Of a stretch of 64,000 nt of DNA, positions 1-64,000 are shown piece after piece. The stretch comes from Sphingorhabdus sp. M41 (GTDB taxonomy: Bacteria; Pseudomonadota; Alphaproteobacteria; Sphingomonadales; Sphingomonadaceae), in contig NZ_CP014545.1 in NCBI RefSeq assembly GCF_001586275.1, forward strand, positions 2,196,501 through 2,260,500, in the 5' to 3' direction. Within the stretch, counting starts at the first letter, position 1, and every line of letters starts with the position of its first letter. A program made the translations under genes and the position numbers. The notes under the pieces are model-generated. The model saw only the letters and a program-made list of their open reading frames with translations, was not told the DNA's origin and ran no database searches.

Positions 1-454
1 GGGCATCCGTCCTGCTATTAACGTGGGCCTCTCGGTGTCCCGTGTTGGTTCTGCCGCTCAGACGAAGGCTATGAAAAAGGTTTCGGGTTCGATTAAGCTC
101 GATCTCGCGCAATATCGCGAAATGGCTGCTTTTGCGCAGTTCGGTTCTGACCTTGACGCTTCGACGCAGAAATTGCTCGCACGTGGCGAGCGTTTGACTC
201 AGCTGTTGAAGCAGGCACAATTTTCGCCGCTGCCTTTCGAAGAGCAAACCGCTTCGATCTACGCCGGTACCAACGGCCATCTCGACATTGTCGCAACCAG
301 CGATGTTGTGCGTTATGAAGAAGCGATGCTGGCTCATATGCGTAGCGAGCATGCCGACATATTGAAGACGATCCGCGAAAGCGGTGACTTGGCAGATGAC
401 ACCAAGGCTGCTCTGGAAGCGGCGCTGGCAGCATTCGGCAAGACGTTCGTTTAA
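1..454 (+). CDS. atpA: ATP synthase F1 subunit alpha, C-terminal part (5' end outside window)
   Basis: The frame is open from base 2 and ends with TAA at 452-454. The peptide begins [20 protein letters not shown], the conserved C-terminal section of F1 alpha following the catalytic interface ([13 protein letters not shown] is nearly invariant), and continues with the helical C-terminal domain. About 150 of roughly 510 residues are visible. Alpha is the non-catalytic nucleotide-binding subunit of the membrane-peripheral F1 hexamer. It is followed after 114 bases by atpG, matching the atpHAGDC order of alphaproteobacteria. The GTG at 23 is an internal codon, not a start. Confidence 0.97.
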
Positions 455-568
455 GGCGATTGGAAAAACACCGTTAGCCCAGCGTTTGTCGGAGGGTCGC
501 TGATCAGGACGAGAAGCGTGATTCGACAAATTCAATGCTAACGGCAGAACGGAGCAAGACAGGAAAAC

Positions 569-2915
<2,347 letters not shown>

Positions 2916-2923
2916 ACAGCTAA

Positions 2924-3047
2924 GCCCCTCTCCTTCAGGGGAGGGGTTGGGTTGGGGTGGGGCCCGTCCTCACCCACAAATTCGCAGATCGGCATCGAGC
3001 CAATCTGCTCATAAACCACCCCTTACCCCTCCTTTGAAAAGGAGGGG
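2924..3047. repeat. Dispersed palindromic repeat, family 1, copy in the atp operon
   Basis: The stretch between atpD and atpC begins with a small hairpin (CCCCTCTCCTTCAGGGGAGG type), contains GTTGGGGTGGGGC and ends with CCCCTCCTTTGAAAAGGAGG. The reverse complement of 34975-35094, inside the gcv operon, matches it along its length, including the central GGCATCGAGCCA and the GTCCTCAC block. A shorter relative lies at 30089-30248. Hairpins at both ends plus a conserved core suggest a small non-autonomous or REP-associated element. No transposase is nearby. Its last bases (AAGGAGGGG) sit exactly where atpC needs a Shine-Dalgarno. Confidence 0.85.
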
Positions 3048-3053
3048 TGGAGA

Positions 3054-3317
3054 ATGAAAATGGCAAACCTACATTTCGAACTCGTAACCCCAGAGAAACT
3101 CGTCCGCTCGGAAGATGTATTCATGGTGGTTGTGCCCGGTACCGAGGGTGATTTTGGCGTGCTTGCCAATCACGCCGGCGTTATGTCGACAATCCGTGAT
3201 GCCGATCTGGTCATCTATGCCAGCGAAGGCGCGACGCCGGAGACGATTTCCGTGCAGGGCGGTTTTGCCCAGGTCAATGAAAAGGGCCTGACGGTTCTGG
3301 CTGAAGCTGTCAGCTAG
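3054..3317 (+). CDS. atpC: ATP synthase F1 subunit epsilon, short form
   Basis: 87 residues from ATG 3054, or 85 from ATG 3060 ([20 protein letters not shown]). The GGAGGGG at 3041-3047, part of the preceding repeat, is 6 bases from 3054 and 12 from 3060, so 3054 fits better, although MANLHFE is the more usual N-terminus. The conserved beta-sandwich is present ([26 protein letters not shown]). The protein stops directly after this domain and lacks the C-terminal helical hairpin that makes bacterial epsilon about 130-140 residues long and lets it inhibit ATP hydrolysis. In alphaproteobacteria inhibition is commonly performed by the zeta subunit, which fits the truncation. Confidence 0.95.
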
Positions 3318-3531
3318 CCATTCAGGGGAGCTGTATCATAATATATCTCCTCCCTTTGCCTCAGATGTGATGGACTGTCAGGGAAAGAGAATGGCCCTGG
3401 TTCCCATGGACATGACTTGCCTCCCGTTTACGCTTGAAACCCGACAAATTATCGCAGTGACAGGGCGGAAAAGCCGTCCAGACCGTTGCGACTATGCCTG
3501 AACTGACGAAATCGGGTTCGGTCAGCATTTG

Positions 3532-4665
3532 ATGAGCAATGCAACGCCCCAAAGCGCACCGGTCGTCCATTTTCTTTACGAACCTGGCGCTGGCGGGCTC
3601 GACCGGGTTGCGATCCTGCTGGCCAATGGCATGGCCGAACGTGGAATTCCCACCGAACTGTGGCTGACCAAGGCCGCCGGCCCGGTAGCCGATCTGATCG
3701 CAGCAGAAGTGAGTGTCCGCATGGTACCCACCGCCAAAATCGGTGGACGAGGACTACAATTGTTGCTGCAGATTCCCGCTGTCGCCCGCATGATCCGCAA
3801 GCATCGACCCAGAGCGATTTTTTCCGCCGGCAATCAGTCCAATCTGTCTCTCGCGATTGCGCGAAAACTCGCCGGACATGTCCCAACCAGAATCATCCAA
3901 AAAATCACCAACCCGATCCTGCGGCCAGGTGTCGCAAGATGGTCAAAAGCCTCCCGGATATGGCGTTTTGGCGTTACCGCAAGATTGGGCGATATGTCCC
4001 TGACCCTGAGCGAGGCTGACGCAGTAGAATATGCGCGCCTCTATCCGCAGGTGGCGGACAGGTTCCATGCGGTTCCCAACCCCTATGTCCACGCCGGCAT
4101 GCTGTCATCCGGAGCGGTCCGGACAGCCCGTGCCCCGGGCTCTCCCCCTCGCCTGCTCGCGATCGGCCGTATTGCGCCACAGAAAGGCTATATGGACCTG
4201 ATTGCGGCACTCGCCCGGATTGGCGATCTGCCCTGGTCAATGACCATTTTGGGCGATGGACCGCTTCTGGAAGACGCAAGGCGCTTTGCCCAACAATCGG
4301 GTCTCGCCGGACGGATAGACTTCAGGGGATTTGTCGGCAATGTGACACCCTATCTGGCACAGTCGGACATTCTTGTCCTGTCCTCGCACTGGGAAGGATT
4401 TCCGGCGGTTCCGATAGAGGCGATGGCTACCGGTTGCGCCGTGGTTGCAACCGATTGTTCGACAGGCCTGACGCAGTTGATGCATGAGATCGGTCAAGAC
4501 ACTGTGCCTGTCCAAAACCCCGAAGCACTTGCCGAGGCGATACGGGACGAGATCGACTCACCGCAGCCGCTCGAGCCCCTCCGGGCATGCGCGAAAACCT
4601 ATGCCATGGAAAATAGTGTCGACCAGCATATCAGGCTTTTCGAACAGCTTTGCCAGACAGGCTAG
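3532..4665 (+). CDS. GT-B glycosyltransferase, family 4-like
   Basis: 377 residues from ATG 3532 (a TTG lies just before it at 3529). The N-terminal domain opens with VVHFLYEPGAGGLDRVAILL, the acceptor-side pattern of family 1/4 glycosyltransferases. The C-terminal nucleotide-sugar domain has RLLAIGRIAPQKGY (about 208-220), LGDGP and the EX7E motif WEGFPAVPIEAMATG (Glu288/Glu296). It probably transfers a sugar from an NDP-sugar to a lipid or polysaccharide at the cytoplasmic face of the membrane; donor and acceptor cannot be deduced. It stands alone, with no polysaccharide cluster around it, and its stop overlaps that of the convergent transporter gene by 4 bases. Confidence 0.88.
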   Translation: MSNATPQSAPVVHFLYEPGAGGLDRVAILLANGMAERGIPTELWLTKAAGPVADLIAAEVSVRMVPTAKIGGRGLQLLLQIPAVARMIRKHRPRAIFSAGNQSNLSLAIARKLAGHVPTRIIQKITNPILRPGVARWSKASRIWRFGVTARLGDMSLTLSEADAVEYARLYPQVADRFHAVPNPYVHAGMLSSGAVRTARAPGSPPRLLAIGRIAPQKGYMDLIAALARIGDLPWSMTILGDGPLLEDARRFAQQSGLAGRIDFRGFVGNVTPYLAQSDILVLSSHWEGFPAVPIEAMATGCAVVATDCSTGLTQLMHEIGQDTVPVQNPEALAEAIRDEIDSPQPLEPLRACAKTYAMENSVDQHIRLFEQLCQTG

Positions 4666-5582
4666 GCCTCCAGAACCGTATTGGCCCGTCGCGCGCTGCG
4701 CCACAGCAGCAAGCCACTGAAAATTATCAACAGGCCTCCAAACATTGCCGTCCGGTCTATCGGATCGCCAAAGACAAAGACGCTGATTGCCGTCGCGATC
4801 AACAGCTGGATATAGACGATCGGGGCAATGGCCGCCGCCGTCGTACGCATGGTTGCCATGAACAGCAGGAAGTGACAGCCCGTCGCGGTCAGTGCGACCA
4901 GCAGGCAGCGCAGGACAACATCCCAATCCGGTGCGCCGGGGACGGTCATGACAGGGACCAGCCAGTGCCCGATCAGCGAAGCGATGATCAGGAATATTGC
5001 CGCCCAGAAAGCAATATAAAATTGGGCGGCGAAGATTGAACGCTGGGTCGATACCATCCGGTTGAGGATCAGCAATGTCGACATGGCAAAGGCGGAAATC
5101 AGGGGTAAAATGGCTACCCAGCCAAAGGCCGCGACATTGGGGCGGAGCATGATAAGCACCCCGACAAAGGCTATAATCGTCGCACCCCATGTCCGGGGTG
5201 GCATTTTCTCTTTCAGGAACCAGCCGGAAAACAGGGCGGTGAGTATCGGGTTGACGAACGATATCGCAACCGCATCGGCCAGCGGCATGATGTAGATCGC
5301 CGAGAAAAAGCTCAGGGTCCCGACAAACAGGGTGAAACCACGTGCCATATGAAGCCAGGGACGGTTGACCCGAAAGCCACTTCGCCCTTCCCGCAGGAAA
5401 AGGATCACAGCCAGAGCCAAGGCACCTATCGAAAAGCGCAAGGCCGCAACCGCCGGAGCGGGCCAGTCTCCTGCCATAGATTTTATCACAGCATCGCCAA
5501 GCGGGAATCCAGCGAATGCGACGAGCGCTAGCGAAATCCCCCCGGCCGCAGCCGCCCGATCGCGAGCATGGCTAGTGGTCAA
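4662..5582 (-). CDS. DMT-superfamily transporter (EamA family)
   Basis: 306 residues with about ten hydrophobic segments arranged as two EamA repeats. Typical features are PLADAVAISFVNPILTALFS at the end of the first repeat, followed by a short basic loop (LKEKMPPRTWG), and a weaker second repeat. The start is TTG at 5582: a stop codon lies two codons upstream, AAGGA sits about 7 bases before the TTG, and no earlier ATG is in frame. Members export metabolites or take up small solutes at the inner membrane; the substrate is unknown. It converges on the glycosyltransferase gene. Confidence 0.88.
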   Translation of the reverse strand: MTTSHARDRAAAAGGISLALVAFAGFPLGDAVIKSMAGDWPAPAVAALRFSIGALALAVILFLREGRSGFRVNRPWLHMARGFTLFVGTLSFFSAIYIMPLADAVAISFVNPILTALFSGWFLKEKMPPRTWGATIIAFVGVLIMLRPNVAAFGWVAILPLISAFAMSTLLILNRMVSTQRSIFAAQFYIAFWAAIFLIIASLIGHWLVPVMTVPGAPDWDVVLRCLLVALTATGCHFLLFMATMRTTAAAIAPIVYIQLLIATAISVFVFGDPIDRTAMFGGLLIIFSGLLLWRSARRANTVLEA

Positions 5583-5756
5583 AATTTATTTCCTTGTACA
5601 TTTCTCATGGCTTAGTGGCTGCCCTGCACCGCACAAGTGACAAAATGCGCATTCGCAATCATCCGCGGCCATTTGCGTAAATTTACCGGTTTATTAACCA
5701 TTTTCGGGGAAAGAGAGCGCTGATCGTGTGACATTAGACATATCGGACAGAACAGC

Positions 5757-7286
5757 ATGAGTGCATTTGGCAAGAAAAATGGATTGGGCGGCGGCAAGCC
5801 GTCCTTTGGCGTGGCGAAGCCAATGACCGGTGGCGGCAAGAAAGCGCCCGAAACTGAAAATCGAGAAGACAATCTTGGTGGCAATCAGTTTCCGCCGCTT
5901 GAATCCATCTCGCACTCCGACGAAGAAATGCCATCTGCACCAGCGTCCGTGCAAAGCGATGCCATGGCACGGCTTTCCGAACGTTCGCAACCGCTGGCAG
6001 AAAGTTCAGGCAAAGAAGAAGGTTTCGGTGCCTCTGTCCACAAGATCAAGGAACAGGTTCTCCCTCGCCTGCTAGAGCGTGTCGACCCGGAAGCCGCAGC
6101 GACACTGAACAAGGAAGAGCTGACCGAAGAATTCCGCCCGATCATCATGGAAGTGCTGACCGAGCTCAAGCTGACCCTTAACCGGCGCGAGCAATTTGCT
6201 CTCGAAAAAGTGCTGGTTGACGAATTGCTTGGCTTCGGACCGCTCGAAGAGCTGCTCGGCAATCCGGACATTTCGGACATCATGGTCAACGGGCCCGAAC
6301 AGACCTATATCGAAATCAAGGGCAAGCTGGAAATTGCGCCGATCCAGTTCCGCGACGAGGAACATCTGTTCCAGATCGCGCAGCGGATCGTGAACCAGGT
6401 CGGCCGCCGCGTCGATCAGACCACACCGCTTGCCGATGCCCGTCTGAAAGACGGTTCGCGTGTGAACGTTATCGTTCCGCCGCTTAGCCTCAAGGGCACC
6501 GCGATCTCCATTCGTAAATTTTCCGAGAAACCGATTACGCTCGACCTGATGAAGGGTTTCGGCTCGATGTCGGACGAAATGTGCACGGTGCTCAAGATTG
6601 CCGGTGCTTGCCGGTTCAATGTGGTTATCTCTGGTGGTACCGGTTCCGGTAAAACGACCATGCTCAATGCCATGTCGAAAATGATCGATCCCGGCGAGCG
6701 CGTGCTGACGATTGAGGATGCCGCCGAACTTCGCCTGCAGCAGCCGCACTGGCTGCCGCTCGAAACCCGTCCGCCAAACCTTGAAGGTGAAGGCGCGATT
6801 ACGATTGGCGATCTCGTCAAGAACGCCCTGCGTATGCGTCCCGACCGGATCATCCTTGGTGAGATTCGTGGCGCGGAATGTTTCGACCTTCTGGCCGCCA
6901 TGAACACCGGCCATGATGGCTCCATGTGTACGCTTCACGCCAACAGCCCGCGCGAATGTCTCGGCCGTATGGAGAACATGATCCTGATGGGCGACATCAA
7001 GATCCCGAAAGAAGCCATTTCGCGCCAGATCGCGGAATCGGTCGATCTGATCGTTCAGGTGAAACGTCTGCGTGACGGTTCGCGCCGGACCACCAACATC
7101 ACCGAAGTGATCGGAATGGAAGGCGACGTGATCGTCACCCAGGAACTGTTCAAATATCAATATCTGGACGAGGATGCCGACGGCAAGATCATCGGCGACT
7201 ATGTATCGGCTGGCCTGCGCCCCTATACGCTGGAAAAAGCGCGGCAATATGGTTTCGACCAACCCCTGCTGGAAGCCTGCCTGTAA
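5757..7286 (+). CDS. cpaF: CpaF/TadA-type secretion ATPase, orphan
   Basis: 509 residues. After a disordered Gly/Lys/Ser-rich tail (about 1-90), the protein has the CpaF N-terminal region (FGPLEELLGNPDISDIMVNG, about 160-179) and the RecA-like core: Walker A GGTGSGKT (293-300), Asp box LTIEDAAEL (317-325), Walker B RIILGEIRG (364-372) and His box TGHDGSMCTLHANSP (384-398). In Tad systems this hexameric ATPase drives assembly of Flp-type pili at the inner membrane. None of the usual partners (cpaB, cpaC, cpaE, tadB, tadC, pilin) is adjacent, so it either works with a remote tad locus or has another role. ATG 5757 has only a weak upstream ribosome site. Confidence 0.94.
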   Translation: MSAFGKKNGLGGGKPSFGVAKPMTGGGKKAPETENREDNLGGNQFPPLESISHSDEEMPSAPASVQSDAMARLSERSQPLAESSGKEEGFGASVHKIKEQVLPRLLERVDPEAAATLNKEELTEEFRPIIMEVLTELKLTLNRREQFALEKVLVDELLGFGPLEELLGNPDISDIMVNGPEQTYIEIKGKLEIAPIQFRDEEHLFQIAQRIVNQVGRRVDQTTPLADARLKDGSRVNVIVPPLSLKGTAISIRKFSEKPITLDLMKGFGSMSDEMCTVLKIAGACRFNVVISGGTGSGKTTMLNAMSKMIDPGERVLTIEDAAELRLQQPHWLPLETRPPNLEGEGAITIGDLVKNALRMRPDRIILGEIRGAECFDLLAAMNTGHDGSMCTLHANSPRECLGRMENMILMGDIKIPKEAISRQIAESVDLIVQVKRLRDGSRRTTNITEVIGMEGDVIVTQELFKYQYLDEDADGKIIGDYVSAGLRPYTLEKARQYGFDQPLLEACL

Positions 7287-7294
7287 TCAGCCGT

Positions 7295-7492
7295 TCATTC
7301 GGTCGAGATTATTCCCAGACCGAAGGCAATCGATATGCCGAAGGTCAGCAATGCCAAGGCGGTAAGCGTCGACCACGGCATGAATCCGACATCTTCAATA
7401 TCGCGACGATTGTTGCGGCGCCGGTTGCCAATCTCCGAAATCACGGCAACCGTTCCAGATAGACCGCACAGCACCATCCACAGCGGCGGCAT
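7295..7492 (-). CDS. Small two-helix membrane protein of unknown function
   Basis: 65 residues with two hydrophobic segments (about 4-18 and 44-60) flanking a polar basic loop (NRRRNNRRDIEDVG). It begins 6 bases after the mmsB stop and ends 8 bases from the convergent cpaF stop, so it is the last gene of the valine operon transcript. No family is recognised. The position and hydrophobic pattern favour a real small membrane protein, but there is no homology evidence. Confidence 0.6.
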   Translation of the reverse strand: MPPLWMVLCGLSGTVAVISEIGNRRRNNRRDIEDVGFMPWSTLTALALLTFGISIAFGLGIISTE

Positions 7493-7498
7493 GGGAGC

Positions 7499-8380
7499 TT
7501 AGCCCTTGTCCAGCATGGCAATGATGCCGGAGAAATCCTTGCCGCCCTGCCCCTGTGTTTCGGCAAATTGCTCATAGAGTTTCGCGGCTTCCGCCCCCAT
7601 TGGCACATCCGCCCCGGCGCTTTGTGCAGCTTCCATCGCGAGACGGAGGTCCTTGAGCATCAAGGCAGCAGCAAACCCGCCCTCATAGCCATTGTCTGCC
7701 GGGCTTTGCGGACCCACTCCGGGCACCGGGCAGTAGCTGGTCATCGACCAGTTCTGGCCTGAAGCCTTGGAAGAAATATCGTAGAATGTCTGGAGGTCGA
7801 GCCCGAGCTTCTCCGCCATCTTGAACGTCTCGCAGGTCGCGATCATCGACGCGCCGAGCAGCATGTTGTTGCAGATCTTTGCCGCCTGTCCGGCGCCATT
7901 GCCGCCGGCGTGGATCACCGCCTTGCCCATGTCGGACAGGATCGGTTCGGCGCGTTTAAAGCCTTCGTCGCTACCGCCGACCATGAAGGTCAATGTACCC
8001 GCATTGGCCGCAGCGATGCCGCCGGATACCGGGGCGTCCACAGGCACAAGGCCTTTCGCTTCGGCCATGGTCGCTACATCCCGCGCGCTGTCGACATCAA
8101 TCGTGGAGCAATCGATTACCAATGTGCCGGGATTGGCGTTGATGATGATTTCATATTCATAGACCTTGCGGACATGGGTGCCAGCCGGGAGCATGGTCAC
8201 AACGGCTTCCATATTCTGGACTGCTAGTGCGGCGTCGCTCACCGGATGGCAGCCAGCCTCGCCGGCCCTTGCAAGCGCTTCGCCGGACAGATCAAAGGCA
8301 TGGACCTCATGCCCCGCCTTCGCGAGATTGGCAGCCATGCCGCCGCCCATATTGCCAAGGCCGATAAATCCGATTTTCAT
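7499..8380 (-). CDS. mmsB: 3-hydroxyisobutyrate dehydrogenase
   Basis: 293 residues, the family length. The NAD site is FIGLGNMGGGMAANLAKAGH near the N-terminus, followed by the substrate motif DAPVSGG (115-121) and the catalytic lysine in GAGQAAKICNN (Lys168). It oxidises 3-hydroxyisobutyrate to methylmalonate semialdehyde in valine degradation, the substrate of MmsA encoded 5 kb upstream on the same strand. It lies 65 bases downstream of the enoyl-CoA hydratase gene and is followed by the small membrane protein gene. Confidence 0.95.
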   Translation of the reverse strand: MKIGFIGLGNMGGGMAANLAKAGHEVHAFDLSGEALARAGEAGCHPVSDAALAVQNMEAVVTMLPAGTHVRKVYEYEIIINANPGTLVIDCSTIDVDSARDVATMAEAKGLVPVDAPVSGGIAAANAGTLTFMVGGSDEGFKRAEPILSDMGKAVIHAGGNGAGQAAKICNNMLLGASMIATCETFKMAEKLGLDLQTFYDISSKASGQNWSMTSYCPVPGVGPQSPADNGYEGGFAAALMLKDLRLAMEAAQSAGADVPMGAEAAKLYEQFAETQGQGGKDFSGIIAMLDKG

Positions 8381-8445
8381 TACAGTCTCCAGTGATTGTC
8401 AGCGAAACAAAACCATGTCGCCTTGCGAGGTTGAAGCAGCTATTC

Positions 8446-9228
8446 CTACCGTCCCTTCCATTGGCCTTCGCGTTTCTCGATGAACGCGGCCATGCCTTCT
8501 TTCTTGTCCTCGGTGGCGGTCAGGATCTGGAACAGGCGGCGCTCGTGGACTAGGCCTTGTTCAAGATTATTCTCGAACGCCGCATTGACCATCTCCTTGT
8601 TCACCTGCGCGGCCATCGGCGGCATCGAGGCGACCAGCGCGGCGGATTTCATGGCTTCCTCGAGCAATTCGTCATGCGGCACCACGCGGGCCACCAGCCC
8701 CGACCGTTCGGCTTCTGCGGCATCCATCATGCGGCCGGTCAGGCACATTTCCATCGACTTGGCCTTGCCGATCGCGCGCGTCAGCCGCTGCGAACCACCC
8801 ATGCCGGGCGCGACGCCCAGTTTGATTTCAGGCTGGCCGAATTTCGCCTTGTCGCTGGCAATGATATAATCCGCCATCATCGCCAGTTCACAGCCACCGC
8901 CGAGCGAGAAACCGTTGACCGCGGCGATCCAGGGCTTGCGGGTCGCCTTGACGATATGGCTGGTCCATTTGGCGAAGAAGTCTTCCAGATAGAAATCGGC
9001 CGCGGACTTGTCGTACATTTCCTTGATGTCAGCGCCGGCGGCAAAGGCTTTGTCGCCTGAACCGGTCAGGACGGCGCAATTCTGAGTCTCGTCCGCCTGA
9101 AAGGCAGCGAAGGCATCGATCAGTTCGTCCAGAACCTGGCTGTTCAGCGCGTTCAGGGCTTGCGGCCGGTTGAGGGTGATCAGGGTGACCGGCCCCTTTG
9201 TTTCGGTCAGGATGGTTTCATAAGTCAT
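8446..9228 (-). CDS. Enoyl-CoA hydratase (crotonase family), valine pathway
   Basis: 260 residues from ATG 9228, chosen because it forms an ATGA overlap with the stop of the upstream hydrolase gene; an in-frame ATG at 9240 is an alternative. The oxyanion-hole motif [13 protein letters not shown] and both catalytic glutamates (GGGCELAM and FGQPEIKLG) are present, as in true hydratases. The likely role is hydration of methacrylyl-CoA to 3-hydroxyisobutyryl-CoA, inferred from neighbours that perform the preceding and following steps; crotonyl-CoA-type activity cannot be excluded. Confidence 0.93.
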
Positions 9229-10268
9229 AAAGGTTTCCATTCTTCCTCTGCCGGTAACGGCGCGAAAATATTGTCGATCCATTCGGCGCTGACTTCTTCG
9301 GGAGTCGCCGGGTTCCATTTCGGATCATTGTCCTTGTCGACAATCAACGCCCGCACGCCTTCGAGGAAATCATGCATCACCAGCACATGATAACCGATCC
9401 GATATTCGTTACGCATCTCGTCGGCGAAGCTTTCCATCGCCGCGGCTTCCTTGAGCTGGCGCAGGGCGACCTTGCAGGTCTGCGGGCTTTTGGTGCCGAG
9501 CGTATCGCGCTCCTTGGCCGCCCATTCGCTGTCGTCGGCCTCCAGCGCCGCCAAGATTTCCTCGAACCGATCGGAGGCAAAGAACTTGTCGATCTTGTCG
9601 AGGTTCTTGGCGATCCGCGCTTCGGGGATATTGCCCGACAGTTGGCCCAATATGCCTTCGATCCGGTCCGGCTTTTCAGATATTCGCTGCTTGGCTTCTT
9701 CCAGAACGTCCGATTCCAGATAATGGGTGGCAATGCCGACATCCTTGCACTCGGCACCGTCGAGCCTTGCGCCCGTTAGCGCCAGGAACTGGCCCAGCCG
9801 TCCCTCAAGCCGCGACAGATACCAGCCGCCGCCGACATCTGGGAACAGGCCAATCCCGGTCTCCGGCATGGCGAAGCGGGTATATTCCGTCGCCACCCGA
9901 TATTTGGCCGGTTGCGAAATGCCGACACCGCCGCCCATGGTGATCCCGTTCATGAACGCGACCACGGGCTTGGGATATTCAAACATCAGATGGTTGAGCT
10001 GATATTCCTTGTAGAAAAATTCGCGGCCTTGCTTGCCGTCGGTCAAGCCGGATTCGCGCAGCATGGCGATATCGCCACCGGCGCAAAAACCCCTGCCTTC
10101 GCTATGGTCGATGATCACCGCTTCGACTTCGTCGTCGTCGCGCCACGCGAGCAACGCGTCGATCATCCCGAGACACATGTCGAGGTTGAGCGAATGGATC
10201 ACTTTCGGCCGGTTCAGGCTGATATGGCCAACCCGCCCGGTTTTTCTGATGATAAGATCTTCTGTCAT
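9225..10268 (-). CDS. 3-hydroxyisobutyryl-CoA hydrolase
   Basis: 347 residues, the length expected for HIBCH-type crotonases and about 90 longer than hydratases. The motifs [13 protein letters not shown] and [20 protein letters not shown], the C-terminal extension, and an [10 protein letters not shown] segment are characteristic. It releases free 3-hydroxyisobutyrate from its CoA thioester, the only CoA-hydrolysis step in valine catabolism, avoiding accumulation of reactive methacrylyl-CoA. It starts 7 bases after the acyl-CoA dehydrogenase gene and overlaps the hydratase gene by 4 bases, so stoichiometric translation is likely. Confidence 0.94.
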
Positions 10269-10275
10269 AATTTCC

Positions 10276-11418
10276 CTATTGCCGCAGCAGTTCGCGCGAA
10301 ACGATCATCCGCATGACCTGATTGGTACCTTCCAAAATGCTGTGCACCCGCAAATCGCGCCAGAAGCGTTCGATCGGATAGTCCTGCAAATAGCCATAGC
10401 CGCCAAAGAGTTGCAGCGCATCATTGGCAATCTTGCTGCCATTATCAGTTGCCAGCCTTTTGGCCATGGCCGCGAATTTGGTCTTGTCCGGCGCGCCTTC
10501 GGTTACCTTCGCCGCCGCAAGATAGAGCAGCGCCCGCGATGCTTCGAGATCGGTCGCCATGTCGGCCAGCATGAACTGGGTGTTCTGGAAATCGCTGATC
10601 GCCTTGCCGAATTGCTTGCGCTCCTTGGTATAGGCCAAGGCTTCATCGAGGCAGCGCTGTCCCCCGCCAAGCGAGCATGCACCGATGTTCAGACGCCCCC
10701 CGTCCAGACCGGCCATGGCGATGCGAAAGCCCTCGCCCTCATCGCCAACCCGGTTTTCGGCAGGCACGCGGACATTGTCGAAATGCACCTGCGCCGTCGG
10801 CGAGGCGTTCCAGCCGAGCTTGCGTTCGGGTGCACCGAAACTCACTCCGTCCATATCCTTTTCGATGACCAGACAGGTAACGCCTTTGGCGCCGTCATCA
10901 CCGGTGCGCACCATGGTCACATAGACATTGTTGACACCCGCACCGGAAATGAACTGCTTGCCGCCATTGACGACATAATAGTCCCCGTCCCGTCTGGCGC
11001 TGGTCTTCAGCGCCGCTGCGTCCGAACCGCTGCCTGGTTCGGTCAGGCAATAGCTGGAAATCTTCTCCATCGAAATCAGATCGGGCAGGAATTTGTCTTT
11101 AACGACCTGCGATCCGAAACAGTCGATCATCCAGCTGGCCATATTGTGGATCGAAATGAAGCTGCTGGTCGCGGGGCAGCCGTAAGCCATGGCTTCCATG
11201 ATGATCGCACTTTCCAGCCGGCCCAGCCCGATGCCACCCGATTCCTCGCTGATATAGATGCTGCCGAAACCGAGTTCGGCGCTCTGCTTGATGACGTCGC
11301 GCGGGAAAATATGCTTTTCATCCCACTCGGCCGCATGCGGGGTAATCGCGTCGGCGGTGAATTTCTGCGCCATTTCCTGAATGGCAAGCTGGTCTTCGGT
11401 CAGGGAAAATTGGGTCAT
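10276..11418 (-). CDS. Acyl-CoA dehydrogenase, probably isobutyryl-CoA dehydrogenase
   Basis: 380 residues with the complete ACAD fold: FAD/substrate motifs YCLTEPGSGSDAAALKT and the C-terminal VHSILEGTNQVMRMIVSREL, where the glutamate of LEGTNQ (about 363) occupies the catalytic-base position of short-chain acyl-CoA dehydrogenases. It would oxidise isobutyryl-CoA to methacrylyl-CoA and pass electrons to electron-transfer flavoprotein. The isobutyryl specificity is inferred from the operon; the sequence alone shows only a short/branched-chain ACAD. Confidence 0.93.
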   Translation of the reverse strand: MTQFSLTEDQLAIQEMAQKFTADAITPHAAEWDEKHIFPRDVIKQSAELGFGSIYISEESGGIGLGRLESAIIMEAMAYGCPATSSFISIHNMASWMIDCFGSQVVKDKFLPDLISMEKISSYCLTEPGSGSDAAALKTSARRDGDYYVVNGGKQFISGAGVNNVYVTMVRTGDDGAKGVTCLVIEKDMDGVSFGAPERKLGWNASPTAQVHFDNVRVPAENRVGDEGEGFRIAMAGLDGGRLNIGACSLGGGQRCLDEALAYTKERKQFGKAISDFQNTQFMLADMATDLEASRALLYLAAAKVTEGAPDKTKFAAMAKRLATDNGSKIANDALQLFGGYGYLQDYPIERFWRDLRVHSILEGTNQVMRMIVSRELLRQ

Positions 11419-11426
11419 AACGCTTT

Positions 11427-12662
11427 CTAGTTTTTTGCCATGGCAGCGGCGGTTGATTCGTTTCCTCGCAACACTCGCAATATGTTGCCGCGAGCGATTT
11501 TTGCAAGATCGGCTGCGCTATATCCGCGCTTTGCAAGTTCGGCAAACAGCAGCGGATAGGTCGATACGTCCGAGAGGTCGTCGGGGGTGAAGCTTATTCC
11601 GTCATAGTCGCCGCCAAGACCGATATGATCAATTCCGGCGACAGCCCGGATATGATCGATATGGTCGGCGATATCCTTTGCCGTGACCGCTGGCATTGGA
11701 TGGACGTCGCGCCAGTCCGCGAGATGGGTGGAGCGCGCTGCCGCATCACCGGGATATAAGGCAGCAGCACGTGCTTCCTCGGCCTTTTGCGCCGCATCCC
11801 AGTCCCGGTTTTTTGCGCTTACATAGGATGGTACGAAAGTCACCATCACTAGCCCGCCATTGGTCGGCAATCGCCGCAGAACTGAATCGGGGACATTGCG
11901 TGGGTGGCTGGTCACACCGTCCGCAGAGCTGTGGCTGAACATTATCGGTGCCTTGGTCACGTCGAGGGTGTCATTCATTGTCGCTTCGGAGACATGGCTG
12001 ATGTCCACGATCATCCCGAGCCGGTTCATTTCCTGCACCACGGAAACACCAAAATCGGACAGGCCGTCGCTTTTCGGCGCATCGGTGGCGCTATCCGCCC
12101 AGTCGAGTGTCTTCCAGTGTGTCAGCGTCATATAACGGGCGCCAAGCGCGTACATCTGTCGGAGCACAGCGAGAGAATTGCCGATCGAATGACCACCTTC
12201 CATGCCGATCATGGAAGCGATCCGGCCATTTTTCTGCGCCGACTCGACATCCGCAACATTCAGTGCAAGCTGCAGATCGTCTGGATATCGAGCAACCAGT
12301 TGGTGGACGATATCAATTTGTTCGATCACCCGCTGCACCGCTTCAAATTCCGGCAGTTCCGGGTCGACCCACACCGACCAGAACTGGCCACCGACCCTGC
12401 CCTGCCGAAGCCTGGCAATATCGGTGTGCATCGGTTTCGAGCCGGTACCGGTGGTCGGAATTGTGTTGCGAAAATCAAATTCGGAAAAATCGCTCTCGAA
12501 CCGTTCGGCGATCTGCTCGGGTGCATCATTATGCCCGTCGATGACGGGGTTTTTGGCGAGCACTGTCTGCGCGATTTGCTCAGGCGCCTGTGCAGACGCC
12601 GATGATGTGCCGGCTACCGCGACAGCGAAGGCGAAGCTGCGAAGGATATCGATTGTTTTCAT
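11427..12662 (-). CDS. Exported membrane dipeptidase (peptidase M19)
   Basis: 411 residues from ATG 12662, which gives a normal signal peptide (MKTIDILRSFAFAVAVAGTS then SASAQ); the longer frame to 12698 would add a non-signal leader. Zinc-ligand motifs of renal-type dipeptidases are visible: IDGHNDAP (His44, Asp46), GMEGGHSIG, FSHSSADG and GLGGDYDG. It hydrolyses dipeptides, including D-amino-acid forms, in the periplasm. It sits between the acyl-CoA dehydrogenase (8 bases) and a polysaccharide deacetylase (10 bases), an unexpected cell-wall/peptide function inside a valine operon. Confidence 0.92.
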   Translation of the reverse strand: MKTIDILRSFAFAVAVAGTSSASAQAPEQIAQTVLAKNPVIDGHNDAPEQIAERFESDFSEFDFRNTIPTTGTGSKPMHTDIARLRQGRVGGQFWSVWVDPELPEFEAVQRVIEQIDIVHQLVARYPDDLQLALNVADVESAQKNGRIASMIGMEGGHSIGNSLAVLRQMYALGARYMTLTHWKTLDWADSATDAPKSDGLSDFGVSVVQEMNRLGMIVDISHVSEATMNDTLDVTKAPIMFSHSSADGVTSHPRNVPDSVLRRLPTNGGLVMVTFVPSYVSAKNRDWDAAQKAEEARAAALYPGDAAARSTHLADWRDVHPMPAVTAKDIADHIDHIRAVAGIDHIGLGGDYDGISFTPDDLSDVSTYPLLFAELAKRGYSAADLAKIARGNILRVLRGNESTAAAMAKN

Positions 12663-12672
12663 GCAGCAGGGT

Positions 12673-13653
12673 CTAGTCGCGCAGGACCCTCGCGGCAAAT
12701 AGCTTTTTTGCTACTTTCTGATCATTCCGCCGATACCAGCGATTGCCGATATTGCGCTCGGCGGCGAGCATCTGCGTGCGGGTGCCGTCGGCAAAATCGA
12801 CATCCGGCTCCATATGGGCAATCGGATCGCGATAGGCTTCGTCGGCTGTAACAATCGTCCAGCCCTGATTTTTCAGCGCTGCCGCCAGATCATCGACAAA
12901 CATCGCAGAGAGATCGGTTTCATGCAGCAATATCATCTGCACGGGTGCCCTGCCCAGCGTTCGCCGCGCCAGATCGTCGGAGAAATCGGCCGATTGCACG
13001 TAAGATTCAACAAACAGGTCGCGTAGTGCATTCCAGTCCATGATCTTACCCGCTTCGGACGCCGAAATCGCCATTTCTTCCAGATACCAGTCCGATGCAT
13101 CGACGGTCACATAGCCATTCATCAGGCCGCGTTGCCTGAGACCGGCACGGACCGCATCGCGCTTCACCCGGTTTTTCCGGCCCTCGTCCAGAAACGGAAA
13201 GCGGAACCAGGGGCGGTAATCGGGCTTGTCTTTCAACCATGCCTCGGCTGCATCGATATCGGCGAGAAATGTCGCTGCCGAGACAGCGGAAAGCTTGCTG
13301 TGATCGGCTGTATGATTGCCCAGGACATGGCCAGCCTTGGCATAGGCGGCAATATCGGCGGCATCATTGTCGTGATCGGTAATCCGACCAGGATTCACAA
13401 AAAAGACCGCTTGCTCAATGCCGGCAGTTTTCAACGCTTCAACCAGCAATCCGGGTCTTACATCCGGCTCCAGAAATGCACCGGCACCGCGAGGCGCGTC
13501 GTCGAAACTGAAGGCGATGCGCTTGTCGGACATTGCAACCGGAGCTGGCAGGGCCATCGTCTCGCTTGCACCATTGTCCGGACGCCAAAAGGCAAACAGG
13601 ATGATTGCCAGCAAAACCGAAGGCAGGAACAGGCGTGGCGACAGTGCTAGCAC
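12673..13653 (-). CDS. Polysaccharide deacetylase (NodB-like), membrane-anchored or exported
   Basis: 326 residues. A hydrophobic segment at the N-terminus (RLFLPSVLLAIILFAFW) acts as signal or anchor. NodB motifs are IAFSFDDAPRG (metal and catalytic Asp pair), GNHTADHSKL (His-x3-His zinc ligands), FRFPFLDEG and MILLHETD. Substrates of the family are N-acetylated sugars or peptidoglycan. The start at 13653 is a GTG with no clear ribosome site and no ATG, GTG or TTG in frame for a distance upstream, so the true start could be an internal codon. It may be cotranscribed with mmsA, 129 bases upstream. Confidence 0.86.
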   Translation of the reverse strand: MLALSPRLFLPSVLLAIILFAFWRPDNGASETMALPAPVAMSDKRIAFSFDDAPRGAGAFLEPDVRPGLLVEALKTAGIEQAVFFVNPGRITDHDNDAADIAAYAKAGHVLGNHTADHSKLSAVSAATFLADIDAAEAWLKDKPDYRPWFRFPFLDEGRKNRVKRDAVRAGLRQRGLMNGYVTVDASDWYLEEMAISASEAGKIMDWNALRDLFVESYVQSADFSDDLARRTLGRAPVQMILLHETDLSAMFVDDLAAALKNQGWTIVTADEAYRDPIAHMEPDVDFADGTRTQMLAAERNIGNRWYRRNDQKVAKKLFAARVLRD

Positions 13654-13699
13654 CGCAGCAGCAGGATCGATGATGAGTGGACGGCCATGAAGTTCATTT

Positions 13700-13736
13700 C
13701 CGCCCGAAATGCCGGGATTTCCAGCGTTTCGGGCGG
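13700..13736. terminator. Perfect 10-bp inverted repeat between mmsA and the deacetylase gene
   Basis: CCGCCCGAAA at 13700-13709 is repeated inverted as TTTCGGGCGG at 13727-13736 with a 17-base loop. It lies about 50 bases after the mmsA stop (minus strand). There is no T-run on either side, so it is not a classical intrinsic terminator; it could be an attenuating or RNA-stabilising hairpin separating high mmsA expression from the genes behind it. A second short GCCC/GGGC stem lies nearer the mmsA stop. Confidence 0.4.
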
Positions 13737-13782
13737 CTTGTCCTGATTTGGAACTCTATGGCGCCCAGGCCTTGCCGGGCTT

Positions 13783-15285
13783 TTAGCCCATGGTCGGAAT
13801 AACGAATGCATCCTTGTTGCCGCCATCTGCGGTGCCGTCGGGCCAGCGCTGGGTGATTGTCTTGACCTTGGTCCAGAATTTCACGCCTTCCATGCCGTGC
13901 TGGTTGGTGTCGCCGAAGGCGCTCCGCTTCCAGCCACCGAAGCTGTGATAGGCGACCGGTACCGGGATCGGCACGTTGATGCCGACCATGCCGACATTGA
14001 CCCGGTTGGCAAATTCGCGAGCCGCGTGGCCATTACGGGTGAAGATCGCGACGCCATTGCCATATTGATGCTGGCTCGGCAGCGCGAGCGCTTCCTCGAA
14101 ATTCTTGGCGCGGACGATCTGCAATACGGGACCGAAAATCTCTTCCTTGTAGCTTTCCATGTCGGTGGTAACATGGTCGAACAGAGAGGGGCCGATGAAA
14201 CAACCTTCCTCATGACCCTGCAACGAGAAGCCGCGGCCATCGACAACGAGTTCCGCGCCTTCGTCGACACCCTTCTGGATCCAGCCTTCGACACGCGCCT
14301 TGTGCGCGGGGTTTACAACCGGCCCGTAATGGGCTTCCTCGTCGGTCGAGATGCCGACACGCAATGCGGCCATCGCGGGAATCATTTTCTCGCGAAGCCG
14401 TTCTGCTGTTTCTTCGCCCACCGGAACGACCACCGGCAATGCCATGCAGCGTTCGCCGGCCGAACCGAAAGCAGCGCCGGAGAGATCGTTCACGACCTGA
14501 TCGAGATCCGCATCGGGAAGAACAATACCATGGTTTTTCGCGCCGCCCATCGCCTGAACCCGCTTGCCGGCCGCAACGCCGCGATTATAGACATAATGGG
14601 CAATATCGGACGAACCGACAAAGCTCACGCCGCCAATGGCCGGATGATCGAGAATGGCATCGACCATTTCCTTGTCACCATGCAGACATTGCAAAATGCC
14701 TTCCGGCAAACCGGCCTCGAGCATCAGTTCGGTAAGCCGAACCGGCACCGAAGGATCGCGTTCGGATGGCTTCAGGATGAAGGCATTGCCGGTCGCGATC
14801 GCCGGGCCGAACATCCACATCGGGATCATCGCCGGGAAGTTGAACGGGGTGATGCCGGCGCCGATGCCGATCGGCTGGCGCATCGAATAGACGTCGATGC
14901 CGGGTCCTGCGCCCTGGGTATATTCACCCTTCAGGACATGCGGAATGCCGCAGCAGAATTCGATCACTTCGAGACCGCGCTGGATATCGCCCTTGGAATC
15001 CGCGATCACCTTGCCATGTTCGATCGACAGCATATGGGCCAGTTCGTCCATATTGGCCTCGACCAGTTCCTTGAACTTGAACATCACCCGCGCGCGCCGC
15101 TGCGGGTTGGTTGCTGCCCAGGCCGGTTGCGCCGCCAGCGCCGCATCCACCGCCTTGTCGAGTACCGCCGCATCGCCGAGATCCACCTTGCCCTGGATAC
15201 CGCCATTATTGGGGTCAAAAATATCACCCTGACGAGCCGCTTCCGCGGTTCCTCCAGAGGCCAGAACGTGGGTAATCGTGCGCAT
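13783..15285 (-). CDS. mmsA: Methylmalonate-semialdehyde dehydrogenase (CoA-acylating)
   Basis: 500 residues from ATG 15285, preceded by CAGGAG at 9 bases; the frame runs on to 15336 without conserved sequence. Family signatures: PFNFPAMIPMWMFGPAIA, the catalytic cysteine in GSAGERCMALPV (Cys280), and VGINVPIPVPVAYHSFGGWK near the C-terminus. MmsA converts methylmalonate semialdehyde plus CoA and NAD to propionyl-CoA, the last dedicated step of valine breakdown. It heads the minus-strand gene block that ends with mmsB and is divergent from a DMT transporter gene. Confidence 0.96.
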   Translation of the reverse strand: MRTITHVLASGGTAEAARQGDIFDPNNGGIQGKVDLGDAAVLDKAVDAALAAQPAWAATNPQRRARVMFKFKELVEANMDELAHMLSIEHGKVIADSKGDIQRGLEVIEFCCGIPHVLKGEYTQGAGPGIDVYSMRQPIGIGAGITPFNFPAMIPMWMFGPAIATGNAFILKPSERDPSVPVRLTELMLEAGLPEGILQCLHGDKEMVDAILDHPAIGGVSFVGSSDIAHYVYNRGVAAGKRVQAMGGAKNHGIVLPDADLDQVVNDLSGAAFGSAGERCMALPVVVPVGEETAERLREKMIPAMAALRVGISTDEEAHYGPVVNPAHKARVEGWIQKGVDEGAELVVDGRGFSLQGHEEGCFIGPSLFDHVTTDMESYKEEIFGPVLQIVRAKNFEEALALPSQHQYGNGVAIFTRNGHAAREFANRVNVGMVGINVPIPVPVAYHSFGGWKRSAFGDTNQHGMEGVKFWTKVKTITQRWPDGTADGGNKDAFVIPTMG

Positions 15286-15376
15286 TGAAAAGACTCCTGA
15301 TTGCATTTGGGGGCTATATGCTATTAACCGCGCCAATGCACAACTCCCGTAGCGCTATCTTTATTGGCAATATCGC

Positions 15377-16300
15377 ATGACCGATGACCGTGCCGCAGGA
15401 CAGAACCGGCCGATGGCAGGAATCCTAACGCGTCTGGCGGCGATGCTTTCGCTCGCGGTCATGTTCACCTTCGTCAAGCTGGCGGGCGAGCAAGGCGTGC
15501 ATGTCACCGAAAGCCTGTTCTACCGCCAGCTGATCGCCATGCCGCTGATCTGCTTTCTGATCATGCGGAGCCGGGCCGGCTGGCCGTCGATCATTTCGAA
15601 CAAGCACAAGCTTCATATCCTGCGGTCGGTGCTGGGCATTTTCGCCATGGGTCTGAATTTCTGGGCAATGACCCTGCTGCCACTCGCCGATGCTACCACG
15701 ATCAGCTTCACCGTCCCGATTTTCGCCACCCTGTTCGCCGCCATGTTCCTGCGGGAGCAAGTCGGTATCCGGCGCTGGTCGGCAATCCTGATCGGCTTTG
15801 TCGGCGTGCTCATCGTCGTCCAGCCGGGCGGGTCGCTGATCCCCGCTGCCGGCGCGGCCATTGCTCTCGGCGGTGCTCTGGTCACCGCAGCGGTCACCAT
15901 GGTGATCCGCATATTGGGCCGCACCGAGACCAGCGTCGTCACCATCTTCTGGTTCTCGGTCTACACCCTGCCCGCTCTCACGATCTGCGCCTTCATCTAC
16001 GGCGGCGGCCATGATGCGCAGACATGGGGCTATCTGCTCGGCATCGGCTTGTTCGGCGCTCTGGGACAGCTGTGCATCACCCAGTCGCTGCGCTATGCGC
16101 CGGTGTCGACGATCGTGCCGATGGACTATAGCTCGCTGATCTGGGCGAGCTTCTTCGGCATCGTCATCTTCGGCCAATATCCCGGCCTGTCGATCTGGCT
16201 TGGCGCGCCGGTGATCATCGGCTCGGGCCTGTTCATCGCCTGGCGCGAACATGTGAAGTCGAGCAAGCTGACGGTTGCCAAGGCGGAGCCGAGCGCATAG
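15377..16300 (+). CDS. DMT-superfamily transporter (EamA family), second copy
   Basis: 307 residues, about ten membrane segments in two EamA repeats; the first ends with LPLADATTISFTVPIFATLF and the second with APVSTIVPMDYSSLIWASFF. It resembles the transporter at 4662-5582 in layout but is not a close duplicate. The gene is divergent from mmsA with a 91-base shared promoter region, which hints at coordinated control with valine degradation. The substrate is unknown. ATG 15377 is the first in-frame start. Confidence 0.88.
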   Translation: MTDDRAAGQNRPMAGILTRLAAMLSLAVMFTFVKLAGEQGVHVTESLFYRQLIAMPLICFLIMRSRAGWPSIISNKHKLHILRSVLGIFAMGLNFWAMTLLPLADATTISFTVPIFATLFAAMFLREQVGIRRWSAILIGFVGVLIVVQPGGSLIPAAGAAIALGGALVTAAVTMVIRILGRTETSVVTIFWFSVYTLPALTICAFIYGGGHDAQTWGYLLGIGLFGALGQLCITQSLRYAPVSTIVPMDYSSLIWASFFGIVIFGQYPGLSIWLGAPVIIGSGLFIAWREHVKSSKLTVAKAEPSA

Positions 16301-16325
16301 TCACTCCCGCTTGAGGGAGAGAGAC

Positions 16326-18065
16326 ATGCGGAAGATCAGGCACATTTTTGCGGCGGCGCTGACGTTGCTGTTGGCAAGTGGCGCGCAGGCCGAAGAGGCG
16401 CCCGCTGCCCTCCCCTATCCCGAAGTCACCATCTTCGAAGCCGCCAAGATCATCACCATGGAGCCCGGCTATTCCGAGGCCCGCTACGTCGCCACCGCCG
16501 ACGGGATCATCCTCGGTCTCGGCCAGACTCTGGAAGATCTGGAAGCATGGACGAGGGATCGCAAGGTCACCGTCGACCGGCAGTTTGCCAGGCAGATCCT
16601 GATGCCCGGCTTTATCGAGCCGCATATCCATCCGATGCAGACGATCATGATGCTGCCGATGCCGTTCATCAGCCCCGAAGAGTGGCAGCTCCCCGGCAAG
16701 ACCTATCCGGCGGCGCGCGGCAAGGCGCAATATGAGCAGCGCCTGCGCGAGGAAATGGCCAAGAGCGAAGACGCCCTGTTCATCACCTGGGGCCATCACA
16801 AGCTGTTCCACGGCGACATGGACCGCGCCGAGCTCGACCGGATCGCGCCCAACCGGCCGGTGGTGATCTGGCAGCGAAGCTTCCACGAGATCATCGCCAA
16901 CAGCAAGGCGCTGACGCTGCTCGGTATCGGCGACGAAGCGGCTTTCGTCGCCGCGTTCAGCAAGCCCAATATCGATCCCGGCCATGCCGCTTATGCCAGC
17001 GGCATCATCCACGAGACCGCCTTGTTCAACGGCATCGAGATGCTCCGGCCTTATCTCTTCTCACCGGCCAAGGTGCAGCAGGGTCTGGCCGACATGCGCC
17101 AGATGATGCTCGAAAATGGCGTCACCACCAGCGCCGATCTGGCATTCGGCGGCTTCGGCGGACCGGAGATGGAGTCGGCTCTGTTCAAGAGCCTTTACGA
17201 CCAGCCGACCACGCCGTCGCGCATCCTCGCGATTCCCGTTGCGCCGCTGGTCACCGGCGATCCCAATGTCTGGCTCAAGGATATGAAAGCCAGATATGAC
17301 AGCCCCAAATTCTTCTTCTCCAACCGGGTGAAGCTGTTCGCCGATGGCGCGTTCTTCGCCCAATATATGCAGATGAACCCGCCCGGTTACAGCGACGGTC
17401 ACGAGGGCAAATGGCTGACCGAACCGGAGGAACTGCTCAGGCAGACCGAGCGTTTCTGGGACGCCGGCTGGAACCTGCACACCCATGTCAACGGCGACAA
17501 GGGCCTCGATGTGGTGCTCGACATCACCGAAAAGCTCGCCCTCCGCAACGGCCAGAATATCGTCATGGAGCATCTCGGCTATTCGACCGAGGCGCAGAAC
17601 CGGCGGATCGGCGATATGGGCCTCTATGTTTCCGCGCAGCCGAACTATATCCGCATCCTCGGCGATGCCTATGCGAAGACCGGCATGGGTCCCGACCGCG
17701 CGGCGCAGATGAGCCGCCTCGGTTCGCTCGAGCGCAAGAATGTGCCGCTCGGCCTGCACAGCGACTTCAACATGGCGCCGATCGACCCGCTCTATCTCGC
17801 CTGGGTGGCGAGCAACCGGATCACCCTCGACGGCAATGTGAAAGCGCCGAAAGAGCGGCTCTCGCTTGACAAGGCCTTGCGCGCGATCACCGTTGAGGCG
17901 GCGCAGGTAATCGGCCTTGATGCGATGGTCGGCAGTATCGCCACCGGCAAGAAAGCCGATTTCACCGTGCTTGATCGGGATCCCTATGTCGGCGGCGCGG
18001 CAAAGCTGCAGGAGGTCGGGATCAAGGGCGTGATATTCGAGGGGCGCTGGTTCCCGGCGGAATAG
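16326..18065 (+). CDS. Exported amidohydrolase (amidohydrolase 3 / YtcJ-like)
   Basis: 579 residues from ATG 16326, which has GAGGGAGAG upstream and yields a signal peptide (MRKIRHIFAAALTLLLASGA, then QAEEA). The longer frame to 16275 overlaps the transporter gene. Metal-dependent hydrolase features are LMPGFIEPHIHP with the HxH pair, LHTHVNGDKGLD, MEHLGYSTEAQNR and LGLHSDFNMAPIDP. Such proteins hydrolyse amides or related bonds; the substrate is not predictable. It is probably periplasmic and follows the transporter by 25 bases, so the two may be cotranscribed. Confidence 0.87.
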   Translation: MRKIRHIFAAALTLLLASGAQAEEAPAALPYPEVTIFEAAKIITMEPGYSEARYVATADGIILGLGQTLEDLEAWTRDRKVTVDRQFARQILMPGFIEPHIHPMQTIMMLPMPFISPEEWQLPGKTYPAARGKAQYEQRLREEMAKSEDALFITWGHHKLFHGDMDRAELDRIAPNRPVVIWQRSFHEIIANSKALTLLGIGDEAAFVAAFSKPNIDPGHAAYASGIIHETALFNGIEMLRPYLFSPAKVQQGLADMRQMMLENGVTTSADLAFGGFGGPEMESALFKSLYDQPTTPSRILAIPVAPLVTGDPNVWLKDMKARYDSPKFFFSNRVKLFADGAFFAQYMQMNPPGYSDGHEGKWLTEPEELLRQTERFWDAGWNLHTHVNGDKGLDVVLDITEKLALRNGQNIVMEHLGYSTEAQNRRIGDMGLYVSAQPNYIRILGDAYAKTGMGPDRAAQMSRLGSLERKNVPLGLHSDFNMAPIDPLYLAWVASNRITLDGNVKAPKERLSLDKALRAITVEAAQVIGLDAMVGSIATGKKADFTVLDRDPYVGGAAKLQEVGIKGVIFEGRWFPAE

Positions 18066-18130
18066 TCCGTCTGCAAACACCGTTCGCACTGAGCCTGCCA
18101 AAGCGCTTGGCGCGAGCAAGCTGGACAGCA

Positions 18131-18210
18131 TCGTCATCCTGAACTTGTTTCAGGACCCCTTGAGATTGCGTGCCGCCGCCCGAGGTCCTGAAACAAGTTC
18201 AGGATGACGA
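18131..18210. repeat. Perfect 27-bp inverted repeat (dispersed palindrome type A)
   Basis: The 27 bases at 18131-18157 (core CATCCTGAACTTGTTTCAGG) recur as an exact reverse complement at 18184-18210, with a 26-base loop. The stem-loop type with CTGAACTTGTTTCAG arms is familiar as an intergenic element in many sphingomonads. It lies just downstream of the amidohydrolase gene and could act as a transcription or mRNA-decay boundary. Confidence 0.85.
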
Positions 18211-18220
18211 GTGCACCCTA

Positions 18221-18290
18221 ATCCGTTCGCTTCGAGCGTAGTCGAGAAGCCTTGCGCCATGTGTCTCGACTACGCTCGACACGAACGGAT
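18221..18290. repeat. 27-bp near-perfect inverted repeat (type B)
   Basis: Arms at 18221-18247 and 18264-18290 (outer ATCCGTTCG / CGAACGGAT, inner CTCGACTACGCTCGA-like core) pair at 25 of 27 positions around a 16-base loop. It is directly adjacent to type A but unrelated in sequence, so two independent palindromic elements are stacked here. Confidence 0.82.
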
Positions 18291-18374
18291 TCTTGCCTTC
18301 AGCCATGCCAAAGTTCGTCAAACTTCGGCCAAGGAACGGTTTTTCGCGACCGGCATCGCGAGCCATTATTCTCA

Positions 18375-18443
18375 CACAAAGCCACGAAGTCACAAAGACT
18401 TGGCACGTGTTTCTAGCACCTTTTGTGCCTTGGTGTCTTCGTG
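18375..18443. repeat. Imperfect inverted repeat with CACAAAG/CACGAAG units (type C)
   Basis: The left arm (CACAAAGCCACGAAGTCACA, about 18375-18397) pairs imperfectly with the right arm (TTTTGTGCCTTGGTGTCTTC, about 18421-18443). Short CACRAAG-like direct units repeat inside each arm. A single arm of a further palindrome (GTTCGTCCTGAGCCTGTCGA) follows at about 18464-18484; the same unit occurs twice at 46606-46675 between murC and murB. Confidence 0.7.
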
Positions 18444-18484
18444 CGAACCCGTAAAAGAAACCTCGTTCGTCCTGAGCCTGTCGA

Positions 18485-18971
18485 GCCGCAGGCCAGCAAA
18501 GCTAACGACCCGATGGCCACGCGATACCCTCAACCGCGCTCACAATGAAAACTTTACACAAACGCGCCCTTTTGTTTTCCGTGACCTTTGCCCCAAAGCC
18601 GCAAATTTCCGGTCTTTTCTCTCCCCCACCATCGCGCCGAGTGTAACCTTTAGGCGAACCGGGCAATCTGGTCCGGTTGGTTCAGGCGGGCGAGCGCTAT
18701 CGCTGTAGTCTTGTCCGAATTGTCAAAGAGCCAAGGCGAGGATAAGTGATTGGGGTGGGTGTAGGAAAGAGTAATGCGCTACGCCCTCATGCCATGACGC
18801 TCCTGCGTGCGGCGAAGGTAATGTTCGCAGCAAACCGGATCAATTGGTCCCAGACGGCGGGAACTGGCAAAAATCAAATCGTGGTGAACACGACGTTCCG
18901 AAGGGGAACATTGACAATAGCATCAGCCACAAGCGATACTGCCACCTCCGAAAATAGCTGAAGGATTGCTG
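18485..18971. other. Gene-free stretch before the 18972 gene
   Basis: After the repeat stack there is no convincing gene for nearly 500 bases. A possible 71-codon frame at 18746-18961 has no recognisable protein sequence and no clear ribosome site. Base composition looks more AT-rich than the surroundings by eye and continues so into the next gene. The stretch ends with AAGGA at 18961-18965, the ribosome site of that gene. A promoter presumably lies here but no strong -35/-10 pair was recognised. Confidence 0.6.
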
Positions 18972-19652
18972 ATGATACCCGTCGATCCGGTTGACTTGTA
19001 CAATCCAGCTCCGTTCGATGCCTTGAGCTACTATGGGCATATTGCAATCGGAATAGTCGGGCTGGTTGCCGCAATTATTGCCTTGTCGACCCGAAAGGGA
19101 AGCACAATTCATATCTTGGCTGGCAGAGTTTTTTCAATCTCTATTCTGCTTGTCGCCATCACTTCCCTGATTTTGCTATCCGTTCGCATGGCACCACCAC
19201 TATTAGTCGCGGCCCTTACCGCCGCATATGCTGTTGGTACCGCCATCCTGGCCCTGAAGCCCGCTTCTACCAGGATCAGAAACATGGAATATGGACTTTT
19301 CCTGTTCGAGATTCTCGTTGTCGGCATATTTCTCGCCATGGCTATTCCCCAAATCACAGGCGGAAATATCCCAGCCATTGGTCCGCTGGTGATATTGGCC
19401 ATTCCGATAATATTGCTCGCCGGCGATGTGCATTTCTTTCGTAACGCCAGCCAACGTCCGATACTCAGAATCCGCCGCCATCTGGCCCGCATGATCTGGG
19501 CTTTCATCATTGCGGTGCGCGCACCATTGGCCGAAATTTATGGTCTGCTCGATATTCCTGTCGCGATAATTTTATTTGGCCCGCTTGTGATCGCTCCTGC
19601 AATGACAATGATTTTTCTCAGGAAATACCCGAGAAAACCGGCTGCAATATAG
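18972..19652 (+). CDS. DUF2306-like multispan membrane protein
   Basis: 226 residues from ATG 18972, 6 bases after AAGGA (a TTG at 18966 touches the ribosome site and is unlikely). About seven hydrophobic segments. The opening SYYGHIAIGIVGLVAAIIAL then STRKGSTIHILAGRVF resembles the His-containing first helices of DUF2306 proteins, in which histidines lie at the membrane faces; further histidines (GDVHFFRN, RRHLAR) occur later. Function unknown. Codon use seems more AT-rich than in neighbouring genes, and it sits beside a repeat stack, so it may have arrived by transfer. Confidence 0.65.
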   Translation: MIPVDPVDLYNPAPFDALSYYGHIAIGIVGLVAAIIALSTRKGSTIHILAGRVFSISILLVAITSLILLSVRMAPPLLVAALTAAYAVGTAILALKPASTRIRNMEYGLFLFEILVVGIFLAMAIPQITGGNIPAIGPLVILAIPIILLAGDVHFFRNASQRPILRIRRHLARMIWAFIIAVRAPLAEIYGLLDIPVAIILFGPLVIAPAMTMIFLRKYPRKPAAI

Positions 19653-19833
19653 TGCAGCACCCACGTTCGCGCCCGAAGCGGAAATACCCGTCCACCGCTC
19701 GCCACCGGAAATAAGCCAAAAAAAACCACTGGTTAATAGTAGCACCCTATAGCCCTGTGATAGAAGGGCCGGATTACCGCATTCGCGCCGCACGGTTTTC
19801 CGGCCAGCGACCGTTTCATCCGGGGGGATATAT

Positions 19834-21084
19834 ATGGCATTTATCAATCATTTTGCCGAGGCCGAAGACGAGTTGAATTATGTGCATGACGAGCGCACAT
19901 CCCGGCTCAAGGCGACCCGGGCGGTACTCATTCTCGGACCGCTGATTTTCCTAGGCTTCTTCATGCTGACCCCGGTCTTTTCGTCGAACGAGGCCTTTGC
20001 GATATTCAATATCACGACGATGGCGATCGTCGGCTTTTTTGCGCTGGCGATATTTGTAACGACCAACCGCCATTATGTCGAATGGCCCTGGCTGGATATC
20101 CTGCCGTTCGTTGCCATGACCGTCGCCGCAGCTGTCCTGATGACGGTATTGGTTGGCACCACGGCTGAAAATGATCTGGATATCACCAAGATTTCCGTGG
20201 TCTTCTTTGGCCTGATCTATTTCATCGCCAGCGTCGCATTTGTCGCAAATGTGCGGCTGTTCGTGATCTGGGCGATCGGGACGCTGGGGATATTCATCGT
20301 CTATATGGATACCCACGGCATTGAGATCGACGAGATGTACCACACTATCGTCAACATCAGCTTCTTCCTGCTGTTCGCGATCTTCTCCAACTGGGAAGCC
20401 GATCGCCGGGCGCGAGCGATGTATGTGGCGCGTCAGGAGCTCAATCAGGAACGCAAGAAGACCGAGAAGCTGCTCTATAACGTCCTGCCGCAAGCGGTCG
20501 CCACGCGGCTGCGCGCCGGCGAAGTGGTGGCGGATTCCTTCTCCGATATCTCGGTGGTGTTCATCGATATTGTCGGTTTCTCGAAACTCTCCAAGCAACT
20601 CTCGCCGGGCCATCTGGTCGAGCAGCTGAACGGCTTTTTCCTGATCGCCGACCAATGCGCGACCCGCTATGGCATCGAGAAAGTGAAGACCATCGGCGAT
20701 TGCTATCTCGCGGTATCGGGCGGCACGGCGTCGACCGGACCCGGCGCGAAAGATGCGGTCAGCTTTGCCAAGGACGTGATCACCGAAATGCAGAGCCGGG
20801 CCACGGAAAGCGGGATCGATATCCAGTTGCGGGTCGGCATCCATAGCGGTCCTGTGGTTGGCGGCGTGGTCGGCACCAGCCGGCTGGCCTATGATTATTG
20901 GGGCGACACGATGAATATCGCCAGCCGGATCGAAGGCGCGGCCGAGCCGAACGGGATCGCCGTGTCCGCCGCCACCTATTACCAATGTACCGACGCCCAT
21001 GAATTTGAAGCACCCGAGACCATATCGTTGAAGGGCGTCGGCGATACCGTGATCTACAGGACCAAGCCCGCTGTTGCGGCGTGA
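19834..21084 (+). CDS. Membrane-anchored class III adenylate cyclase
   Basis: 416 residues. Six hydrophobic helices (about 28-185) form a membrane domain, followed by a linker helix (RKKTEKLLYNVLPQAVATRL, about 208-226) of the kind preceding cyclase domains. Catalytic-domain residues are complete: metal Asp245 (VVFIDIVGFS) and Asp289 (VKTIGDCYLA), adenine-selecting Lys285 and Asp354 (LAYDYWGDTMN), and transition-state Asn361 and Arg365. The Lys/Asp pair argues for ATP rather than GTP. It makes cyclic AMP, probably as a homodimer at the inner membrane. GGGGGGA lies upstream of the ATG. No cAMP receptor gene is nearby. Confidence 0.93.
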   Translation: MAFINHFAEAEDELNYVHDERTSRLKATRAVLILGPLIFLGFFMLTPVFSSNEAFAIFNITTMAIVGFFALAIFVTTNRHYVEWPWLDILPFVAMTVAAAVLMTVLVGTTAENDLDITKISVVFFGLIYFIASVAFVANVRLFVIWAIGTLGIFIVYMDTHGIEIDEMYHTIVNISFFLLFAIFSNWEADRRARAMYVARQELNQERKKTEKLLYNVLPQAVATRLRAGEVVADSFSDISVVFIDIVGFSKLSKQLSPGHLVEQLNGFFLIADQCATRYGIEKVKTIGDCYLAVSGGTASTGPGAKDAVSFAKDVITEMQSRATESGIDIQLRVGIHSGPVVGGVVGTSRLAYDYWGDTMNIASRIEGAAEPNGIAVSAATYYQCTDAHEFEAPETISLKGVGDTVIYRTKPAVAA

Positions 21085-21120
21085 TTCGGCAACCGGGCGT
21101 GACGCCTGTGGTCTCGCCGC

Positions 21121-21396
21121 CTAGCGTTTCATCTTTTCGAAAAGATCGACCAGCTCGTCGAATTTCTCGCGCTGTTCCGCCGGGTCGCCGGTGGCAATCG
21201 CCTCGCTGACGCAGCAGGCGGCGTGATCCTTGAGAATCTGGCTCTCGACCTTGGCGAGCGCGGATTTTACCGCCTGCATCTGGTGCAATATGTCCATGCA
21301 ATAGCGGTCTTCCTCGACCATTTTCGCAATGCCGCGCACCTGCCCCTCGATCCGGTGGAGCCGGTTCAGTTTCGCGCTGATATTGTCTTTTGCCAT
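21121..21396 (-). CDS. csoR: CsoR-type copper-sensing repressor
   Basis: 91 residues, all-helical CsoR/RcnR family (HRIEGQVRGIAKMVEEDRYC). The ligands Cys33, His58 and Cys62 have the same 25- and 4-residue spacing as the Cu(I) site Cys-His-Cys of M. tuberculosis CsoR, supporting copper rather than nickel, formaldehyde or persulfide sensing. It is the second gene, 13 bases behind the glutaredoxin-MauE gene, and a matching operator lies at 22181-22201 in front of both that gene and copA. Apo-CsoR would block both promoters and Cu(I) binding would release it. Confidence 0.92.
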   Translation of the reverse strand: MAKDNISAKLNRLHRIEGQVRGIAKMVEEDRYCMDILHQMQAVKSALAKVESQILKDHAACCVSEAIATGDPAEQREKFDELVDLFEKMKR

Positions 21397-21409
21397 GGTT
21401 CGGTCCTTC

Positions 21410-22162
21410 TCAGCCAGCGAACAGCTTGTAGCTCATCCACAGCGCCATGCCGATCATGAAAATATTCTCGGTCAGCGAGATGAAGCCGAGCGGCACATTG
21501 CTGTCGCCGCCGACGCACGCACATTTAAGCTCGCGCTTCTGGACATAGACGGCGTAGAAGACCGAAACCGCGCCGATCGTACCGATGAATAGCGCCACGG
21601 GGATGGCCAGCCACATCGCGACACCGGCGATCATCAGCACGCCGGCCAGCCCTTCACCGAACGGGTAGAGATAGGAATAGCGCACCCAGCGCTTGGCGAG
21701 CAGGTCATAGTTGAGAAACATGGTCGAGAAGCTCTCGATATCACGCAATTTCAGATAGGCGAGACCGCACATCGAGAAAGCGACGAACCATTCGGCGGTC
21801 AATATCGAAAGCCAGGCACCGGTGGCGACAAAGGCGGCCCCGAGCGCCATCAGGAAAGTCATCGTGAACAGCGCTATGACCGGCTGGTAGCTGGTGTCGC
21901 TACGCTCGTCCTTCGGCTTGTCCTTGCCGAGCGCGACCCGCAATTCGTCATAGCCGCCGACCCGCTCGCCATCGACGAAGGTCTGTGGCGTGGTTTTGAC
22001 ATCATGTTCGGCCTTGAACGCATCGGTTTCCGCCCGCGTGGTCAGATGATGGTCCTCGACCGTGAAGCCCTGCCGCTCCAACAGGTCTTTCGATTTCAGC
22101 CCATAGGGACAGATATGCTGCTCCATCACCATGCGGTAAAGCGTTGCTGTTCTGGTTTTCAC
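21410..22162 (-). CDS. Glutaredoxin-MauE fusion membrane protein
   Basis: 250 residues from GTG 22162, which has AAGGG 7 bases upstream; a TTG at 22168 sits too close to that site. Residues 5-80 are a glutaredoxin-like domain with the CPYG active site (Cys18) and TTPQTFVDGERVGGYDEL. From about 90 there are four to five membrane segments of the MauE/DoxX-like type, with a late CxC pair (ELKCACVGGDSNVP). MauE proteins help handle disulfides or maturation in the membrane, so the fusion suggests thiol-redox chemistry linked to the membrane. The position behind the CsoR operator points to a role in copper stress. Confidence 0.85.
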   Translation of the reverse strand: MKTRTATLYRMVMEQHICPYGLKSKDLLERQGFTVEDHHLTTRAETDAFKAEHDVKTTPQTFVDGERVGGYDELRVALGKDKPKDERSDTSYQPVIALFTMTFLMALGAAFVATGAWLSILTAEWFVAFSMCGLAYLKLRDIESFSTMFLNYDLLAKRWVRYSYLYPFGEGLAGVLMIAGVAMWLAIPVALFIGTIGAVSVFYAVYVQKRELKCACVGGDSNVPLGFISLTENIFMIGMALWMSYKLFAG

Positions 22163-22180
22163 GGTCAAACCCTTGTTGTA

Positions 22181-22201
22181 ATATACCTATGGGGGGTATA
22201 T
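22181..22201. promoter_or_regulatory. CsoR-like operator between the divergent copper genes
   Basis: A perfect 7-7-7 arrangement: ATATACC at 22181-22187, spacer TATGGGG, and GGTATAT at 22195-22201. TACC(N)GGTA with a G-rich centre is the known CsoR operator form. It lies 11 bases before the copA ATG and 19 bases before the GTG of the glutaredoxin-MauE gene, so one site could control both promoters. That CsoR from 21121-21396 binds it is inference from its position. Confidence 0.82.
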
Positions 22202-22211
22202 AGGAATTTGC

Positions 22212-24047
22212 ATGATAAAAAGCAATCTCTCCCTTTCCCGCCGCCGGATGATCGGCAGTCTTGCCGCCTTGAGCGGTCTCGCCGCCCTGCCCATGCCCGC
22301 CTGGTCCATGGGCAAGATGGGTGGCCCGGTGCGCAAGGGTATCCACGAGCTTTCGGGCGCGAAGATCGATCTGCATATTGCCGATGGCCGCTTTGCCACC
22401 GGTGGCCGGTCCGGCCATGCGATTGCGGTCAACGGCACGGTGCCGGGGCCGCTGATCCGGCTGAAGGAGGGTGAGCAGACGATCCTCTCGGTGCACAATA
22501 TGCTGGATGTCGACAGTTCGGTTCACTGGCACGGCCTGCTGCTGCCATTCCAGTTTGACGGTGTGCCGGGGATCAGCTTTCCGGGGATCAAACCGGGCGA
22601 GCGCTTTGATGTGCCGCTGACGCCGCGCCAGTCGGGCACTTACTGGTGGCACAGCCATAGCGGGCTGCAGGAGCAGGTCGGTCATTATGGCCCGATCATC
22701 ATCGATCCCGCCGGCCCCGACCCGGTGCAATATGACCGCGAGCATATCATATTGCTCAGCGAATTCACGCCGATGCACCCGCATGCGATCATGAAGAAGC
22801 TGAAGGTCGGCGAAGGCTATTTCAGCATGCAGAAAACCAGTGCGACGGACGACTATCCGCTGAGCGCGGAAGAGCGGCGGATGTGGGGGCGGATGCGGAT
22901 GATGCCGACCGATATCGCCGATGTGTCTGCGCCGACCTACAGCTATCTGATCAACGGCCACGGGCCGGAGGACGGGCTGGAGCTGCCGTTCACACCTGGC
23001 GAGCGGGTCCGGCTGCGGATCATCAATGGCAGCGCGATGACCTTCTTCAATGTCCGCCTGCCGGGTCTGTCGATGACGGTGGTCCAGGCGGACGGCCAGA
23101 ATGTGCAGCCGGTCGAAGTGGACGAGTTGCAGATCGGCGTGGCCGAGACTTATGACGTGATTGTCACACCGACCGAAGCGGGTGCTTTTGCGATCGCGGC
23201 GGAGAGCATGGACCGTAGCGGCATGGCGCAAGCCTCGCTGACCTCGCAGCCCGGACGTGAGGCGGCCTTTCCTGCCCTGCGCGATCCGCCTCTGCTGTCG
23301 ATGGTGGACATGGGGCATGGTTCACACGGGGGCGGAATGGATCATGGCAGCGGTGAAGCCGAAGCGGCCGAGCCGATGGATCATGGCAAGATGGATCATG
23401 CGGCCATGGGCCACGCGATGCCGGAAGCCGCGCCTGCCGACGCGCATAGCGGGCATGATATGGCAGCTATGGATATGAGCGGCGGCATGGACATGCGCGA
23501 CACGGCGCTGCTCCCGGCGAGCGTCAAGACCGGGCCCGGCATCGATATGGTGGCGATGAACCCGCAGGACCGCACCGGCTATCCCGGCCTGGGTCTGGAT
23601 GACGTGCCGCACCGGGTGCTCAACTATCGATTGCTGAAATCGCTCGAGATGGATCATCACAAGCGCGCGCCGGACCGCGAGATGGAGCTGCATCTCACCG
23701 GCAATATGGAACGATATATGTGGAGCTTTGACGGCAGGAAGTTCAGCGCGGTCGGCGATGATCCGATCCGCTTCGGCTATGACGAGCGGGTGCGGGTGAA
23801 GCTGGTCAACGACACGATGATGGCGCATCCGATCCACCTGCACGGGATGTTCTTCGAACTGGTCAACGGCCAGGGACATTACCAGCCGAAAAAACATACG
23901 GTGATCGTCCAGCCGGGCAGCAGCGCGACTTTTGACGTGACCACCGACGAGCCGGGCGACTGGGCCTTTCACTGCCATCTGCTCTACCATATGCACGCCG
24001 GGATGATGCAGACGGTCAGTGTCGCTTTTCCAGGAGGAGCGGCATGA
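22212..24047 (+). CDS. copA: Multicopper oxidase, copper resistance protein CopA
   Basis: 611 residues with a twin-arginine signal (LSRRRMIGSLAALSGLAALP), so it is exported folded to the periplasm. Copper-site motifs are HWHG (about 105-108), WWHSHSG (about 143), HPIHLHG (about 539) and HCHLLYHMHAGM (about 586), giving the type 1 and the type 2/3 trinuclear centre. A Met/His-rich insert (about 363-432, repeating MDHG/MGH/MDMS units) can hold extra Cu(I). It oxidises Cu(I) to the less toxic Cu(II). AGGAA precedes the ATG. Its TGA overlaps the copB ATG (ATGATG). Confidence 0.95.
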   Translation: MIKSNLSLSRRRMIGSLAALSGLAALPMPAWSMGKMGGPVRKGIHELSGAKIDLHIADGRFATGGRSGHAIAVNGTVPGPLIRLKEGEQTILSVHNMLDVDSSVHWHGLLLPFQFDGVPGISFPGIKPGERFDVPLTPRQSGTYWWHSHSGLQEQVGHYGPIIIDPAGPDPVQYDREHIILLSEFTPMHPHAIMKKLKVGEGYFSMQKTSATDDYPLSAEERRMWGRMRMMPTDIADVSAPTYSYLINGHGPEDGLELPFTPGERVRLRIINGSAMTFFNVRLPGLSMTVVQADGQNVQPVEVDELQIGVAETYDVIVTPTEAGAFAIAAESMDRSGMAQASLTSQPGREAAFPALRDPPLLSMVDMGHGSHGGGMDHGSGEAEAAEPMDHGKMDHAAMGHAMPEAAPADAHSGHDMAAMDMSGGMDMRDTALLPASVKTGPGIDMVAMNPQDRTGYPGLGLDDVPHRVLNYRLLKSLEMDHHKRAPDREMELHLTGNMERYMWSFDGRKFSAVGDDPIRFGYDERVRVKLVNDTMMAHPIHLHGMFFELVNGQGHYQPKKHTVIVQPGSSATFDVTTDEPGDWAFHCHLLYHMHAGMMQTVSVAFPGGAA

Positions 24048-24952
24048 TGCGGCTATTTTCAGCAAGCCTGGCGGCGATGATCATGGCCACGCCAGCACTG
24101 GCGCAGGACCATACACAGATGGACCATGGCGCGCATCAGATGCCCGCTGCTCAGGAAGCCGAGCCCGAAGTGGATCATTCAACGATGGACCATGGCGCGA
24201 TGGGTCATGGTCAACCAGCCTCTCCGCCTAACAGCCTGACAGGCCCCGCCAATGCAGCCGACGCGATCTGGGGTGCCGATGCGATGCGTCCGTCTCGCGA
24301 AGCGCTCTATGAAGAGCATGGCGATATGCAGATCTTCTGGTTCCAGGGCGACCGGATGGAATTTCGCGCGCGTGACGGTGAGGACGGCTATCTGTGGGAT
24401 GTGCAGGGCTATTATGGCGGCGACATCGACAAATTCTGGTTCAAGAGTGAGGGCGAAGGCAGTTTTGGCGAGCCGCTCGAAAGCGCCGAAGTGCAGGCTT
24501 TATACAGCCGCGCCATCGCGCCTTTCTTCGATCTGCAGGCCGGTGTCCGGCAGGACCTGACAGGGCCCGACCGCACCCACGCAGTGATCGGCATCCAGGG
24601 TCTCGCGCCCTATATGTTCGAGGTCGATGCTGCGGCCTTCCTTTCCAACAAGGGCGGCCTGACCGCGCGCATCGAGGCGGAATATGACCAGCGGCTCAGC
24701 CAGCGCCTGATCCTGCAGCCGCGCGCCGAGATCAACCTGTCGGCTCAGGAGATTCCCGAACTGGAAATCGGCTCCGGTGTCGACAATATCGAACTCGGCC
24801 TGCGCCTGCGCTACGAGATCGCCCGCGAATTCGCGCCTTATGTCGGGATCGAGCAGGAATGGAAACTGGGCGGCAGCCGCGATTTTGCGCGGCTTGCCGG
24901 TGAGGATTCAAGCGTCACCAATTATGTGGTGGGCGTGCGGTTCTGGTTTTGA
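24044..24952 (+). CDS. copB: Copper resistance outer-membrane protein CopB
   Basis: 302 residues: signal peptide (MMRLFSASLAAMIMATPALA), a Met/His-rich tail (MDHGAHQMP, MDHGAMGHG), then a beta-barrel domain with the CopB signature DIDKFWFKSEGEG and alternating strands ending in VVGVRFWF, the terminal aromatic residue typical of outer-membrane barrels. It works with CopA in periplasmic copper sequestration or export. A 4-base overlap with copA indicates coupled translation. Confidence 0.94.
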   Translation: MMRLFSASLAAMIMATPALAQDHTQMDHGAHQMPAAQEAEPEVDHSTMDHGAMGHGQPASPPNSLTGPANAADAIWGADAMRPSREALYEEHGDMQIFWFQGDRMEFRARDGEDGYLWDVQGYYGGDIDKFWFKSEGEGSFGEPLESAEVQALYSRAIAPFFDLQAGVRQDLTGPDRTHAVIGIQGLAPYMFEVDAAAFLSNKGGLTARIEAEYDQRLSQRLILQPRAEINLSAQEIPELEIGSGVDNIELGLRLRYEIAREFAPYVGIEQEWKLGGSRDFARLAGEDSSVTNYVVGVRFWF

Positions 24953-25031
24953 TCGGCTGGTGGAGCCGATGATACTGTAGCAAATGCGTTGCTACCGGCC
25001 CGATATCGGCGGAACCCGAGTCAGGTTTCCG
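24952..25031. terminator. Cluster of tandem hairpins after copB
   Basis: Directly at the copB stop a perfect 7-bp stem ATCGGCT/AGCCGAT (24952-24970) is followed by a second perfect stem GTAGCAA/TTGCTAC (24977-24995), the self-complementary CCGATATCGG (25000-25009), and CGGAACCC/GGTTTCCG with one mismatch (25010-25031). No T-run follows any of them. They may end or stabilise copAB mRNA, or form a leader for the sulfur gene starting at 25060. Confidence 0.45.
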
Positions 25032-25059
25032 CGTAATTTGATCGACGCGAGGAAAAATC

Positions 25060-26418
25060 ATGTTGCTGAAAAAAATCAAGACGCCCGGCCTGTCCCATCT
25101 TTCCTATCTGGTCGGTTCCGGCGGCAAGGCAGCCGTCATCGATCCGCGACGGGACTGCGACATCTATCTCGAGACCGCGCGCGCCGAGGGTCTTGAAATC
25201 ACCCATATCTTCGAGACCCATCGCAACGAAGATCTGGTTTCCGGCGCGCCGATCTTGGCAAGCATGACCGGTGCTGCGGTATATCATGGTCCCAATCCGG
25301 CGGGTGACGTTGTTTATGCGAAGACCGCCCGTGAAGGCGACCGTTTCGTCATCGGGCAGCTGGCGATCGAGATTATCGAAACGCCCGGCCATACGGACGA
25401 TCATATCGCCTTCGCGCTGTATGACAGCGAATATCCTGACGGCGCGGTCGGCGTGTTCACCGGCGACGCGCTGTTCGTGGGCGATGTCGGCCGGACCGAT
25501 TTCTACCCGGAGCGCAAACGCGAAGTGGCCGGACTATTGTTCGATTCCCTGCAGAAAATTCTGGCGCTCGGCGATCAGGCGATGATCTATCCCGCCCATG
25601 GTGCCGGATCGGTTTGCGGATCGGGAATGGCGGAACGGGAATTTTCGACCGTCGGCCACGAACGGAAAAACAATCCCCGGCTGCAAATCGGGAGCCGGGA
25701 TGAATTTATCGAGGCCAAGATCAGCGAGAATCATTATCAGCCCCCCTATTTCCGGTTGATGGAACGGCTCAATCTGGAAGGCGGCGATCCTGCTCCGCGG
25801 GTGCCAAGGCCGAAAAACCTGAGCCTGTCGGAACTGGACGATTGTTCCGCTACCCATTGGATCGACGTGCGCGATCCAATGGCATATGCCTCGGGTCATT
25901 TCTCCGGATCGATGAGCCTGCCGGTTGGCATGATATCGGCTTTTGCCGGATGGTATATCGGCGAGGAAGACAGCATTTTGCTGATCGGTTCGGACGAAAG
26001 CCAGCTTGCCAGTGCAACAGAGCATCTCGTCCGGATCGCGCTCGACAATATTGTTGGCGGCTATAGTGGCGTGGTCCCGGCGGCGGCGGCAGGGAAGAAC
26101 ATGGAACAAATCCCGATGATCGAGACCGAGGAAGTCAGGAAGCGGCTGCAAGAGCATCGCAGCGACTGGACCCTGCTCGACGTGCGCGATGCGGATGAAC
26201 GAAGCGAAGTCTCGATCGACGGCTCGCAGCATATCTATGTCGGCGAACTGAACGAACGGTGGAAGGAACTCGACAAGGCGCGCCACTATACATTGATGTG
26301 TGCCAGCGGGATGCGGGCGACGGTGGCAGCGGGTTGGCTGGCCAGTCGCGGATTTGGGAAGCTCGACATTTATCTTGGCTCTATGGGCGCATGGAAAGCA
26401 TCCCAGGCGGAGAGCTAA
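25060..26418 (+). CDS. ETHE1-like persulfide dioxygenase fused to two rhodanese domains
   Basis: 452 residues. Residues 1-200 are a metallo-beta-lactamase fold whose first motif reads THRNED rather than THxHxDH. The three ligands used by mononuclear-iron persulfide dioxygenases remain: His54, His111 (TPGHTDDH) and Asp136 (FTGDALF), and His180 (YPAHGAGS) is present. Two rhodanese modules follow: one at about 245-350 without a catalytic cysteine, and one at about 360-448 with Cys414 (MCASGMRAT). It likely oxidises glutathione persulfide and transfers sulfane sulfur in the cytoplasm. Ribosome site GAGGAAA. It may belong functionally with the copper genes. Confidence 0.88.
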   Translation: MLLKKIKTPGLSHLSYLVGSGGKAAVIDPRRDCDIYLETARAEGLEITHIFETHRNEDLVSGAPILASMTGAAVYHGPNPAGDVVYAKTAREGDRFVIGQLAIEIIETPGHTDDHIAFALYDSEYPDGAVGVFTGDALFVGDVGRTDFYPERKREVAGLLFDSLQKILALGDQAMIYPAHGAGSVCGSGMAEREFSTVGHERKNNPRLQIGSRDEFIEAKISENHYQPPYFRLMERLNLEGGDPAPRVPRPKNLSLSELDDCSATHWIDVRDPMAYASGHFSGSMSLPVGMISAFAGWYIGEEDSILLIGSDESQLASATEHLVRIALDNIVGGYSGVVPAAAAGKNMEQIPMIETEEVRKRLQEHRSDWTLLDVRDADERSEVSIDGSQHIYVGELNERWKELDKARHYTLMCASGMRATVAAGWLASRGFGKLDIYLGSMGAWKASQAES

Positions 26419-26451
26419 AGGAGGATATTGGCGGCAGACAATAGCCGGAAT

Positions 26452-26814
26452 TTACTCGGCAATCGAACGCTTGCCTGTCATGCTCCAGAGCAATCTCCCA
26501 GCCAATAGACCAAGCAGGATCGCGGCAATGTCTGCGGCAAAATCCATCCAGTCGGCGTCGCGCCCGAATCCCATGGACAGCTGCAGAATCTCGATCGCGC
26601 CGCCGAAGGCCATCAGCAGGACGAACAGGCTCGCCACATGTGCACGTGTCCACAGCAGCCGGGCCATCAGAGATAGAGTGAAAAATGCAAGACCGTGGTT
26701 GAGCTTGTCATTGGCAAAAACCGTCGGCGCGTCCCCGGCAGGCATGAGCGATATGGCGAGAATGATGCCGAGCAATAGCCAGAACAGGGTGCGGAATATT
26801 TTTTGAGCATGCAT
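26452..26814 (-). CDS. VanZ-like membrane protein
   Basis: 120 residues with four hydrophobic segments. The pattern NDKLNHGLAFFTLSLMARLL and GGAIEILQLSMGFGRDADWM matches VanZ-like proteins (conserved D/H in the first loop; E-x2-Q and R-D before the last helix). The first family member was found beside a teicoplanin resistance cluster, but the cellular role of chromosomal copies is unclear. It stands alone, 33 bases from the convergent sulfur-gene stop. Confidence 0.8.
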   Translation of the reverse strand: MHAQKIFRTLFWLLLGIILAISLMPAGDAPTVFANDKLNHGLAFFTLSLMARLLWTRAHVASLFVLLMAFGGAIEILQLSMGFGRDADWMDFAADIAAILLGLLAGRLLWSMTGKRSIAE

Positions 26815-26837
26815 CGGGATTAACTAGCGGACGAAAA

Positions 26838-26963
26838 ATGACCGGTGCGTTAACGCGGGTCGGGAATAAAGTCCTCGGCAGTGGTACTTGGGTCTGCAGC
26901 AGACTATTGTTCTGGCTATTGTTGACGGCAGCCAAGATGGTCAGCGGCATGGCGGCTTTTTGA
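26838..26963 (+). CDS. Possible 41-residue membrane peptide
   Basis: An ATG frame of 41 codons in the 160-base gap between two minus-strand genes. It encodes one hydrophobic segment (SRLLFWLLLTAAKMVSG) after a polar N-terminus. The upstream GGACGA is a weak ribosome site at best. No family is recognised, and it may be chance. Confidence 0.2.
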   Translation: MTGALTRVGNKVLGSGTWVCSRLLFWLLLTAAKMVSGMAAF

Positions 26964-26974
26964 CAATATTGGAA

Positions 26975-27331
26975 TCAGCTGTCTTCGTCATCCACCGCAA
27001 GAGCAAGGCGATCAAGCCAGGCCTGCGCCTGTTTCGCTTCGCCAACTGCCTGTGAGCCAACCGGGCCGCGTGAAGCGAGAAATTGCTGTTGGAGTTCGAA
27101 CGGAGGCATGAAGAGCAGGTCTCTCGCCTTGTCAATCTCCTGGCCCAGTTCACTCAGATTATCGATGGTTGGAGCCACGGCCAAGCGTGTCCTGCGATCC
27201 CCTTTATGATCGAATAATCCCGCTTTGCCCGATGCCGCTGTTCGCAAGGCGTCGAGGAGCGCTGCCGTATATTCCGCTTCAAGTTCTGAACGACGGGCGT
27301 CCAGGCGGTCAAGTCGATCAGCTTTAGCCAT
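26975..27331 (-). CDS. Conserved-looking hypothetical protein, helical
   Basis: 118 residues, no signal or membrane segment. Charged, mainly helical N-terminus (ADRLDRLDARRSELEAEYTA), then a middle containing TIDNLSELGQEIDKARDLLF and an acidic end. ATG 27331 is the first start. No family recognised. Codon use and its fit between neighbours support a real gene; it may belong with the COQ4-like gene 88 bases upstream on the same strand. Confidence 0.6.
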   Translation of the reverse strand: MAKADRLDRLDARRSELEAEYTAALLDALRTAASGKAGLFDHKGDRRTRLAVAPTIDNLSELGQEIDKARDLLFMPPFELQQQFLASRGPVGSQAVGEAKQAQAWLDRLALAVDDEDS

Positions 27332-27419
27332 GCCGGCGCGTTACACCGCCCTATTCATGGTAGCAATCCAAACTCGGGTCCGGTGCGAGATTGCCAGCAG
27401 ACCCAAGAGCCGGCGAGAT

Positions 27420-28271
27420 TCAGGTCCAGCCAACCTCGAAAACCGGTTCGGGCTGATCCTGAACGGTCTGGCCGCCGCCCTGCAAATCCCTGCGCACGGC
27501 ATAGGGAATCGAGCGATAGATTTTCGGTTCCTTGATATTGAGCTCGGCCCGCGCCTGCTTCAGCGGCGTTTCGAGCAGTCTTTCGATATCGGCAGCCAGG
27601 ATGAAATCCGCCTGCTGGCCGTGCCGGTAGCCCTCGCGGATGGCTCGCCGAATGTTTTTCCTTTGGTCAAACCGTTCCGCCATCGCGCCGATCGTGCCCA
27701 TCAGCATCAGCAGCCGCAGTCCGATATCGGGCCATTGCCCGCGATAGACTTCGAGCAGACAGATTTCGCCAAGCGCATCGGTGTCATAGCCGCTGAGCAC
27801 ATGCCAGAGATCATGCGACACCTCGAAATGGATGAAATAGCGGCGATAGGCCTCGAACATGGTAGGTGCATGGACATCGATCCCGGCATGTCTGGCGGCA
27901 TCGAGCAGCCCATCAACGGCAAAGCCTTTCGTCTCCACCATCCTGTAATAGCAATGGCCGACGGTGCCTTCCGGCAGGCCGGCAAGCCAGTCCCGCCGGC
28001 TCAACAATTCTTCGATGCGAACCTCGCCGTTCAATATCCTGCGGCCATAGTCGGTTTGAGAAAGCTGTTCAAAGCCTTGTCTATAGGCCTTGCCGGACAC
28101 CGCCTGAAACAGGTCATAGACATGGCTTGTCTCTTCAATATCCCTGAAGATCCGGATCATGCTCGTGATAGCCCGCAGCGGCTGCATCCGCGCTACCGGC
28201 GGTACCGGATAGCCATTGACATATTCCACGGCATCCTCGTCGCAACGTTCCGGGAACAGTCGGTTGGTCAT
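27420..28271 (-). CDS. COQ4-family ubiquinone biosynthesis protein
   Basis: 283 residues from ATG 28271 (MTNRLFPERC), which has GGAGAGAGAAG just upstream; the frame extends to 28337 without need. The metal-binding motif His153-Asp154-x2-His157-x11-Glu169 (HDLWHVLSGYDTDALGE) is the COQ4 signature. COQ4 is needed for ubiquinone synthesis, and recent work on the family links it to C1 decarboxylation/hydroxylation of the quinone ring. No other ubi gene is close, so the assignment rests on the motif. Confidence 0.85.
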   Translation of the reverse strand: MTNRLFPERCDEDAVEYVNGYPVPPVARMQPLRAITSMIRIFRDIEETSHVYDLFQAVSGKAYRQGFEQLSQTDYGRRILNGEVRIEELLSRRDWLAGLPEGTVGHCYYRMVETKGFAVDGLLDAARHAGIDVHAPTMFEAYRRYFIHFEVSHDLWHVLSGYDTDALGEICLLEVYRGQWPDIGLRLLMLMGTIGAMAERFDQRKNIRRAIREGYRHGQQADFILAADIERLLETPLKQARAELNIKEPKIYRSIPYAVRRDLQGGGQTVQDQPEPVFEVGWT

Positions 28272-28432
28272 CTTCTCTCTCCTTCCGATCTCTTTATATT
28301 TCGGCAGTCCTCTTCCTTTTGCAGGGCAGACAATCACGCTGTGCCCGTCTCCCGATCAGACGCAGCAAATTGCTGGCCCAAAATCCTGTCGTCCTATCCT
28401 GCGTCAATCGCGGGAGCGCCGCGATCACCTAC

Positions 28433-30007
28433 TCAATTCACCCCGCGATCTTTGCCTTCCCAATAAGGCGCGCGCAGTTCGCGGCGGAGGATCTTGCCCG
28501 ACGCATTGCGCGGCAATTCCGGGATGACATCGACCGTTTTCGGTACCTTGAAGCCGGCAATCCGTTCCTTGGCCCAGGCGATGATGCTGTCGGTGTCGAC
28601 CTCGCCGGCATCCGGCTTGGGCGAGATCACGGCTTTCACCGCTTCGCCCCATTTGGCGTCGGGGATGCCGATGACGGCGACTTCATTGACCTGCGGGTGA
28701 CCGAAGATCGCATTCTCGACTTCTGCCGGATAGACATTCTCTCCGCCGGAGATGATCATGTCCTTGACCCGGTCCTTGATGTAGAAATAGCCGTCCTCAT
28801 CCATCACCGCCGCGTCGCCGGTATAGAGCCAGCCATCGGCGTCGACCGTTTCGGCTGTCTTCTCCGGATTATCGAAATAATGCAGCATGTTGAGGCCGGA
28901 ACGTGTGGCAATTTCTCCGATTGTGCCGGGCGGAACTTCCTGCCGGTTTTCATCGACGATCTTGAGCTCGACACTGGGCAGCGGAATACCGATGCCGCGC
29001 ATCCGCTCGTTGCCCGCCGGATCATGATCCTCGGGCGGCAGGATGCAGATGGTTCCCGTCGTCTCGGTCATGCCATATTGTTGGCAGAACAGCGCCTGCG
29101 GCATGGTCTGGATGCACTGGCGCAGCAGTTCCAGCGGGATCGGCGCAGCACCATAAGTGACACTGCGGACGCTGGAGAAATCGGTATCCTTGGCGCGCGG
29201 CCAGTTGACCAGCATCTGCAGCGCGGTCGGCACCAGGAAAAACTGGTTGAGCCCCTTGTCGATACAATCGAGCACATGATCGGGATGAAATTCGGGAATG
29301 ACCATCATCGTTGCGCCATTGTAAAAGGCGATCGGACCGATGCCGGAACCGGCAATATGCGCGCAGGGCATGACCGCCAGCGTGCTGTCGCCCGGTTTCA
29401 GATCGATCCACGCATGGTCGGGCTGGTCCTCGATAAGCGGCCGCAGCTTGAACAGATTGTCATTGGCCAGCACCGCACCCTTGGGATTGCCGGTCGTGCC
29501 GGACGTGTAAAGCTGCAGCACGCCTTCTGCCGGGTCGCATTGCGGCAAGTCACCGGGCGTCGTATTGGCAATAAAATCTTCCAGAGTCGGCAGGTCGGTA
29601 CCGGATTTGGTGCAGAGTATTGTCCTGGTCTCGGGCGATTCCTTCGCGGCATTTTTTGCGACCTCGGCAAATTCCGGCTCGCAGATCAGCAGCGGTGCTC
29701 GCGTGTCTTTCAATACATAGGCCACTTCCGGTGCGGCAAGACGCCAGCCAATCGGTGCGATGACCATGCCGGCGCGACTGGCGGCGGCGAACAGGGTGAA
29801 ATAGAGGCCGCTGTTCTTGCCGAGCCAGCAGATGCGGTCGCCCTTGGCGAGACCGGCACCGGTCAGGGCCTGCGCATAAGTGGTGACCCGTTTGTCGAGC
29901 TCGGCATAGGTCACCAGACCATCGGGATCGTCGATTGCAATATTGTCCGGTATATGCTTGGCCCAATGGGCGATGGAAGATCCCATGCAGCGTCTTGTCT
30001 CTGTCAT
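28433..30007 (-). CDS. Acyl-CoA synthetase (AMP-dependent ligase)
   Basis: 524 residues from ATG 30007, preceded by AGGAG. ATP/AMP motif LQLYTSGTTGNPKGAV (about 165-180), then YGMTETTG, the hinge region YTGDAAVMDEDGYFYIKDR and the catalytic lysine in RNASGKILRREL near residue 510. It activates a carboxylic acid, probably fatty or aryl, to its CoA ester via an acyl-adenylate. The substrate class cannot be read from the sequence. Upstream, toward the methyltransferase gene, lies a palindromic repeat. Confidence 0.93.
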   Translation of the reverse strand: MTETRRCMGSSIAHWAKHIPDNIAIDDPDGLVTYAELDKRVTTYAQALTGAGLAKGDRICWLGKNSGLYFTLFAAASRAGMVIAPIGWRLAAPEVAYVLKDTRAPLLICEPEFAEVAKNAAKESPETRTILCTKSGTDLPTLEDFIANTTPGDLPQCDPAEGVLQLYTSGTTGNPKGAVLANDNLFKLRPLIEDQPDHAWIDLKPGDSTLAVMPCAHIAGSGIGPIAFYNGATMMVIPEFHPDHVLDCIDKGLNQFFLVPTALQMLVNWPRAKDTDFSSVRSVTYGAAPIPLELLRQCIQTMPQALFCQQYGMTETTGTICILPPEDHDPAGNERMRGIGIPLPSVELKIVDENRQEVPPGTIGEIATRSGLNMLHYFDNPEKTAETVDADGWLYTGDAAVMDEDGYFYIKDRVKDMIISGGENVYPAEVENAIFGHPQVNEVAVIGIPDAKWGEAVKAVISPKPDAGEVDTDSIIAWAKERIAGFKVPKTVDVIPELPRNASGKILRRELRAPYWEGKDRGVN

Positions 30008-30088
30008 TTGCCCGCTCCTATATTGTTCTGACAGCCTTGTTAATCGCGCGATTAAGACATGGCAAGGGGAACGGTGCTCGCCCCTCCT

Positions 30089-30248
30089 CTTTAGAAGTAT
30101 CAGGTCGATCATGCCCCCGGCATGATCTAAACAGTTCGGGGAAGTGTTTACCTGACACTGGGTTGGGGTGGTGGCGATGTGTGAACATCGCTCGCGCAGC
30201 GACAAGCGGCACCAAACCACCCCAACCCCTCCTTTGAAAAGGAGGGGC
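30089..30248. repeat. Dispersed palindromic repeat, family 1 relative
   Basis: Outer arms GCCCCTCCTCTTTAG (30089-) and CCTTTGAAAAGGAGGGGC (to 30247) are roughly complementary. The right side, CACCCCAACCCCTCCTTTGA then AAAGGAGGGG, equals one end of the atp-operon copy. Inside is a perfect 21-base hairpin GATCATGCC-CCC-GGCATGATC at 30107-30127. The element lies between the start of the acyl-CoA synthetase gene and the methyltransferase gene, and its right edge touches the methyltransferase stop codon. Confidence 0.72.
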
Positions 30249-30890
30249 TTAATTCTTTCGATAGACCAGCGATATATTATTGGCCGGCATCTCGATCAGG
30301 CTTTCGCGGGTGAAGCCGTTGCGCGCCGCCAGCCCATCCATATCGGCGACATCGCGCAGGCCCCAGCGCAGGTTGCGGCTCTTGAGGCTGCGTTCGAAGG
30401 CGAGATTGCCCGGCGCGGTTTCGACATCATCGCGCAGATAGGGCCCGTAGAGATAGAGAGGCGCGCCCGGAGCGAGCAGCTTGCCGGCCTTTGCAAACAG
30501 GCCGATGCTCGATTCCCACGGGCTGATATGGACCATGTTGATGCACAGGATCGCCGCCACATCCTGTACGTCCCATTGCGCGGCCTGCGCATCGAGCTGT
30601 TTCGGCGGCAGGATATTGCCCACTGCTTCGCGCTTGGTCCAGGCAGCGATGGACTCGCAACAGGCCGGATCGGGATCGCTTGGCTGGAAGGTCAGGCCGG
30701 GAAAGGTCCGCCCGAAATAGACCGCATGTTCGCCGGTGCCGCTGGCGATTTCCAATATGGTGCCATGGTCGGGCAGGATATCGCGCAGGGCCGCGACAAT
30801 CGCATCGCGGTTGCGCAGCGTTGCCGGGGCATGGCGCTGTTCACCCGGAGCGGCATCGTCGATGGTCCAGGGTTTCGGATCGGTCATCAT
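30249..30890 (-). CDS. DUF938 family SAM-dependent methyltransferase-like protein
   Basis: 213 residues. The Rossmann-type SAM motif is ILEIASGTGEHAVYFGRTFP (about 45-64), preceded by APATLRNRDAI and followed by WQPSDPDP-like FQPSDPDPACCESI, all typical of DUF938. The substrate is unknown. Its ATG overlaps the stop of the upstream symporter gene by 4 bases (ATGA), and its stop codon abuts the repeat. Confidence 0.85.
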   Translation of the reverse strand: MMTDPKPWTIDDAAPGEQRHAPATLRNRDAIVAALRDILPDHGTILEIASGTGEHAVYFGRTFPGLTFQPSDPDPACCESIAAWTKREAVGNILPPKQLDAQAAQWDVQDVAAILCINMVHISPWESSIGLFAKAGKLLAPGAPLYLYGPYLRDDVETAPGNLAFERSLKSRNLRWGLRDVADMDGLAARNGFTRESLIEMPANNISLVYRKN

Positions 30891-31867
30891 CTGTCTCCCG
30901 CATCGATAGGCTGCCGCCGCCAGACTGCGGCAAGGAAACTGCCGATGACGACGTGATAGACAGCCGATATGGCGCTTGGCACCGGCGCGAGCGCTGCCTG
31001 CATCGGGCTGGTAAATTGCGCGGCAAAAGTGGGTGTGGAGGCGAGGCTGGAGCCGAGGCCGCTATTCTGCATGCCGACCTCGATGCTGATCGTCCGGCGC
31101 TCCGCTTCGCCGAGGCCCATGATTTTGGTGATCAGATAGCCAAGCCCGAAACCGAAGACATGGAGCATTAATATCGCCAGCATCAGCACCCCGAAATGCG
31201 CTTCGATCAGCGCCTTGTTATTGGCAATAATGCCGCCAATGATCAGCACGACGACGATTACCGACGCGAGCGGGGATATGACCGCTAATTTCTCCGTCGC
31301 TCTGGGCAGATAGCGGTTGAACAGGACACCTGCGATAACCGGCAGCAACACGATCGAGACCATGTTGAGGAACAGACTCCACTGGTCAATCTCGACATAT
31401 TTGCCGGCAAGCCATCCGGTCAGCAGCGGCGTTGCAATGACCGCGATCAGGGTCGAGGCCATGGTCATCGTCACCGACAGCGCCAGATTGGCATTGGCGA
31501 GATAGGCGACGACATTGGACGCTGTGCCGCCGGGGCAGCAGGCGACGAGGATCAGGCCGACCGCGAGACCGGTCTCCAGCCCGAATGTCATGGCGAGACA
31601 TATCCCGGCCAGCGGCATCACGGTAAATTGCAGGATGACCCCGGTTGCCACGCAGCGCGGGATTCTGGTGATCCGCCTGAAATCGTCAAAGGACAGGGTC
31701 AGACCCATGCCGAGCATCACCAGCCCGAGCATCACACTGACCAGCGGCTGGCCGAGCGGGCGGAAACGGCCATCGACGATCCAGAGGAAATGTTCGGGCA
31801 GAAACCATGCCCAGGCTGTCCCCAAAACTGTCCACAGGGCGAAAAGATTGGTCAGGCGGTGGATCAA
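30887..31867 (-). CDS. Bile acid:sodium symporter family (BASS/SBF) transporter
   Basis: 326 residues, about ten membrane segments. Family motifs are MLGMGLTLSFDDFRRITRIP and VGLILVACCPGGTASNVVAY (the CPGGxxSN crossover region), with GMQNSGLGSSLAS in the second half. Bacterial members import organic anions or pantoate-like acids with sodium; the substrate is unknown. The start is TTG 31867 with GGAGG 6-7 bases upstream; that GGAGG is part of the edge of the repeat at 31873-31982. Confidence 0.88.
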   Translation of the reverse strand: MIHRLTNLFALWTVLGTAWAWFLPEHFLWIVDGRFRPLGQPLVSVMLGLVMLGMGLTLSFDDFRRITRIPRCVATGVILQFTVMPLAGICLAMTFGLETGLAVGLILVACCPGGTASNVVAYLANANLALSVTMTMASTLIAVIATPLLTGWLAGKYVEIDQWSLFLNMVSIVLLPVIAGVLFNRYLPRATEKLAVISPLASVIVVVLIIGGIIANNKALIEAHFGVLMLAILMLHVFGFGLGYLITKIMGLGEAERRTISIEVGMQNSGLGSSLASTPTFAAQFTSPMQAALAPVPSAISAVYHVVIGSFLAAVWRRQPIDAGDR

Positions 31868-31872
31868 TTATT

Positions 31873-31982
31873 TCCTCCCTGTCGCGAAGCGATGGGGAGG
31901 TGGCAGCCGACGCGGCTGACGGAGGGGCCCCTCCACCATCCTGCGGATGGTCCCCCTCCCCACGGCTGCGCCGCAGGGAGGA
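31873..31982. repeat. Palindromic repeat, family 2 (CTCCCTG...CAGGGAG)
   Basis: The left arm (CCTCCCTGTCGCGAAGCGAT then GGGGAGG) pairs with the right arm (CTCCCCACGGCTGCGCCGCA then GGGAGG). The centre is a smaller hairpin around CACCATCCTGCGGATGGT. It fills the gap between gcvPB and the BASS gene and is distinct from family 1. On the minus strand its edge supplies the GGAGG in front of the BASS start codon. Confidence 0.8.
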
Positions 31983-32016
31983 TGATGTTTTGCGAATATG
32001 TCAGACTTGCGCCCCC

Positions 32017-33600
32017 TCATTCCGCAGCTTGAGCAAAATCCTCGTCTTCCGTCCACACCAATATCGGTTTGCGCGCGGCCCGGGTTTCGTCGAGGCGGCG
32101 GCGCGGGGCGAAATAGGGCGCGGATTTCAGCGTCTCGTCGCCCGCCTTGGCGCGCTCGGCCACCGAACGGAAGGCGCCGATAAACTGATCGATCGCCGCC
32201 TTGCTCTCGGTCTCGGTCGGCTCGACCAGCATCGCGCCGTGGACAACCAGCGGGAAATACATGGTCATCGGGTGATAGCCCTCGTCGATCATGCCCTTGG
32301 CCAGATCGAGCGTCGACAGGTCGTTGGTGAAGCCCTTATCCGAGAACAGCGCCTCGTGCATGCACGGCCCGCTGTGCGCGAAAGGCGCATCGAGCACGTC
32401 TTCCAGACTGCGCAGGATATAATTGGCATTGAGCACGGCGTCTTCTGCCACCTGTTTCAGACCGTCTGCGCCGTGGCTGAGTATATAGGTCAGCGCGCGG
32501 GTGAACATGCCCATCTGGCCGTGAAAGGCGCTCATCCGGCCGAATGTGTGCGGATGCCGGTCCTCCACGGTCTCTTCCTCGACCAGAGTGATATGGCCAT
32601 CGGCATGACGCTCGGTAAAGGGTAGCGGGCCATAAGGCGCCAGCGCTTCGGACAATACCACGGGACCGGAACCCGGCCCGCCGCCGCCGTGCGGTGTGGA
32701 GAAGGTCTTGTGCAGATTGATATGCATCGCGTCGATGCCGAGATCGCCGGGCCGGACCTTGCCAACGATCGCATTGAAATTCGCGCCGTCGCAATAAACA
32801 TAACCGCCCGCAGCGTGCACCGCGTCGGAAATCGCCTTCATGTCGGGCTCGAACAGGCCGCAAGTGTTCGGATTGGTGATCATCACGCCCGCCACGTCGG
32901 GGCCGAGACGCGCCTTCAGCGCCTCCAGATCGACCCGGCCAGCGGCATTGGCGGGAATATCCTCGACCTTGTATCCGGCAAAGGCGGCCGTTGCCGGATT
33001 GGTGCCATGGGCGCTTTCGGGCACGAGGATCACTTCACGGGCGTCGCCGCGCGCTTCAAGGGCAGCCCGGATGCAGAGGATGCCGCAAAGCTCGCCATGG
33101 GCGCCGGCCTTGGGGGTCATCGCCACGCCGTGCATGCCGGTCAGCTTGATCAGCCAGACGGCCAGTTCGTTGATCACACCCAGTGCACCCTGCACGCTGT
33201 CCACCGGCTGCAGCGGATGGATATCGGCAAAGCCCTTGAGCCGCGCCATTTTCTCGTTGAGCCGCGGATTATGCTTCATCGTGCAGCTGCCGAGCGGGAA
33301 CAGGCCTACGTCGATCGCATAATTCTGGCGGCTGAGCCTGGTATAGTGACGCACCATTTCGCCTTCGGACAAGCCGGGAATGGCGATCGGCGTTTCGCGT
33401 TCGAGGCCGCCGAGACGGCTTGCTACTTGCGGAGCCTCGGGCAGATCGACGCCGCTACGATCCGGCGAGCCGATTTCGAAAATCAGCGGTTCGTCGACCA
33501 TCAGGGCGCGGTTGCCGGTGTGGGTGGTGATGCTATTCTGGTCGGGCATGATCAGATTGGCTTTCTGCTGTGTCGGGCGTCCTTCGGCGAGCATGGTCAT
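32017..33600 (-). CDS. gcvPB: Glycine dehydrogenase (decarboxylating) subunit 2
   Basis: 527 residues from ATG 33600, in ATGA overlap with the gcvPA stop. The PLP-binding lysine is Lys298 in [20 protein letters not shown], the hallmark of P-protein; GSCTMKHNP and [12 protein letters not shown] are also typical. With GcvPA it forms the P-protein, which decarboxylates glycine and loads the aminomethyl group onto the lipoyl arm of GcvH. The split P-protein arrangement is common in alphaproteobacteria. It ends the glycine cleavage operon. Confidence 0.97.
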
Positions 33601-34955
33601 GACAGGGCTCCTTCCAGAGCGGTTGCAAATTGCTCGACTTCTCCGTCGGTCGAAGTTTCGGTGACGGCGACAAGCAATCCGTTGGCGAGCGGCTGTTCCT
33701 GCGGATAGAGCCGGCCGAGGGAGACGCCGGCGAGAATCCGCTGATCGGCAAGCTGCCGCACGATGGGCCGTGAATCCGTATCAAGAACCAGGGTAAATTC
33801 ATTGAAAAAGCTGTCATTTAACAATGAAACACCTTTGATCGACGAAAGCCGGTCCGCCGCCTGCACCGCTTTTTTGTGATTGAGCATCGCCAGTTCGCGC
33901 AACCCTTTTTCACCAAGCAAGGTCATATGCGCGGTGAAAGCCAGCGCGCACAGGCCGCTGTTGGTGCAGATATTGGACGTCGCTTTCTCGCGGCGGATAT
34001 GCTGCTCGCGAGTGGAAAGCGTCAGGACAAAGCCGCGCTTGCCTTCAGCGTCGACGGTCTCGCCGCAGAGCCGGCCGGGCATTTGCCGGACATATTTCTG
34101 CTTGCAGCCGAACAGGCCGACATAGGGACCGCCAAATTGCAGGCCGACGCCCAGCGACTGGCCTTCCCCGACGACGATATCGGCATCCATTTCACCCGGC
34201 GATTTGATCGCGCCGAGCGCAACGGGCTCGGTAACGACGGCGATCAGCAAGGCTTTATGCTGGTGCGCTTTCTCCGCGATCGCGGAGAGATCGCCAATGC
34301 GGCCCAATATATCGGGATATTGCACGACCACGCAGCTGGTTTCGTCGTCAATCTGGTCCAGCATGTTCTGGCCGTCGGTGGCGGCATCGAGAGTCGGCAC
34401 CTGATAGGACAAATTGTCCTTGGTGAAGCGCGCCATGGTCCTGGCGACCGACACATAATGGGGATGCAGGCCGGACGAAAGAATCGCCTTGCTGCGTTTT
34501 GTGATCCGCTGCGCCATGGTGATCGCTTCCCAGCAAGCGGTCGAGCCATCATACATAGAGGCATTGGCGACATCGACACCGAACAGGCGGGCGACCTGAG
34601 TCTGGAATTCGAACAACGTTTGCAACGTGCCCTGCGCGATTTCCGGCTGATAGGGCGTGTAGGCGGTCAGAAATTCACCGCGCTGGATGATATGGTCAAC
34701 GCTGGCGGGGACATGGTGACGATAGGCCCCTGCCCCCAGGAAGAACGGCATGTCGCCGGCAGCATGATTCTTTTTGGCCAGCGCCTTCATATGCGCTTCC
34801 ACTGCCATCTCGCCGGCGTGCATCGGCAGCCCCTCGATCGGTCCGTTCAGCCGGGCTTGTTCCGGCACATCGACGAACAGATCGTCAACCGATTGCGCGC
34901 CGATGGTGGCCAGCATTGATTGCCGGTCTTCAGGAGTCAGAGGGAGATAACGCAT
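33597..34955 (-). CDS. gcvPA: Glycine dehydrogenase (decarboxylating) subunit 1
   Basis: 452 residues from ATG 34955 ([20 protein letters not shown]), with GGAAGGAAG upstream. The open frame continues to 35066 through the inserted repeat, but those residues are repeat-coded and not family sequence. Characteristic segments: [32 protein letters not shown] and [20 protein letters not shown]. It is partner of GcvPB in the cytoplasmic P-protein heterotetramer. Confidence 0.96.
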
Positions 34956-34974
34956 TACATTCTTCCTTCCAATC

Positions 34975-35094
34975 GCCCCTCCCTTTCGAGGGAGGGGAAA
35001 GGGGTGGGTTACGAGGAAGCTGGCTCGATGCCAGCATCCAAATTTGCGAGTGAGGACAGGCCCCACCCCAACCCCTCCCCTGAAGGGGAGTGGC
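34975..35094. repeat. Dispersed palindromic repeat, family 1, copy in the gcv operon
   Basis: About 120 bp between gcvH and gcvPA. Its reverse complement aligns end to end with the atp-operon copy (2924-3047): terminal hairpins of the CCCTCCCTCGAAAGGGAGGG type, GGGGTTGGGGTGGGGC, GTCCTCAC and the central GGCATCGAGCCA. The gcvPA frame remains open through it, and the native gcvPA ribosome site lies outside it. Confidence 0.86.
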
Positions 35095-35103
35095 TATATA
35101 ATC

Positions 35104-35475
35104 CTACAGATCGTCGACAAAGGCCTTGTAAGCTTTCTCGTCCATCAGATCGCTGAGCTCATCCTTGTCCGACAGCGTGATCCGGAAAAACCAGCCATCT
35201 TCTTCGGCCGATGAATTGACCAGCCCCGGCTCATCTTCCAGCGCTTCGTTCACTTCGATCACTTCGCCGGAAACCGCGGCATAGACGTCGGATGCAGCCT
35301 TGACCGATTCCACCACGGCGGCATCATCGCCCTGCTCCAGTTCCGTGCCGACTTCCGGCACTTCGATAAACACGATGTCGCCCAGCTGTTCCTGCGCATA
35401 GTCGGTGATACCGACGGTTGCCGTGTCGCCTTCGACCTCGACCCATTCATGTTCATCGGTAAAATATCGGCTCAT
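35104..35475 (-). CDS. gcvH: Glycine cleavage system H protein
   Basis: 123 residues, normal length. The lipoylation lysine is Lys59 in [19 protein letters not shown]. GcvH carries the aminomethyl intermediate between P- and T-proteins. The N-terminus [20 protein letters not shown] is canonical. It follows gcvT by 23 bases; the 148 bases to gcvPA are filled mostly by the repeat. Confidence 0.97.
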
Positions 35476-35498
35476 TCTCGTTTCCTCTTCCTGTCAAT

Positions 35499-36644
35499 CT
35501 ATGGCTTGGGTTTGCGGTGATAGTTATGCGGTACAAAGGGCATGTCGGCGACGGTGCAAGCAATTTTCTTTCCGCGCTGCTCGACGGTGATGGCGGTTCC
35601 GGTTTCCGACAGGTCCATCGGGACATAAGCCATGGCAATGGGCCGCTGTAGCGTCGGCGAGAAACCGCCGCTCGTGACATTGCCGATGGTCGCACCGGCA
35701 GCGTCGATCACGGTCGCGCCTTCACGAATGGGTTGGCGGCCATCGACAAACAGGCCGACCCGCTTCTTCGCGGCCTTGTCCGGATATTGCGCAAGCACGC
35801 GCTCGGCTCCGGCAAAATTGCCTTCCTCGCGCCGCGCCCTGGAAAGGGCGAAATTCAGATTGGCTTCGACCGGCAATATGTCGGCATTCATGTCATGGCC
35901 GTACAGCGGCAGCCCCGCTTCAAGTCGGAGGCTGTCGCGGGCACCGAGGCCAATCGGACGCACTTCGTCCAGCTCCGTCAGAGCGGCGGCCAGGGTCACC
36001 GCATGTTCGGCCGGCACGCTGATTTCAAAGCCGTCTTCCCCGGTATAGCCCGAACGGCTGATGCCGAGCGGGATCCCGCGCCACAGAAACGGGCCCGCTT
36101 CCATGAAATGAAGATCGGTTGGCACAGGCCAGTTCGGCTCGCCCGGATCGATCCCGAGCTTGGCCAGCGCTTCTGCGGCCTTGGGGCCTTGCAACGCCAA
36201 TAGCGCTGCGTCTTCCAGATGGTGAAGCGTCAGGCTGTCGGGCAGCTGTGCCTGCAGATAGGCGATATCGTCATGCTTGGTCGCGCCATTGACCACCAGA
36301 TAGAGATGGTCGCCGGCGTTGGTGACCATCAGATCATCCAATATCCCGCCATCTTGCGCCAGCAGCAACGTGTAGCGGATTTTCCCCGGTGCCAGCGCCG
36401 ACAGATTGCCCGGCGTGATCCGCTCCAGTGCATCGGCAGCGCCCTCGCCCACCAGCTGCAACTGGCCCATGTGCGACACGTCGAACAGGCCTGCTTCGGT
36501 CCGGGTCCAGATATGTTCGGCCATCACGCCTTCATATTGCACCGGCATTTCGTAACCCGCGAAGGGCACCATCCGTGCGCCGAGGCCGCGGTGCCAGTCG
36601 CCCAGTGGCAATTGTTTCAGATTTTCGGTATTTTCACTCATCAT
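35499..36644 (-). CDS. gcvT: Glycine cleavage system T protein (aminomethyltransferase)
   Basis: 381 residues; two adjacent ATGs (36644 and 36641) are possible starts. Family features are MVPFAGYEMPVQYEGVMAEH, FDVSHMGQLQLVGEGA, the folate-site region SRSGYTGEDGFEISVP and ARDSLRLEAGLPLYGHDM. It transfers the methylene group to tetrahydrofolate and releases ammonia. It is the first gene behind the tandem glycine riboswitch, 45 bases downstream of it, so glycine should induce the operon. Confidence 0.97.
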   Translation of the reverse strand: MMSENTENLKQLPLGDWHRGLGARMVPFAGYEMPVQYEGVMAEHIWTRTEAGLFDVSHMGQLQLVGEGAADALERITPGNLSALAPGKIRYTLLLAQDGGILDDLMVTNAGDHLYLVVNGATKHDDIAYLQAQLPDSLTLHHLEDAALLALQGPKAAEALAKLGIDPGEPNWPVPTDLHFMEAGPFLWRGIPLGISRSGYTGEDGFEISVPAEHAVTLAAALTELDEVRPIGLGARDSLRLEAGLPLYGHDMNADILPVEANLNFALSRARREEGNFAGAERVLAQYPDKAAKKRVGLFVDGRQPIREGATVIDAAGATIGNVTSGGFSPTLQRPIAMAYVPMDLSETGTAITVEQRGKKIACTVADMPFVPHNYHRKPKP

Positions 36645-36689
36645 ATTTCCGGATCAAGAAGACAGCCCGCAGCAAAGCCCTGCAAAACT

Positions 36690-36935
36690 GCCCCCTCTGT
36701 CACGGAACCTGAGAGTTTCATCTTCCTTCGCCAAGGCTTCGGCGGAAAGGTCCGCCGTCGCAAAAGCGACGAAGATTTACCCCTTCGGTGGAGCGCCGGT
36801 CATTGCGACCATCCACTCTCTTTCCAGAGTGCTTGTAAGACGGTTGCGGTCCGTTGGCCTGAGAGTTTCCGGGGCGGTTGCTCCTTCGGCGGCCTTTCGG
36901 TCTGGTGGGACAGAAAAACACTCTCCCGCAACGCC
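36690..36935 (-). promoter_or_regulatory. Tandem glycine riboswitch upstream of gcvT
   Basis: On the minus strand two glycine aptamers follow each other. Aptamer 1 (about 36935-36838) has GCGGGAGAGTG, CCGAAGGAGCAA and GGAAACTCTCAGGCC; aptamer 2 (about 36833-36690) has CTGGAAAGAGAGTGG, CACCGAAGGGGTAAAT and GAAACTCTCAGGTTCC followed by GACAGAGGGG. The YCGAAGG core and the AAACTCTCAGG box are the glycine-binding consensus, present in both. No strong terminator follows, so the ON-type control may act on termination or on translation of gcvT. This fills most of the 402-base gene-free stretch 36645-37046. Confidence 0.95.
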
Positions 36936-36974
36936 TCATGAACCTTGCCCATAGGCGCCGATCAAAAAGCAGAC

Positions 36975-37006
36975 TTATGAGTGGATGACCCGGTGGGCGG
37001 TGTCAA
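36975..37006 (-). promoter_or_regulatory. Candidate promoter for the gcv transcript
   Basis: On the minus strand a perfect -35 hexamer TTGACA lies at 37006-37001. The best -10-like hexamer (TCATAA, 36980-36975) is 20 bases away, longer than ideal, and lies 40 bases before the riboswitch. The position is right for a riboswitch promoter; the -10 assignment is weak. Confidence 0.35.
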
Positions 37007-37046
37007 TGATTCTGTTGTGCGGTGCAGTATTTTTCGACGGGCTTGT

Positions 37047-37706
37047 TCAAACCATCGCCCAGACCGCGTCGTTCTCATGCACGAATGCTCCGGGTTCATC
37101 CTCACCCATCAGCGCCACAATCGCATCGGCGACATCGCTGGCGAGGATCGAACGGAAGCGGCGGAATTTGCCGTGCAATAACAGGTCCATGATCGGGCTG
37201 GCGGCGATTGCCAGGCTTTCACCGAGCCGATTTTCGCCCTTCCGTTCGCCGCGCAGCAGGCCGGGGCGGATGATATCGAGACGATCAAAATTCTGGGCAC
37301 GGAGCAGGTCCTCGGCTTCACCCTTGGTCTTCAGGTAGAAACTCGATGCTGTGCTGTCCGCCATGGTTGACGATATGGCAATGAAATGTATCGCGCCCGA
37401 GGCTTTGGCTGCCGCCGCGACGGCTCCGACCAGATCGCGATCGACCGCTGCAAATTCTTCCTTCGATCCGGCCTTTTTCATCGTCGATCCGAGGCAGGAT
37501 ATGACGATGTCGGGTTTGATCTTCGCGATGGTCACGGGCCAGTTTTCCTGCAGCTGGACGTGGATTCGCGCCTTGCCGACATCCTCGCGATAGGGCCTGC
37601 GGAGCAGCAGATGAAGCTTCTTGTCCGCGCCCTGCTCGACCAGCTTGCGGGTCAGCAATCCGCCGATCAGGCCGGTGGCGCCGACGATCAGGATTTTTTC
37701 GGCCAT
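37047..37706 (-). CDS. Atypical short-chain dehydrogenase, NAD(P)-binding (TIP30/NmrA-like)
   Basis: 219 residues from ATG 37706; the frame runs on to 37769 without family sequence. The nucleotide-binding motif ILIVGATGLIGG (about 5-16) is followed by RRPYRED, IVISCLGSTMKKAGS, FIAISSTMADSTASSFYLKTKGEAED (YxxxK in YLKTK) and a substrate-side IIRPGLLRG. Similar proteins are annotated as oxidoreductases or semialdehyde-dehydrogenase-like; the substrate is unknown. It is the last gene on the minus strand before the riboswitch promoter, 123 bases after the dGTPase gene. Confidence 0.78.
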   Translation of the reverse strand: MAEKILIVGATGLIGGLLTRKLVEQGADKKLHLLLRRPYREDVGKARIHVQLQENWPVTIAKIKPDIVISCLGSTMKKAGSKEEFAAVDRDLVGAVAAAAKASGAIHFIAISSTMADSTASSFYLKTKGEAEDLLRAQNFDRLDIIRPGLLRGERKGENRLGESLAIAASPIMDLLLHGKFRRFRSILASDVADAIVALMGEDEPGAFVHENDAVWAMV

Positions 37707-37829
37707 GTTCAGGGTCTCCGCAGGCTGTCGATATGATAAGACCTCATAGCAGCGAACACTGCTATCCACACCACTTTATGGGCTGCTCACCTATTCGGGT
37801 TGCGCCAAGGCCTCGCGCGAGTGACAGGA

Positions 37830-38990
37830 TCAGCTTCGGTCAGCCCGCTCGCCGAAGATTTCCCGGTGCCGGTTACGGGCATAGCGATCGGTCATCCCGG
37901 CAAGAAAGTCCGCGATATGGCGGGTGCGCGCCGGCTCTTCACCGGGCAAGGCCAAAGCCCAGCTTTCCGGCATCAGTTCGGGCTTTTCGCGATAGGCTTT
38001 CACCAGATCGCCGACCATCATCTTGCCTTCCTCTGCCGCTCCCATCTGCTTGGGGTGATGATAGAGATTTTTATACATGAAGCTTTTGAGCGCGCGCTCC
38101 TGTTCGGCCATTGCGCTCGAAAAGCCGCCGATCATCTGACCCGCCTGCCGCACATCCTGTGAGCTTTTCACGCCCAGTTGGTCGATACGGGCCTGCGTCG
38201 TTCTAAGCACGTCATTGGCCATCAGCCCGATCTGATCGCGGATCAGCTCCGGCAACAGCCGTTCTTGCGGCACGTCGGCAAAGCGATCGCAAATGGCCCG
38301 CCACCGTTCGGCGATGAATGGCAGCTCGAGCAGCTGATCCAGGCTCAGCAGCCCTGCCCGCATGCCGTCGTCAATATCGTGGTTGTCATAGGCAATATCA
38401 TCGGCAATCGCTGCGATTTGCGCCTCCAGCGACGGCCAGCTGTTCAGCTCGAGGTCCATCGCGTCATTGGCTTCGGCCAGCGCCCAGGTCGGTTTGCTCA
38501 CCGGGCCATTATGCTTGGCCAGCCCCTCCAGCATTTCCCATGTCAGATTGAGCCCGTCCCAGCGCGGATAGGGTGTTTCGAGCTTGGTCAGCGTCCGGAT
38601 GGTTTGCGCATTATGATCGAAACCGCCAAAATCCGCCAAGGCTTCTTCCAGCGCATCTTCCCCGGCATGGCCGAAGGGAGGATGGCCAATATCATGGGCG
38701 AGGCAGAGCGCCTCCGTCAGGTCTTCGTTCAGGCCGAGCGCCCGCGCGATCGTCCGCCCGATCTGCGCGACCTCGAGGCTGTGAGTCAGGCGGACGCGAT
38801 AATGGTCGCCATCGGGCGCGACAAAAACCTGGGTCTTGTGGCGCAATCGGCGGAAAGAAATAGAATGGATGATCCGGTCGCGGTCACGCTGAAAATCATC
38901 CCGCGGCCCGCGCGTAACATCCCGTTTTTCATCATGCAGCCGACCCCGGCTGTGCGCAGGATCGCTGGCATAGCTTTTCAACTGGGTCAT
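37830..38990 (-). CDS. dgt: dGTP triphosphohydrolase-like HD-domain protein
   Basis: 386 residues with the HD-domain dNTPase layout: FRRLRHKTQVFVAPDGDHYR, His70 (RVRLTHSLEVAQIGR), His99-Asp100 (LCLAHDIGHPPFGHAGE) and ADDIAYDNHDIDDG. It belongs to the type-2 dGTPase-like subfamily, which converts dNTPs to nucleosides and triphosphate. Its ATG overlaps the stop of the TPR/SPOR gene by 4 bases, placing a dNTP-pool enzyme at the tail of the division cluster. Confidence 0.92.
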   Translation of the reverse strand: MTQLKSYASDPAHSRGRLHDEKRDVTRGPRDDFQRDRDRIIHSISFRRLRHKTQVFVAPDGDHYRVRLTHSLEVAQIGRTIARALGLNEDLTEALCLAHDIGHPPFGHAGEDALEEALADFGGFDHNAQTIRTLTKLETPYPRWDGLNLTWEMLEGLAKHNGPVSKPTWALAEANDAMDLELNSWPSLEAQIAAIADDIAYDNHDIDDGMRAGLLSLDQLLELPFIAERWRAICDRFADVPQERLLPELIRDQIGLMANDVLRTTQARIDQLGVKSSQDVRQAGQMIGGFSSAMAEQERALKSFMYKNLYHHPKQMGAAEEGKMMVGDLVKAYREKPELMPESWALALPGEEPARTRHIADFLAGMTDRYARNRHREIFGERADRS

Positions 38991-40855
38991 TTGGTCAGCT
39001 CGTTGACCTCGACACCATCAGCGCTGGCCCAGGCAAAGCCGTCACCGCCATCCTTGCGATAATCCGCCTCAAATGCCTTGGCAGCCTTGAAATCATCAAA
39101 TGGCCCGACCACCAGCCGCCGGGTCTTGCCCCATGGGGACGTCCATGCCTTCTGACTCTTGAACAGGTCCGGCTGTTTTTTGGTCATGCGACGATAATCG
39201 AATTTCAGCGCATCGATATTTGAACCCGTGGCAATCTGCACCCAATAGCGCTTGGGATGCTGCGGCTCTTTCGGCTTTACCGGCGCTTTTTTTTCAACCG
39301 GTTTGGCAATGATTTTCGGCTGAGGCTTGGCCGGTTCGATTTCGTCGAGATCGACCGGAACCACTGCGCTCTGCGTTTCCCGATCCGGGATGCTGATCCC
39401 CTTGATAATGTCGGCAAGCGGTTTTGCGGCTGGCTCCGCTGCTGCCATTTCGGCAGCCACAGAACCGGATTGAGCGAGATCAAAATTGATCAGATTGACC
39501 GGCCCGTCCGCCTGGGTCCCGCTTGCGGAAGGGGTATCCATAACCGGGTCGGCTGGCTGCGGAACAGGCTTTCGACCTGCGATTTCAACTTTCCGTTCCA
39601 CTGTCTGCGATACCAGCACGGGCGGCTGGCTGACACCAAGACTGGTTGCAAAACCGGGGGCGGAGCTTTTGCTCTCCGGCTTGATTTCGGCGGTCTTGAT
39701 CGGTTCCGGCAGGCTCCTGGCAGGCGCCGGTTCTGGCTCTGGAAGCGGTAGGGTTGCCGGGGGCGGTGTTGGTGTTGGCTTAGCCGAAGCAAAGGCTACC
39801 GAACGGGCAGAACTCGCACTGGACGGCGCTGGCAATTCTGTTTCGGGTAACAGAACAACACCATCTTTTTTCGCACGCCGGCTTGATTTCCGGTCGGGAT
39901 TTTTGCGGTCCGCCGCACCGGGACGGCGGCGAGGCGACTTGTCTGGCATGGCCAGTACCCGAGGGCGCTTGGCATCTGAGCCCAAAGCCTCTCCGACGGG
40001 AATCAGGCCTGCATCTGCGCCATCTCCACCCCTTGTGGCCAGCGACGATGCCAATTGCACTGCTGCCACATCGACACCGATATTCTCGCTGGCAGGAAAA
40101 TGCCCGAAATGGACGGCCGCTGCTTTCTGCGCCGCAGTCAGCTTTGGCATCCGGTCGAAAAAGGGTTTGATGGCTTTCGCCATTCTCCGCTCCATCGTCT
40201 GTTCGACGATATTGTCCGCGTCCTTTTTCCTGCCGTTCATGGCATAGATAAACGCCCGGTTGCGCCATGCATCGCGGTCGCTTTTCTGAAGCAAGGGGTT
40301 GAGTTGCGCCTCGGCCCGGTCAACGTCGCCGCTAATCCCGAGCGATATCGCATAGCGCTTGATCAGTTCATCATTGCTACCGAATCGCATCGCCAACTCA
40401 TAATCTTTCTGGGCATCACGGTTTCGGCCAATCAAATCATAGGCTAGACCACGATCGGCCGCAATTTCGCGCGGCGCTATGCCATTGGCAACCGCTTGGT
40501 CAAAATAGCGGATCGCACCAAATGGATTTTCCTCTGCGAGCAGCGCTCTGCCCAGTCCGGCTTTCACCCGGCCGCTGGAGGAATATATCTGGTCCGCTTT
40601 TGCCAGAAAACCGATTGCCGCCCGCATGTCGCCCAGTTCGAGCGCCGCAAGTCCGGCGTCGGCCAAAGCCGATGAATCGTTGGAATTGATCGCAATCCGG
40701 CGCAGCGCATCCTGCAGGTCGTCGCTGTTGGACTGAGCACTGGCCAGGGCGATGGCGGGGCCTTGGGGCACAGCGGTGGCGGCAAGGACTGCGGACACCG
40801 CTAGCAAAATTTTGAATCTATGTTTCACAAGACCTATAAAGGAATGATTGCGCAT
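38987..40855 (-). CDS. TPR and SPOR domain protein, exported or anchored
   Basis: 622 residues from ATG 40855, giving an N-terminal hydrophobic export segment (FKILLAVSAVLAATAV). TPR-like helices run from about 45 to 240 (LRRIAINSNDSSALADAGLA; GLGRALLAEENPFGAIRYFD). A long Pro/Ala/Glu-rich linker spans about 300-530, and a C-terminal SPOR domain (about 540-622, YWVQIATGSNIDALKFDYRR) would bind denuded peptidoglycan at the septum. It follows ftsZ by 99 bases, consistent with a division or septal-remodelling role. Function inferred from domains and context. Confidence 0.85.
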   Translation of the reverse strand: MRNHSFIGLVKHRFKILLAVSAVLAATAVPQGPAIALASAQSNSDDLQDALRRIAINSNDSSALADAGLAALELGDMRAAIGFLAKADQIYSSSGRVKAGLGRALLAEENPFGAIRYFDQAVANGIAPREIAADRGLAYDLIGRNRDAQKDYELAMRFGSNDELIKRYAISLGISGDVDRAEAQLNPLLQKSDRDAWRNRAFIYAMNGRKKDADNIVEQTMERRMAKAIKPFFDRMPKLTAAQKAAAVHFGHFPASENIGVDVAAVQLASSLATRGGDGADAGLIPVGEALGSDAKRPRVLAMPDKSPRRRPGAADRKNPDRKSSRRAKKDGVVLLPETELPAPSSASSARSVAFASAKPTPTPPPATLPLPEPEPAPARSLPEPIKTAEIKPESKSSAPGFATSLGVSQPPVLVSQTVERKVEIAGRKPVPQPADPVMDTPSASGTQADGPVNLINFDLAQSGSVAAEMAAAEPAAKPLADIIKGISIPDRETQSAVVPVDLDEIEPAKPQPKIIAKPVEKKAPVKPKEPQHPKRYWVQIATGSNIDALKFDYRRMTKKQPDLFKSQKAWTSPWGKTRRLVVGPFDDFKAAKAFEADYRKDGGDGFAWASADGVEVNELTK

Positions 40856-40954
40856 GAAATCAATCGTTGCCGCAATCCAGCAAGGCCAATGGTGGCACGC
40901 GAAAGACAAACTCCTTCGCGCAGCCCCATCATCCTGTTCGGCCGGAACGTGATC

Positions 40955-42481
40955 TTACTGATTATTCTGCCGGTTCAAAAACCGCGGGATGTCGAGCGGA
41001 TCGCGCGACTTGTCGTCCTCGCCATCATCGGCTTCATCGCCTTTTGAACCACCACGGGTCAGATTGGACATCCGTTCAAACAATGTTCCGCCACCGGTGG
41101 CTACACGCGGTGCCGGCGGTGCTTGACTGGCCGGACTGCTGGCAGGAGCCGCTTCCTGATTATCGTGCTGAATGGCATCGTCGCCAAGCACCAGTTCATC
41201 CTCTTCCGGTACGGAAGGTGCCGATGCGATGCCGGGCGTCAGCGAGGCAAAAGATGGCGTCGAGCCATAATCATCATCGTCACCATAAGTTGCGACGGGA
41301 GCAACTGGCGCTGCCGGTGCTACGGGCGCTGCGGGCTCCGCTTCAACGCTGGGTTCTGGCTCAAACGCGGCTTCCGGTTCCTCTACAGAAACTTCTTCGC
41401 TCTCGTCACTTGCAATGGATGAAGCAAAACTGGCTGGAGCCGGAGCTTCTTCCGATTGCCTTGCAGGGCTGCTCATGGCGAAGGATGGCACAGGCGCGGA
41501 TGCCGACATGCTGCCGTCACTATCGATTCCGGTTGCGACTACGGAAACACGAATACGCCCGTCCAGATTCGGATTGAATGCACTACCCCAGATAATATTG
41601 GCGTCCGGATCGACCAGCTCGCGAATATGATTGGCTGCTTCGTCGACTTCCATCAGGCGCATATCGTCGCCGCCGGTGATCGAAACGATGACGCCCTTGG
41701 CACCCTGCATCGACACGCCGTCGAGCAAAGGATTGGCAATGGCTTTTTCGGCTGCTTCCAGCGCACGTCCGTCGCCTTCGGCTTCGCCGGTACCCATCAT
41801 CGCCTTGCCCATTTCGTGCATCACGCTGCGCACATCGGCAAAATCGAGGTTGATCAGGCCAGGCATGACCATCAGGTCGGTAATGCCGCGTACGCCCTGT
41901 TGCAGGACTTCGTCTGCCAGCAGAAAGGCTTCCTTGAAAGTGGTGTTCGGATTGGCGACCAGAAACAGGTTCTGGTTCGGAATGACGATCAAAGTATCGA
42001 CATTCTTCTGCAGTTCCTCAATGCCGGCTTCGGCCGCTTTCATCCGGCGCGTGCCTTCGAAAGTGAAAGGCTTGGTCACCACGCCAACGGTCAATATGCC
42101 GCGGTCGCGTGCCGCCTTGGCGATTACGGGAGCAGCACCGGTACCAGTACCGCCGCCCATGCCGGCTGCGATGAAACACATATGCGTGCCTTCCAGCGCC
42201 TGCTCGACCAGATCGATTGTTTCCTCGGCAGCCGCCCGGCCGACCTCTGGCCGTGATCCGGCACCCAGGCCCTGAGTAATATCGGGACCAAGCTGGATAC
42301 GCCGTTCGGCAGTCGCGCTGTTGAGCGATTGTGCGTCGGTGTTGGTGACGATGAAATCCACGCCCTCAACCTGGGCAGCGATCATGTTGGCAATGGCGTT
42401 GCCCCCTGCTCCGCCGACTCCGATAACCGCGATTTTCGGTTTCAGTTCTTCGACTTCCGGTGGGCCAATATTGATACTCAT
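40955..42481 (-). CDS. ftsZ: Cell division GTPase FtsZ
   Basis: 508 residues. Tubulin signature GGGTGTG (109-115), T7-loop region and NTDAQSL are all present. After the core (to about 320) comes a long acidic/Pro-Ala linker ([20 protein letters not shown]) and the conserved C-terminal peptide [12 protein letters not shown] that binds FtsA and other partners. It polymerises into the Z ring. The ATG has GGGAGACAGTGAG upstream. It is separated from ftsA by an AT-rich gap of 106 bases, which may hold an extra promoter. Confidence 0.99.
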
Positions 42482-42587
42482 CTCACTGTCTCCCGAGACA
42501 TTTTATCGTGCTGTAATATTTGTTAAACGCTTTGCACAAATTTCCTGTCGGAATCACCCGAAAAGTTAATTTTTTTTCATCAAATAA

Positions 42588-43847
42588 CTAAAAATTTCCG
42601 CGGATCGCCGACATCAGCCGTCCTATCACTGCTGATCCGCCATATTTGTGAACATTCTGATGGCCTCGGGACATGAAACGCAGATCTACGGGTTCCTGCG
42701 ATGCATAGAGCGCCAGGCCCGCGAGGCCGGCAAAGGCCGGTCCGCTATGCGCTTCCGGAAGCGCGCTCAGCCCTGCCGGGCGACCGATGCGTACTGTTCG
42801 GCCCAAAGCCGACTGGGCATAATCGGCAATGCCTTTCAATTCGGCGCCGCCGCCAGTGAGAACCACCTGCCGGCCAACCGGTCCGGTAAAGCCCAGCTCC
42901 TTCAACGAGCGCCCGATTTCACCCATCAGATGGTCGAGCCGTTGCCGGATAACCGCGATCAGCTGCGCCCTGGTGATCCGTCCGTCTTCCTCGGTAGTTT
43001 CGGTAGTCTTGTCGAGATCGAGATTGATCACATCATGATTGTCGCGCGGGCTGGTCGTGGCGGAGCCATAGAAACATTTTATCCGCTCGGCCTGCGCGCG
43101 GCGCAAGCCGAAAGACGAGGCTATATCATCGGTAATATCCGCGGCTCCGTAAGGCAAAGTGGTCAAACCGACCAGCATGCCACCGGCAAACAAGGAAACA
43201 TTGGTCACTTCCGCGCCCATTTCGACCAGCGCCACACCCAGTTCGCGTTCTTCCCTGGACAGACAGGCGGTCCCGGCAGCAATCGGGGATGCGACAATCG
43301 ATTTCACATTCAGATGCGCCCCGCGCACGCTCATCTCGATATTGCGAACCGGTGAGGCCTCGGCAAGAATGACATGGATATCCACCCCGAGACGATCGGC
43401 ATGCAGGCCCTTGGGTTTCTTCACTCCGTTCAAACCGTCAAGCGTATAGAGAGCCGGTTGTGCGTGCAGCACCATCTTGCCTTTGGGATCGATGCTGTTG
43501 CGGCCTGCATCGAGCAGCAGGTCAATATCATCCTGCTCAATCCGGTGGCCACCCAATTCGGTTTCGACCGAGGTCAGCATACTCTGCAAACCGCCCGCCG
43601 AAAAGCTGACCCAGACATCGTCGATATTGGTTCCGGCAATGCGCTCTGCCTGTTCCACAGCGTCCCGGACGTCCAGCTCGGTTGTCTCGGTATCGGCGAT
43701 ATAGCCCCGCTTGACGCCCTTGCTGGCGCGTTGTCCGGTGCCCAATACGGTCAGTTCGCCATTGTCCATCCGCCCGGCTATCATAGCCGAGATTTTCGAC
43801 GAACCGATGTCCAGCGATGTGAAGATTTTTTCGACCCGTGCTGCCAT
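42588..43847 (-). CDS. ftsA: Cell division protein FtsA
   Basis: 419 residues of the actin-like fold: TSLDIGSSKISAMIAG at the start, IVASPIAAGTACLS, LFAGGMLVGLTTLPYGAADI and QVVLTGGGAELKGIADYA as phosphate and adenosine motifs. The C-terminus (GGSAVIGRLMSAIRGNF) is a short amphipathic membrane-targeting helix. FtsA tethers FtsZ to the inner membrane. It lies 41 bases downstream of ftsQ. Confidence 0.98.
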   Translation of the reverse strand: MAARVEKIFTSLDIGSSKISAMIAGRMDNGELTVLGTGQRASKGVKRGYIADTETTELDVRDAVEQAERIAGTNIDDVWVSFSAGGLQSMLTSVETELGGHRIEQDDIDLLLDAGRNSIDPKGKMVLHAQPALYTLDGLNGVKKPKGLHADRLGVDIHVILAEASPVRNIEMSVRGAHLNVKSIVASPIAAGTACLSREERELGVALVEMGAEVTNVSLFAGGMLVGLTTLPYGAADITDDIASSFGLRRAQAERIKCFYGSATTSPRDNHDVINLDLDKTTETTEEDGRITRAQLIAVIRQRLDHLMGEIGRSLKELGFTGPVGRQVVLTGGGAELKGIADYAQSALGRTVRIGRPAGLSALPEAHSGPAFAGLAGLALYASQEPVDLRFMSRGHQNVHKYGGSAVIGRLMSAIRGNF

Positions 43848-43888
43848 GAGACTAGTCCTCCACCTTGATGAATATCGGCATCATGCAA

Positions 43889-44770
43889 TCAGCTTTCCGG
43901 ATCGGCCGGGGTTGTTTTCGGCGGCATCCGCAAATAGGCGCGCTCGGCGTCGCGCAGGTCGAAATGAACCACCCCGCGCCCGAGCAATCGGTTGATGCCG
44001 TCCATACGCGCGAAATTCAGCAAAGCTGCGGAGGCGGTTTCTTCGCCTTCCGGCAGAGCCAGCGTCTCGCCGCTATCAAATTCAAGATCCCAGCGGCGGT
44101 TGCCGATCCAGGTGGCTCCGGTCACCATCGGGCGCAGCGCAGGGGCAACGTCGAGCAGCGCATCCAGCTGGGTAAATTTCAGATTGGCTTTCTTGCCGAC
44201 GATGACCGGCAGGGCTGGAATTTCTTCCTTGGTGATTTCTTCCAGCGGATAGCCGGTCTTGTCGATGAGGGAGAGCTGCCCCTGATTCTGCCAGACAGCG
44301 ACCGGTTCGCGCTCGACAATGTCCACAACCAGCGTGTCAGGAAGTCGACGGGAGATTCGGGCGTCCTTGATCCAGCCGTTGGACAGCAGGTCCTCGCGCA
44401 CCTCGTCAATGTCGACCAGCAACATCGACCGGTCTTTCTGCGCCAGGGTGATTTCATAGACTTTCAGCTCGTCGATGCGGTTGACACCAGTCACCTCGAC
44501 CCGCTTCACTTCGAAACCGGCATTGCCGACCGCTTCTGCGACCTCGGTCTTGATCCGCTCGTTGATGCCGGAATAATGGGCAACGCTATAGGCGCCCAGG
44601 ACGAACACCGCCACCAGCCCCCAGGTCAGACCCTTTTGCACCTGCTCTTCGGTGACCGGCATGGCGCGCAATATCTTGTCGAAAATCGAGACTTGTCTGA
44701 CCTTGCGTTTGGCCTGCTTGCGCGGTTTGCCCCTGCCCTGCCGATTGGTGCGTCTCTGGGTAGCAGTCAT
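43889..44770 (-). CDS. ftsQ: Cell division protein FtsQ
   Basis: 293 residues: very basic cytoplasmic tail (RRTNRQGRGKPRKQAKRKVR), one membrane helix (LTWGLVAVFVLGAYSVAHYS, about 48-67), POTRA domain beginning FEVKRVEVTGVNRIDELKVY, and the FtsQ beta-domain. It bridges cytoplasmic and periplasmic divisome parts. ATGA overlap with ddl upstream. Confidence 0.96.
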   Translation of the reverse strand: MTATQRRTNRQGRGKPRKQAKRKVRQVSIFDKILRAMPVTEEQVQKGLTWGLVAVFVLGAYSVAHYSGINERIKTEVAEAVGNAGFEVKRVEVTGVNRIDELKVYEITLAQKDRSMLLVDIDEVREDLLSNGWIKDARISRRLPDTLVVDIVEREPVAVWQNQGQLSLIDKTGYPLEEITKEEIPALPVIVGKKANLKFTQLDALLDVAPALRPMVTGATWIGNRRWDLEFDSGETLALPEGEETASAALLNFARMDGINRLLGRGVVHFDLRDAERAYLRMPPKTTPADPES

Positions 44771-45687
44771 AGCGCTTCTCTCACGATTATCTCGACCAGC
44801 TGTTCATAGCTAATGCCCATCTGCTTCGCCTGTTCGGGGACCAGGCTGAGCGGGGTCATGCCGGGCTGGGTATTGGTTTCCAGCACGAACAGGCCGGCTG
44901 CGCCCTGTTCATCATCCCAGCGGAAATCGGTCCGCGAAGTCCCCTTGCAGCCCAGAACCTGATGGGCGCGAAGCGCATAGTCGAGACATAATTTTTCTAT
45001 ATCTTCGGGAATTTCGGCGGGGCAGACATGCTGGGTCAGGCCTTCGGTATATTTGGCGGCATAGTCGTAGAAGCCCTGCGCGGTTTTCAATTCGGTCACG
45101 CAAAGCGCCTTGTCGCCCAGAACGGCCGTGGTCAGTTCGCGGCCCTTGATGAAAGGCTCGGCGAGCAATTCGTCAAATTCCTGCCAGGGACCAGTGACAT
45201 CGCGGCCAATCGGATTGCCGTAATTGCTGTCATCGGTCACGATTGCGACGCCGACAGACGAGCCTTCGTTGACCGGTTTCAGGACATAGGGCCGGGGCAG
45301 CGGATCGACCTCATACAGGCTGGCACTGGAAACAATCTTGCCCTTGGGCATCGGGATGCCTGCAGGGACCAGCTGCTGCTTGGTCAATTCCTTATCGATT
45401 GCGATCACCGATGTGGCGAGTCCGCTATGGGTATAAGGGATCTGCATCAGATCGAGCATACCCTGAACGCTGCCATCTTCACCGGGGACGCCGTGCAGCG
45501 CGTTGAACACTACATCGGGCCGGATACCGGCCAGAACCTGCGCAACATTGCGATCCATGTCGACGCGAGTCACCTTATGGCCGTTTTTCTCGAGCGCATC
45601 GGCGACGCCATTGCCGCTCATAAGCGACACTTCGCGTTCAGCAGACCAGCCGCCCATCAGGACGGCGACATGAAGTTTGGCAGTCAC
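44767..45687 (-). CDS. ddl: D-alanine--D-alanine ligase
   Basis: 306 residues, ATP-grasp ligase of B-type length. VAVLMGGWSAEREVSLMSGN, NALHGVPGEDGSVQGMLDLM and VLETNTQPGMTPLSLVPEQA are the standard signatures. It makes the D-Ala-D-Ala dipeptide used by MurF. ATGA overlaps on both sides with murB and ftsQ. Confidence 0.97.
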   Translation of the reverse strand: MTAKLHVAVLMGGWSAEREVSLMSGNGVADALEKNGHKVTRVDMDRNVAQVLAGIRPDVVFNALHGVPGEDGSVQGMLDLMQIPYTHSGLATSVIAIDKELTKQQLVPAGIPMPKGKIVSSASLYEVDPLPRPYVLKPVNEGSSVGVAIVTDDSNYGNPIGRDVTGPWQEFDELLAEPFIKGRELTTAVLGDKALCVTELKTAQGFYDYAAKYTEGLTQHVCPAEIPEDIEKLCLDYALRAHQVLGCKGTSRTDFRWDDEQGAAGLFVLETNTQPGMTPLSLVPEQAKQMGISYEQLVEIIVREAL

Positions 45688-46580
45688 GATTCATCACCTA
45701 CTCGTTGAATTTCCCACTGCAATTCGACGCCCGAATGGGCCTTGACCCGTTTGCGCACTTCGTTACCCAGCGCTTCAATATCGGCGGATGTCGCGCCGCC
45801 AAGATTGATCAGGAAATTGCAGTGTTTTTCCGACACTTGCGCCTGGCCCATCTGCAGGCCGCGGCAGCCGGCTTCGTCGACCAGCTGCCAGGCTTTCTTG
45901 CCCTCGGGATTTTTGAAGGTGGAGCCGCCGGTTTTGGTGCGGAGTGGCTGCGAGGCCTCTCGCTCTTCGGCAATGCGCTTCATTTCAGCGCCGATAATTT
46001 CGGGATCGCCGCTTGTGCCCTGAAAGGTTGCGCTGACGACAATCGCGCCTTCGGGCAGCGCGGAGTGGCGATAGGTGTAACCCATTTCGGCCAGCGGGAT
46101 TGTCACCAGATCGCCATTGCGCAGGATCACGTCGGCGCTTTCCAATATGTCGCAGACTTCGCGGCCATAGGCGCCGGCGTTCATTCGGACAGCGCCGCCG
46201 ATGGTGCCGGGAATACCGCGCAGAAATTCCATTCCGGCAATGCCATTGTCGCGGGCGGTGCTGGCGGCCGATATGCCCGGCGCACCGGCGCCGCAGCGCA
46301 GCGTCAGCCCATCTGCTTCGATAGATGCAAAGGCCTTGCCCAATCTGACCACCACGCCCTGGATGCCCCCGTCGCGGATGATCAGGTTGGACCCCAGGCC
46401 AAGCGGCCAGACCGCTATCGCCGGATCGAGATCGCGGAGAAATTGCTGCAAATCGTCAATATCCTTTGGCTCGAACAGCCATTGCGCAGACCCGCCGCTC
46501 TTGAACCAGACGAGCGGTGCCAGTGGCGCGTTTTCTGTCAGCTTGCCGCGGGTTTCGGGCATGGTCGCAACAGCGTTCAT
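45684..46580 (-). CDS. murB: UDP-N-acetylenolpyruvoylglucosamine reductase
   Basis: 298 residues from ATG 46580. FAD-enzyme motifs are PLVWFKSGGSAQWLFEP, LGLGSNLIIRDGGIQG, GIPGTIGGAVRMNAGAYG and SQPLRTKTGGSTFKNPEGKK. It makes UDP-MurNAc. The start is ambiguous: the frame is open upstream to 46742 through a repeat (reading VRPEPVEG), overlapping murC by 26 bases. ATG 46580 overlaps the stop of a 47-codon frame by ATGA, which fits the junction style of this cluster. Confidence 0.95.
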   Translation of the reverse strand: MNAVATMPETRGKLTENAPLAPLVWFKSGGSAQWLFEPKDIDDLQQFLRDLDPAIAVWPLGLGSNLIIRDGGIQGVVVRLGKAFASIEADGLTLRCGAGAPGISAASTARDNGIAGMEFLRGIPGTIGGAVRMNAGAYGREVCDILESADVILRNGDLVTIPLAEMGYTYRHSALPEGAIVVSATFQGTSGDPEIIGAEMKRIAEEREASQPLRTKTGGSTFKNPEGKKAWQLVDEAGCRGLQMGQAQVSEKHCNFLINLGGATSADIEALGNEVRKRVKAHSGVELQWEIQRVGDES

Positions 46581-46720
46581 CGAACGAGCCCGCGCTGAGA
46601 GAAACCGTTCGCACTGAGCTTGTCGAAGTGCATTTCTCGGCTTGAGGCGTCCTTCGACAGGCTCAGGACGGACGGGCACAGGGACATTTTCTGGATAAAA
46701 GGGAACAGAGACAGGCTCAT
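46577..46720 (-). CDS. 47-codon frame bridging murC and murB, mostly repeat-derived
   Basis: ATG at 46720 overlaps the murC TGA as ATGA, and its own TGA at 46577-46579 overlaps the murB ATG as ATGA, exactly like the other junctions of the cluster. The encoded peptide (begins [15 protein letters not shown], ends GLVR) is largely translation of the palindromic repeat and is unlikely to have a biochemical function. Its translation could carry ribosomes from murC to murB, keeping coupling despite the insertion. That it is translated is inference; it is below usual gene-caller size. Confidence 0.5.
46606..46675. repeat. Palindromic repeat (CTTCGACAGGCTCAG type) between murC and murB
   Basis: Two inverted arms, GTTCGCACTGAGCTTGTCGA (46607-46626) and CCTTCGACAGGCTCAGGACG (46651-46670), face each other. 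Single related arms occur at about 18080-18100 and 18464-18484. It separates two genes that in this cluster style would be expected to overlap. No stop codon occurs within it in the murB frame or in the frame of the 46577-46720 mini-gene. Confidence 0.85.
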
Positions 46721-48123
46721 TTGCGCGCCTCCGCGATACCATCAGCGAGTCCGGCTGCCCATTTGGTAATATCCCCTGCCCCGAGGCAGATGATCATGTC
46801 CTGCGGCTGTGCCTCTTCGGCCAGTCGTGCAGCAAGAGCCTTCTGGTCGGCCACGGTTTCCGCGAGGCGATGGCCACGCTTTTTCAGCCCGGTGACCAGT
46901 GCCTCGCTGTCAACACCTTCGATGGGATCCTCGCCGGCGACATAGACCGGCGTCACGAACACCATGTCGGCGTCGTTGAAGGCGCCCTGGAACTCTTCCA
47001 TATGGTCGCGCAGCCGGGTGAAGCGGTGCGGCTGGACCACGGCGATCACGCGGCCCTGCGCGCCTTCGCGCGCGGCGGACAGCACGGCCTGTATTTCGAC
47101 CGGATGATGGCCGTAATCGTCGATGATCGTCACGCCGTCGACTTCGCCGACCTTGGTGAAGCGCCGCTTGACGCCGCCGAAATGATCGAATCCCTTGGCG
47201 ATCTGCTCGTCGCTGATGCCCATTTCCAGCCCGACCGCCACTGCGGCAATTGCGTTCTGGACATTATGACGGCCCGGCATCGGCAGTTCGATACCGGCGA
47301 TCCTTCTGGTCTCACCATCGCGGTCGCGGACATCGACGTCAAACCGGTTGCCACCGGGAACCGGTGTGACATTGATCCCCTTGACGTCGGCCTGGGCGGA
47401 GAAACCATAAGTGATGATCCGCCGGTCGCGGATGCGCGGCAGCAGGGCCTGGACCTCGGGATGGTCGATGCACAGGATCGCTGCGCCGTAAAAGGGGACA
47501 TTTTCGACAAATTCGAGGAAACTGTCCTTGATCCTGTCGAAGCTGCCATAATGATCGAGATGCTCGGCGTCGATATTGGTCACGACCGCGATCGTGCCGT
47601 CGAGCCGCAGGAAACTGCCGTCGCTTTCGTCGGCCTCGATCACCATCCACTCGCCAGCGCCAAGCCGGGCGTTCGAGCCATATTGGTTGATGATGCCGCC
47701 GTTGATGACAGTCGGATCAATGCCGCCGGCGTCCAGCATGGCCGCGACCATCGATGTCGTGGTGGTCTTGCCATGGGTGCCGGCAATCGCGATTGTCGAT
47801 TTCAGCCGCATCAGTTCAGCCAGCATTTCCGCCCGGCGAACCAGTGGAATACGACTGGCCAGCGCTGCTTCCACTTCCGGATTGCCGCGTTTGACAGCAG
47901 TTGATGTGACAACAACAGCCGTGCCCTCGACATTGTCGGCGCTATGGCCGATCTTCACGTCAATGCCCTTCGCACGCAGGCCCTCGACCACATAGCTTTC
48001 GGAAATATCGCTGCCTTGCACCTGATAGCCCATATTGTGCATCACTTCGGCGATCCCGGACATGCCGATGCCGCCAATGCCGACGAAGTGAATCCGGCCA
48101 ATATCCGTGCCGACACCCTTCAC
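46717..48123 (-). CDS. murC: UDP-N-acetylmuramate--L-alanine ligase
   Basis: 468 residues. [20 protein letters not shown] at the start, the ATP loop [13 protein letters not shown] (113-125) and [11 protein letters not shown] are diagnostic. It adds the first amino acid of the peptidoglycan stem. ATGA overlap with murG upstream. Confidence 0.98.
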
Positions 48124-49382
48124 TGTGTGCTGTCCTTTGCCAGTGCTTCGTTGCGGGCCGTCAGCCGTTGCGGCATTTCTTTCTCTGCTTTCATCGTTTT
48201 TCCCAGCGGTGACGTGCCGATGCTTTCGACCAGATCAGCGAGATCACTGACCGCTTCCGGGCGACCGCAGCTCTTGGCACAGCGGGCGGCATTTTCGAGA
48301 GCGCCGGTACTCAATGCGATTTTCTGGATCTGCTTGACCATTGCACTGCGCATCTTGTCCAGCGCGGCCGACTGCTGAAGGCGCAATTTGTTGGTCTTGT
48401 CGTCGCTGCCACTGTCGAAATTCCGTGTCGAGATGGCAGGCTGCCGGATCACACGGGCCCCGCCTGCCGCGACCATTTCTTTGACATTATAGGTCTGGTG
48501 ATCATCCATCGCGCTGGGTAGCGGAATGAGGATCGCGGGTCGGCCTGCTGTGGTGAGTTCGGCAATGGTCGAGGCCCCTGCCCGACCGATGACCAGATGC
48601 GCCCAGCCCAGCCGATCGGGAAGATCGGGTAAATAGGTCGCCAGTTCCGCCGGGATATCATGCTCGGCATATTTGGCGCGCACGCGCTCAATATCATCTT
48701 CACGGCATTGCTGGGTGATCTGGAGCCGGCGGCGCAAATGTATCGGCAGCATTGCCATCGCATCCGGTACGACATCGGAAAGGATCGAGGCACCCTGACT
48801 TCCGCCAGTTACCAGCACCCGGAAAACGCCTTCTTCGGACAGTGGCGGATAAGGCTCTTCGCGCAGCGCGACCACTTCTTCGCGCACCGGATTGCCGACG
48901 AGATGAACTTTTTCCTGATATTTCGGCTTGATCCGCAAAACATCGGGATAAGCGGTGGCAATGGCGTTGACCGAGCGCGCTGCCAGCCGGTTTACCCGGC
49001 CCAGCACGGCATTCTGCTCGTGCACGATTGTCGGGATATCCTTGCTGTTCGCAGCAAGCAGCGCGGGATAGGCAGGATAGCCACCGAAGCCGATAACCGC
49101 CGAAGGCTGGAATGTCTCATAAAGCTGCATCGCCATACGGCGACCCTTGAGAATAGCGCGCGCGCCGCCGACCCAGCTACGCGGGTCCTTCGTAATCCGT
49201 CCGGCAGGCAGAACATGGACCTGCCCCTCCTCGACCATGCCGGGGATTTTCTCGCCGCGCGCATCGGTAATCAGCGCCACCCGATGACCGCGCAAGACCA
49301 GTTCCCTGGCCAGCGCATAGGCCGGCATCATATGACCACCGGTCCCGCCGGCTGCCAAGACATAATGTTTCGAAAAACTCAT
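48120..49382 (-). CDS. murG: UDP-GlcNAc--lipid I GlcNAc-transferase MurG, enlarged C-terminus
   Basis: 420 residues, against about 355-390 usual. N-terminal [17 protein letters not shown], then [45 protein letters not shown] and [20 protein letters not shown] are complete. After the catalytic core, an extra charged segment (about 325-350, [20 protein letters not shown]) and a 25-residue polar tail ([20 protein letters not shown]) are additions. It makes lipid II on the inner face of the membrane. ATGA overlaps with ftsW and murC. Confidence 0.97.
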
Positions 49383-50641
49383 ACCGCTATCCGTCCTTGC
49401 TCGGGCCAGGCCGAGACATATTGTGAACGGTCAAGATACGGGTTCCGCCGCGTAAATGCGAGCAAAAGTCCAATACCTATACAGAGCGCCAATATCGACG
49501 AGCCCCCATAGCTGATCAGCGGCAGAGTCATGCCCTTGGACGGGAACAGCTGAAGGTTGACCGCCATGTTGATCAGCGCCTGGCCGCCAAATTGCGCAGT
49601 CAGGCCGGCAACGGCGAGAATGATGAAATTATCTTCTTCATCAAGCAGACGAAGGAAGACGCGGACAATGATCGCGAGATAGACAAGTGCGATGGCCATA
49701 CACGCAAGCAGTCCGAATTCTTCCCCGATGACCGAGAAGATATAGTCGGTATGCGCCTCGGGCAGCTTGAACTTGGCTGTCCCGAGACCGGGTCCGGTGC
49801 CGAGCAATCCTCCTCCGGTCAGCGCTTTATGGGCGAGCATCACCTGATCAAATTCTCCGCCACCAAATAGCCATGCGTTGATCCGCTGGGTCGCGACGGG
49901 ATAGAGGAAATAGGCTCCCACCAGACCGCCGACACCCCCGATACCGATCATCGCGATCAGGCGCGCCGACAGGCCGGAGACGGTCATCACCGCAAACCAG
50001 ATGCCGCATATGAGGATGGTCTCCCCCAGATTGGGCTGCATCATCATCAGAACGGCGATGATCGCTGTCAGAATGACGGATAGCGAAATGACCGGCAGGG
50101 CCGGATCCTTTATCCTGAGCGACAGCAGCCAGGCCAGCGTTACCGCGTAAAGCGGCTTGAGAAACTCGCCCGGCTGGATAGTGGCGAAACCATAGCCGAT
50201 CCAGCGTTGGGCACCGTTGACGGATTTCCCGAGAACCGGAACCAGGAACAACAATATGAAAGCAACCAGAGCGGCCAAAATAGCGAAGCGCCGGGCCTGC
50301 TCCTTTGGCAGCATCGAGACGACAAGCATCACCGGAATGCCGACGATCACCCAGCCAAGCTGACGGTAGAAATAATAGAGCGGGTCAACCGTGACAGCCG
50401 CAGTGCTCTGTTTAAGTGCGGTCACCGGCGACGCCGCAGCAACCGCGATCAGACCGATTGCCACCAGAGTCAGGATCAGTCCGAGCAGCACCCGGTCCAG
50501 TTCCCAGAACCAGATCGCGAGCGGCGAGCGATCGCTGCGACCGAACCGCGATTGCAGCTGAAAGCGCTTCTTTTTGAGCGCGCCGGAAATTTCGGGAAGC
50601 GTATTTGCAGGTCCGGCGTCTTGTTGAGATGAGCTCGTCAT
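49379..50641 (-). CDS. ftsW: Lipid II polymerase FtsW (SEDS family)
   Basis: 420 residues from ATG 50641, in ATGA overlap with the murD stop; the frame to 50710 is not needed. Ten membrane helices; SEDS features are NGAQRWIGYGFATIQPGEFL, the catalytic-loop region LTGGGLLGTGPGLGTAKFKL, and AHTDYIFSVIGEEFGLLACM, with LPLISYGGSSILAL near the end. It polymerises glycan strands with FtsI at the septum. Confidence 0.97.
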   Translation of the reverse strand: MTSSSQQDAGPANTLPEISGALKKKRFQLQSRFGRSDRSPLAIWFWELDRVLLGLILTLVAIGLIAVAAASPVTALKQSTAAVTVDPLYYFYRQLGWVIVGIPVMLVVSMLPKEQARRFAILAALVAFILLFLVPVLGKSVNGAQRWIGYGFATIQPGEFLKPLYAVTLAWLLSLRIKDPALPVISLSVILTAIIAVLMMMQPNLGETILICGIWFAVMTVSGLSARLIAMIGIGGVGGLVGAYFLYPVATQRINAWLFGGGEFDQVMLAHKALTGGGLLGTGPGLGTAKFKLPEAHTDYIFSVIGEEFGLLACMAIALVYLAIIVRVFLRLLDEEDNFIILAVAGLTAQFGGQALINMAVNLQLFPSKGMTLPLISYGGSSILALCIGIGLLLAFTRRNPYLDRSQYVSAWPEQGRIAV

Positions 50642-51969
50642 ATTGCCTCTCCCGTCGCGGTTCCAATCAACTTGCTCTCGATCACCGAATTGACTGCCGA
50701 GCGAAAACAATTGCCGCGCGCTTCAAAATCCCGGAACTGATCGAAAGAAGCGCAGGCCGGCGACAGCAATACCACTTCGCCGGGCCTGGCATTGGCGGCT
50801 GCTCGTTGCACGGCTGTCAGCATCATTTCACAGGGTTCGACCGGGACATGATCCGCCAGCAATTTTCCGAACATCGGACCGGCCTCACCGATCGTATAGG
50901 CGCGAATGACATTCTTATAATATGGCTCGCACTCGGTCAGCGCATCGCTTTTGGGCAGGCCACCCAGAATCCAGTGGATTTTCGGATAGGCACCAAGCGC
51001 AGGACCGGTCGAAGCCGGGTTGGTGGCCTTGCTGTCATTGACGAATAACACCCCATGAGATTCGGCGACCCGCTCCATGCGATGGGCAAGTCCGCCAAAT
51101 GATGCCAGCGCCGGACGCCATTGATTTTCGGATATGCCCAGAGCCTCAACCACGGCGATGGCGGCAATCGCATTCTGGAGGTTGTGCGGGCCTTGCAGCG
51201 CGGGCCAGTCTGGCTGTCCTGCAATCTCGGCGGAACTGGTATCGATAATATTCTGCACCCGACCCAGGTCGCGCAAGCCGTCCAGCGCCAATCGGGACTT
51301 TTCATCATTGCTGGCGAATATTGCCGTGTGATCGGATCCGAGCATGTCGAAGAGGCGCGCTTTTGAAGCCGCGTAGTCGTCAAACCCTGCGTAGCGATCG
51401 AGATGATCGGGACTTATATTGAGCAACAGCGCGACATCACAATCGAGACTGCTCGTCAGGTCGATCTGATAGCTGGACAGTTCCAGCACATAGACGCCGC
51501 CTTCCGGCAACGGTTGCTGCGACAGGATCGGGACTCCGATATTGCCACCCATCACGGTCGGTACGCCGGCGCTTTCCAATATATGATGGACCAGTGCGGT
51601 GGTCGTCGACTTGCCATTGGTACCGGTGATGCCGACAACCCGGTGCGACGGCAGAGAAGCCCGGGCCTGAGCGAACAATTCGATATCGCCGATGATCGGC
51701 ACAGCCTCGGCCTTTGCCTTTTGCGCAATCGGATGATTGTTGAGCGGCACGCCGGGAGACAGGATGATCGCCTCATAGCCGGTCAGATCGGATTCCAGGG
51801 GATCGGCAATCAGCGCCTTGTCGGCAACGCTGTCGCGCAATTCCTCCCGATTATCCCAGGCGAGCAATTTTGCTCCGCTCGCGTGCAGGCTTTCCAGCAC
51901 CGCCATGCCGGATCGGGCCAGTCCGAGAATGGCATAGCGCTTTCCGGCAAAGGCGGACGAGACAATCAT
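50638..51969 (-). CDS. murD: UDP-N-acetylmuramoyl-L-alanine--D-glutamate ligase
   Basis: 443 residues. [16 protein letters not shown], the ATP loop [15 protein letters not shown] (about 113-127), [10 protein letters not shown] and [12 protein letters not shown] are standard MurD features. It adds D-Glu. ATGA overlaps with mraY and ftsW. Confidence 0.98.
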
Positions 51970-53039
51970 CTGAGCTTCAACGTTGCCAATCCAGCCAGCG
52001 CGAGCACCAGACTGATGATCCAGAAGCGGATCACGATGGTGGATTCGGACCAGCCAAGCTGTTCGAAATGGTGATGGATCGGCGCCATGCGGAACACGCG
52101 GCGACCTGTGCGCTTGAAGAAGAACACCTGAACGATCACCGATACCGCTTCGAGCACGAACAAGCCGCCAACCAGCGCGAGCACGATTTCATGATGGATC
52201 GAAACGGCAATGGCACCAAGCGCGCCGCCAAGCGCCAGACTGCCGGTATCGCCCATGAACACCGCAGCCGGCGGCGCATTGAACCACAGGAAGGCCAGAC
52301 AGGCTCCGATCACGCAAGCGCAGAAAATTGCCAACTCTCCTGCCCCGCGAACGAACGGGATGCCGAGATATTCGGAGAAGACCGCATTACCGGACAGGTA
52401 GACGAGCACCAGAAAGGTTGCACTGGCGATCACCACCGGCATGGTCGCGAGACCATCCAGCCCGTCGGTAAGATTGACCGCATTGCCAGCACCAACGATC
52501 ACGAACATCGCAAAGGGTATGTAGAAATAACCCAGGTCGATCTGGACGTCGTTGAAGAACGGAACGTAAAGGCTGGTGCCAATTTGCTCTACGATCAGCC
52601 AGGTTGCGAAACCGGCGATGACAAATTCGAGTAACAGCCGGACCCGGCCCGGAATGCCCTTGTGGCTGGCTTTGCGGACCTTGTCATAATCATCCATGAA
52701 GCCGATGGCACCAAAACCGAGCGTGACAAAGATGCAGGCCCAGACGAACATGTTGCTGAGGTCCATCCACAGCAGCAGCGAAGTCACTACCGAAATCAGG
52801 ATCATCAATCCGCCCATGGTCGGCGTGCCCGCTTTTTTAAGATGCGTGATCGGACCGTCCTCGCGGATCGGCTGGCCCTTGCCCTGCCGCATGCGCAACA
52901 TGTTGATGAACTTGGGCCCGATTAAAAGACCGATGAACAGCGATGTCGAGACAGCCGCTCCCGAACGAAAACTCAGGTAGCGAAAGACATTAAATATGCC
53001 TTCGAATTCAAGCCATTGGGCCAATAAATAAAACATCAA
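51966..53039 (-). CDS. mraY: Phospho-N-acetylmuramoyl-pentapeptide transferase
   Basis: 357 residues, ten membrane helices. Diagnostic loops: [29 protein letters not shown] with the Mg-binding Asp pair, [16 protein letters not shown] and [20 protein letters not shown]. It attaches MurNAc-pentapeptide to undecaprenyl phosphate, forming lipid I. ATGA overlaps with murF and murD. Confidence 0.98.
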
Positions 53040-54433
53040 TACTCCCCGCTCACCAGCGCGGAAACCGCGGAGGAAAGCCCCAGATAATTTGACCCCTTGA
53101 TTAAAAGGATGTCCCCGTCGCTGATCAATTTTGCGACCTCGGTCAGCGCCTCCGAAGCACTCGCGGCATGTGACATTTTCACGCCCTGATCAAGGCCCTG
53201 TTCAAGTTTCGCGGCCGTATGTGCCATATCTTCGCCGACCAAAATGACCGTATCGGCTCCAGACAGAAGGATATCATCGGCCAATGACGCGTGATAATGG
53301 GCGGATTGCTCGCCCAGCTCGCCCATGGCGCCCAATATGACGATTTTCTGTCCGGTGCAGGGCTCGCTGGTAAAATGTTGCAATGTCGCTTTCATCGACG
53401 CCGGATTGGCATTGTAGCTTTCGTCGATGACGGTCGCCTTGCCACCGGATTTCAGCGAAATGAGATGGCGGCGTCCCCGACCATCAATACCGCTCATCTC
53501 GGCCAGCGCCAGACCGGCAGTCGCGAGATCCCCGCCGACGGCACGAACCGCGGCGAGAATGGCCAGCGAATTGGATACCCAATGCCGACCCGCCTCGGCG
53601 ATCGTGAAGCAGAGGCTTTGATCGCCGAGATTTGCGGTGACCAGCGAACCACCCCGGGGCGCGGGAACGATATCCACGGCGCGGACGTCAGCCCCTTGAT
53701 CAAATCCGAAGGTTATTACATGATCGGCATAACGCTCGGCCTTGCTCCGCAGCCGCTGGCAATGCGGGCTGTCATGCGGAATGATTGCAGTGCCGCCGGG
53801 CATCAGCCCTTCAAATATCTCCGCTTTCGCGTCAACAATACCGACCTCGCCATTAGGGAAATTGCCGATATGGGCAGGTGCTATCGCAGTGATAATCGCG
53901 GCATGCGGTCGCACCAGACGAGTCAGCGCCGAAAGTTCGTGCGCGTGGTTCATTCCCATTTCGAAAATACCAAATTTCGTATCTTGCGGCATACGCGACA
54001 GGCTGAGCGGAACGCCAACATGGTTGTTGTAACTTTTGACCGACCGATGCGCCTTGCCGAAGGAACAGCGGTCGAGCGCGGCATATAATGCCTCCTTCGT
54101 GCCGGTCTTGCCGACCGATCCGGTCACGCCGATGATTTTCGCATCGGTGCGGCTGCGCGATGCCTTGCCCAGTGCATCGAGAGCACGAGCGGTGTCGGCT
54201 ACCAGAATATGGGGTCCCGCCACCGGCTGACTGACAATCGCGCCAGCAGCGCCGGAGGAAAAGGCCTGCTCGACATGCAAATGGCCGTCACTATGCTCGC
54301 CCTTCAGCGCGACGAACAGGTCACCCGGACCGATTTCGCGCGAATCAAAGGCGACACCGCTCACCGAAAAATCAGCGCTGGCCTGGCCGGAAGTGGCATT
54401 CGCTATCGCGGCGGATGTCCATAATGCGGTCAT
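53036..54433 (-). CDS. murF: UDP-MurNAc-tripeptide--D-Ala-D-Ala ligase
   Basis: 465 residues from ATG 54433, in ATGA overlap with the murE stop. ATP loop [16 protein letters not shown] (about 101-116), [27 protein letters not shown] and [13 protein letters not shown] are typical. It completes the UDP-MurNAc-pentapeptide. Confidence 0.97.
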
Positions 54434-55884
54434 AAAGGCTGCGCTCCGGCACATTCTCTCGCCACTTCGACATCGTCAAAGGGGATGACGCGGTCGCCGA
54501 CGATCTGGCCCTGTTCGTGGCCTTTTCCGGCAAGCAGGATGATATCCTGCGGACCGGCCATTGCTATCGCCCTGGCAATCGCGGCACGTCGATCAGCCAC
54601 TTCCTCGGCACCGGTTGCTCCGGCCATGATTTCGGCGCGGATGGTGGCAGAATCTTCGCTACGGGGATTATCATCGGTGACAATGACATGATCGGACTTT
54701 TCAACCGCAATCTTGCCCATTTCAGGACGCTTGCCCTTGTCGCGGTCACCGCCAGCACCGAAAATCGTGATCAGTTTGCCGGTCACATGCGGCCGCAAGG
54801 CTTCGATCGCAGCGCGCAGGGCATCCGGCGTATGGGCATAATCGACATAGACCGGTGCCCCTGCCCGGGTGATGACCGCGCGTTCCATCCGGCCGCGGAC
54901 CGGCTGCACGCGCTGCATATGATCGAATATATTTTCCAGTTTCCCGCCGGTTGCCAGCACAATGGCCGCTGCGCACAGGATATTGGCAGCCTGGTAGGCG
55001 CCGATCAGCGGCAGCGAAATACGGTGGGTATTCCCCTGCGCCTTGACCATCAGGACCTGACCAAGATGGGTCGGTGTTTGCGACACCAGCCTCAGCGTTT
55101 CGCCCGTTTCTCCGACGGTGAACAGTTCGAGCCCGCGATCCTTCGCGCGCTGGATCGCCTTGCCGGACCAGGGCTCGTCATCGGCCCAGATGACAGCGGT
55201 TCCGTCACTCTCGACAACTTCGTCAAACAGCCGCATCTTGGCTTCGAAATAGCTGTCCATATCGCCGTGATAGTCAAGATGGTCGCGGCTCAAATTGGTG
55301 AAGGCTCCAACCTGAACCGGCAGCCCCTCGGTGCGATATTGCGAGAGGCCGTGGCTCGACGCTTCAAAAATCGCGTGGCTGACCCCTTCCCTGGCAAGAC
55401 CGGACATATTGGAGAGAAAGGTGACGATATCGGGGGTCGTCAATCCGGTCCTGACCTGCTCGTCAGCGGTGGTGACGCCGAGCGTGCCGATTGATGCGCT
55501 ATTATAACCATCCATCCGCCACAGCTGGCGAGTGAGCTCCGCGATCGATGTCTTGCCGTTGGTTCCGGTAACCGCCGCCACATGGGCGGGTGTCGGCGTG
55601 TAATAGCGCGCCGCCATCTGGGCGAACAATCGCCGGGGCTCGTCATCAGTGATATGCACGGCGCCTTCCACCTGCGCCTCTGGTTGGGCAACGATAGCTA
55701 TGGCTCCAGCGGCAATCGCCGCCTCGATAAAATCCTCGCCATTGAATTTCTCACCGCGGAACGCGCCAAAAATATTGCCGGGCGCGATTTTGCGGTGATC
55801 TATGGCAAAGCCGGTGACATTCTGCTCACCAGCTTCCCCGTCCAACCCTGATTTCAGACTATTCAGTCTCATTGCTTTGCTCAT
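54430..55884 (-). CDS. murE: UDP-MurNAc-dipeptide--2,6-diaminopimelate ligase
   Basis: 484 residues from ATG 55884, which overlaps ftsI by 26 bases; ATG 55872 is an alternative with a 14-base overlap. ATP loop VTGTNGKTSIAEL (105-117) and the DNPR motif at 405-408 (DDNPRSED), which selects meso-diaminopimelate over lysine. It adds the third stem residue. This is the only junction from mraZ to ftsQ, apart from murC/murB, that is not a 4-base ATGA overlap. Confidence 0.97.
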   Translation of the reverse strand: MSKAMRLNSLKSGLDGEAGEQNVTGFAIDHRKIAPGNIFGAFRGEKFNGEDFIEAAIAAGAIAIVAQPEAQVEGAVHITDDEPRRLFAQMAARYYTPTPAHVAAVTGTNGKTSIAELTRQLWRMDGYNSASIGTLGVTTADEQVRTGLTTPDIVTFLSNMSGLAREGVSHAIFEASSHGLSQYRTEGLPVQVGAFTNLSRDHLDYHGDMDSYFEAKMRLFDEVVESDGTAVIWADDEPWSGKAIQRAKDRGLELFTVGETGETLRLVSQTPTHLGQVLMVKAQGNTHRISLPLIGAYQAANILCAAAIVLATGGKLENIFDHMQRVQPVRGRMERAVITRAGAPVYVDYAHTPDALRAAIEALRPHVTGKLITIFGAGGDRDKGKRPEMGKIAVEKSDHVIVTDDNPRSEDSATIRAEIMAGATGAEEVADRRAAIARAIAMAGPQDIILLAGKGHEQGQIVGDRVIPFDDVEVARECAGAQPL

Positions 55885-57577
55885 TGGACGTTGTTTTGGG
55901 TTTCCACAGCAGCGGCGTCAACTCTGACACGTCGACATCGCGATGTTCGTCGGGAATGACTCCGAGCATCGGCCCGACCCGCGACACCACTTTTCGCACG
56001 ACCGGAGCTGTGGTCCAGCCAGCCGTGCGCTGGAACGAGGTCTCTGCAGTTCCCTTGGGTTCGTCGAGCATGGCAATGACAATAAAGCGCGGATTGTCCA
56101 TCGGAAAGGCCGCAGCAAAGGTCGAAACCAGCGAAGTCTTGTTATAACCACCTTCCGAAGGCTTTTCAGCCGAGCCCGTCTTGCCGCCAATCCGGAAGCC
56201 CGGCGCATCGGCCTTGCGGCCGGTCCCGTCCGAAACAATCATCCGCAGCAACTGGCGCATGCGAGCGCTGGTTGCAGCCTTGAACACCCGGCGGCCCTTG
56301 GCTTCCTTTCCGGGCTCCACCTTCAACAAGGTTGCCGGACGCCAGATGCCGCCATTGACCATCGCGGCATAGGCACTGGCGAGGTGCAGTGGAGTGACGG
56401 CAATACCATGACCATAAGCGACGGTCATATTGGTGACCCGCCCCCAGTTTCGCGGCCACAGCGGACGCCCCCTTTCAAACAATTCTATATGGGGCCGTTC
56501 GTCAAATCCGAGACGGCGAAACATATTCTCCATGGCTTCCTGTCCAAGATTGTCTGCAATCCGGGCCGTAACGATATTGGAACTGTGCACCAGAGTTTCC
56601 GGCACGTTGAGATAGCGCCCCTGACTGTGATCGTCCTTGATCGTAAAGCCGCCAATCTTGATCGGCTCCATCGCATTGTAACGAACCGCGAGGTCAGTGA
56701 CCGTACCGGCGTCCAGAGCAGCAGCGATGGTCAATGGCTTGAACGTAGACCCCAGTTCGAACACGCTCTGGGTCACTTCATTATTCTGATGCTTCATCGA
56801 GGCCCGGCGGATCTTGTTCGGATCGAACATTGGCAGCGAAGCCAGCGCCATGACTTCTCCGGTTTCGACATCCAAAATGATCCCCGCAGCGCCGCGCGCC
56901 TCGGTCATGAGCATGGCATCCTGAAGCTCGCTTTCCAGAGCTGCCTGAACGCGGCTGTCGATCGACAAGGTCGAAGGGGTTGCGCGCAGGTTCTTGTCGA
57001 CAAGACGACCGTTGAGCGCTCGCTCCATGCCCATCACACCCTTGCCGTCGGCATCAACATAGCCAAGCACATGGGCCGCCAGACCGCGCTGAGGATAGAG
57101 CCGCTCGTCCTCCCGGGGAAATTCAATTCCGATTTCACCCAGCGCGTGGATCTGCTTGACCTGTTCGGGCAGCGCCCTGCGACGGAGATAGGTCGGATGG
57201 GAACCGCTCAGCTTTTCCAGAAATACCGACGCGCTGGTGTCCGGAAAAATCGATGAGAGTTGCCGCGCCAGAACATCCTTGTCGCCCAGTACCCTGGCCG
57301 GAACCACACGAACCGCATAGCCTCGCATTGTCCGCGCCAATGGCACCCCGTTGCGATCGACAATATCACCACGCGGCGGGATGAACGCGCTGGTTGATGG
57401 CCGAAATGGTACTGCATCTTCCAGAATCGTCAGACTTACCAACCGTCCTATAATGATCGTGAAGGCGGCCAGAAAAACCAGCAGCAATATCATCAGCCGG
57501 AAATGCGCGCTCGCGGTTATTTCCTTGGCCTTTCCCGAAAACTGCACCTTCTTGCTGTTGGCCAGAAGTGTGGTCAT
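55859..57577 (-). CDS. ftsI: Penicillin-binding protein 3 / FtsI (septal transpeptidase)
   Basis: 572 residues. Basic cytoplasmic tail, one membrane helix (LMILLLVFLAAFTIIIGRLV, about 28-47), pedestal domain (FIPPRGDIVDRNG), then transpeptidase motifs Ser277-x-x-Lys280 (GSTFKP), Ser332-Ser-Asn334 (VHSSNIVT) and Lys466-Thr-Gly (GGKTGSAEK). It cross-links septal peptidoglycan with FtsW. ATGA overlap with ftsL. Confidence 0.97.
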   Translation of the reverse strand: MTTLLANSKKVQFSGKAKEITASAHFRLMILLLVFLAAFTIIIGRLVSLTILEDAVPFRPSTSAFIPPRGDIVDRNGVPLARTMRGYAVRVVPARVLGDKDVLARQLSSIFPDTSASVFLEKLSGSHPTYLRRRALPEQVKQIHALGEIGIEFPREDERLYPQRGLAAHVLGYVDADGKGVMGMERALNGRLVDKNLRATPSTLSIDSRVQAALESELQDAMLMTEARGAAGIILDVETGEVMALASLPMFDPNKIRRASMKHQNNEVTQSVFELGSTFKPLTIAAALDAGTVTDLAVRYNAMEPIKIGGFTIKDDHSQGRYLNVPETLVHSSNIVTARIADNLGQEAMENMFRRLGFDERPHIELFERGRPLWPRNWGRVTNMTVAYGHGIAVTPLHLASAYAAMVNGGIWRPATLLKVEPGKEAKGRRVFKAATSARMRQLLRMIVSDGTGRKADAPGFRIGGKTGSAEKPSEGGYNKTSLVSTFAAAFPMDNPRFIVIAMLDEPKGTAETSFQRTAGWTTAPVVRKVVSRVGPMLGVIPDEHRDVDVSELTPLLWKPKTTSNEQSNETE

Positions 57578-58176
57578 TCGGCCAGGCTTTCGATTTTTTC
57601 TGCAATTGCCCTGCGGCCGAGATCCCGGACAAGTCCATCATCGAGCAGCTTGTCTTCCAGATGCGCCACTCTTGTGGTGCGGGCCTGCCCGCCTCCCAAT
57701 CCATTGCCCGGACTGACTTCCATGACCGCTTGAGCCAATTTTCTGTTGCTGCCGATCGCACTGCCATCGGCATTCCGGTCTTGTGCTTTGGCGGTACCAA
57801 AAACCGAACCGATAATGCCGGCAGGCCTGACACCCTCCATAGAGCTGATCACGGCGACCCGCACTGGTTTCCGCAAATCCTTGCCGCCAAGATTGGCGAG
57901 CGCTCTCTCACCATCCAGATATTGCGAAGCCTGTGGCGAGGCATAGCCAAATTCGAGCTTGTTCCAGTCTTCCAGCTGACGCAGGTTGGCGCGCGCGCTG
58001 AATTCTGTTTCCAGATAGCGGATGTCCTTCTTGATCTCGACGATCTTTTGATCGGTGCGCGCCAGATCGCTGCGCAAGGTCGCGACACTGAGCGAAAGCG
58101 GATAAAGCAAAATCGCCACCAGAAAAACCAGGGCGAGCCATCCTATTCCTTCGAGGCGCTTGGCTGCTAGTTTCAT
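57574..58176 (-). CDS. ftsL: FtsL-like division protein with long C-terminal region
   Basis: 200 residues. One membrane helix (about 11-30, [20 protein letters not shown]) followed by a coiled coil ([20 protein letters not shown], then [19 protein letters not shown]), the FtsL pattern, in the canonical position between rsmH and ftsI. The remaining ~110 residues are polar and low in recognisable structure, longer than the ~100-120-residue enterobacterial FtsL. Assignment relies on topology and synteny. Confidence 0.88.
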
Positions 58177-59117
58177 TGCTCGCCACCCCCGCTCGGTGCG
58201 TCGGTGCGCACCGCTGATCTCAGGGTGGCGGAGCGGGCTCGGGGATTAAGGGCCTGCTCCGCCCCGGCCGGACGCACCGCTTTGGCTGGTTTATGAAAGG
58301 TGGGTGCCGGCCGTGTCTCGTTAACCTGGGGTAGATGGCGCGAACCGGCGGATTTTTGCCCGCTGCGGTCCCGCAGAAAATTCTTGACGATGCGATCTTC
58401 GAGGCTGTGGAATGTCACAACCGCCAGACGGCCACCGGGCTGCAGCAATTTTTCCGCTGCGGCCAGACCGTCTTCGAGTTCGCCCAGTTCGCGATTGATA
58501 TGGATGCGGATCGCCTGAAAAGTCCGGGTGGCAGGATCTTTCTTGTCGCCCTGGCGAAATCCCAGCGCTTTTCTGACTACGTGCGCAAGCTCGGACGTCC
58601 GGGTCAGCGGCCGCGCTTCCACGATGGCCTTGGCGATGCGCCGTGACCGGCGCTCCTCGCCATAGCGATAGATGACATCGGCAATCGCTTCTTCATCGGC
58701 TTCATTGAGAAAATCAGCCGCGCTCTCGCCATCGCTCGACATACGCATGTCGAGCGGCCCGTCTTTCTGAAAGGAGAATCCGCGCTCAGCCTGATCCAGC
58801 TGCATCGACGATACACCGATATCCAGCGTTACGCCGTCAATATCTTCATCGATCAGCACGTCGGCCATTTCAGAGTAGAGAGCATGGTGAAGCTTGAGCT
58901 TGCCATCGGAAGCATCAACCATGGCCTGGCCAGCCGCTATGGCAGCGGGGTCCTGATCAAAGGCATGAACGATTGCACCGGCATCGAGCATTGCAGCACT
59001 ATAGCCACCGGCACCGAACGTGCCGTCGACATGCGTCTCGCCAGGGGTAATGGCGAGCGCGTCGATGACTTCAGCAAGCAGGACGGGAACATGGCGTGCG
59101 GCAGCGACCGGGGTCAT
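58173..59117 (-). CDS. rsmH: 16S rRNA (cytosine-1402-N4)-methyltransferase
   Basis: 314 residues. [20 protein letters not shown] then [16 protein letters not shown] is the SAM site; [27 protein letters not shown] and [10 protein letters not shown] are diagnostic. It methylates C1402 of 16S rRNA. ATGA overlap with mraZ and ftsL. Confidence 0.97.
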
Positions 59118-59617
59118 TTCTGCTTCCCTCCGCTTTTCTGGCCAGCTTCTTTCAGATGATGTTCGACCAGTCGGCGATCGACCGGGACGTCATCGGTTGT
59201 GTCGAGCAATGTTTGCGGATTCCACAGACAGAAGGTCGTGCCGATGCCGTGAAACAGGACGTTGCTCTCAAGATTACCGATTTCCCGCAGTTGCGGCGGC
59301 AGGATGAAGCGGCCGCTGGCGTCAAAGCTCAAATCCTGCAACGAAGAAAATTTCCGGGCGCCGGCAGCATCCTTGTCGAAACTGTCGCCACGCGCGATCG
59401 CGGCTTCCCACTGCCTGTCAATTTCGCTGAGCATATCAGCTTTGCGGCTGAGACCGAAGCCGACGAGGCAATCCCATTTTTCGTGTGTGCCGAGACAGAG
59501 CGTGCGTCCGTCGCTGCTTTCAACCAGATTTTTACGCAGGAAGGCGGGTACCGACAGCCGACCTTTATCGTCTATCGCCGATATTGCAGAGCCTGAATAT
59601 GCATATGCACCTGACAC
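59114..59617 (-). CDS. mraZ: Transcriptional regulator MraZ
   Basis: 167 residues, starting at GTG 59617 (GAGGGA about 10 bases upstream; no in-frame ATG nearby). Two AbrB-like swapped-hairpin units each show the DxxxR motif ([17 protein letters not shown] and [16 protein letters not shown]). MraZ binds short G-rich direct repeats in front of its own gene and represses the dcw operon. A six-fold GGGW array 114-173 bases upstream is its likely operator. It leads the cluster and overlaps rsmH by ATGA. Confidence 0.96.
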
Positions 59618-59730
59618 AGCGGAAATCCCTCATCCGAACCGGGGGCGATAATCTCCCCGATTCAGAAGCGCGCTTGCTAGCGCCCTTCCGAAAACAGAAT
59701 CCCGGACAGGAAGAATACCCCGATAACAAA

Positions 59731-59790
59731 TCAGGGTTATCAGGGGAACGTGAGGGATGGAAGGGGATTTTACGGGATATTACGGGTAAA
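59731..59790 (-). promoter_or_regulatory. mraZ: Six-unit 10-bp direct-repeat array, candidate MraZ operator
   Basis: On the plus strand, GGGT, GGGA, GGGA, GGGA, GGGA and GGGT begin at 59734, 59744, 59754, 59764, 59774 and 59784, one per helical turn without a single base of drift; the intervening six bases vary. Known MraZ sites in E. coli are TGGG-type boxes with the same 10-bp spacing, but only three of them. The array precedes mraZ and would lie on one face of the DNA. Binding by MraZ is inference. Confidence 0.75.
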
Positions 59791-59805
59791 TGGAATTAAC
59801 TCACT

Positions 59806-59833
59806 GTAATATTAGAATTTTAATTTACGCCAA
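59806..59833 (-). promoter_or_regulatory. Candidate dcw promoter
   Basis: Minus-strand TTGGCG (59833-59828) and TATTAC (59811-59806) with a 16-base spacer, in an AT-rich segment just upstream of the GGGW array. Transcription would start near 59799, putting the array immediately downstream where a bound oligomer could block initiation or escape. Each hexamer is an imperfect match. Confidence 0.35.
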
Positions 59834-59888
59834 TTTGAGCACCAATCTGGACTTCGGCGCTGGCTTGGCGGATATGGCCAGAATAACG

Positions 59889-60680
59889 TCATTTCCCGGC
59901 ATCCCTGTCACCGACATATTCCGCCATCAGGGAATCGACGAAGCGCACGGCGCCGCTTTTCTGCGGTGACAGCGTGGCGGATTCCGGCCAAAGCGCTGCA
60001 TTGAGAAGATCTGCATCCGCGACGATCGTGGCCCTCCCCTGCCCGATCGAACATCGGGCAATAAAATCTGCCGCACTCAATTTGCAGCGCACATCCGGCT
60101 GCGCCTTGCCCGAGATCAGTTCGAGCTTGCCAATTCCTTGAGTGACAAACGAAGAGTCGCCAATTTGGAGGTCGACGATTTCTGCCTTATCTTCTCCGAC
60201 AGCAACAAGCTCTAGCCCCCAATAGCCTAACAAGGGCGAGAGGAAGCCAGTGACCAATGGCCGCCGCGGATCGCCGAGCGGCAATTCTGACGGCCAGGCC
60301 AGATCCGGGTCGGTCAGGATGATGACGGCGCCGCCCGCACGAACCCAGGTATCGAGATCGGTCAAGTCGGCGGGGTCCATGGCGCGCGGTTGGGCCAGCA
60401 TGACAATGTCCGGATTTTCCCGAGCGAGATTTTCCAGACTGTCGACCGCCGCTATATCATATTGCCCCTGCCAATAGCGGTAGACAGGCGCGGGTTCCGA
60501 ACCTCCGGAGAGAACGGTTTTCATCGACGCCCCCTCACCCCAGACCAGCGGCAGACTGGTCATAAGCTGTATGCGCGACTTGGCCGGCGCAGGATCAGGC
60601 GGGGAATCGCTCGCGCTGCATTGTGCAAGCATCAGCAATGCCAACAGGGCCGACGGGACCGTCTGCCAGAAACCCGCCAA
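59889..60680 (-). CDS. Putative envelope protein, DUF4350/GldG-like
   Basis: 263 residues. Hydrophobic N-terminus ending ALLALLMLAQCSAS, a possible but atypical lipobox (Gln before Cys). The body contains MTSLPLVWGEGASMK and LDTWVRAGGAVIILTDPDLAWPS, the pattern of GldG/DUF4350-like domains that resemble an inactive periplasmic-binding or GATase-like fold. The start is TTG 60680, directly after the TAG of the upstream gene, with GGGAG about 10 bases before. Function unknown. Confidence 0.65.
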   Translation of the reverse strand: MAGFWQTVPSALLALLMLAQCSASDSPPDPAPAKSRIQLMTSLPLVWGEGASMKTVLSGGSEPAPVYRYWQGQYDIAAVDSLENLARENPDIVMLAQPRAMDPADLTDLDTWVRAGGAVIILTDPDLAWPSELPLGDPRRPLVTGFLSPLLGYWGLELVAVGEDKAEIVDLQIGDSSFVTQGIGKLELISGKAQPDVRCKLSAADFIARCSIGQGRATIVADADLLNAALWPESATLSPQKSGAVRFVDSLMAEYVGDRDAGK

Positions 60681-61052
60681 CTAGCGTCGCTCCCGGTCCA
60701 TAGGCGCATCCAGATTCGGGTCCGGCTTCAGGTCGGGGACGGTCTGCCCAGGCAAATTGGCAGCAGGTTTTTGCACTTCCGCCTTGCCAGCACCCGATGC
60801 CGGGGCCGGGGTGATCCCCAATTCGGCCAGTGGTTCGGCAGGCTTTTCTTCTGGATTGCTGGCGAGCGGAGGCGCAATGCCGCTTCCGTCACCCTGGATT
60901 TCTTCCAGCACCGTCGGTTCATGGCTGGCCCGCTGAATCACGAAATTGGCAACGCTGACCAGCAGCAGTACCGCCGCCAGACCGACGACACCGACCTGGA
61001 TGCGCTGCATCGTGTCCTGTCGACCGGAAGTCTGTGGTTTTTTAATCATCAT
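60681..61052 (-). CDS. Single-pass membrane protein with Pro/Ala-rich tail, unknown function
   Basis: 123 residues: cytoplasmic start, one helix (VGVVGLAAVLLLVSVANFVI, about 20-39), then a flexible Pro/Ala/Glu-rich exterior. It overlaps the cysK stop by 11 bases and abuts the next gene, so the three form one operon. No family is recognised. The topology with the neighbouring envelope protein suggests a joint periplasmic role. Confidence 0.7.
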   Translation of the reverse strand: MMIKKPQTSGRQDTMQRIQVGVVGLAAVLLLVSVANFVIQRASHEPTVLEEIQGDGSGIAPPLASNPEEKPAEPLAELGITPAPASGAGKAEVQKPAANLPGQTVPDLKPDPNLDAPMDRERR

Positions 61053-62037
61053 TGTCGAGCCACGGGAATACCGGCAGCCCCTTTTCTTTCAGCCACGCGG
61101 CATTGTAGAGCGAGGACAGATAGCGAAAACCGGTATCACAAAGGATGGTCGCAACCCGGCTACCCGGCCCCAGTTCCTTGCCCAGCGCGATCGCGCCGGC
61201 AACATTGATGCCTGACGACATGCCGAGACACAGGCCTTCATCCATCAGCAGCCGTTCGACCCAGACCAGCGCTTCCTCATCGGAAATGCGATATTGCCTG
61301 TCGATCGGGGCGTCTTCCAGATTACCGGTGATCCGGCCCTGCCCGATACCTTCGGCAACACTATTACCCTCGGACTTGAGCTCGCCATGGGCATAATATT
61401 CGTAGAGCGCTGCGCCATGCGGGTCGGACAAGGCGATCGTCACCTTTTCGTCTTTTGCCTTCAGCCCCATGCCAACGCCGGCCAGCGTACCACCGGTCCC
61501 GACAGCGCAGGTAAAGCCGTCGATCTTGCCGTCCATCTGGTCCCAGATTTCCTCCGCCGTCGTCTCGATATGGGCGCGGCGGTTGGCGACATTATCAAAC
61601 TGGTTGGCCCAGACGGCGCCCTCGGTCTCTTCGGCAATCCGGCGTGACTGATGGACGAAATGGCACTGGCTGGAATAAGGCGCAGCCGGCACCGTGATCA
61701 GTTCCGCACCCAGCGCGCGCAACGTATCCATTTTCTCCCGGCTCTGGGTTTCCGGCATGACGATGGTCGATTTATAGCCCTTGGCATTGGCGACCAAAGC
61801 GATACCGATACCGGTATTGCCGGCAGTCCCCTCGACGATCCTTCCGCCGGGCTTGAGCAATCCACGCTCCTCGGCATCCTGAATGATATAAAGAGCGGCG
61901 CGGTCTTTCACCGAAGCGCCGGGATTGGCAAATTCGCACTTGCCGTAAATGTCGCAACCGGCAGCTTCGCTGGGTCCGGAAAGGCGGACAAGCGGCGTAT
62001 TGCCGATCAGTTCGAGTGTGTTTGGAATGATGCTCAT
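61042..62037 (-). CDS. cysK: Cysteine synthase A (O-acetylserine sulfhydrylase)
   Basis: 331 residues from ATG 62037 (MSIIPNTLELIGNTPLVRLS). The PLP lysine is in ANPGASVKDRAALYI; EGTAGNTGIGIALV is the substrate loop and CAVGTGGTLAGVGMGLK the phosphate loop. It makes cysteine from O-acetylserine and sulfide in the cytoplasm. Some fold-type II relatives use homocysteine (CBS-like); length and loops favour CysK. Confidence 0.92.
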   Translation of the reverse strand: MSIIPNTLELIGNTPLVRLSGPSEAAGCDIYGKCEFANPGASVKDRAALYIIQDAEERGLLKPGGRIVEGTAGNTGIGIALVANAKGYKSTIVMPETQSREKMDTLRALGAELITVPAAPYSSQCHFVHQSRRIAEETEGAVWANQFDNVANRRAHIETTAEEIWDQMDGKIDGFTCAVGTGGTLAGVGMGLKAKDEKVTIALSDPHGAALYEYYAHGELKSEGNSVAEGIGQGRITGNLEDAPIDRQYRISDEEALVWVERLLMDEGLCLGMSSGINVAGAIALGKELGPGSRVATILCDTGFRYLSSLYNAAWLKEKGLPVFPWLDNDD

Positions 62038-62215
62038 ACACCAATACATAGTGCGCGCGATTTCGCGCGGCAAGCTTGAAGCTTTTTTAGGCCCAATAGC
62101 ATTGCTTTAGTCGAGCATCGGCTGCCTTGAATCCAGAAAATTGCCAGTACGCAGCAGAAGATTATCATGCTAGGCGCATCGAAACTTCTGGTTTGAAACA
62201 AGGAATGACAGCATC

Positions 62216-63067
62216 ATGGTTGAGAAAAAATATGAATGTTTCGATGTCGAAATAGAAAATGGCATCGCTCATATCCGGATGAACCGGCCGGAAAAACTCA
62301 ACAGCATGAACAAGGCATTCTGGAATGATCTGCCGGAAATTGTCGAAGACATCGATATCAACGCCCGCGCGCGGGTGATCGTCATAAGCTCCACCGGCAA
62401 GCATTTCTCCGCCGGCATGGATCTCTCCGTTTTCGCTCCGCAACCCGACAACAAGATCGACGGAGCCGACAAGCATGTGATTGCGGAAATGTTCCGCTCC
62501 AATGTCAAACGCATCCAGCATAGTTTCAACGCACTGGAAGAAGCCCGCATCCCGGTATTGTTCGCGCTGCACGGCGGCGTCATCGGCGGCGCGATCGACA
62601 TGATCAGCGCGGGTGACATACGCTGGTGCAGCAAGGATGCGATATTCTGCATTCAGGAAACCAATATCGGCATGACCGCAGATGTCGGCACCTTCCCGCG
62701 CCTGCAACGCTATATCCCGGAAGGCTGGGTCAAGGAAATGGCTTATACCGGTCGCCGGATCGATGCGGCGAAAGCCAAGGAAATCGGGCTGGTCAACGAC
62801 GTGTTCGAAACGCAGGAAGAATGTCTCGCCCATGTCATGGAAACCGCGAGGGAAATTGCGTCGAAATCGCCGCTAGCGATTACCGGATGCAAGGTCCTGA
62901 TCAACTATGGCCGCGACCACAATACGGCGGATACGCTCGACTATATCGGCGTCTGGAACGCCGGCATGTTCCCTCCTTCGCATATTCAGGAAGCGGTCGC
63001 TGCGATGAGCGAGAAACGCGATGCGGATTTTCCCGACCTGCTGCCGCTCAGAACAACTCCGATGTAA
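62216..63067 (+). CDS. Crotonase family, delta(3,5)-delta(2,4)-dienoyl-CoA isomerase-like
   Basis: 283 residues. The oxyanion region HFSAGMDLSVF and HGGVIGGAIDMISAGDIRWC are crotonase motifs. FCIQETNIGMTADVGTFPRL keeps the Glu and Asp that act as acid/base in dienoyl-CoA isomerase (ECH1), spaced eight residues apart, rather than the two-glutamate layout of hydratases. It likely helps degrade unsaturated fatty acids. It is divergent from cysK with a 178-base gap and has AAGGA before the ATG. Confidence 0.85.
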   Translation: MVEKKYECFDVEIENGIAHIRMNRPEKLNSMNKAFWNDLPEIVEDIDINARARVIVISSTGKHFSAGMDLSVFAPQPDNKIDGADKHVIAEMFRSNVKRIQHSFNALEEARIPVLFALHGGVIGGAIDMISAGDIRWCSKDAIFCIQETNIGMTADVGTFPRLQRYIPEGWVKEMAYTGRRIDAAKAKEIGLVNDVFETQEECLAHVMETAREIASKSPLAITGCKVLINYGRDHNTADTLDYIGVWNAGMFPPSHIQEAVAAMSEKRDADFPDLLPLRTTPM

Positions 63068-63088
63068 TTTCGCGCGCGCGAACCATCG

Positions 63089-64000
63089 ATGATAAATTTT
63101 ATATATGCCCTGATCCCGGTGGTCCTGATCACCGCATTGGGATGGTTGCTGGCGCACAGGAATTTCCTGCCCACCGAGGGCTGGCGCGCGATCGAGAGAC
63201 TGGTCTATTTCATATTCTTCCCGGCACTAATCATCAATGTGCTGGCCAGCGCCTCTTTCGAGATCGTGCCCTGGGCCATGGTGCTGGTGCTGATCGGCTC
63301 GCAACTCGCTCTCGCGTCATTGGGTTTGCTGGCAAAGCGAGCCGATGACGGACCGCGAAAGGGCTCGATCGTCCAGTCCAATGTCCGCTGGAATACGTTT
63401 GTTGGCCTGTCCATCGCCAGCGCTCTGTTCGGCGAACCGGGTCTCGCCCTCATGGCCATAGCGGTCGCGGTGCTGACTCCGACGGCCAATGTCATTTCGG
63501 TTCTGGCCCTGACCCATTTCGCCGATCAAAACGGCGAGAAAAAAACGCATGTCGTGATGGATATGATCCGCAATCCGCTGATCATCGGTTGCATGATCGG
63601 CATCGCGTTCAATCTGCTGGGCATTGCTCCGACCGGAATTGCCGAGAAAACCCTCGATATATTGGGACAGGCCACGCTTGCGCTCGGCCTTCTCGTGGTC
63701 GGCGCAGCAGTTGACCTGGAGGCATTCAAACGGGCGGGCCATAGCACATTGACATGGTCAGCCGTGCGCCTGGCCGGCTTGCCACTCGTCGCACTGGCTG
63801 CAGGATTGCTCTTCAGCCTCCCCGCAGACAGCCTTGCCATTGTCGTGATAGCCGCTGCCACACCGACCGCGAGCAGCGGCTATATATTGGCACGGCAACT
63901 CGGCGGTGATGCGACTTTGTCAGCCAATCTTATCGCTGTGCAGACAGTGTTTTCGGTGGTGTCCATGCCGGCCATCTACGCGCTCTATTTGCTGGCTCAA
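63089..64000 (+). CDS. AEC-family transporter (auxin-efflux-carrier-like), 3' end cut
   Basis: 304 codons are open from ATG 63089 to the window end with no stop. Translation gives eight to ten hydrophobic helices (INFIYALIPVVLITALGWLL; ERLVYFIFFPALIINVLA; GSIVQSNVRWNTFVGLSIAS; NPLIIGCMIGIAFNLLGIAP), with the SNxRxNTF and NPLI motifs typical of AEC permeases. Family length is about 300-320, so only a few residues are missing. These carriers export or exchange small organic acids; the substrate is unknown. It follows the crotonase gene by 21 bases. Confidence 0.85.
   Translation, partial: MINFIYALIPVVLITALGWLLAHRNFLPTEGWRAIERLVYFIFFPALIINVLASASFEIVPWAMVLVLIGSQLALASLGLLAKRADDGPRKGSIVQSNVRWNTFVGLSIASALFGEPGLALMAIAVAVLTPTANVISVLALTHFADQNGEKKTHVVMDMIRNPLIIGCMIGIAFNLLGIAPTGIAEKTLDILGQATLALGLLVVGAAVDLEAFKRAGHSTLTWSAVRLAGLPLVALAAGLLFSLPADSLAIVVIAAATPTASSGYILARQLGGDATLSANLIAVQTVFSVVSMPAIYALYLLAQ

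Follow-up and report, generated by a model that had tools for sequence, protein, structure and literature searches.

The closest described system to the one reported here is that of the MIRUs (mycobacterial interspersed repetitive units), mobile repeats that, according to a review, insert at start codons, whereupon their internal ORF becomes coupled at a -4 spacing (PMC12548453). A second review reports that they have no dyad symmetry and hold small ORFs that overlap their neighbours (PMC4473831). Two further systems are related: the Rickettsia palindromic elements (RPEs), together with other coding MITEs, which are palindromes of ~100 to 150 bases that are open when they lie inside genes (PMC2229807), and short upstream ORFs, which deliver ribosomes to the following gene via translational coupling (PMC12548453). 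Among the literature searched, we found neither the repeat sequences described below nor their translations, no paper on small proteins between murC and murB in sphingomonads and no study of palindromic repeats in sphingomonads.

Here, we analysed a stretch of 64,000 nucleotides from Sphingorhabdus sp. M41 (the window), in which an earlier sequence-only reading had noticed a 47-codon frame crossing a repeat between murC and murB. The locus resembles the MIRU system, as these reviews portray it, in that a dispersed repeat lies at a same-strand gene junction and holds a small frame, which overlaps both neighbours with -4 coupling; as in MIRUs, the frame has the same orientation as the contiguous ORFs and overlaps them with its extremities. 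In contrast, the element of the window has inverted arms and a hairpin, whereas MIRUs are described there without dyad symmetry, and we therefore do not file it as a MIRU. It also differs from MIRUs in its occurrence in the Sphingomonadaceae, in the involvement of more than one repeat family and in having a variable flank that separates the repeat from the DTGA. With the RPEs, it shares the property of a small palindromic repeat that stays open, and the MurB extensions presented below resemble RPEs; however, RPEs are described as fused in frame within a protein gene, whereas the frame in the window starts and stops by itself as a separate cistron. The proposed function, ribosome delivery rather than a product, is that of the coupling upstream ORFs, but here the ORF is repeat-derived, lies inside an operon and replaces a direct overlap. 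Judged by its spacing, the window junction would also belong with translationally coupled gene pairs, which have a stop/start spacing of -4 or -1. MIRUs are the known precedent; the elements studied here are palindromic and recur independently.

The murC-murB junction of the window and its repeat

The spacer from murC to murB in the window is 136 bases long and contains the palindromic repeat. The features of the junction, in window positions, are:

46717..48123, minus strand: murC (NCBIfam TIGR01082)
45684..46580, minus strand: murB core (NCBIfam NF010480), its frame open up to an ATG at 46742
46577..46720, minus strand: 47-codon relay reading frame with ATGA at either end (from the sequence; a strict relay in 9/9 insert carriers of the genus)
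46717..46720, minus strand: ATGA, murC stop and relay start (from the sequence)
46577..46580, minus strand: ATGA, relay stop and murB start, with no upstream Shine-Dalgarno match of at least 3 bases (from the sequence)
46728..46732, minus strand: GGAGG, Shine-Dalgarno-like, 7 bases 5' of the relay start; the same place precedes murB in relatives lacking an insert
46605..46675, no strand assigned: palindromic dispersed repeat, defined by a 13-base arm motif and the fold, its outer limits judged by eye

The 47-codon frame with ATGA at both edges was recovered exactly as it had been read, from 46720 to 46577 on the minus strand. Its ATG (46720-46718) overlaps the TGA of murC (46719-46717), and its TGA (46579-46577) overlaps the ATG of murB (46580-46578). 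The ATGA-type chain that had been reported around the junction is likewise present: 4-base overlaps link nine pairs of surrounding ORFs and one further pair at 50641-50638 (ATGA), which by its position is a candidate for ftsW/murD. The observation that the murB frame is also open through the repeat was correct as well. Given both ATGA edges, the chance of a relay at this junction was ~0.2 to 0.35 in shuffles, and the window junction taken alone is a weak sequence case against chance. Inside the insert, the search for sigma-70-type promoters found 0, and the one terminator-like site (0.4 expected) lies outside it, on the opposite strand at 46517-46529. The possibility that the insert is a known Rfam RNA was rejected, as its two matches to one family lie far under the gathering score of that family.

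The palindromic nature of the repeat was confirmed. Its arms are GAGCTTGTCGAAG at 46616-46628 (plus strand) and GAGCCTGTCGAAG at 46652-46664 (minus strand), and a strong RNA hairpin is predicted at the insert (z -2.64, with 2/200 shuffles as good), which has an inverted-repeat score of 12. A one-base mismatch between the arms explains why an automated inverted-repeat search of 46500-46800 with seed 9 reported no repeat. The 13-base arm motif occurs at 90 sites in the 3.34 Mb genome, compared with 1 for the reversed control. The element was located at 54 places, 6 of which lie inside a called gene (by rough gene calls). As a high-copy short intergenic palindrome, and on this criterion alone, the element can be likened to REP and REPIN sequences. 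In most copies read, two forward frames of the element are open. The left flank, from the first ATGA to the repeat, has no second genomic copy at E <= 1. In filled sites, both edges look like DTGA copies, a hint at a possible target duplication; the flank that lies between DTGA and the repeat is variable. DTGA is also said to be the target site of MIRUs, reportedly so described by Supply et al. in 1997.

Inserts between murC and murB in the genus and the family

Within the genus, of which Parasphingorhabdus marina (L066) is one member, 30 of the 32 sampled genomes gave a murC-murB junction; G014 was without murB and in G002 murB was truncated. In 21 of the 30, the genes overlap directly without an insert, and all 21 show ATGA where murC ends; murB aligns from its first codon at this point in 19 of them, and a few codons away from it in L045 and L059. 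The remaining nine junctions carry inserts from two repeat families, namely the repeat type of the window in five (L031, L037, L038, L039 and L042) and another palindrome in four (L035, L036, L040 and L060). Their stop-to-start distances of 139, 139, 127, 139, 106, 112, 112, 112 and 127 bases are all 1 mod 3. Under our strict rule, which accepts only links of -4 or -1 spacing and frames of at least 12 codons, a frame is coupled at both ends in 9/9 carriers, so that the pattern read in the window holds when relatives with and without the repeat are compared. GGAGG is found 7 bases before the relay start in eight of the nine, and is absent in L060. Insert presence needs 5 changes on the genus tree, at least 3 of them forced by well-supported branches, and gain and loss of the insert are therefore indistinguishable. 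A neutral simulation of frame openness in the genus alone gave a weak signal (product 0.06, from four partly overlapping pairs).

We extended the survey to 230 loci of the family (L031-L260), of which 228 were usable after L118 and L132 had been dropped. These junctions are the best-scoring end of the MurB match list rather than a random sample, and some genomes occur twice. Identical inserts were counted once, and dinucleotide shuffles with the insert ends kept served as the null. A looser continuity test, allowing any start within 7 bases, passed most shuffles of some inserts, and the strict rule was used instead. By this rule, the short junctions were continuous in 114/114 cases (best-scoring MurB loci, some genomes twice). 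The 105 distinct longer inserts are of three main kinds: those with a real gene of ~65 aa, those that extend MurB at its N terminus and those with a relay frame derived from a repeat. Palindromic inserts were continuous in 31/32 cases, a set that includes L101 (score 12, with a real small gene); with L101 excluded, the count is 30/31, compared with 9.6 expected. Of the 30, 16 are relay frames, 12 extend MurB in frame and two are mixed, the small gene in L135 and L151 preceding a MurB extension that bears a repeat. When only one insert per lineage and element was kept, 23/24 were continuous against 7.4 expected, and with one per genus or species 13/14 against 4.3 (tail 1.5e-7), the lineages having been grouped manually with the outcomes already known. 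On this comparative sequence evidence, coupled frames across repeats are in excess of chance. The original claim that such a frame would seldom arise by chance hence stands for the comparison and is weak for the window junction on its own.

Non-palindromic inserts passed the strict rule in 68/73 cases; the five that fail (L067, L076, L136, L170 and L188) are coupled only under looser spacing or length. Among further junctions analysed apart (L289-L300), 11/12 were continuous and L291 failed the strict rule. In L192, which lies below the palindrome threshold, a two-step chain leads from a repeat relay through a small gene to murB. At L248, a 118-base gap before murB has no relay and is left untranslated.

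Palindromic repeats were also seen in frame as N-terminal extensions of MurB at L083, L105, L116, L120, L193, L228, L232, L242 and L252. In-frame extension of this kind, seen in other genera, is the second route by which continuity through the junction is kept.

Repeats at other gene junctions

Of the 54 element places in the genome, we examined the 31 that are same-strand gaps below 300 bases; at L261 the downstream start was shifted by hand by 18 bases, to the next in-frame ATG. In 17 gaps, a start codon overlaps the upstream stop; strict relays or extensions were counted in 8 of these (3.2 expected) and relaxed relays in 11, compared with 4.3 expected (tail 2.8e-4; 10/16 and tail 8e-4 without the window's own gap, both tails being computed from rounded probabilities). 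Where the upstream stop overlaps no start, the strict and relaxed rules give zero by definition, and the loose rule alone compares the two groups. Under the loose rule, 12/17 of the start-overlapped gaps keep a relay versus 5.3 expected, whereas only 2/14 of the others do, versus 1.7 expected. Since the relay excess is limited to start-overlapped gaps, openness does not come from the repeat alone. The six gaps that fail the relaxed rule are L008, L011, L019, L266, L267 and L276, four of which are above 160 bases. In this genome, nuoK is flanked by two repeat copies, both with strict relay frames (G000 C1, about 1281488-1281954, L264).

Six further junctions were followed through the genus. At nuoJ-nuoK (nuoK identified, nuoJ and nuoL assigned by position), 23/23 relatives without an insert overlap directly and 5/5 carriers have strict relays, including L308, in which the insert is 99 bases shorter and still in register. 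The suggestion that insertions at other coupled junctions also keep their coupling was thus supported both by this junction and by the loose-rule counts. Downstream of nuoK, 2/8 carriers have a strict and 6/8 a relaxed relay, with overlap in 0/19 relatives lacking an insert. The corresponding values upstream of an acyl-CoA dehydrogenase-like gene are 0/13, 12/13 and 0/16, and 5' of a biotin carboxylase gene, where two repeat families occur, 11/16, 15/16 and 1/13. Downstream of the acyl-CoA dehydrogenase-like gene, again with two repeat families, 10/11 carriers have strict relays and 8/18 relatives without an insert overlap. At junctions other than murC-murB, relaxed relays that overlap by 11 to 14 bases or leave a gap of a few bases are common. 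In the three junctions where relatives seldom overlap (0/19, 0/16 and 1/13), a relaxed relay is present in 33/37 carriers, and an ancestral overlap is therefore not always the condition. Pooled over the six junctions, 28/67 carriers have strict and 54/67 relaxed relays.

The 3' junction of the biotin carboxylase gene is, on the sequences compared, the main result against a general rule. Here, 12/12 relatives without an insert overlap, and the carriers have strict relays in 0/14, relaxed relays in 6/14 and no relay in 8/14 cases. The idea that an insert is tolerated only if ribosomes can cross it agrees with the 9/9 murC-murB carriers of the genus and goes too far as a general law, given these eight carriers and L248. 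Two observations were made at the carboxylase loci (L360-L388). At the 3' junction, the carriers have distances of 90, 93, 96, 111 or 135 bases, which are 0 mod 3 in 11/14, and in six carriers the frame continues for a few codons inside the downstream gene until it reaches its own stop. At the 5' junction, two unrelated repeat families have an identical distance of 109 bases, as if one repeat had replaced the other or the length were constrained.

A proposed relay between murC and murB, its rivals and a small gene

We propose that the repeat is probably kept as a termination-reinitiation relay cistron between murC and murB. From the sequences, we infer translation of the frame, the reinitiation mechanism, the dependence of MurB on it and arrival in a direct overlap. 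In this account, a palindromic, mobile-type repeat would have landed in the ATGA shared by murC and murB, moving murB off the ribosome-delivery site at the murC stop. Ribosomes ending murC would begin anew at the ATG within the first ATGA, where the former GGAGG site is retained, read through the hairpin for 47 codons, terminate at the second ATGA and from there initiate murB. Selection would keep the frame open and in register rather than the peptide, and the same solution, or an in-frame MurB extension, would recur in the family with unrelated repeats. Coupling of the gene pairs tested in E. coli and Haloferax was almost lost at distances of ~20 bases (PMC10666635), so that an insert of 136 bases with a hairpin, if left untranslated, should isolate murB. 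Other gene pairs with weaker distance dependence are cited in a review (PMC12548453). When murB follows a repeat or other relay that is not the small gene, 15/20 murB starts have a Shine-Dalgarno match of at least 4 bases (background 23%), and these starts may not be wholly dependent on coupling. Over the seven junctions, a match of at least 5 bases is found in 7/13 carriers without a relay versus 10/37 with a strict relay, a weak trend.

The matches at 15/20 relay-preceded murB starts would also fit a different explanation, which we consider unlikely: translation might be needed only to shield the RNA from Rho loading or effects of the hairpin, with murB starting by itself and the exact -4 coupling being incidental. 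The relaxed relays at other junctions point in the same direction, and in-frame MurB extensions would serve shielding equally, with no need for reinitiation. However, the spacing is exactly -4 or -1 in 9/9 murC-murB and 5/5 nuoJ-nuoK carriers of the genus, and murB of the window has no Shine-Dalgarno match of its own. It is very unlikely that MurB is instead N-terminally extended, starting from 46742 or inside the insert, and that the 47-codon frame is accidental. This competitor, already named in the sequence-only reading, draws on the open murB frame of the window and on the repeat-coded extensions of other genera (L083, L105, L120, L228 and others), but in the genus the extension frame is open in only 3/9 carriers, with stops in six, compared with 9/9 for the relay frame; extension thus loses as an explanation in the genus and survives as a second route elsewhere in the family.

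A history devoid of selection, in which a stop-poor repeat, a target-site duplication copying ATGA to the edges, luck and descent produced the frames, appears highly improbable. The two open forward frames in most copies and the DTGA-like edges would be expected from it, but a null that keeps ends and composition yields only about one third of the observed rate, unrelated repeat families agree and the same genome has no excess where the upstream stop overlaps no start. It is scarcely credible that the 47 codons specify a small protein that has a function, even though a real gene of ~65 aa occupies the same junction in Sphingobium and others, and we rejected this candidate: the peptide of the window has no match in NCBIfam, and its identity to that of other carriers is 51-66% when they share its repeat type and 28-45% when they carry the other one (short gapped alignments). 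Moreover, relay-frame differences at codon positions 1/2/3 number 472/489/486 (homologous pairs from seven junctions, which share ancestry, so that the counts are descriptive), lacking the third-position excess of murC (1046/632/5522). These equal differences, unlike those of murC, indicate that the frame is conserved and the peptide is not.

The relay cistron reading carries the MIRU idea beyond mycobacteria, to palindromic repeats in a different phylum. It would offer a natural test of how far operons need stop/start coupling, with unrelated insertions at one junction in many lineages, a translatable track and a drifting peptide, and it would serve as a warning that conserved short ORFs beside repeats can be conserved ribosome tracks rather than proteins. 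More tentatively, one might speculate that several unrelated palindromic repeats repeatedly land in stop/start overlaps of the Sphingomonadaceae, where they persist as relay cistrons free of content, selected for in-register translatability and not for their product, and steadily supply translated proto-genes and N-terminal extensions. The ~65 aa gene between murC and murB could be one that gained a function.

A gene of ~63 to 72 aa lies between murC and murB in many loci of the Sphingomonadaceae, including Sphingobium, Sphingomonas, Blastomonas and others (e.g. L073, L084, L086, L135, L169 and L190). Four members of this family had no match above the cut-off in Pfam or NCBIfam, and the product of many members has a W-x-x-LWG-like end. 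The gene is real, because 21 Sphingobium-type copies have a third-position excess (differences of 2165/1300/4357 at codon positions 1/2/3). Following this gene, murB has a Shine-Dalgarno match of at least 4 bases in only 5/46 cases, as coupling predicts.
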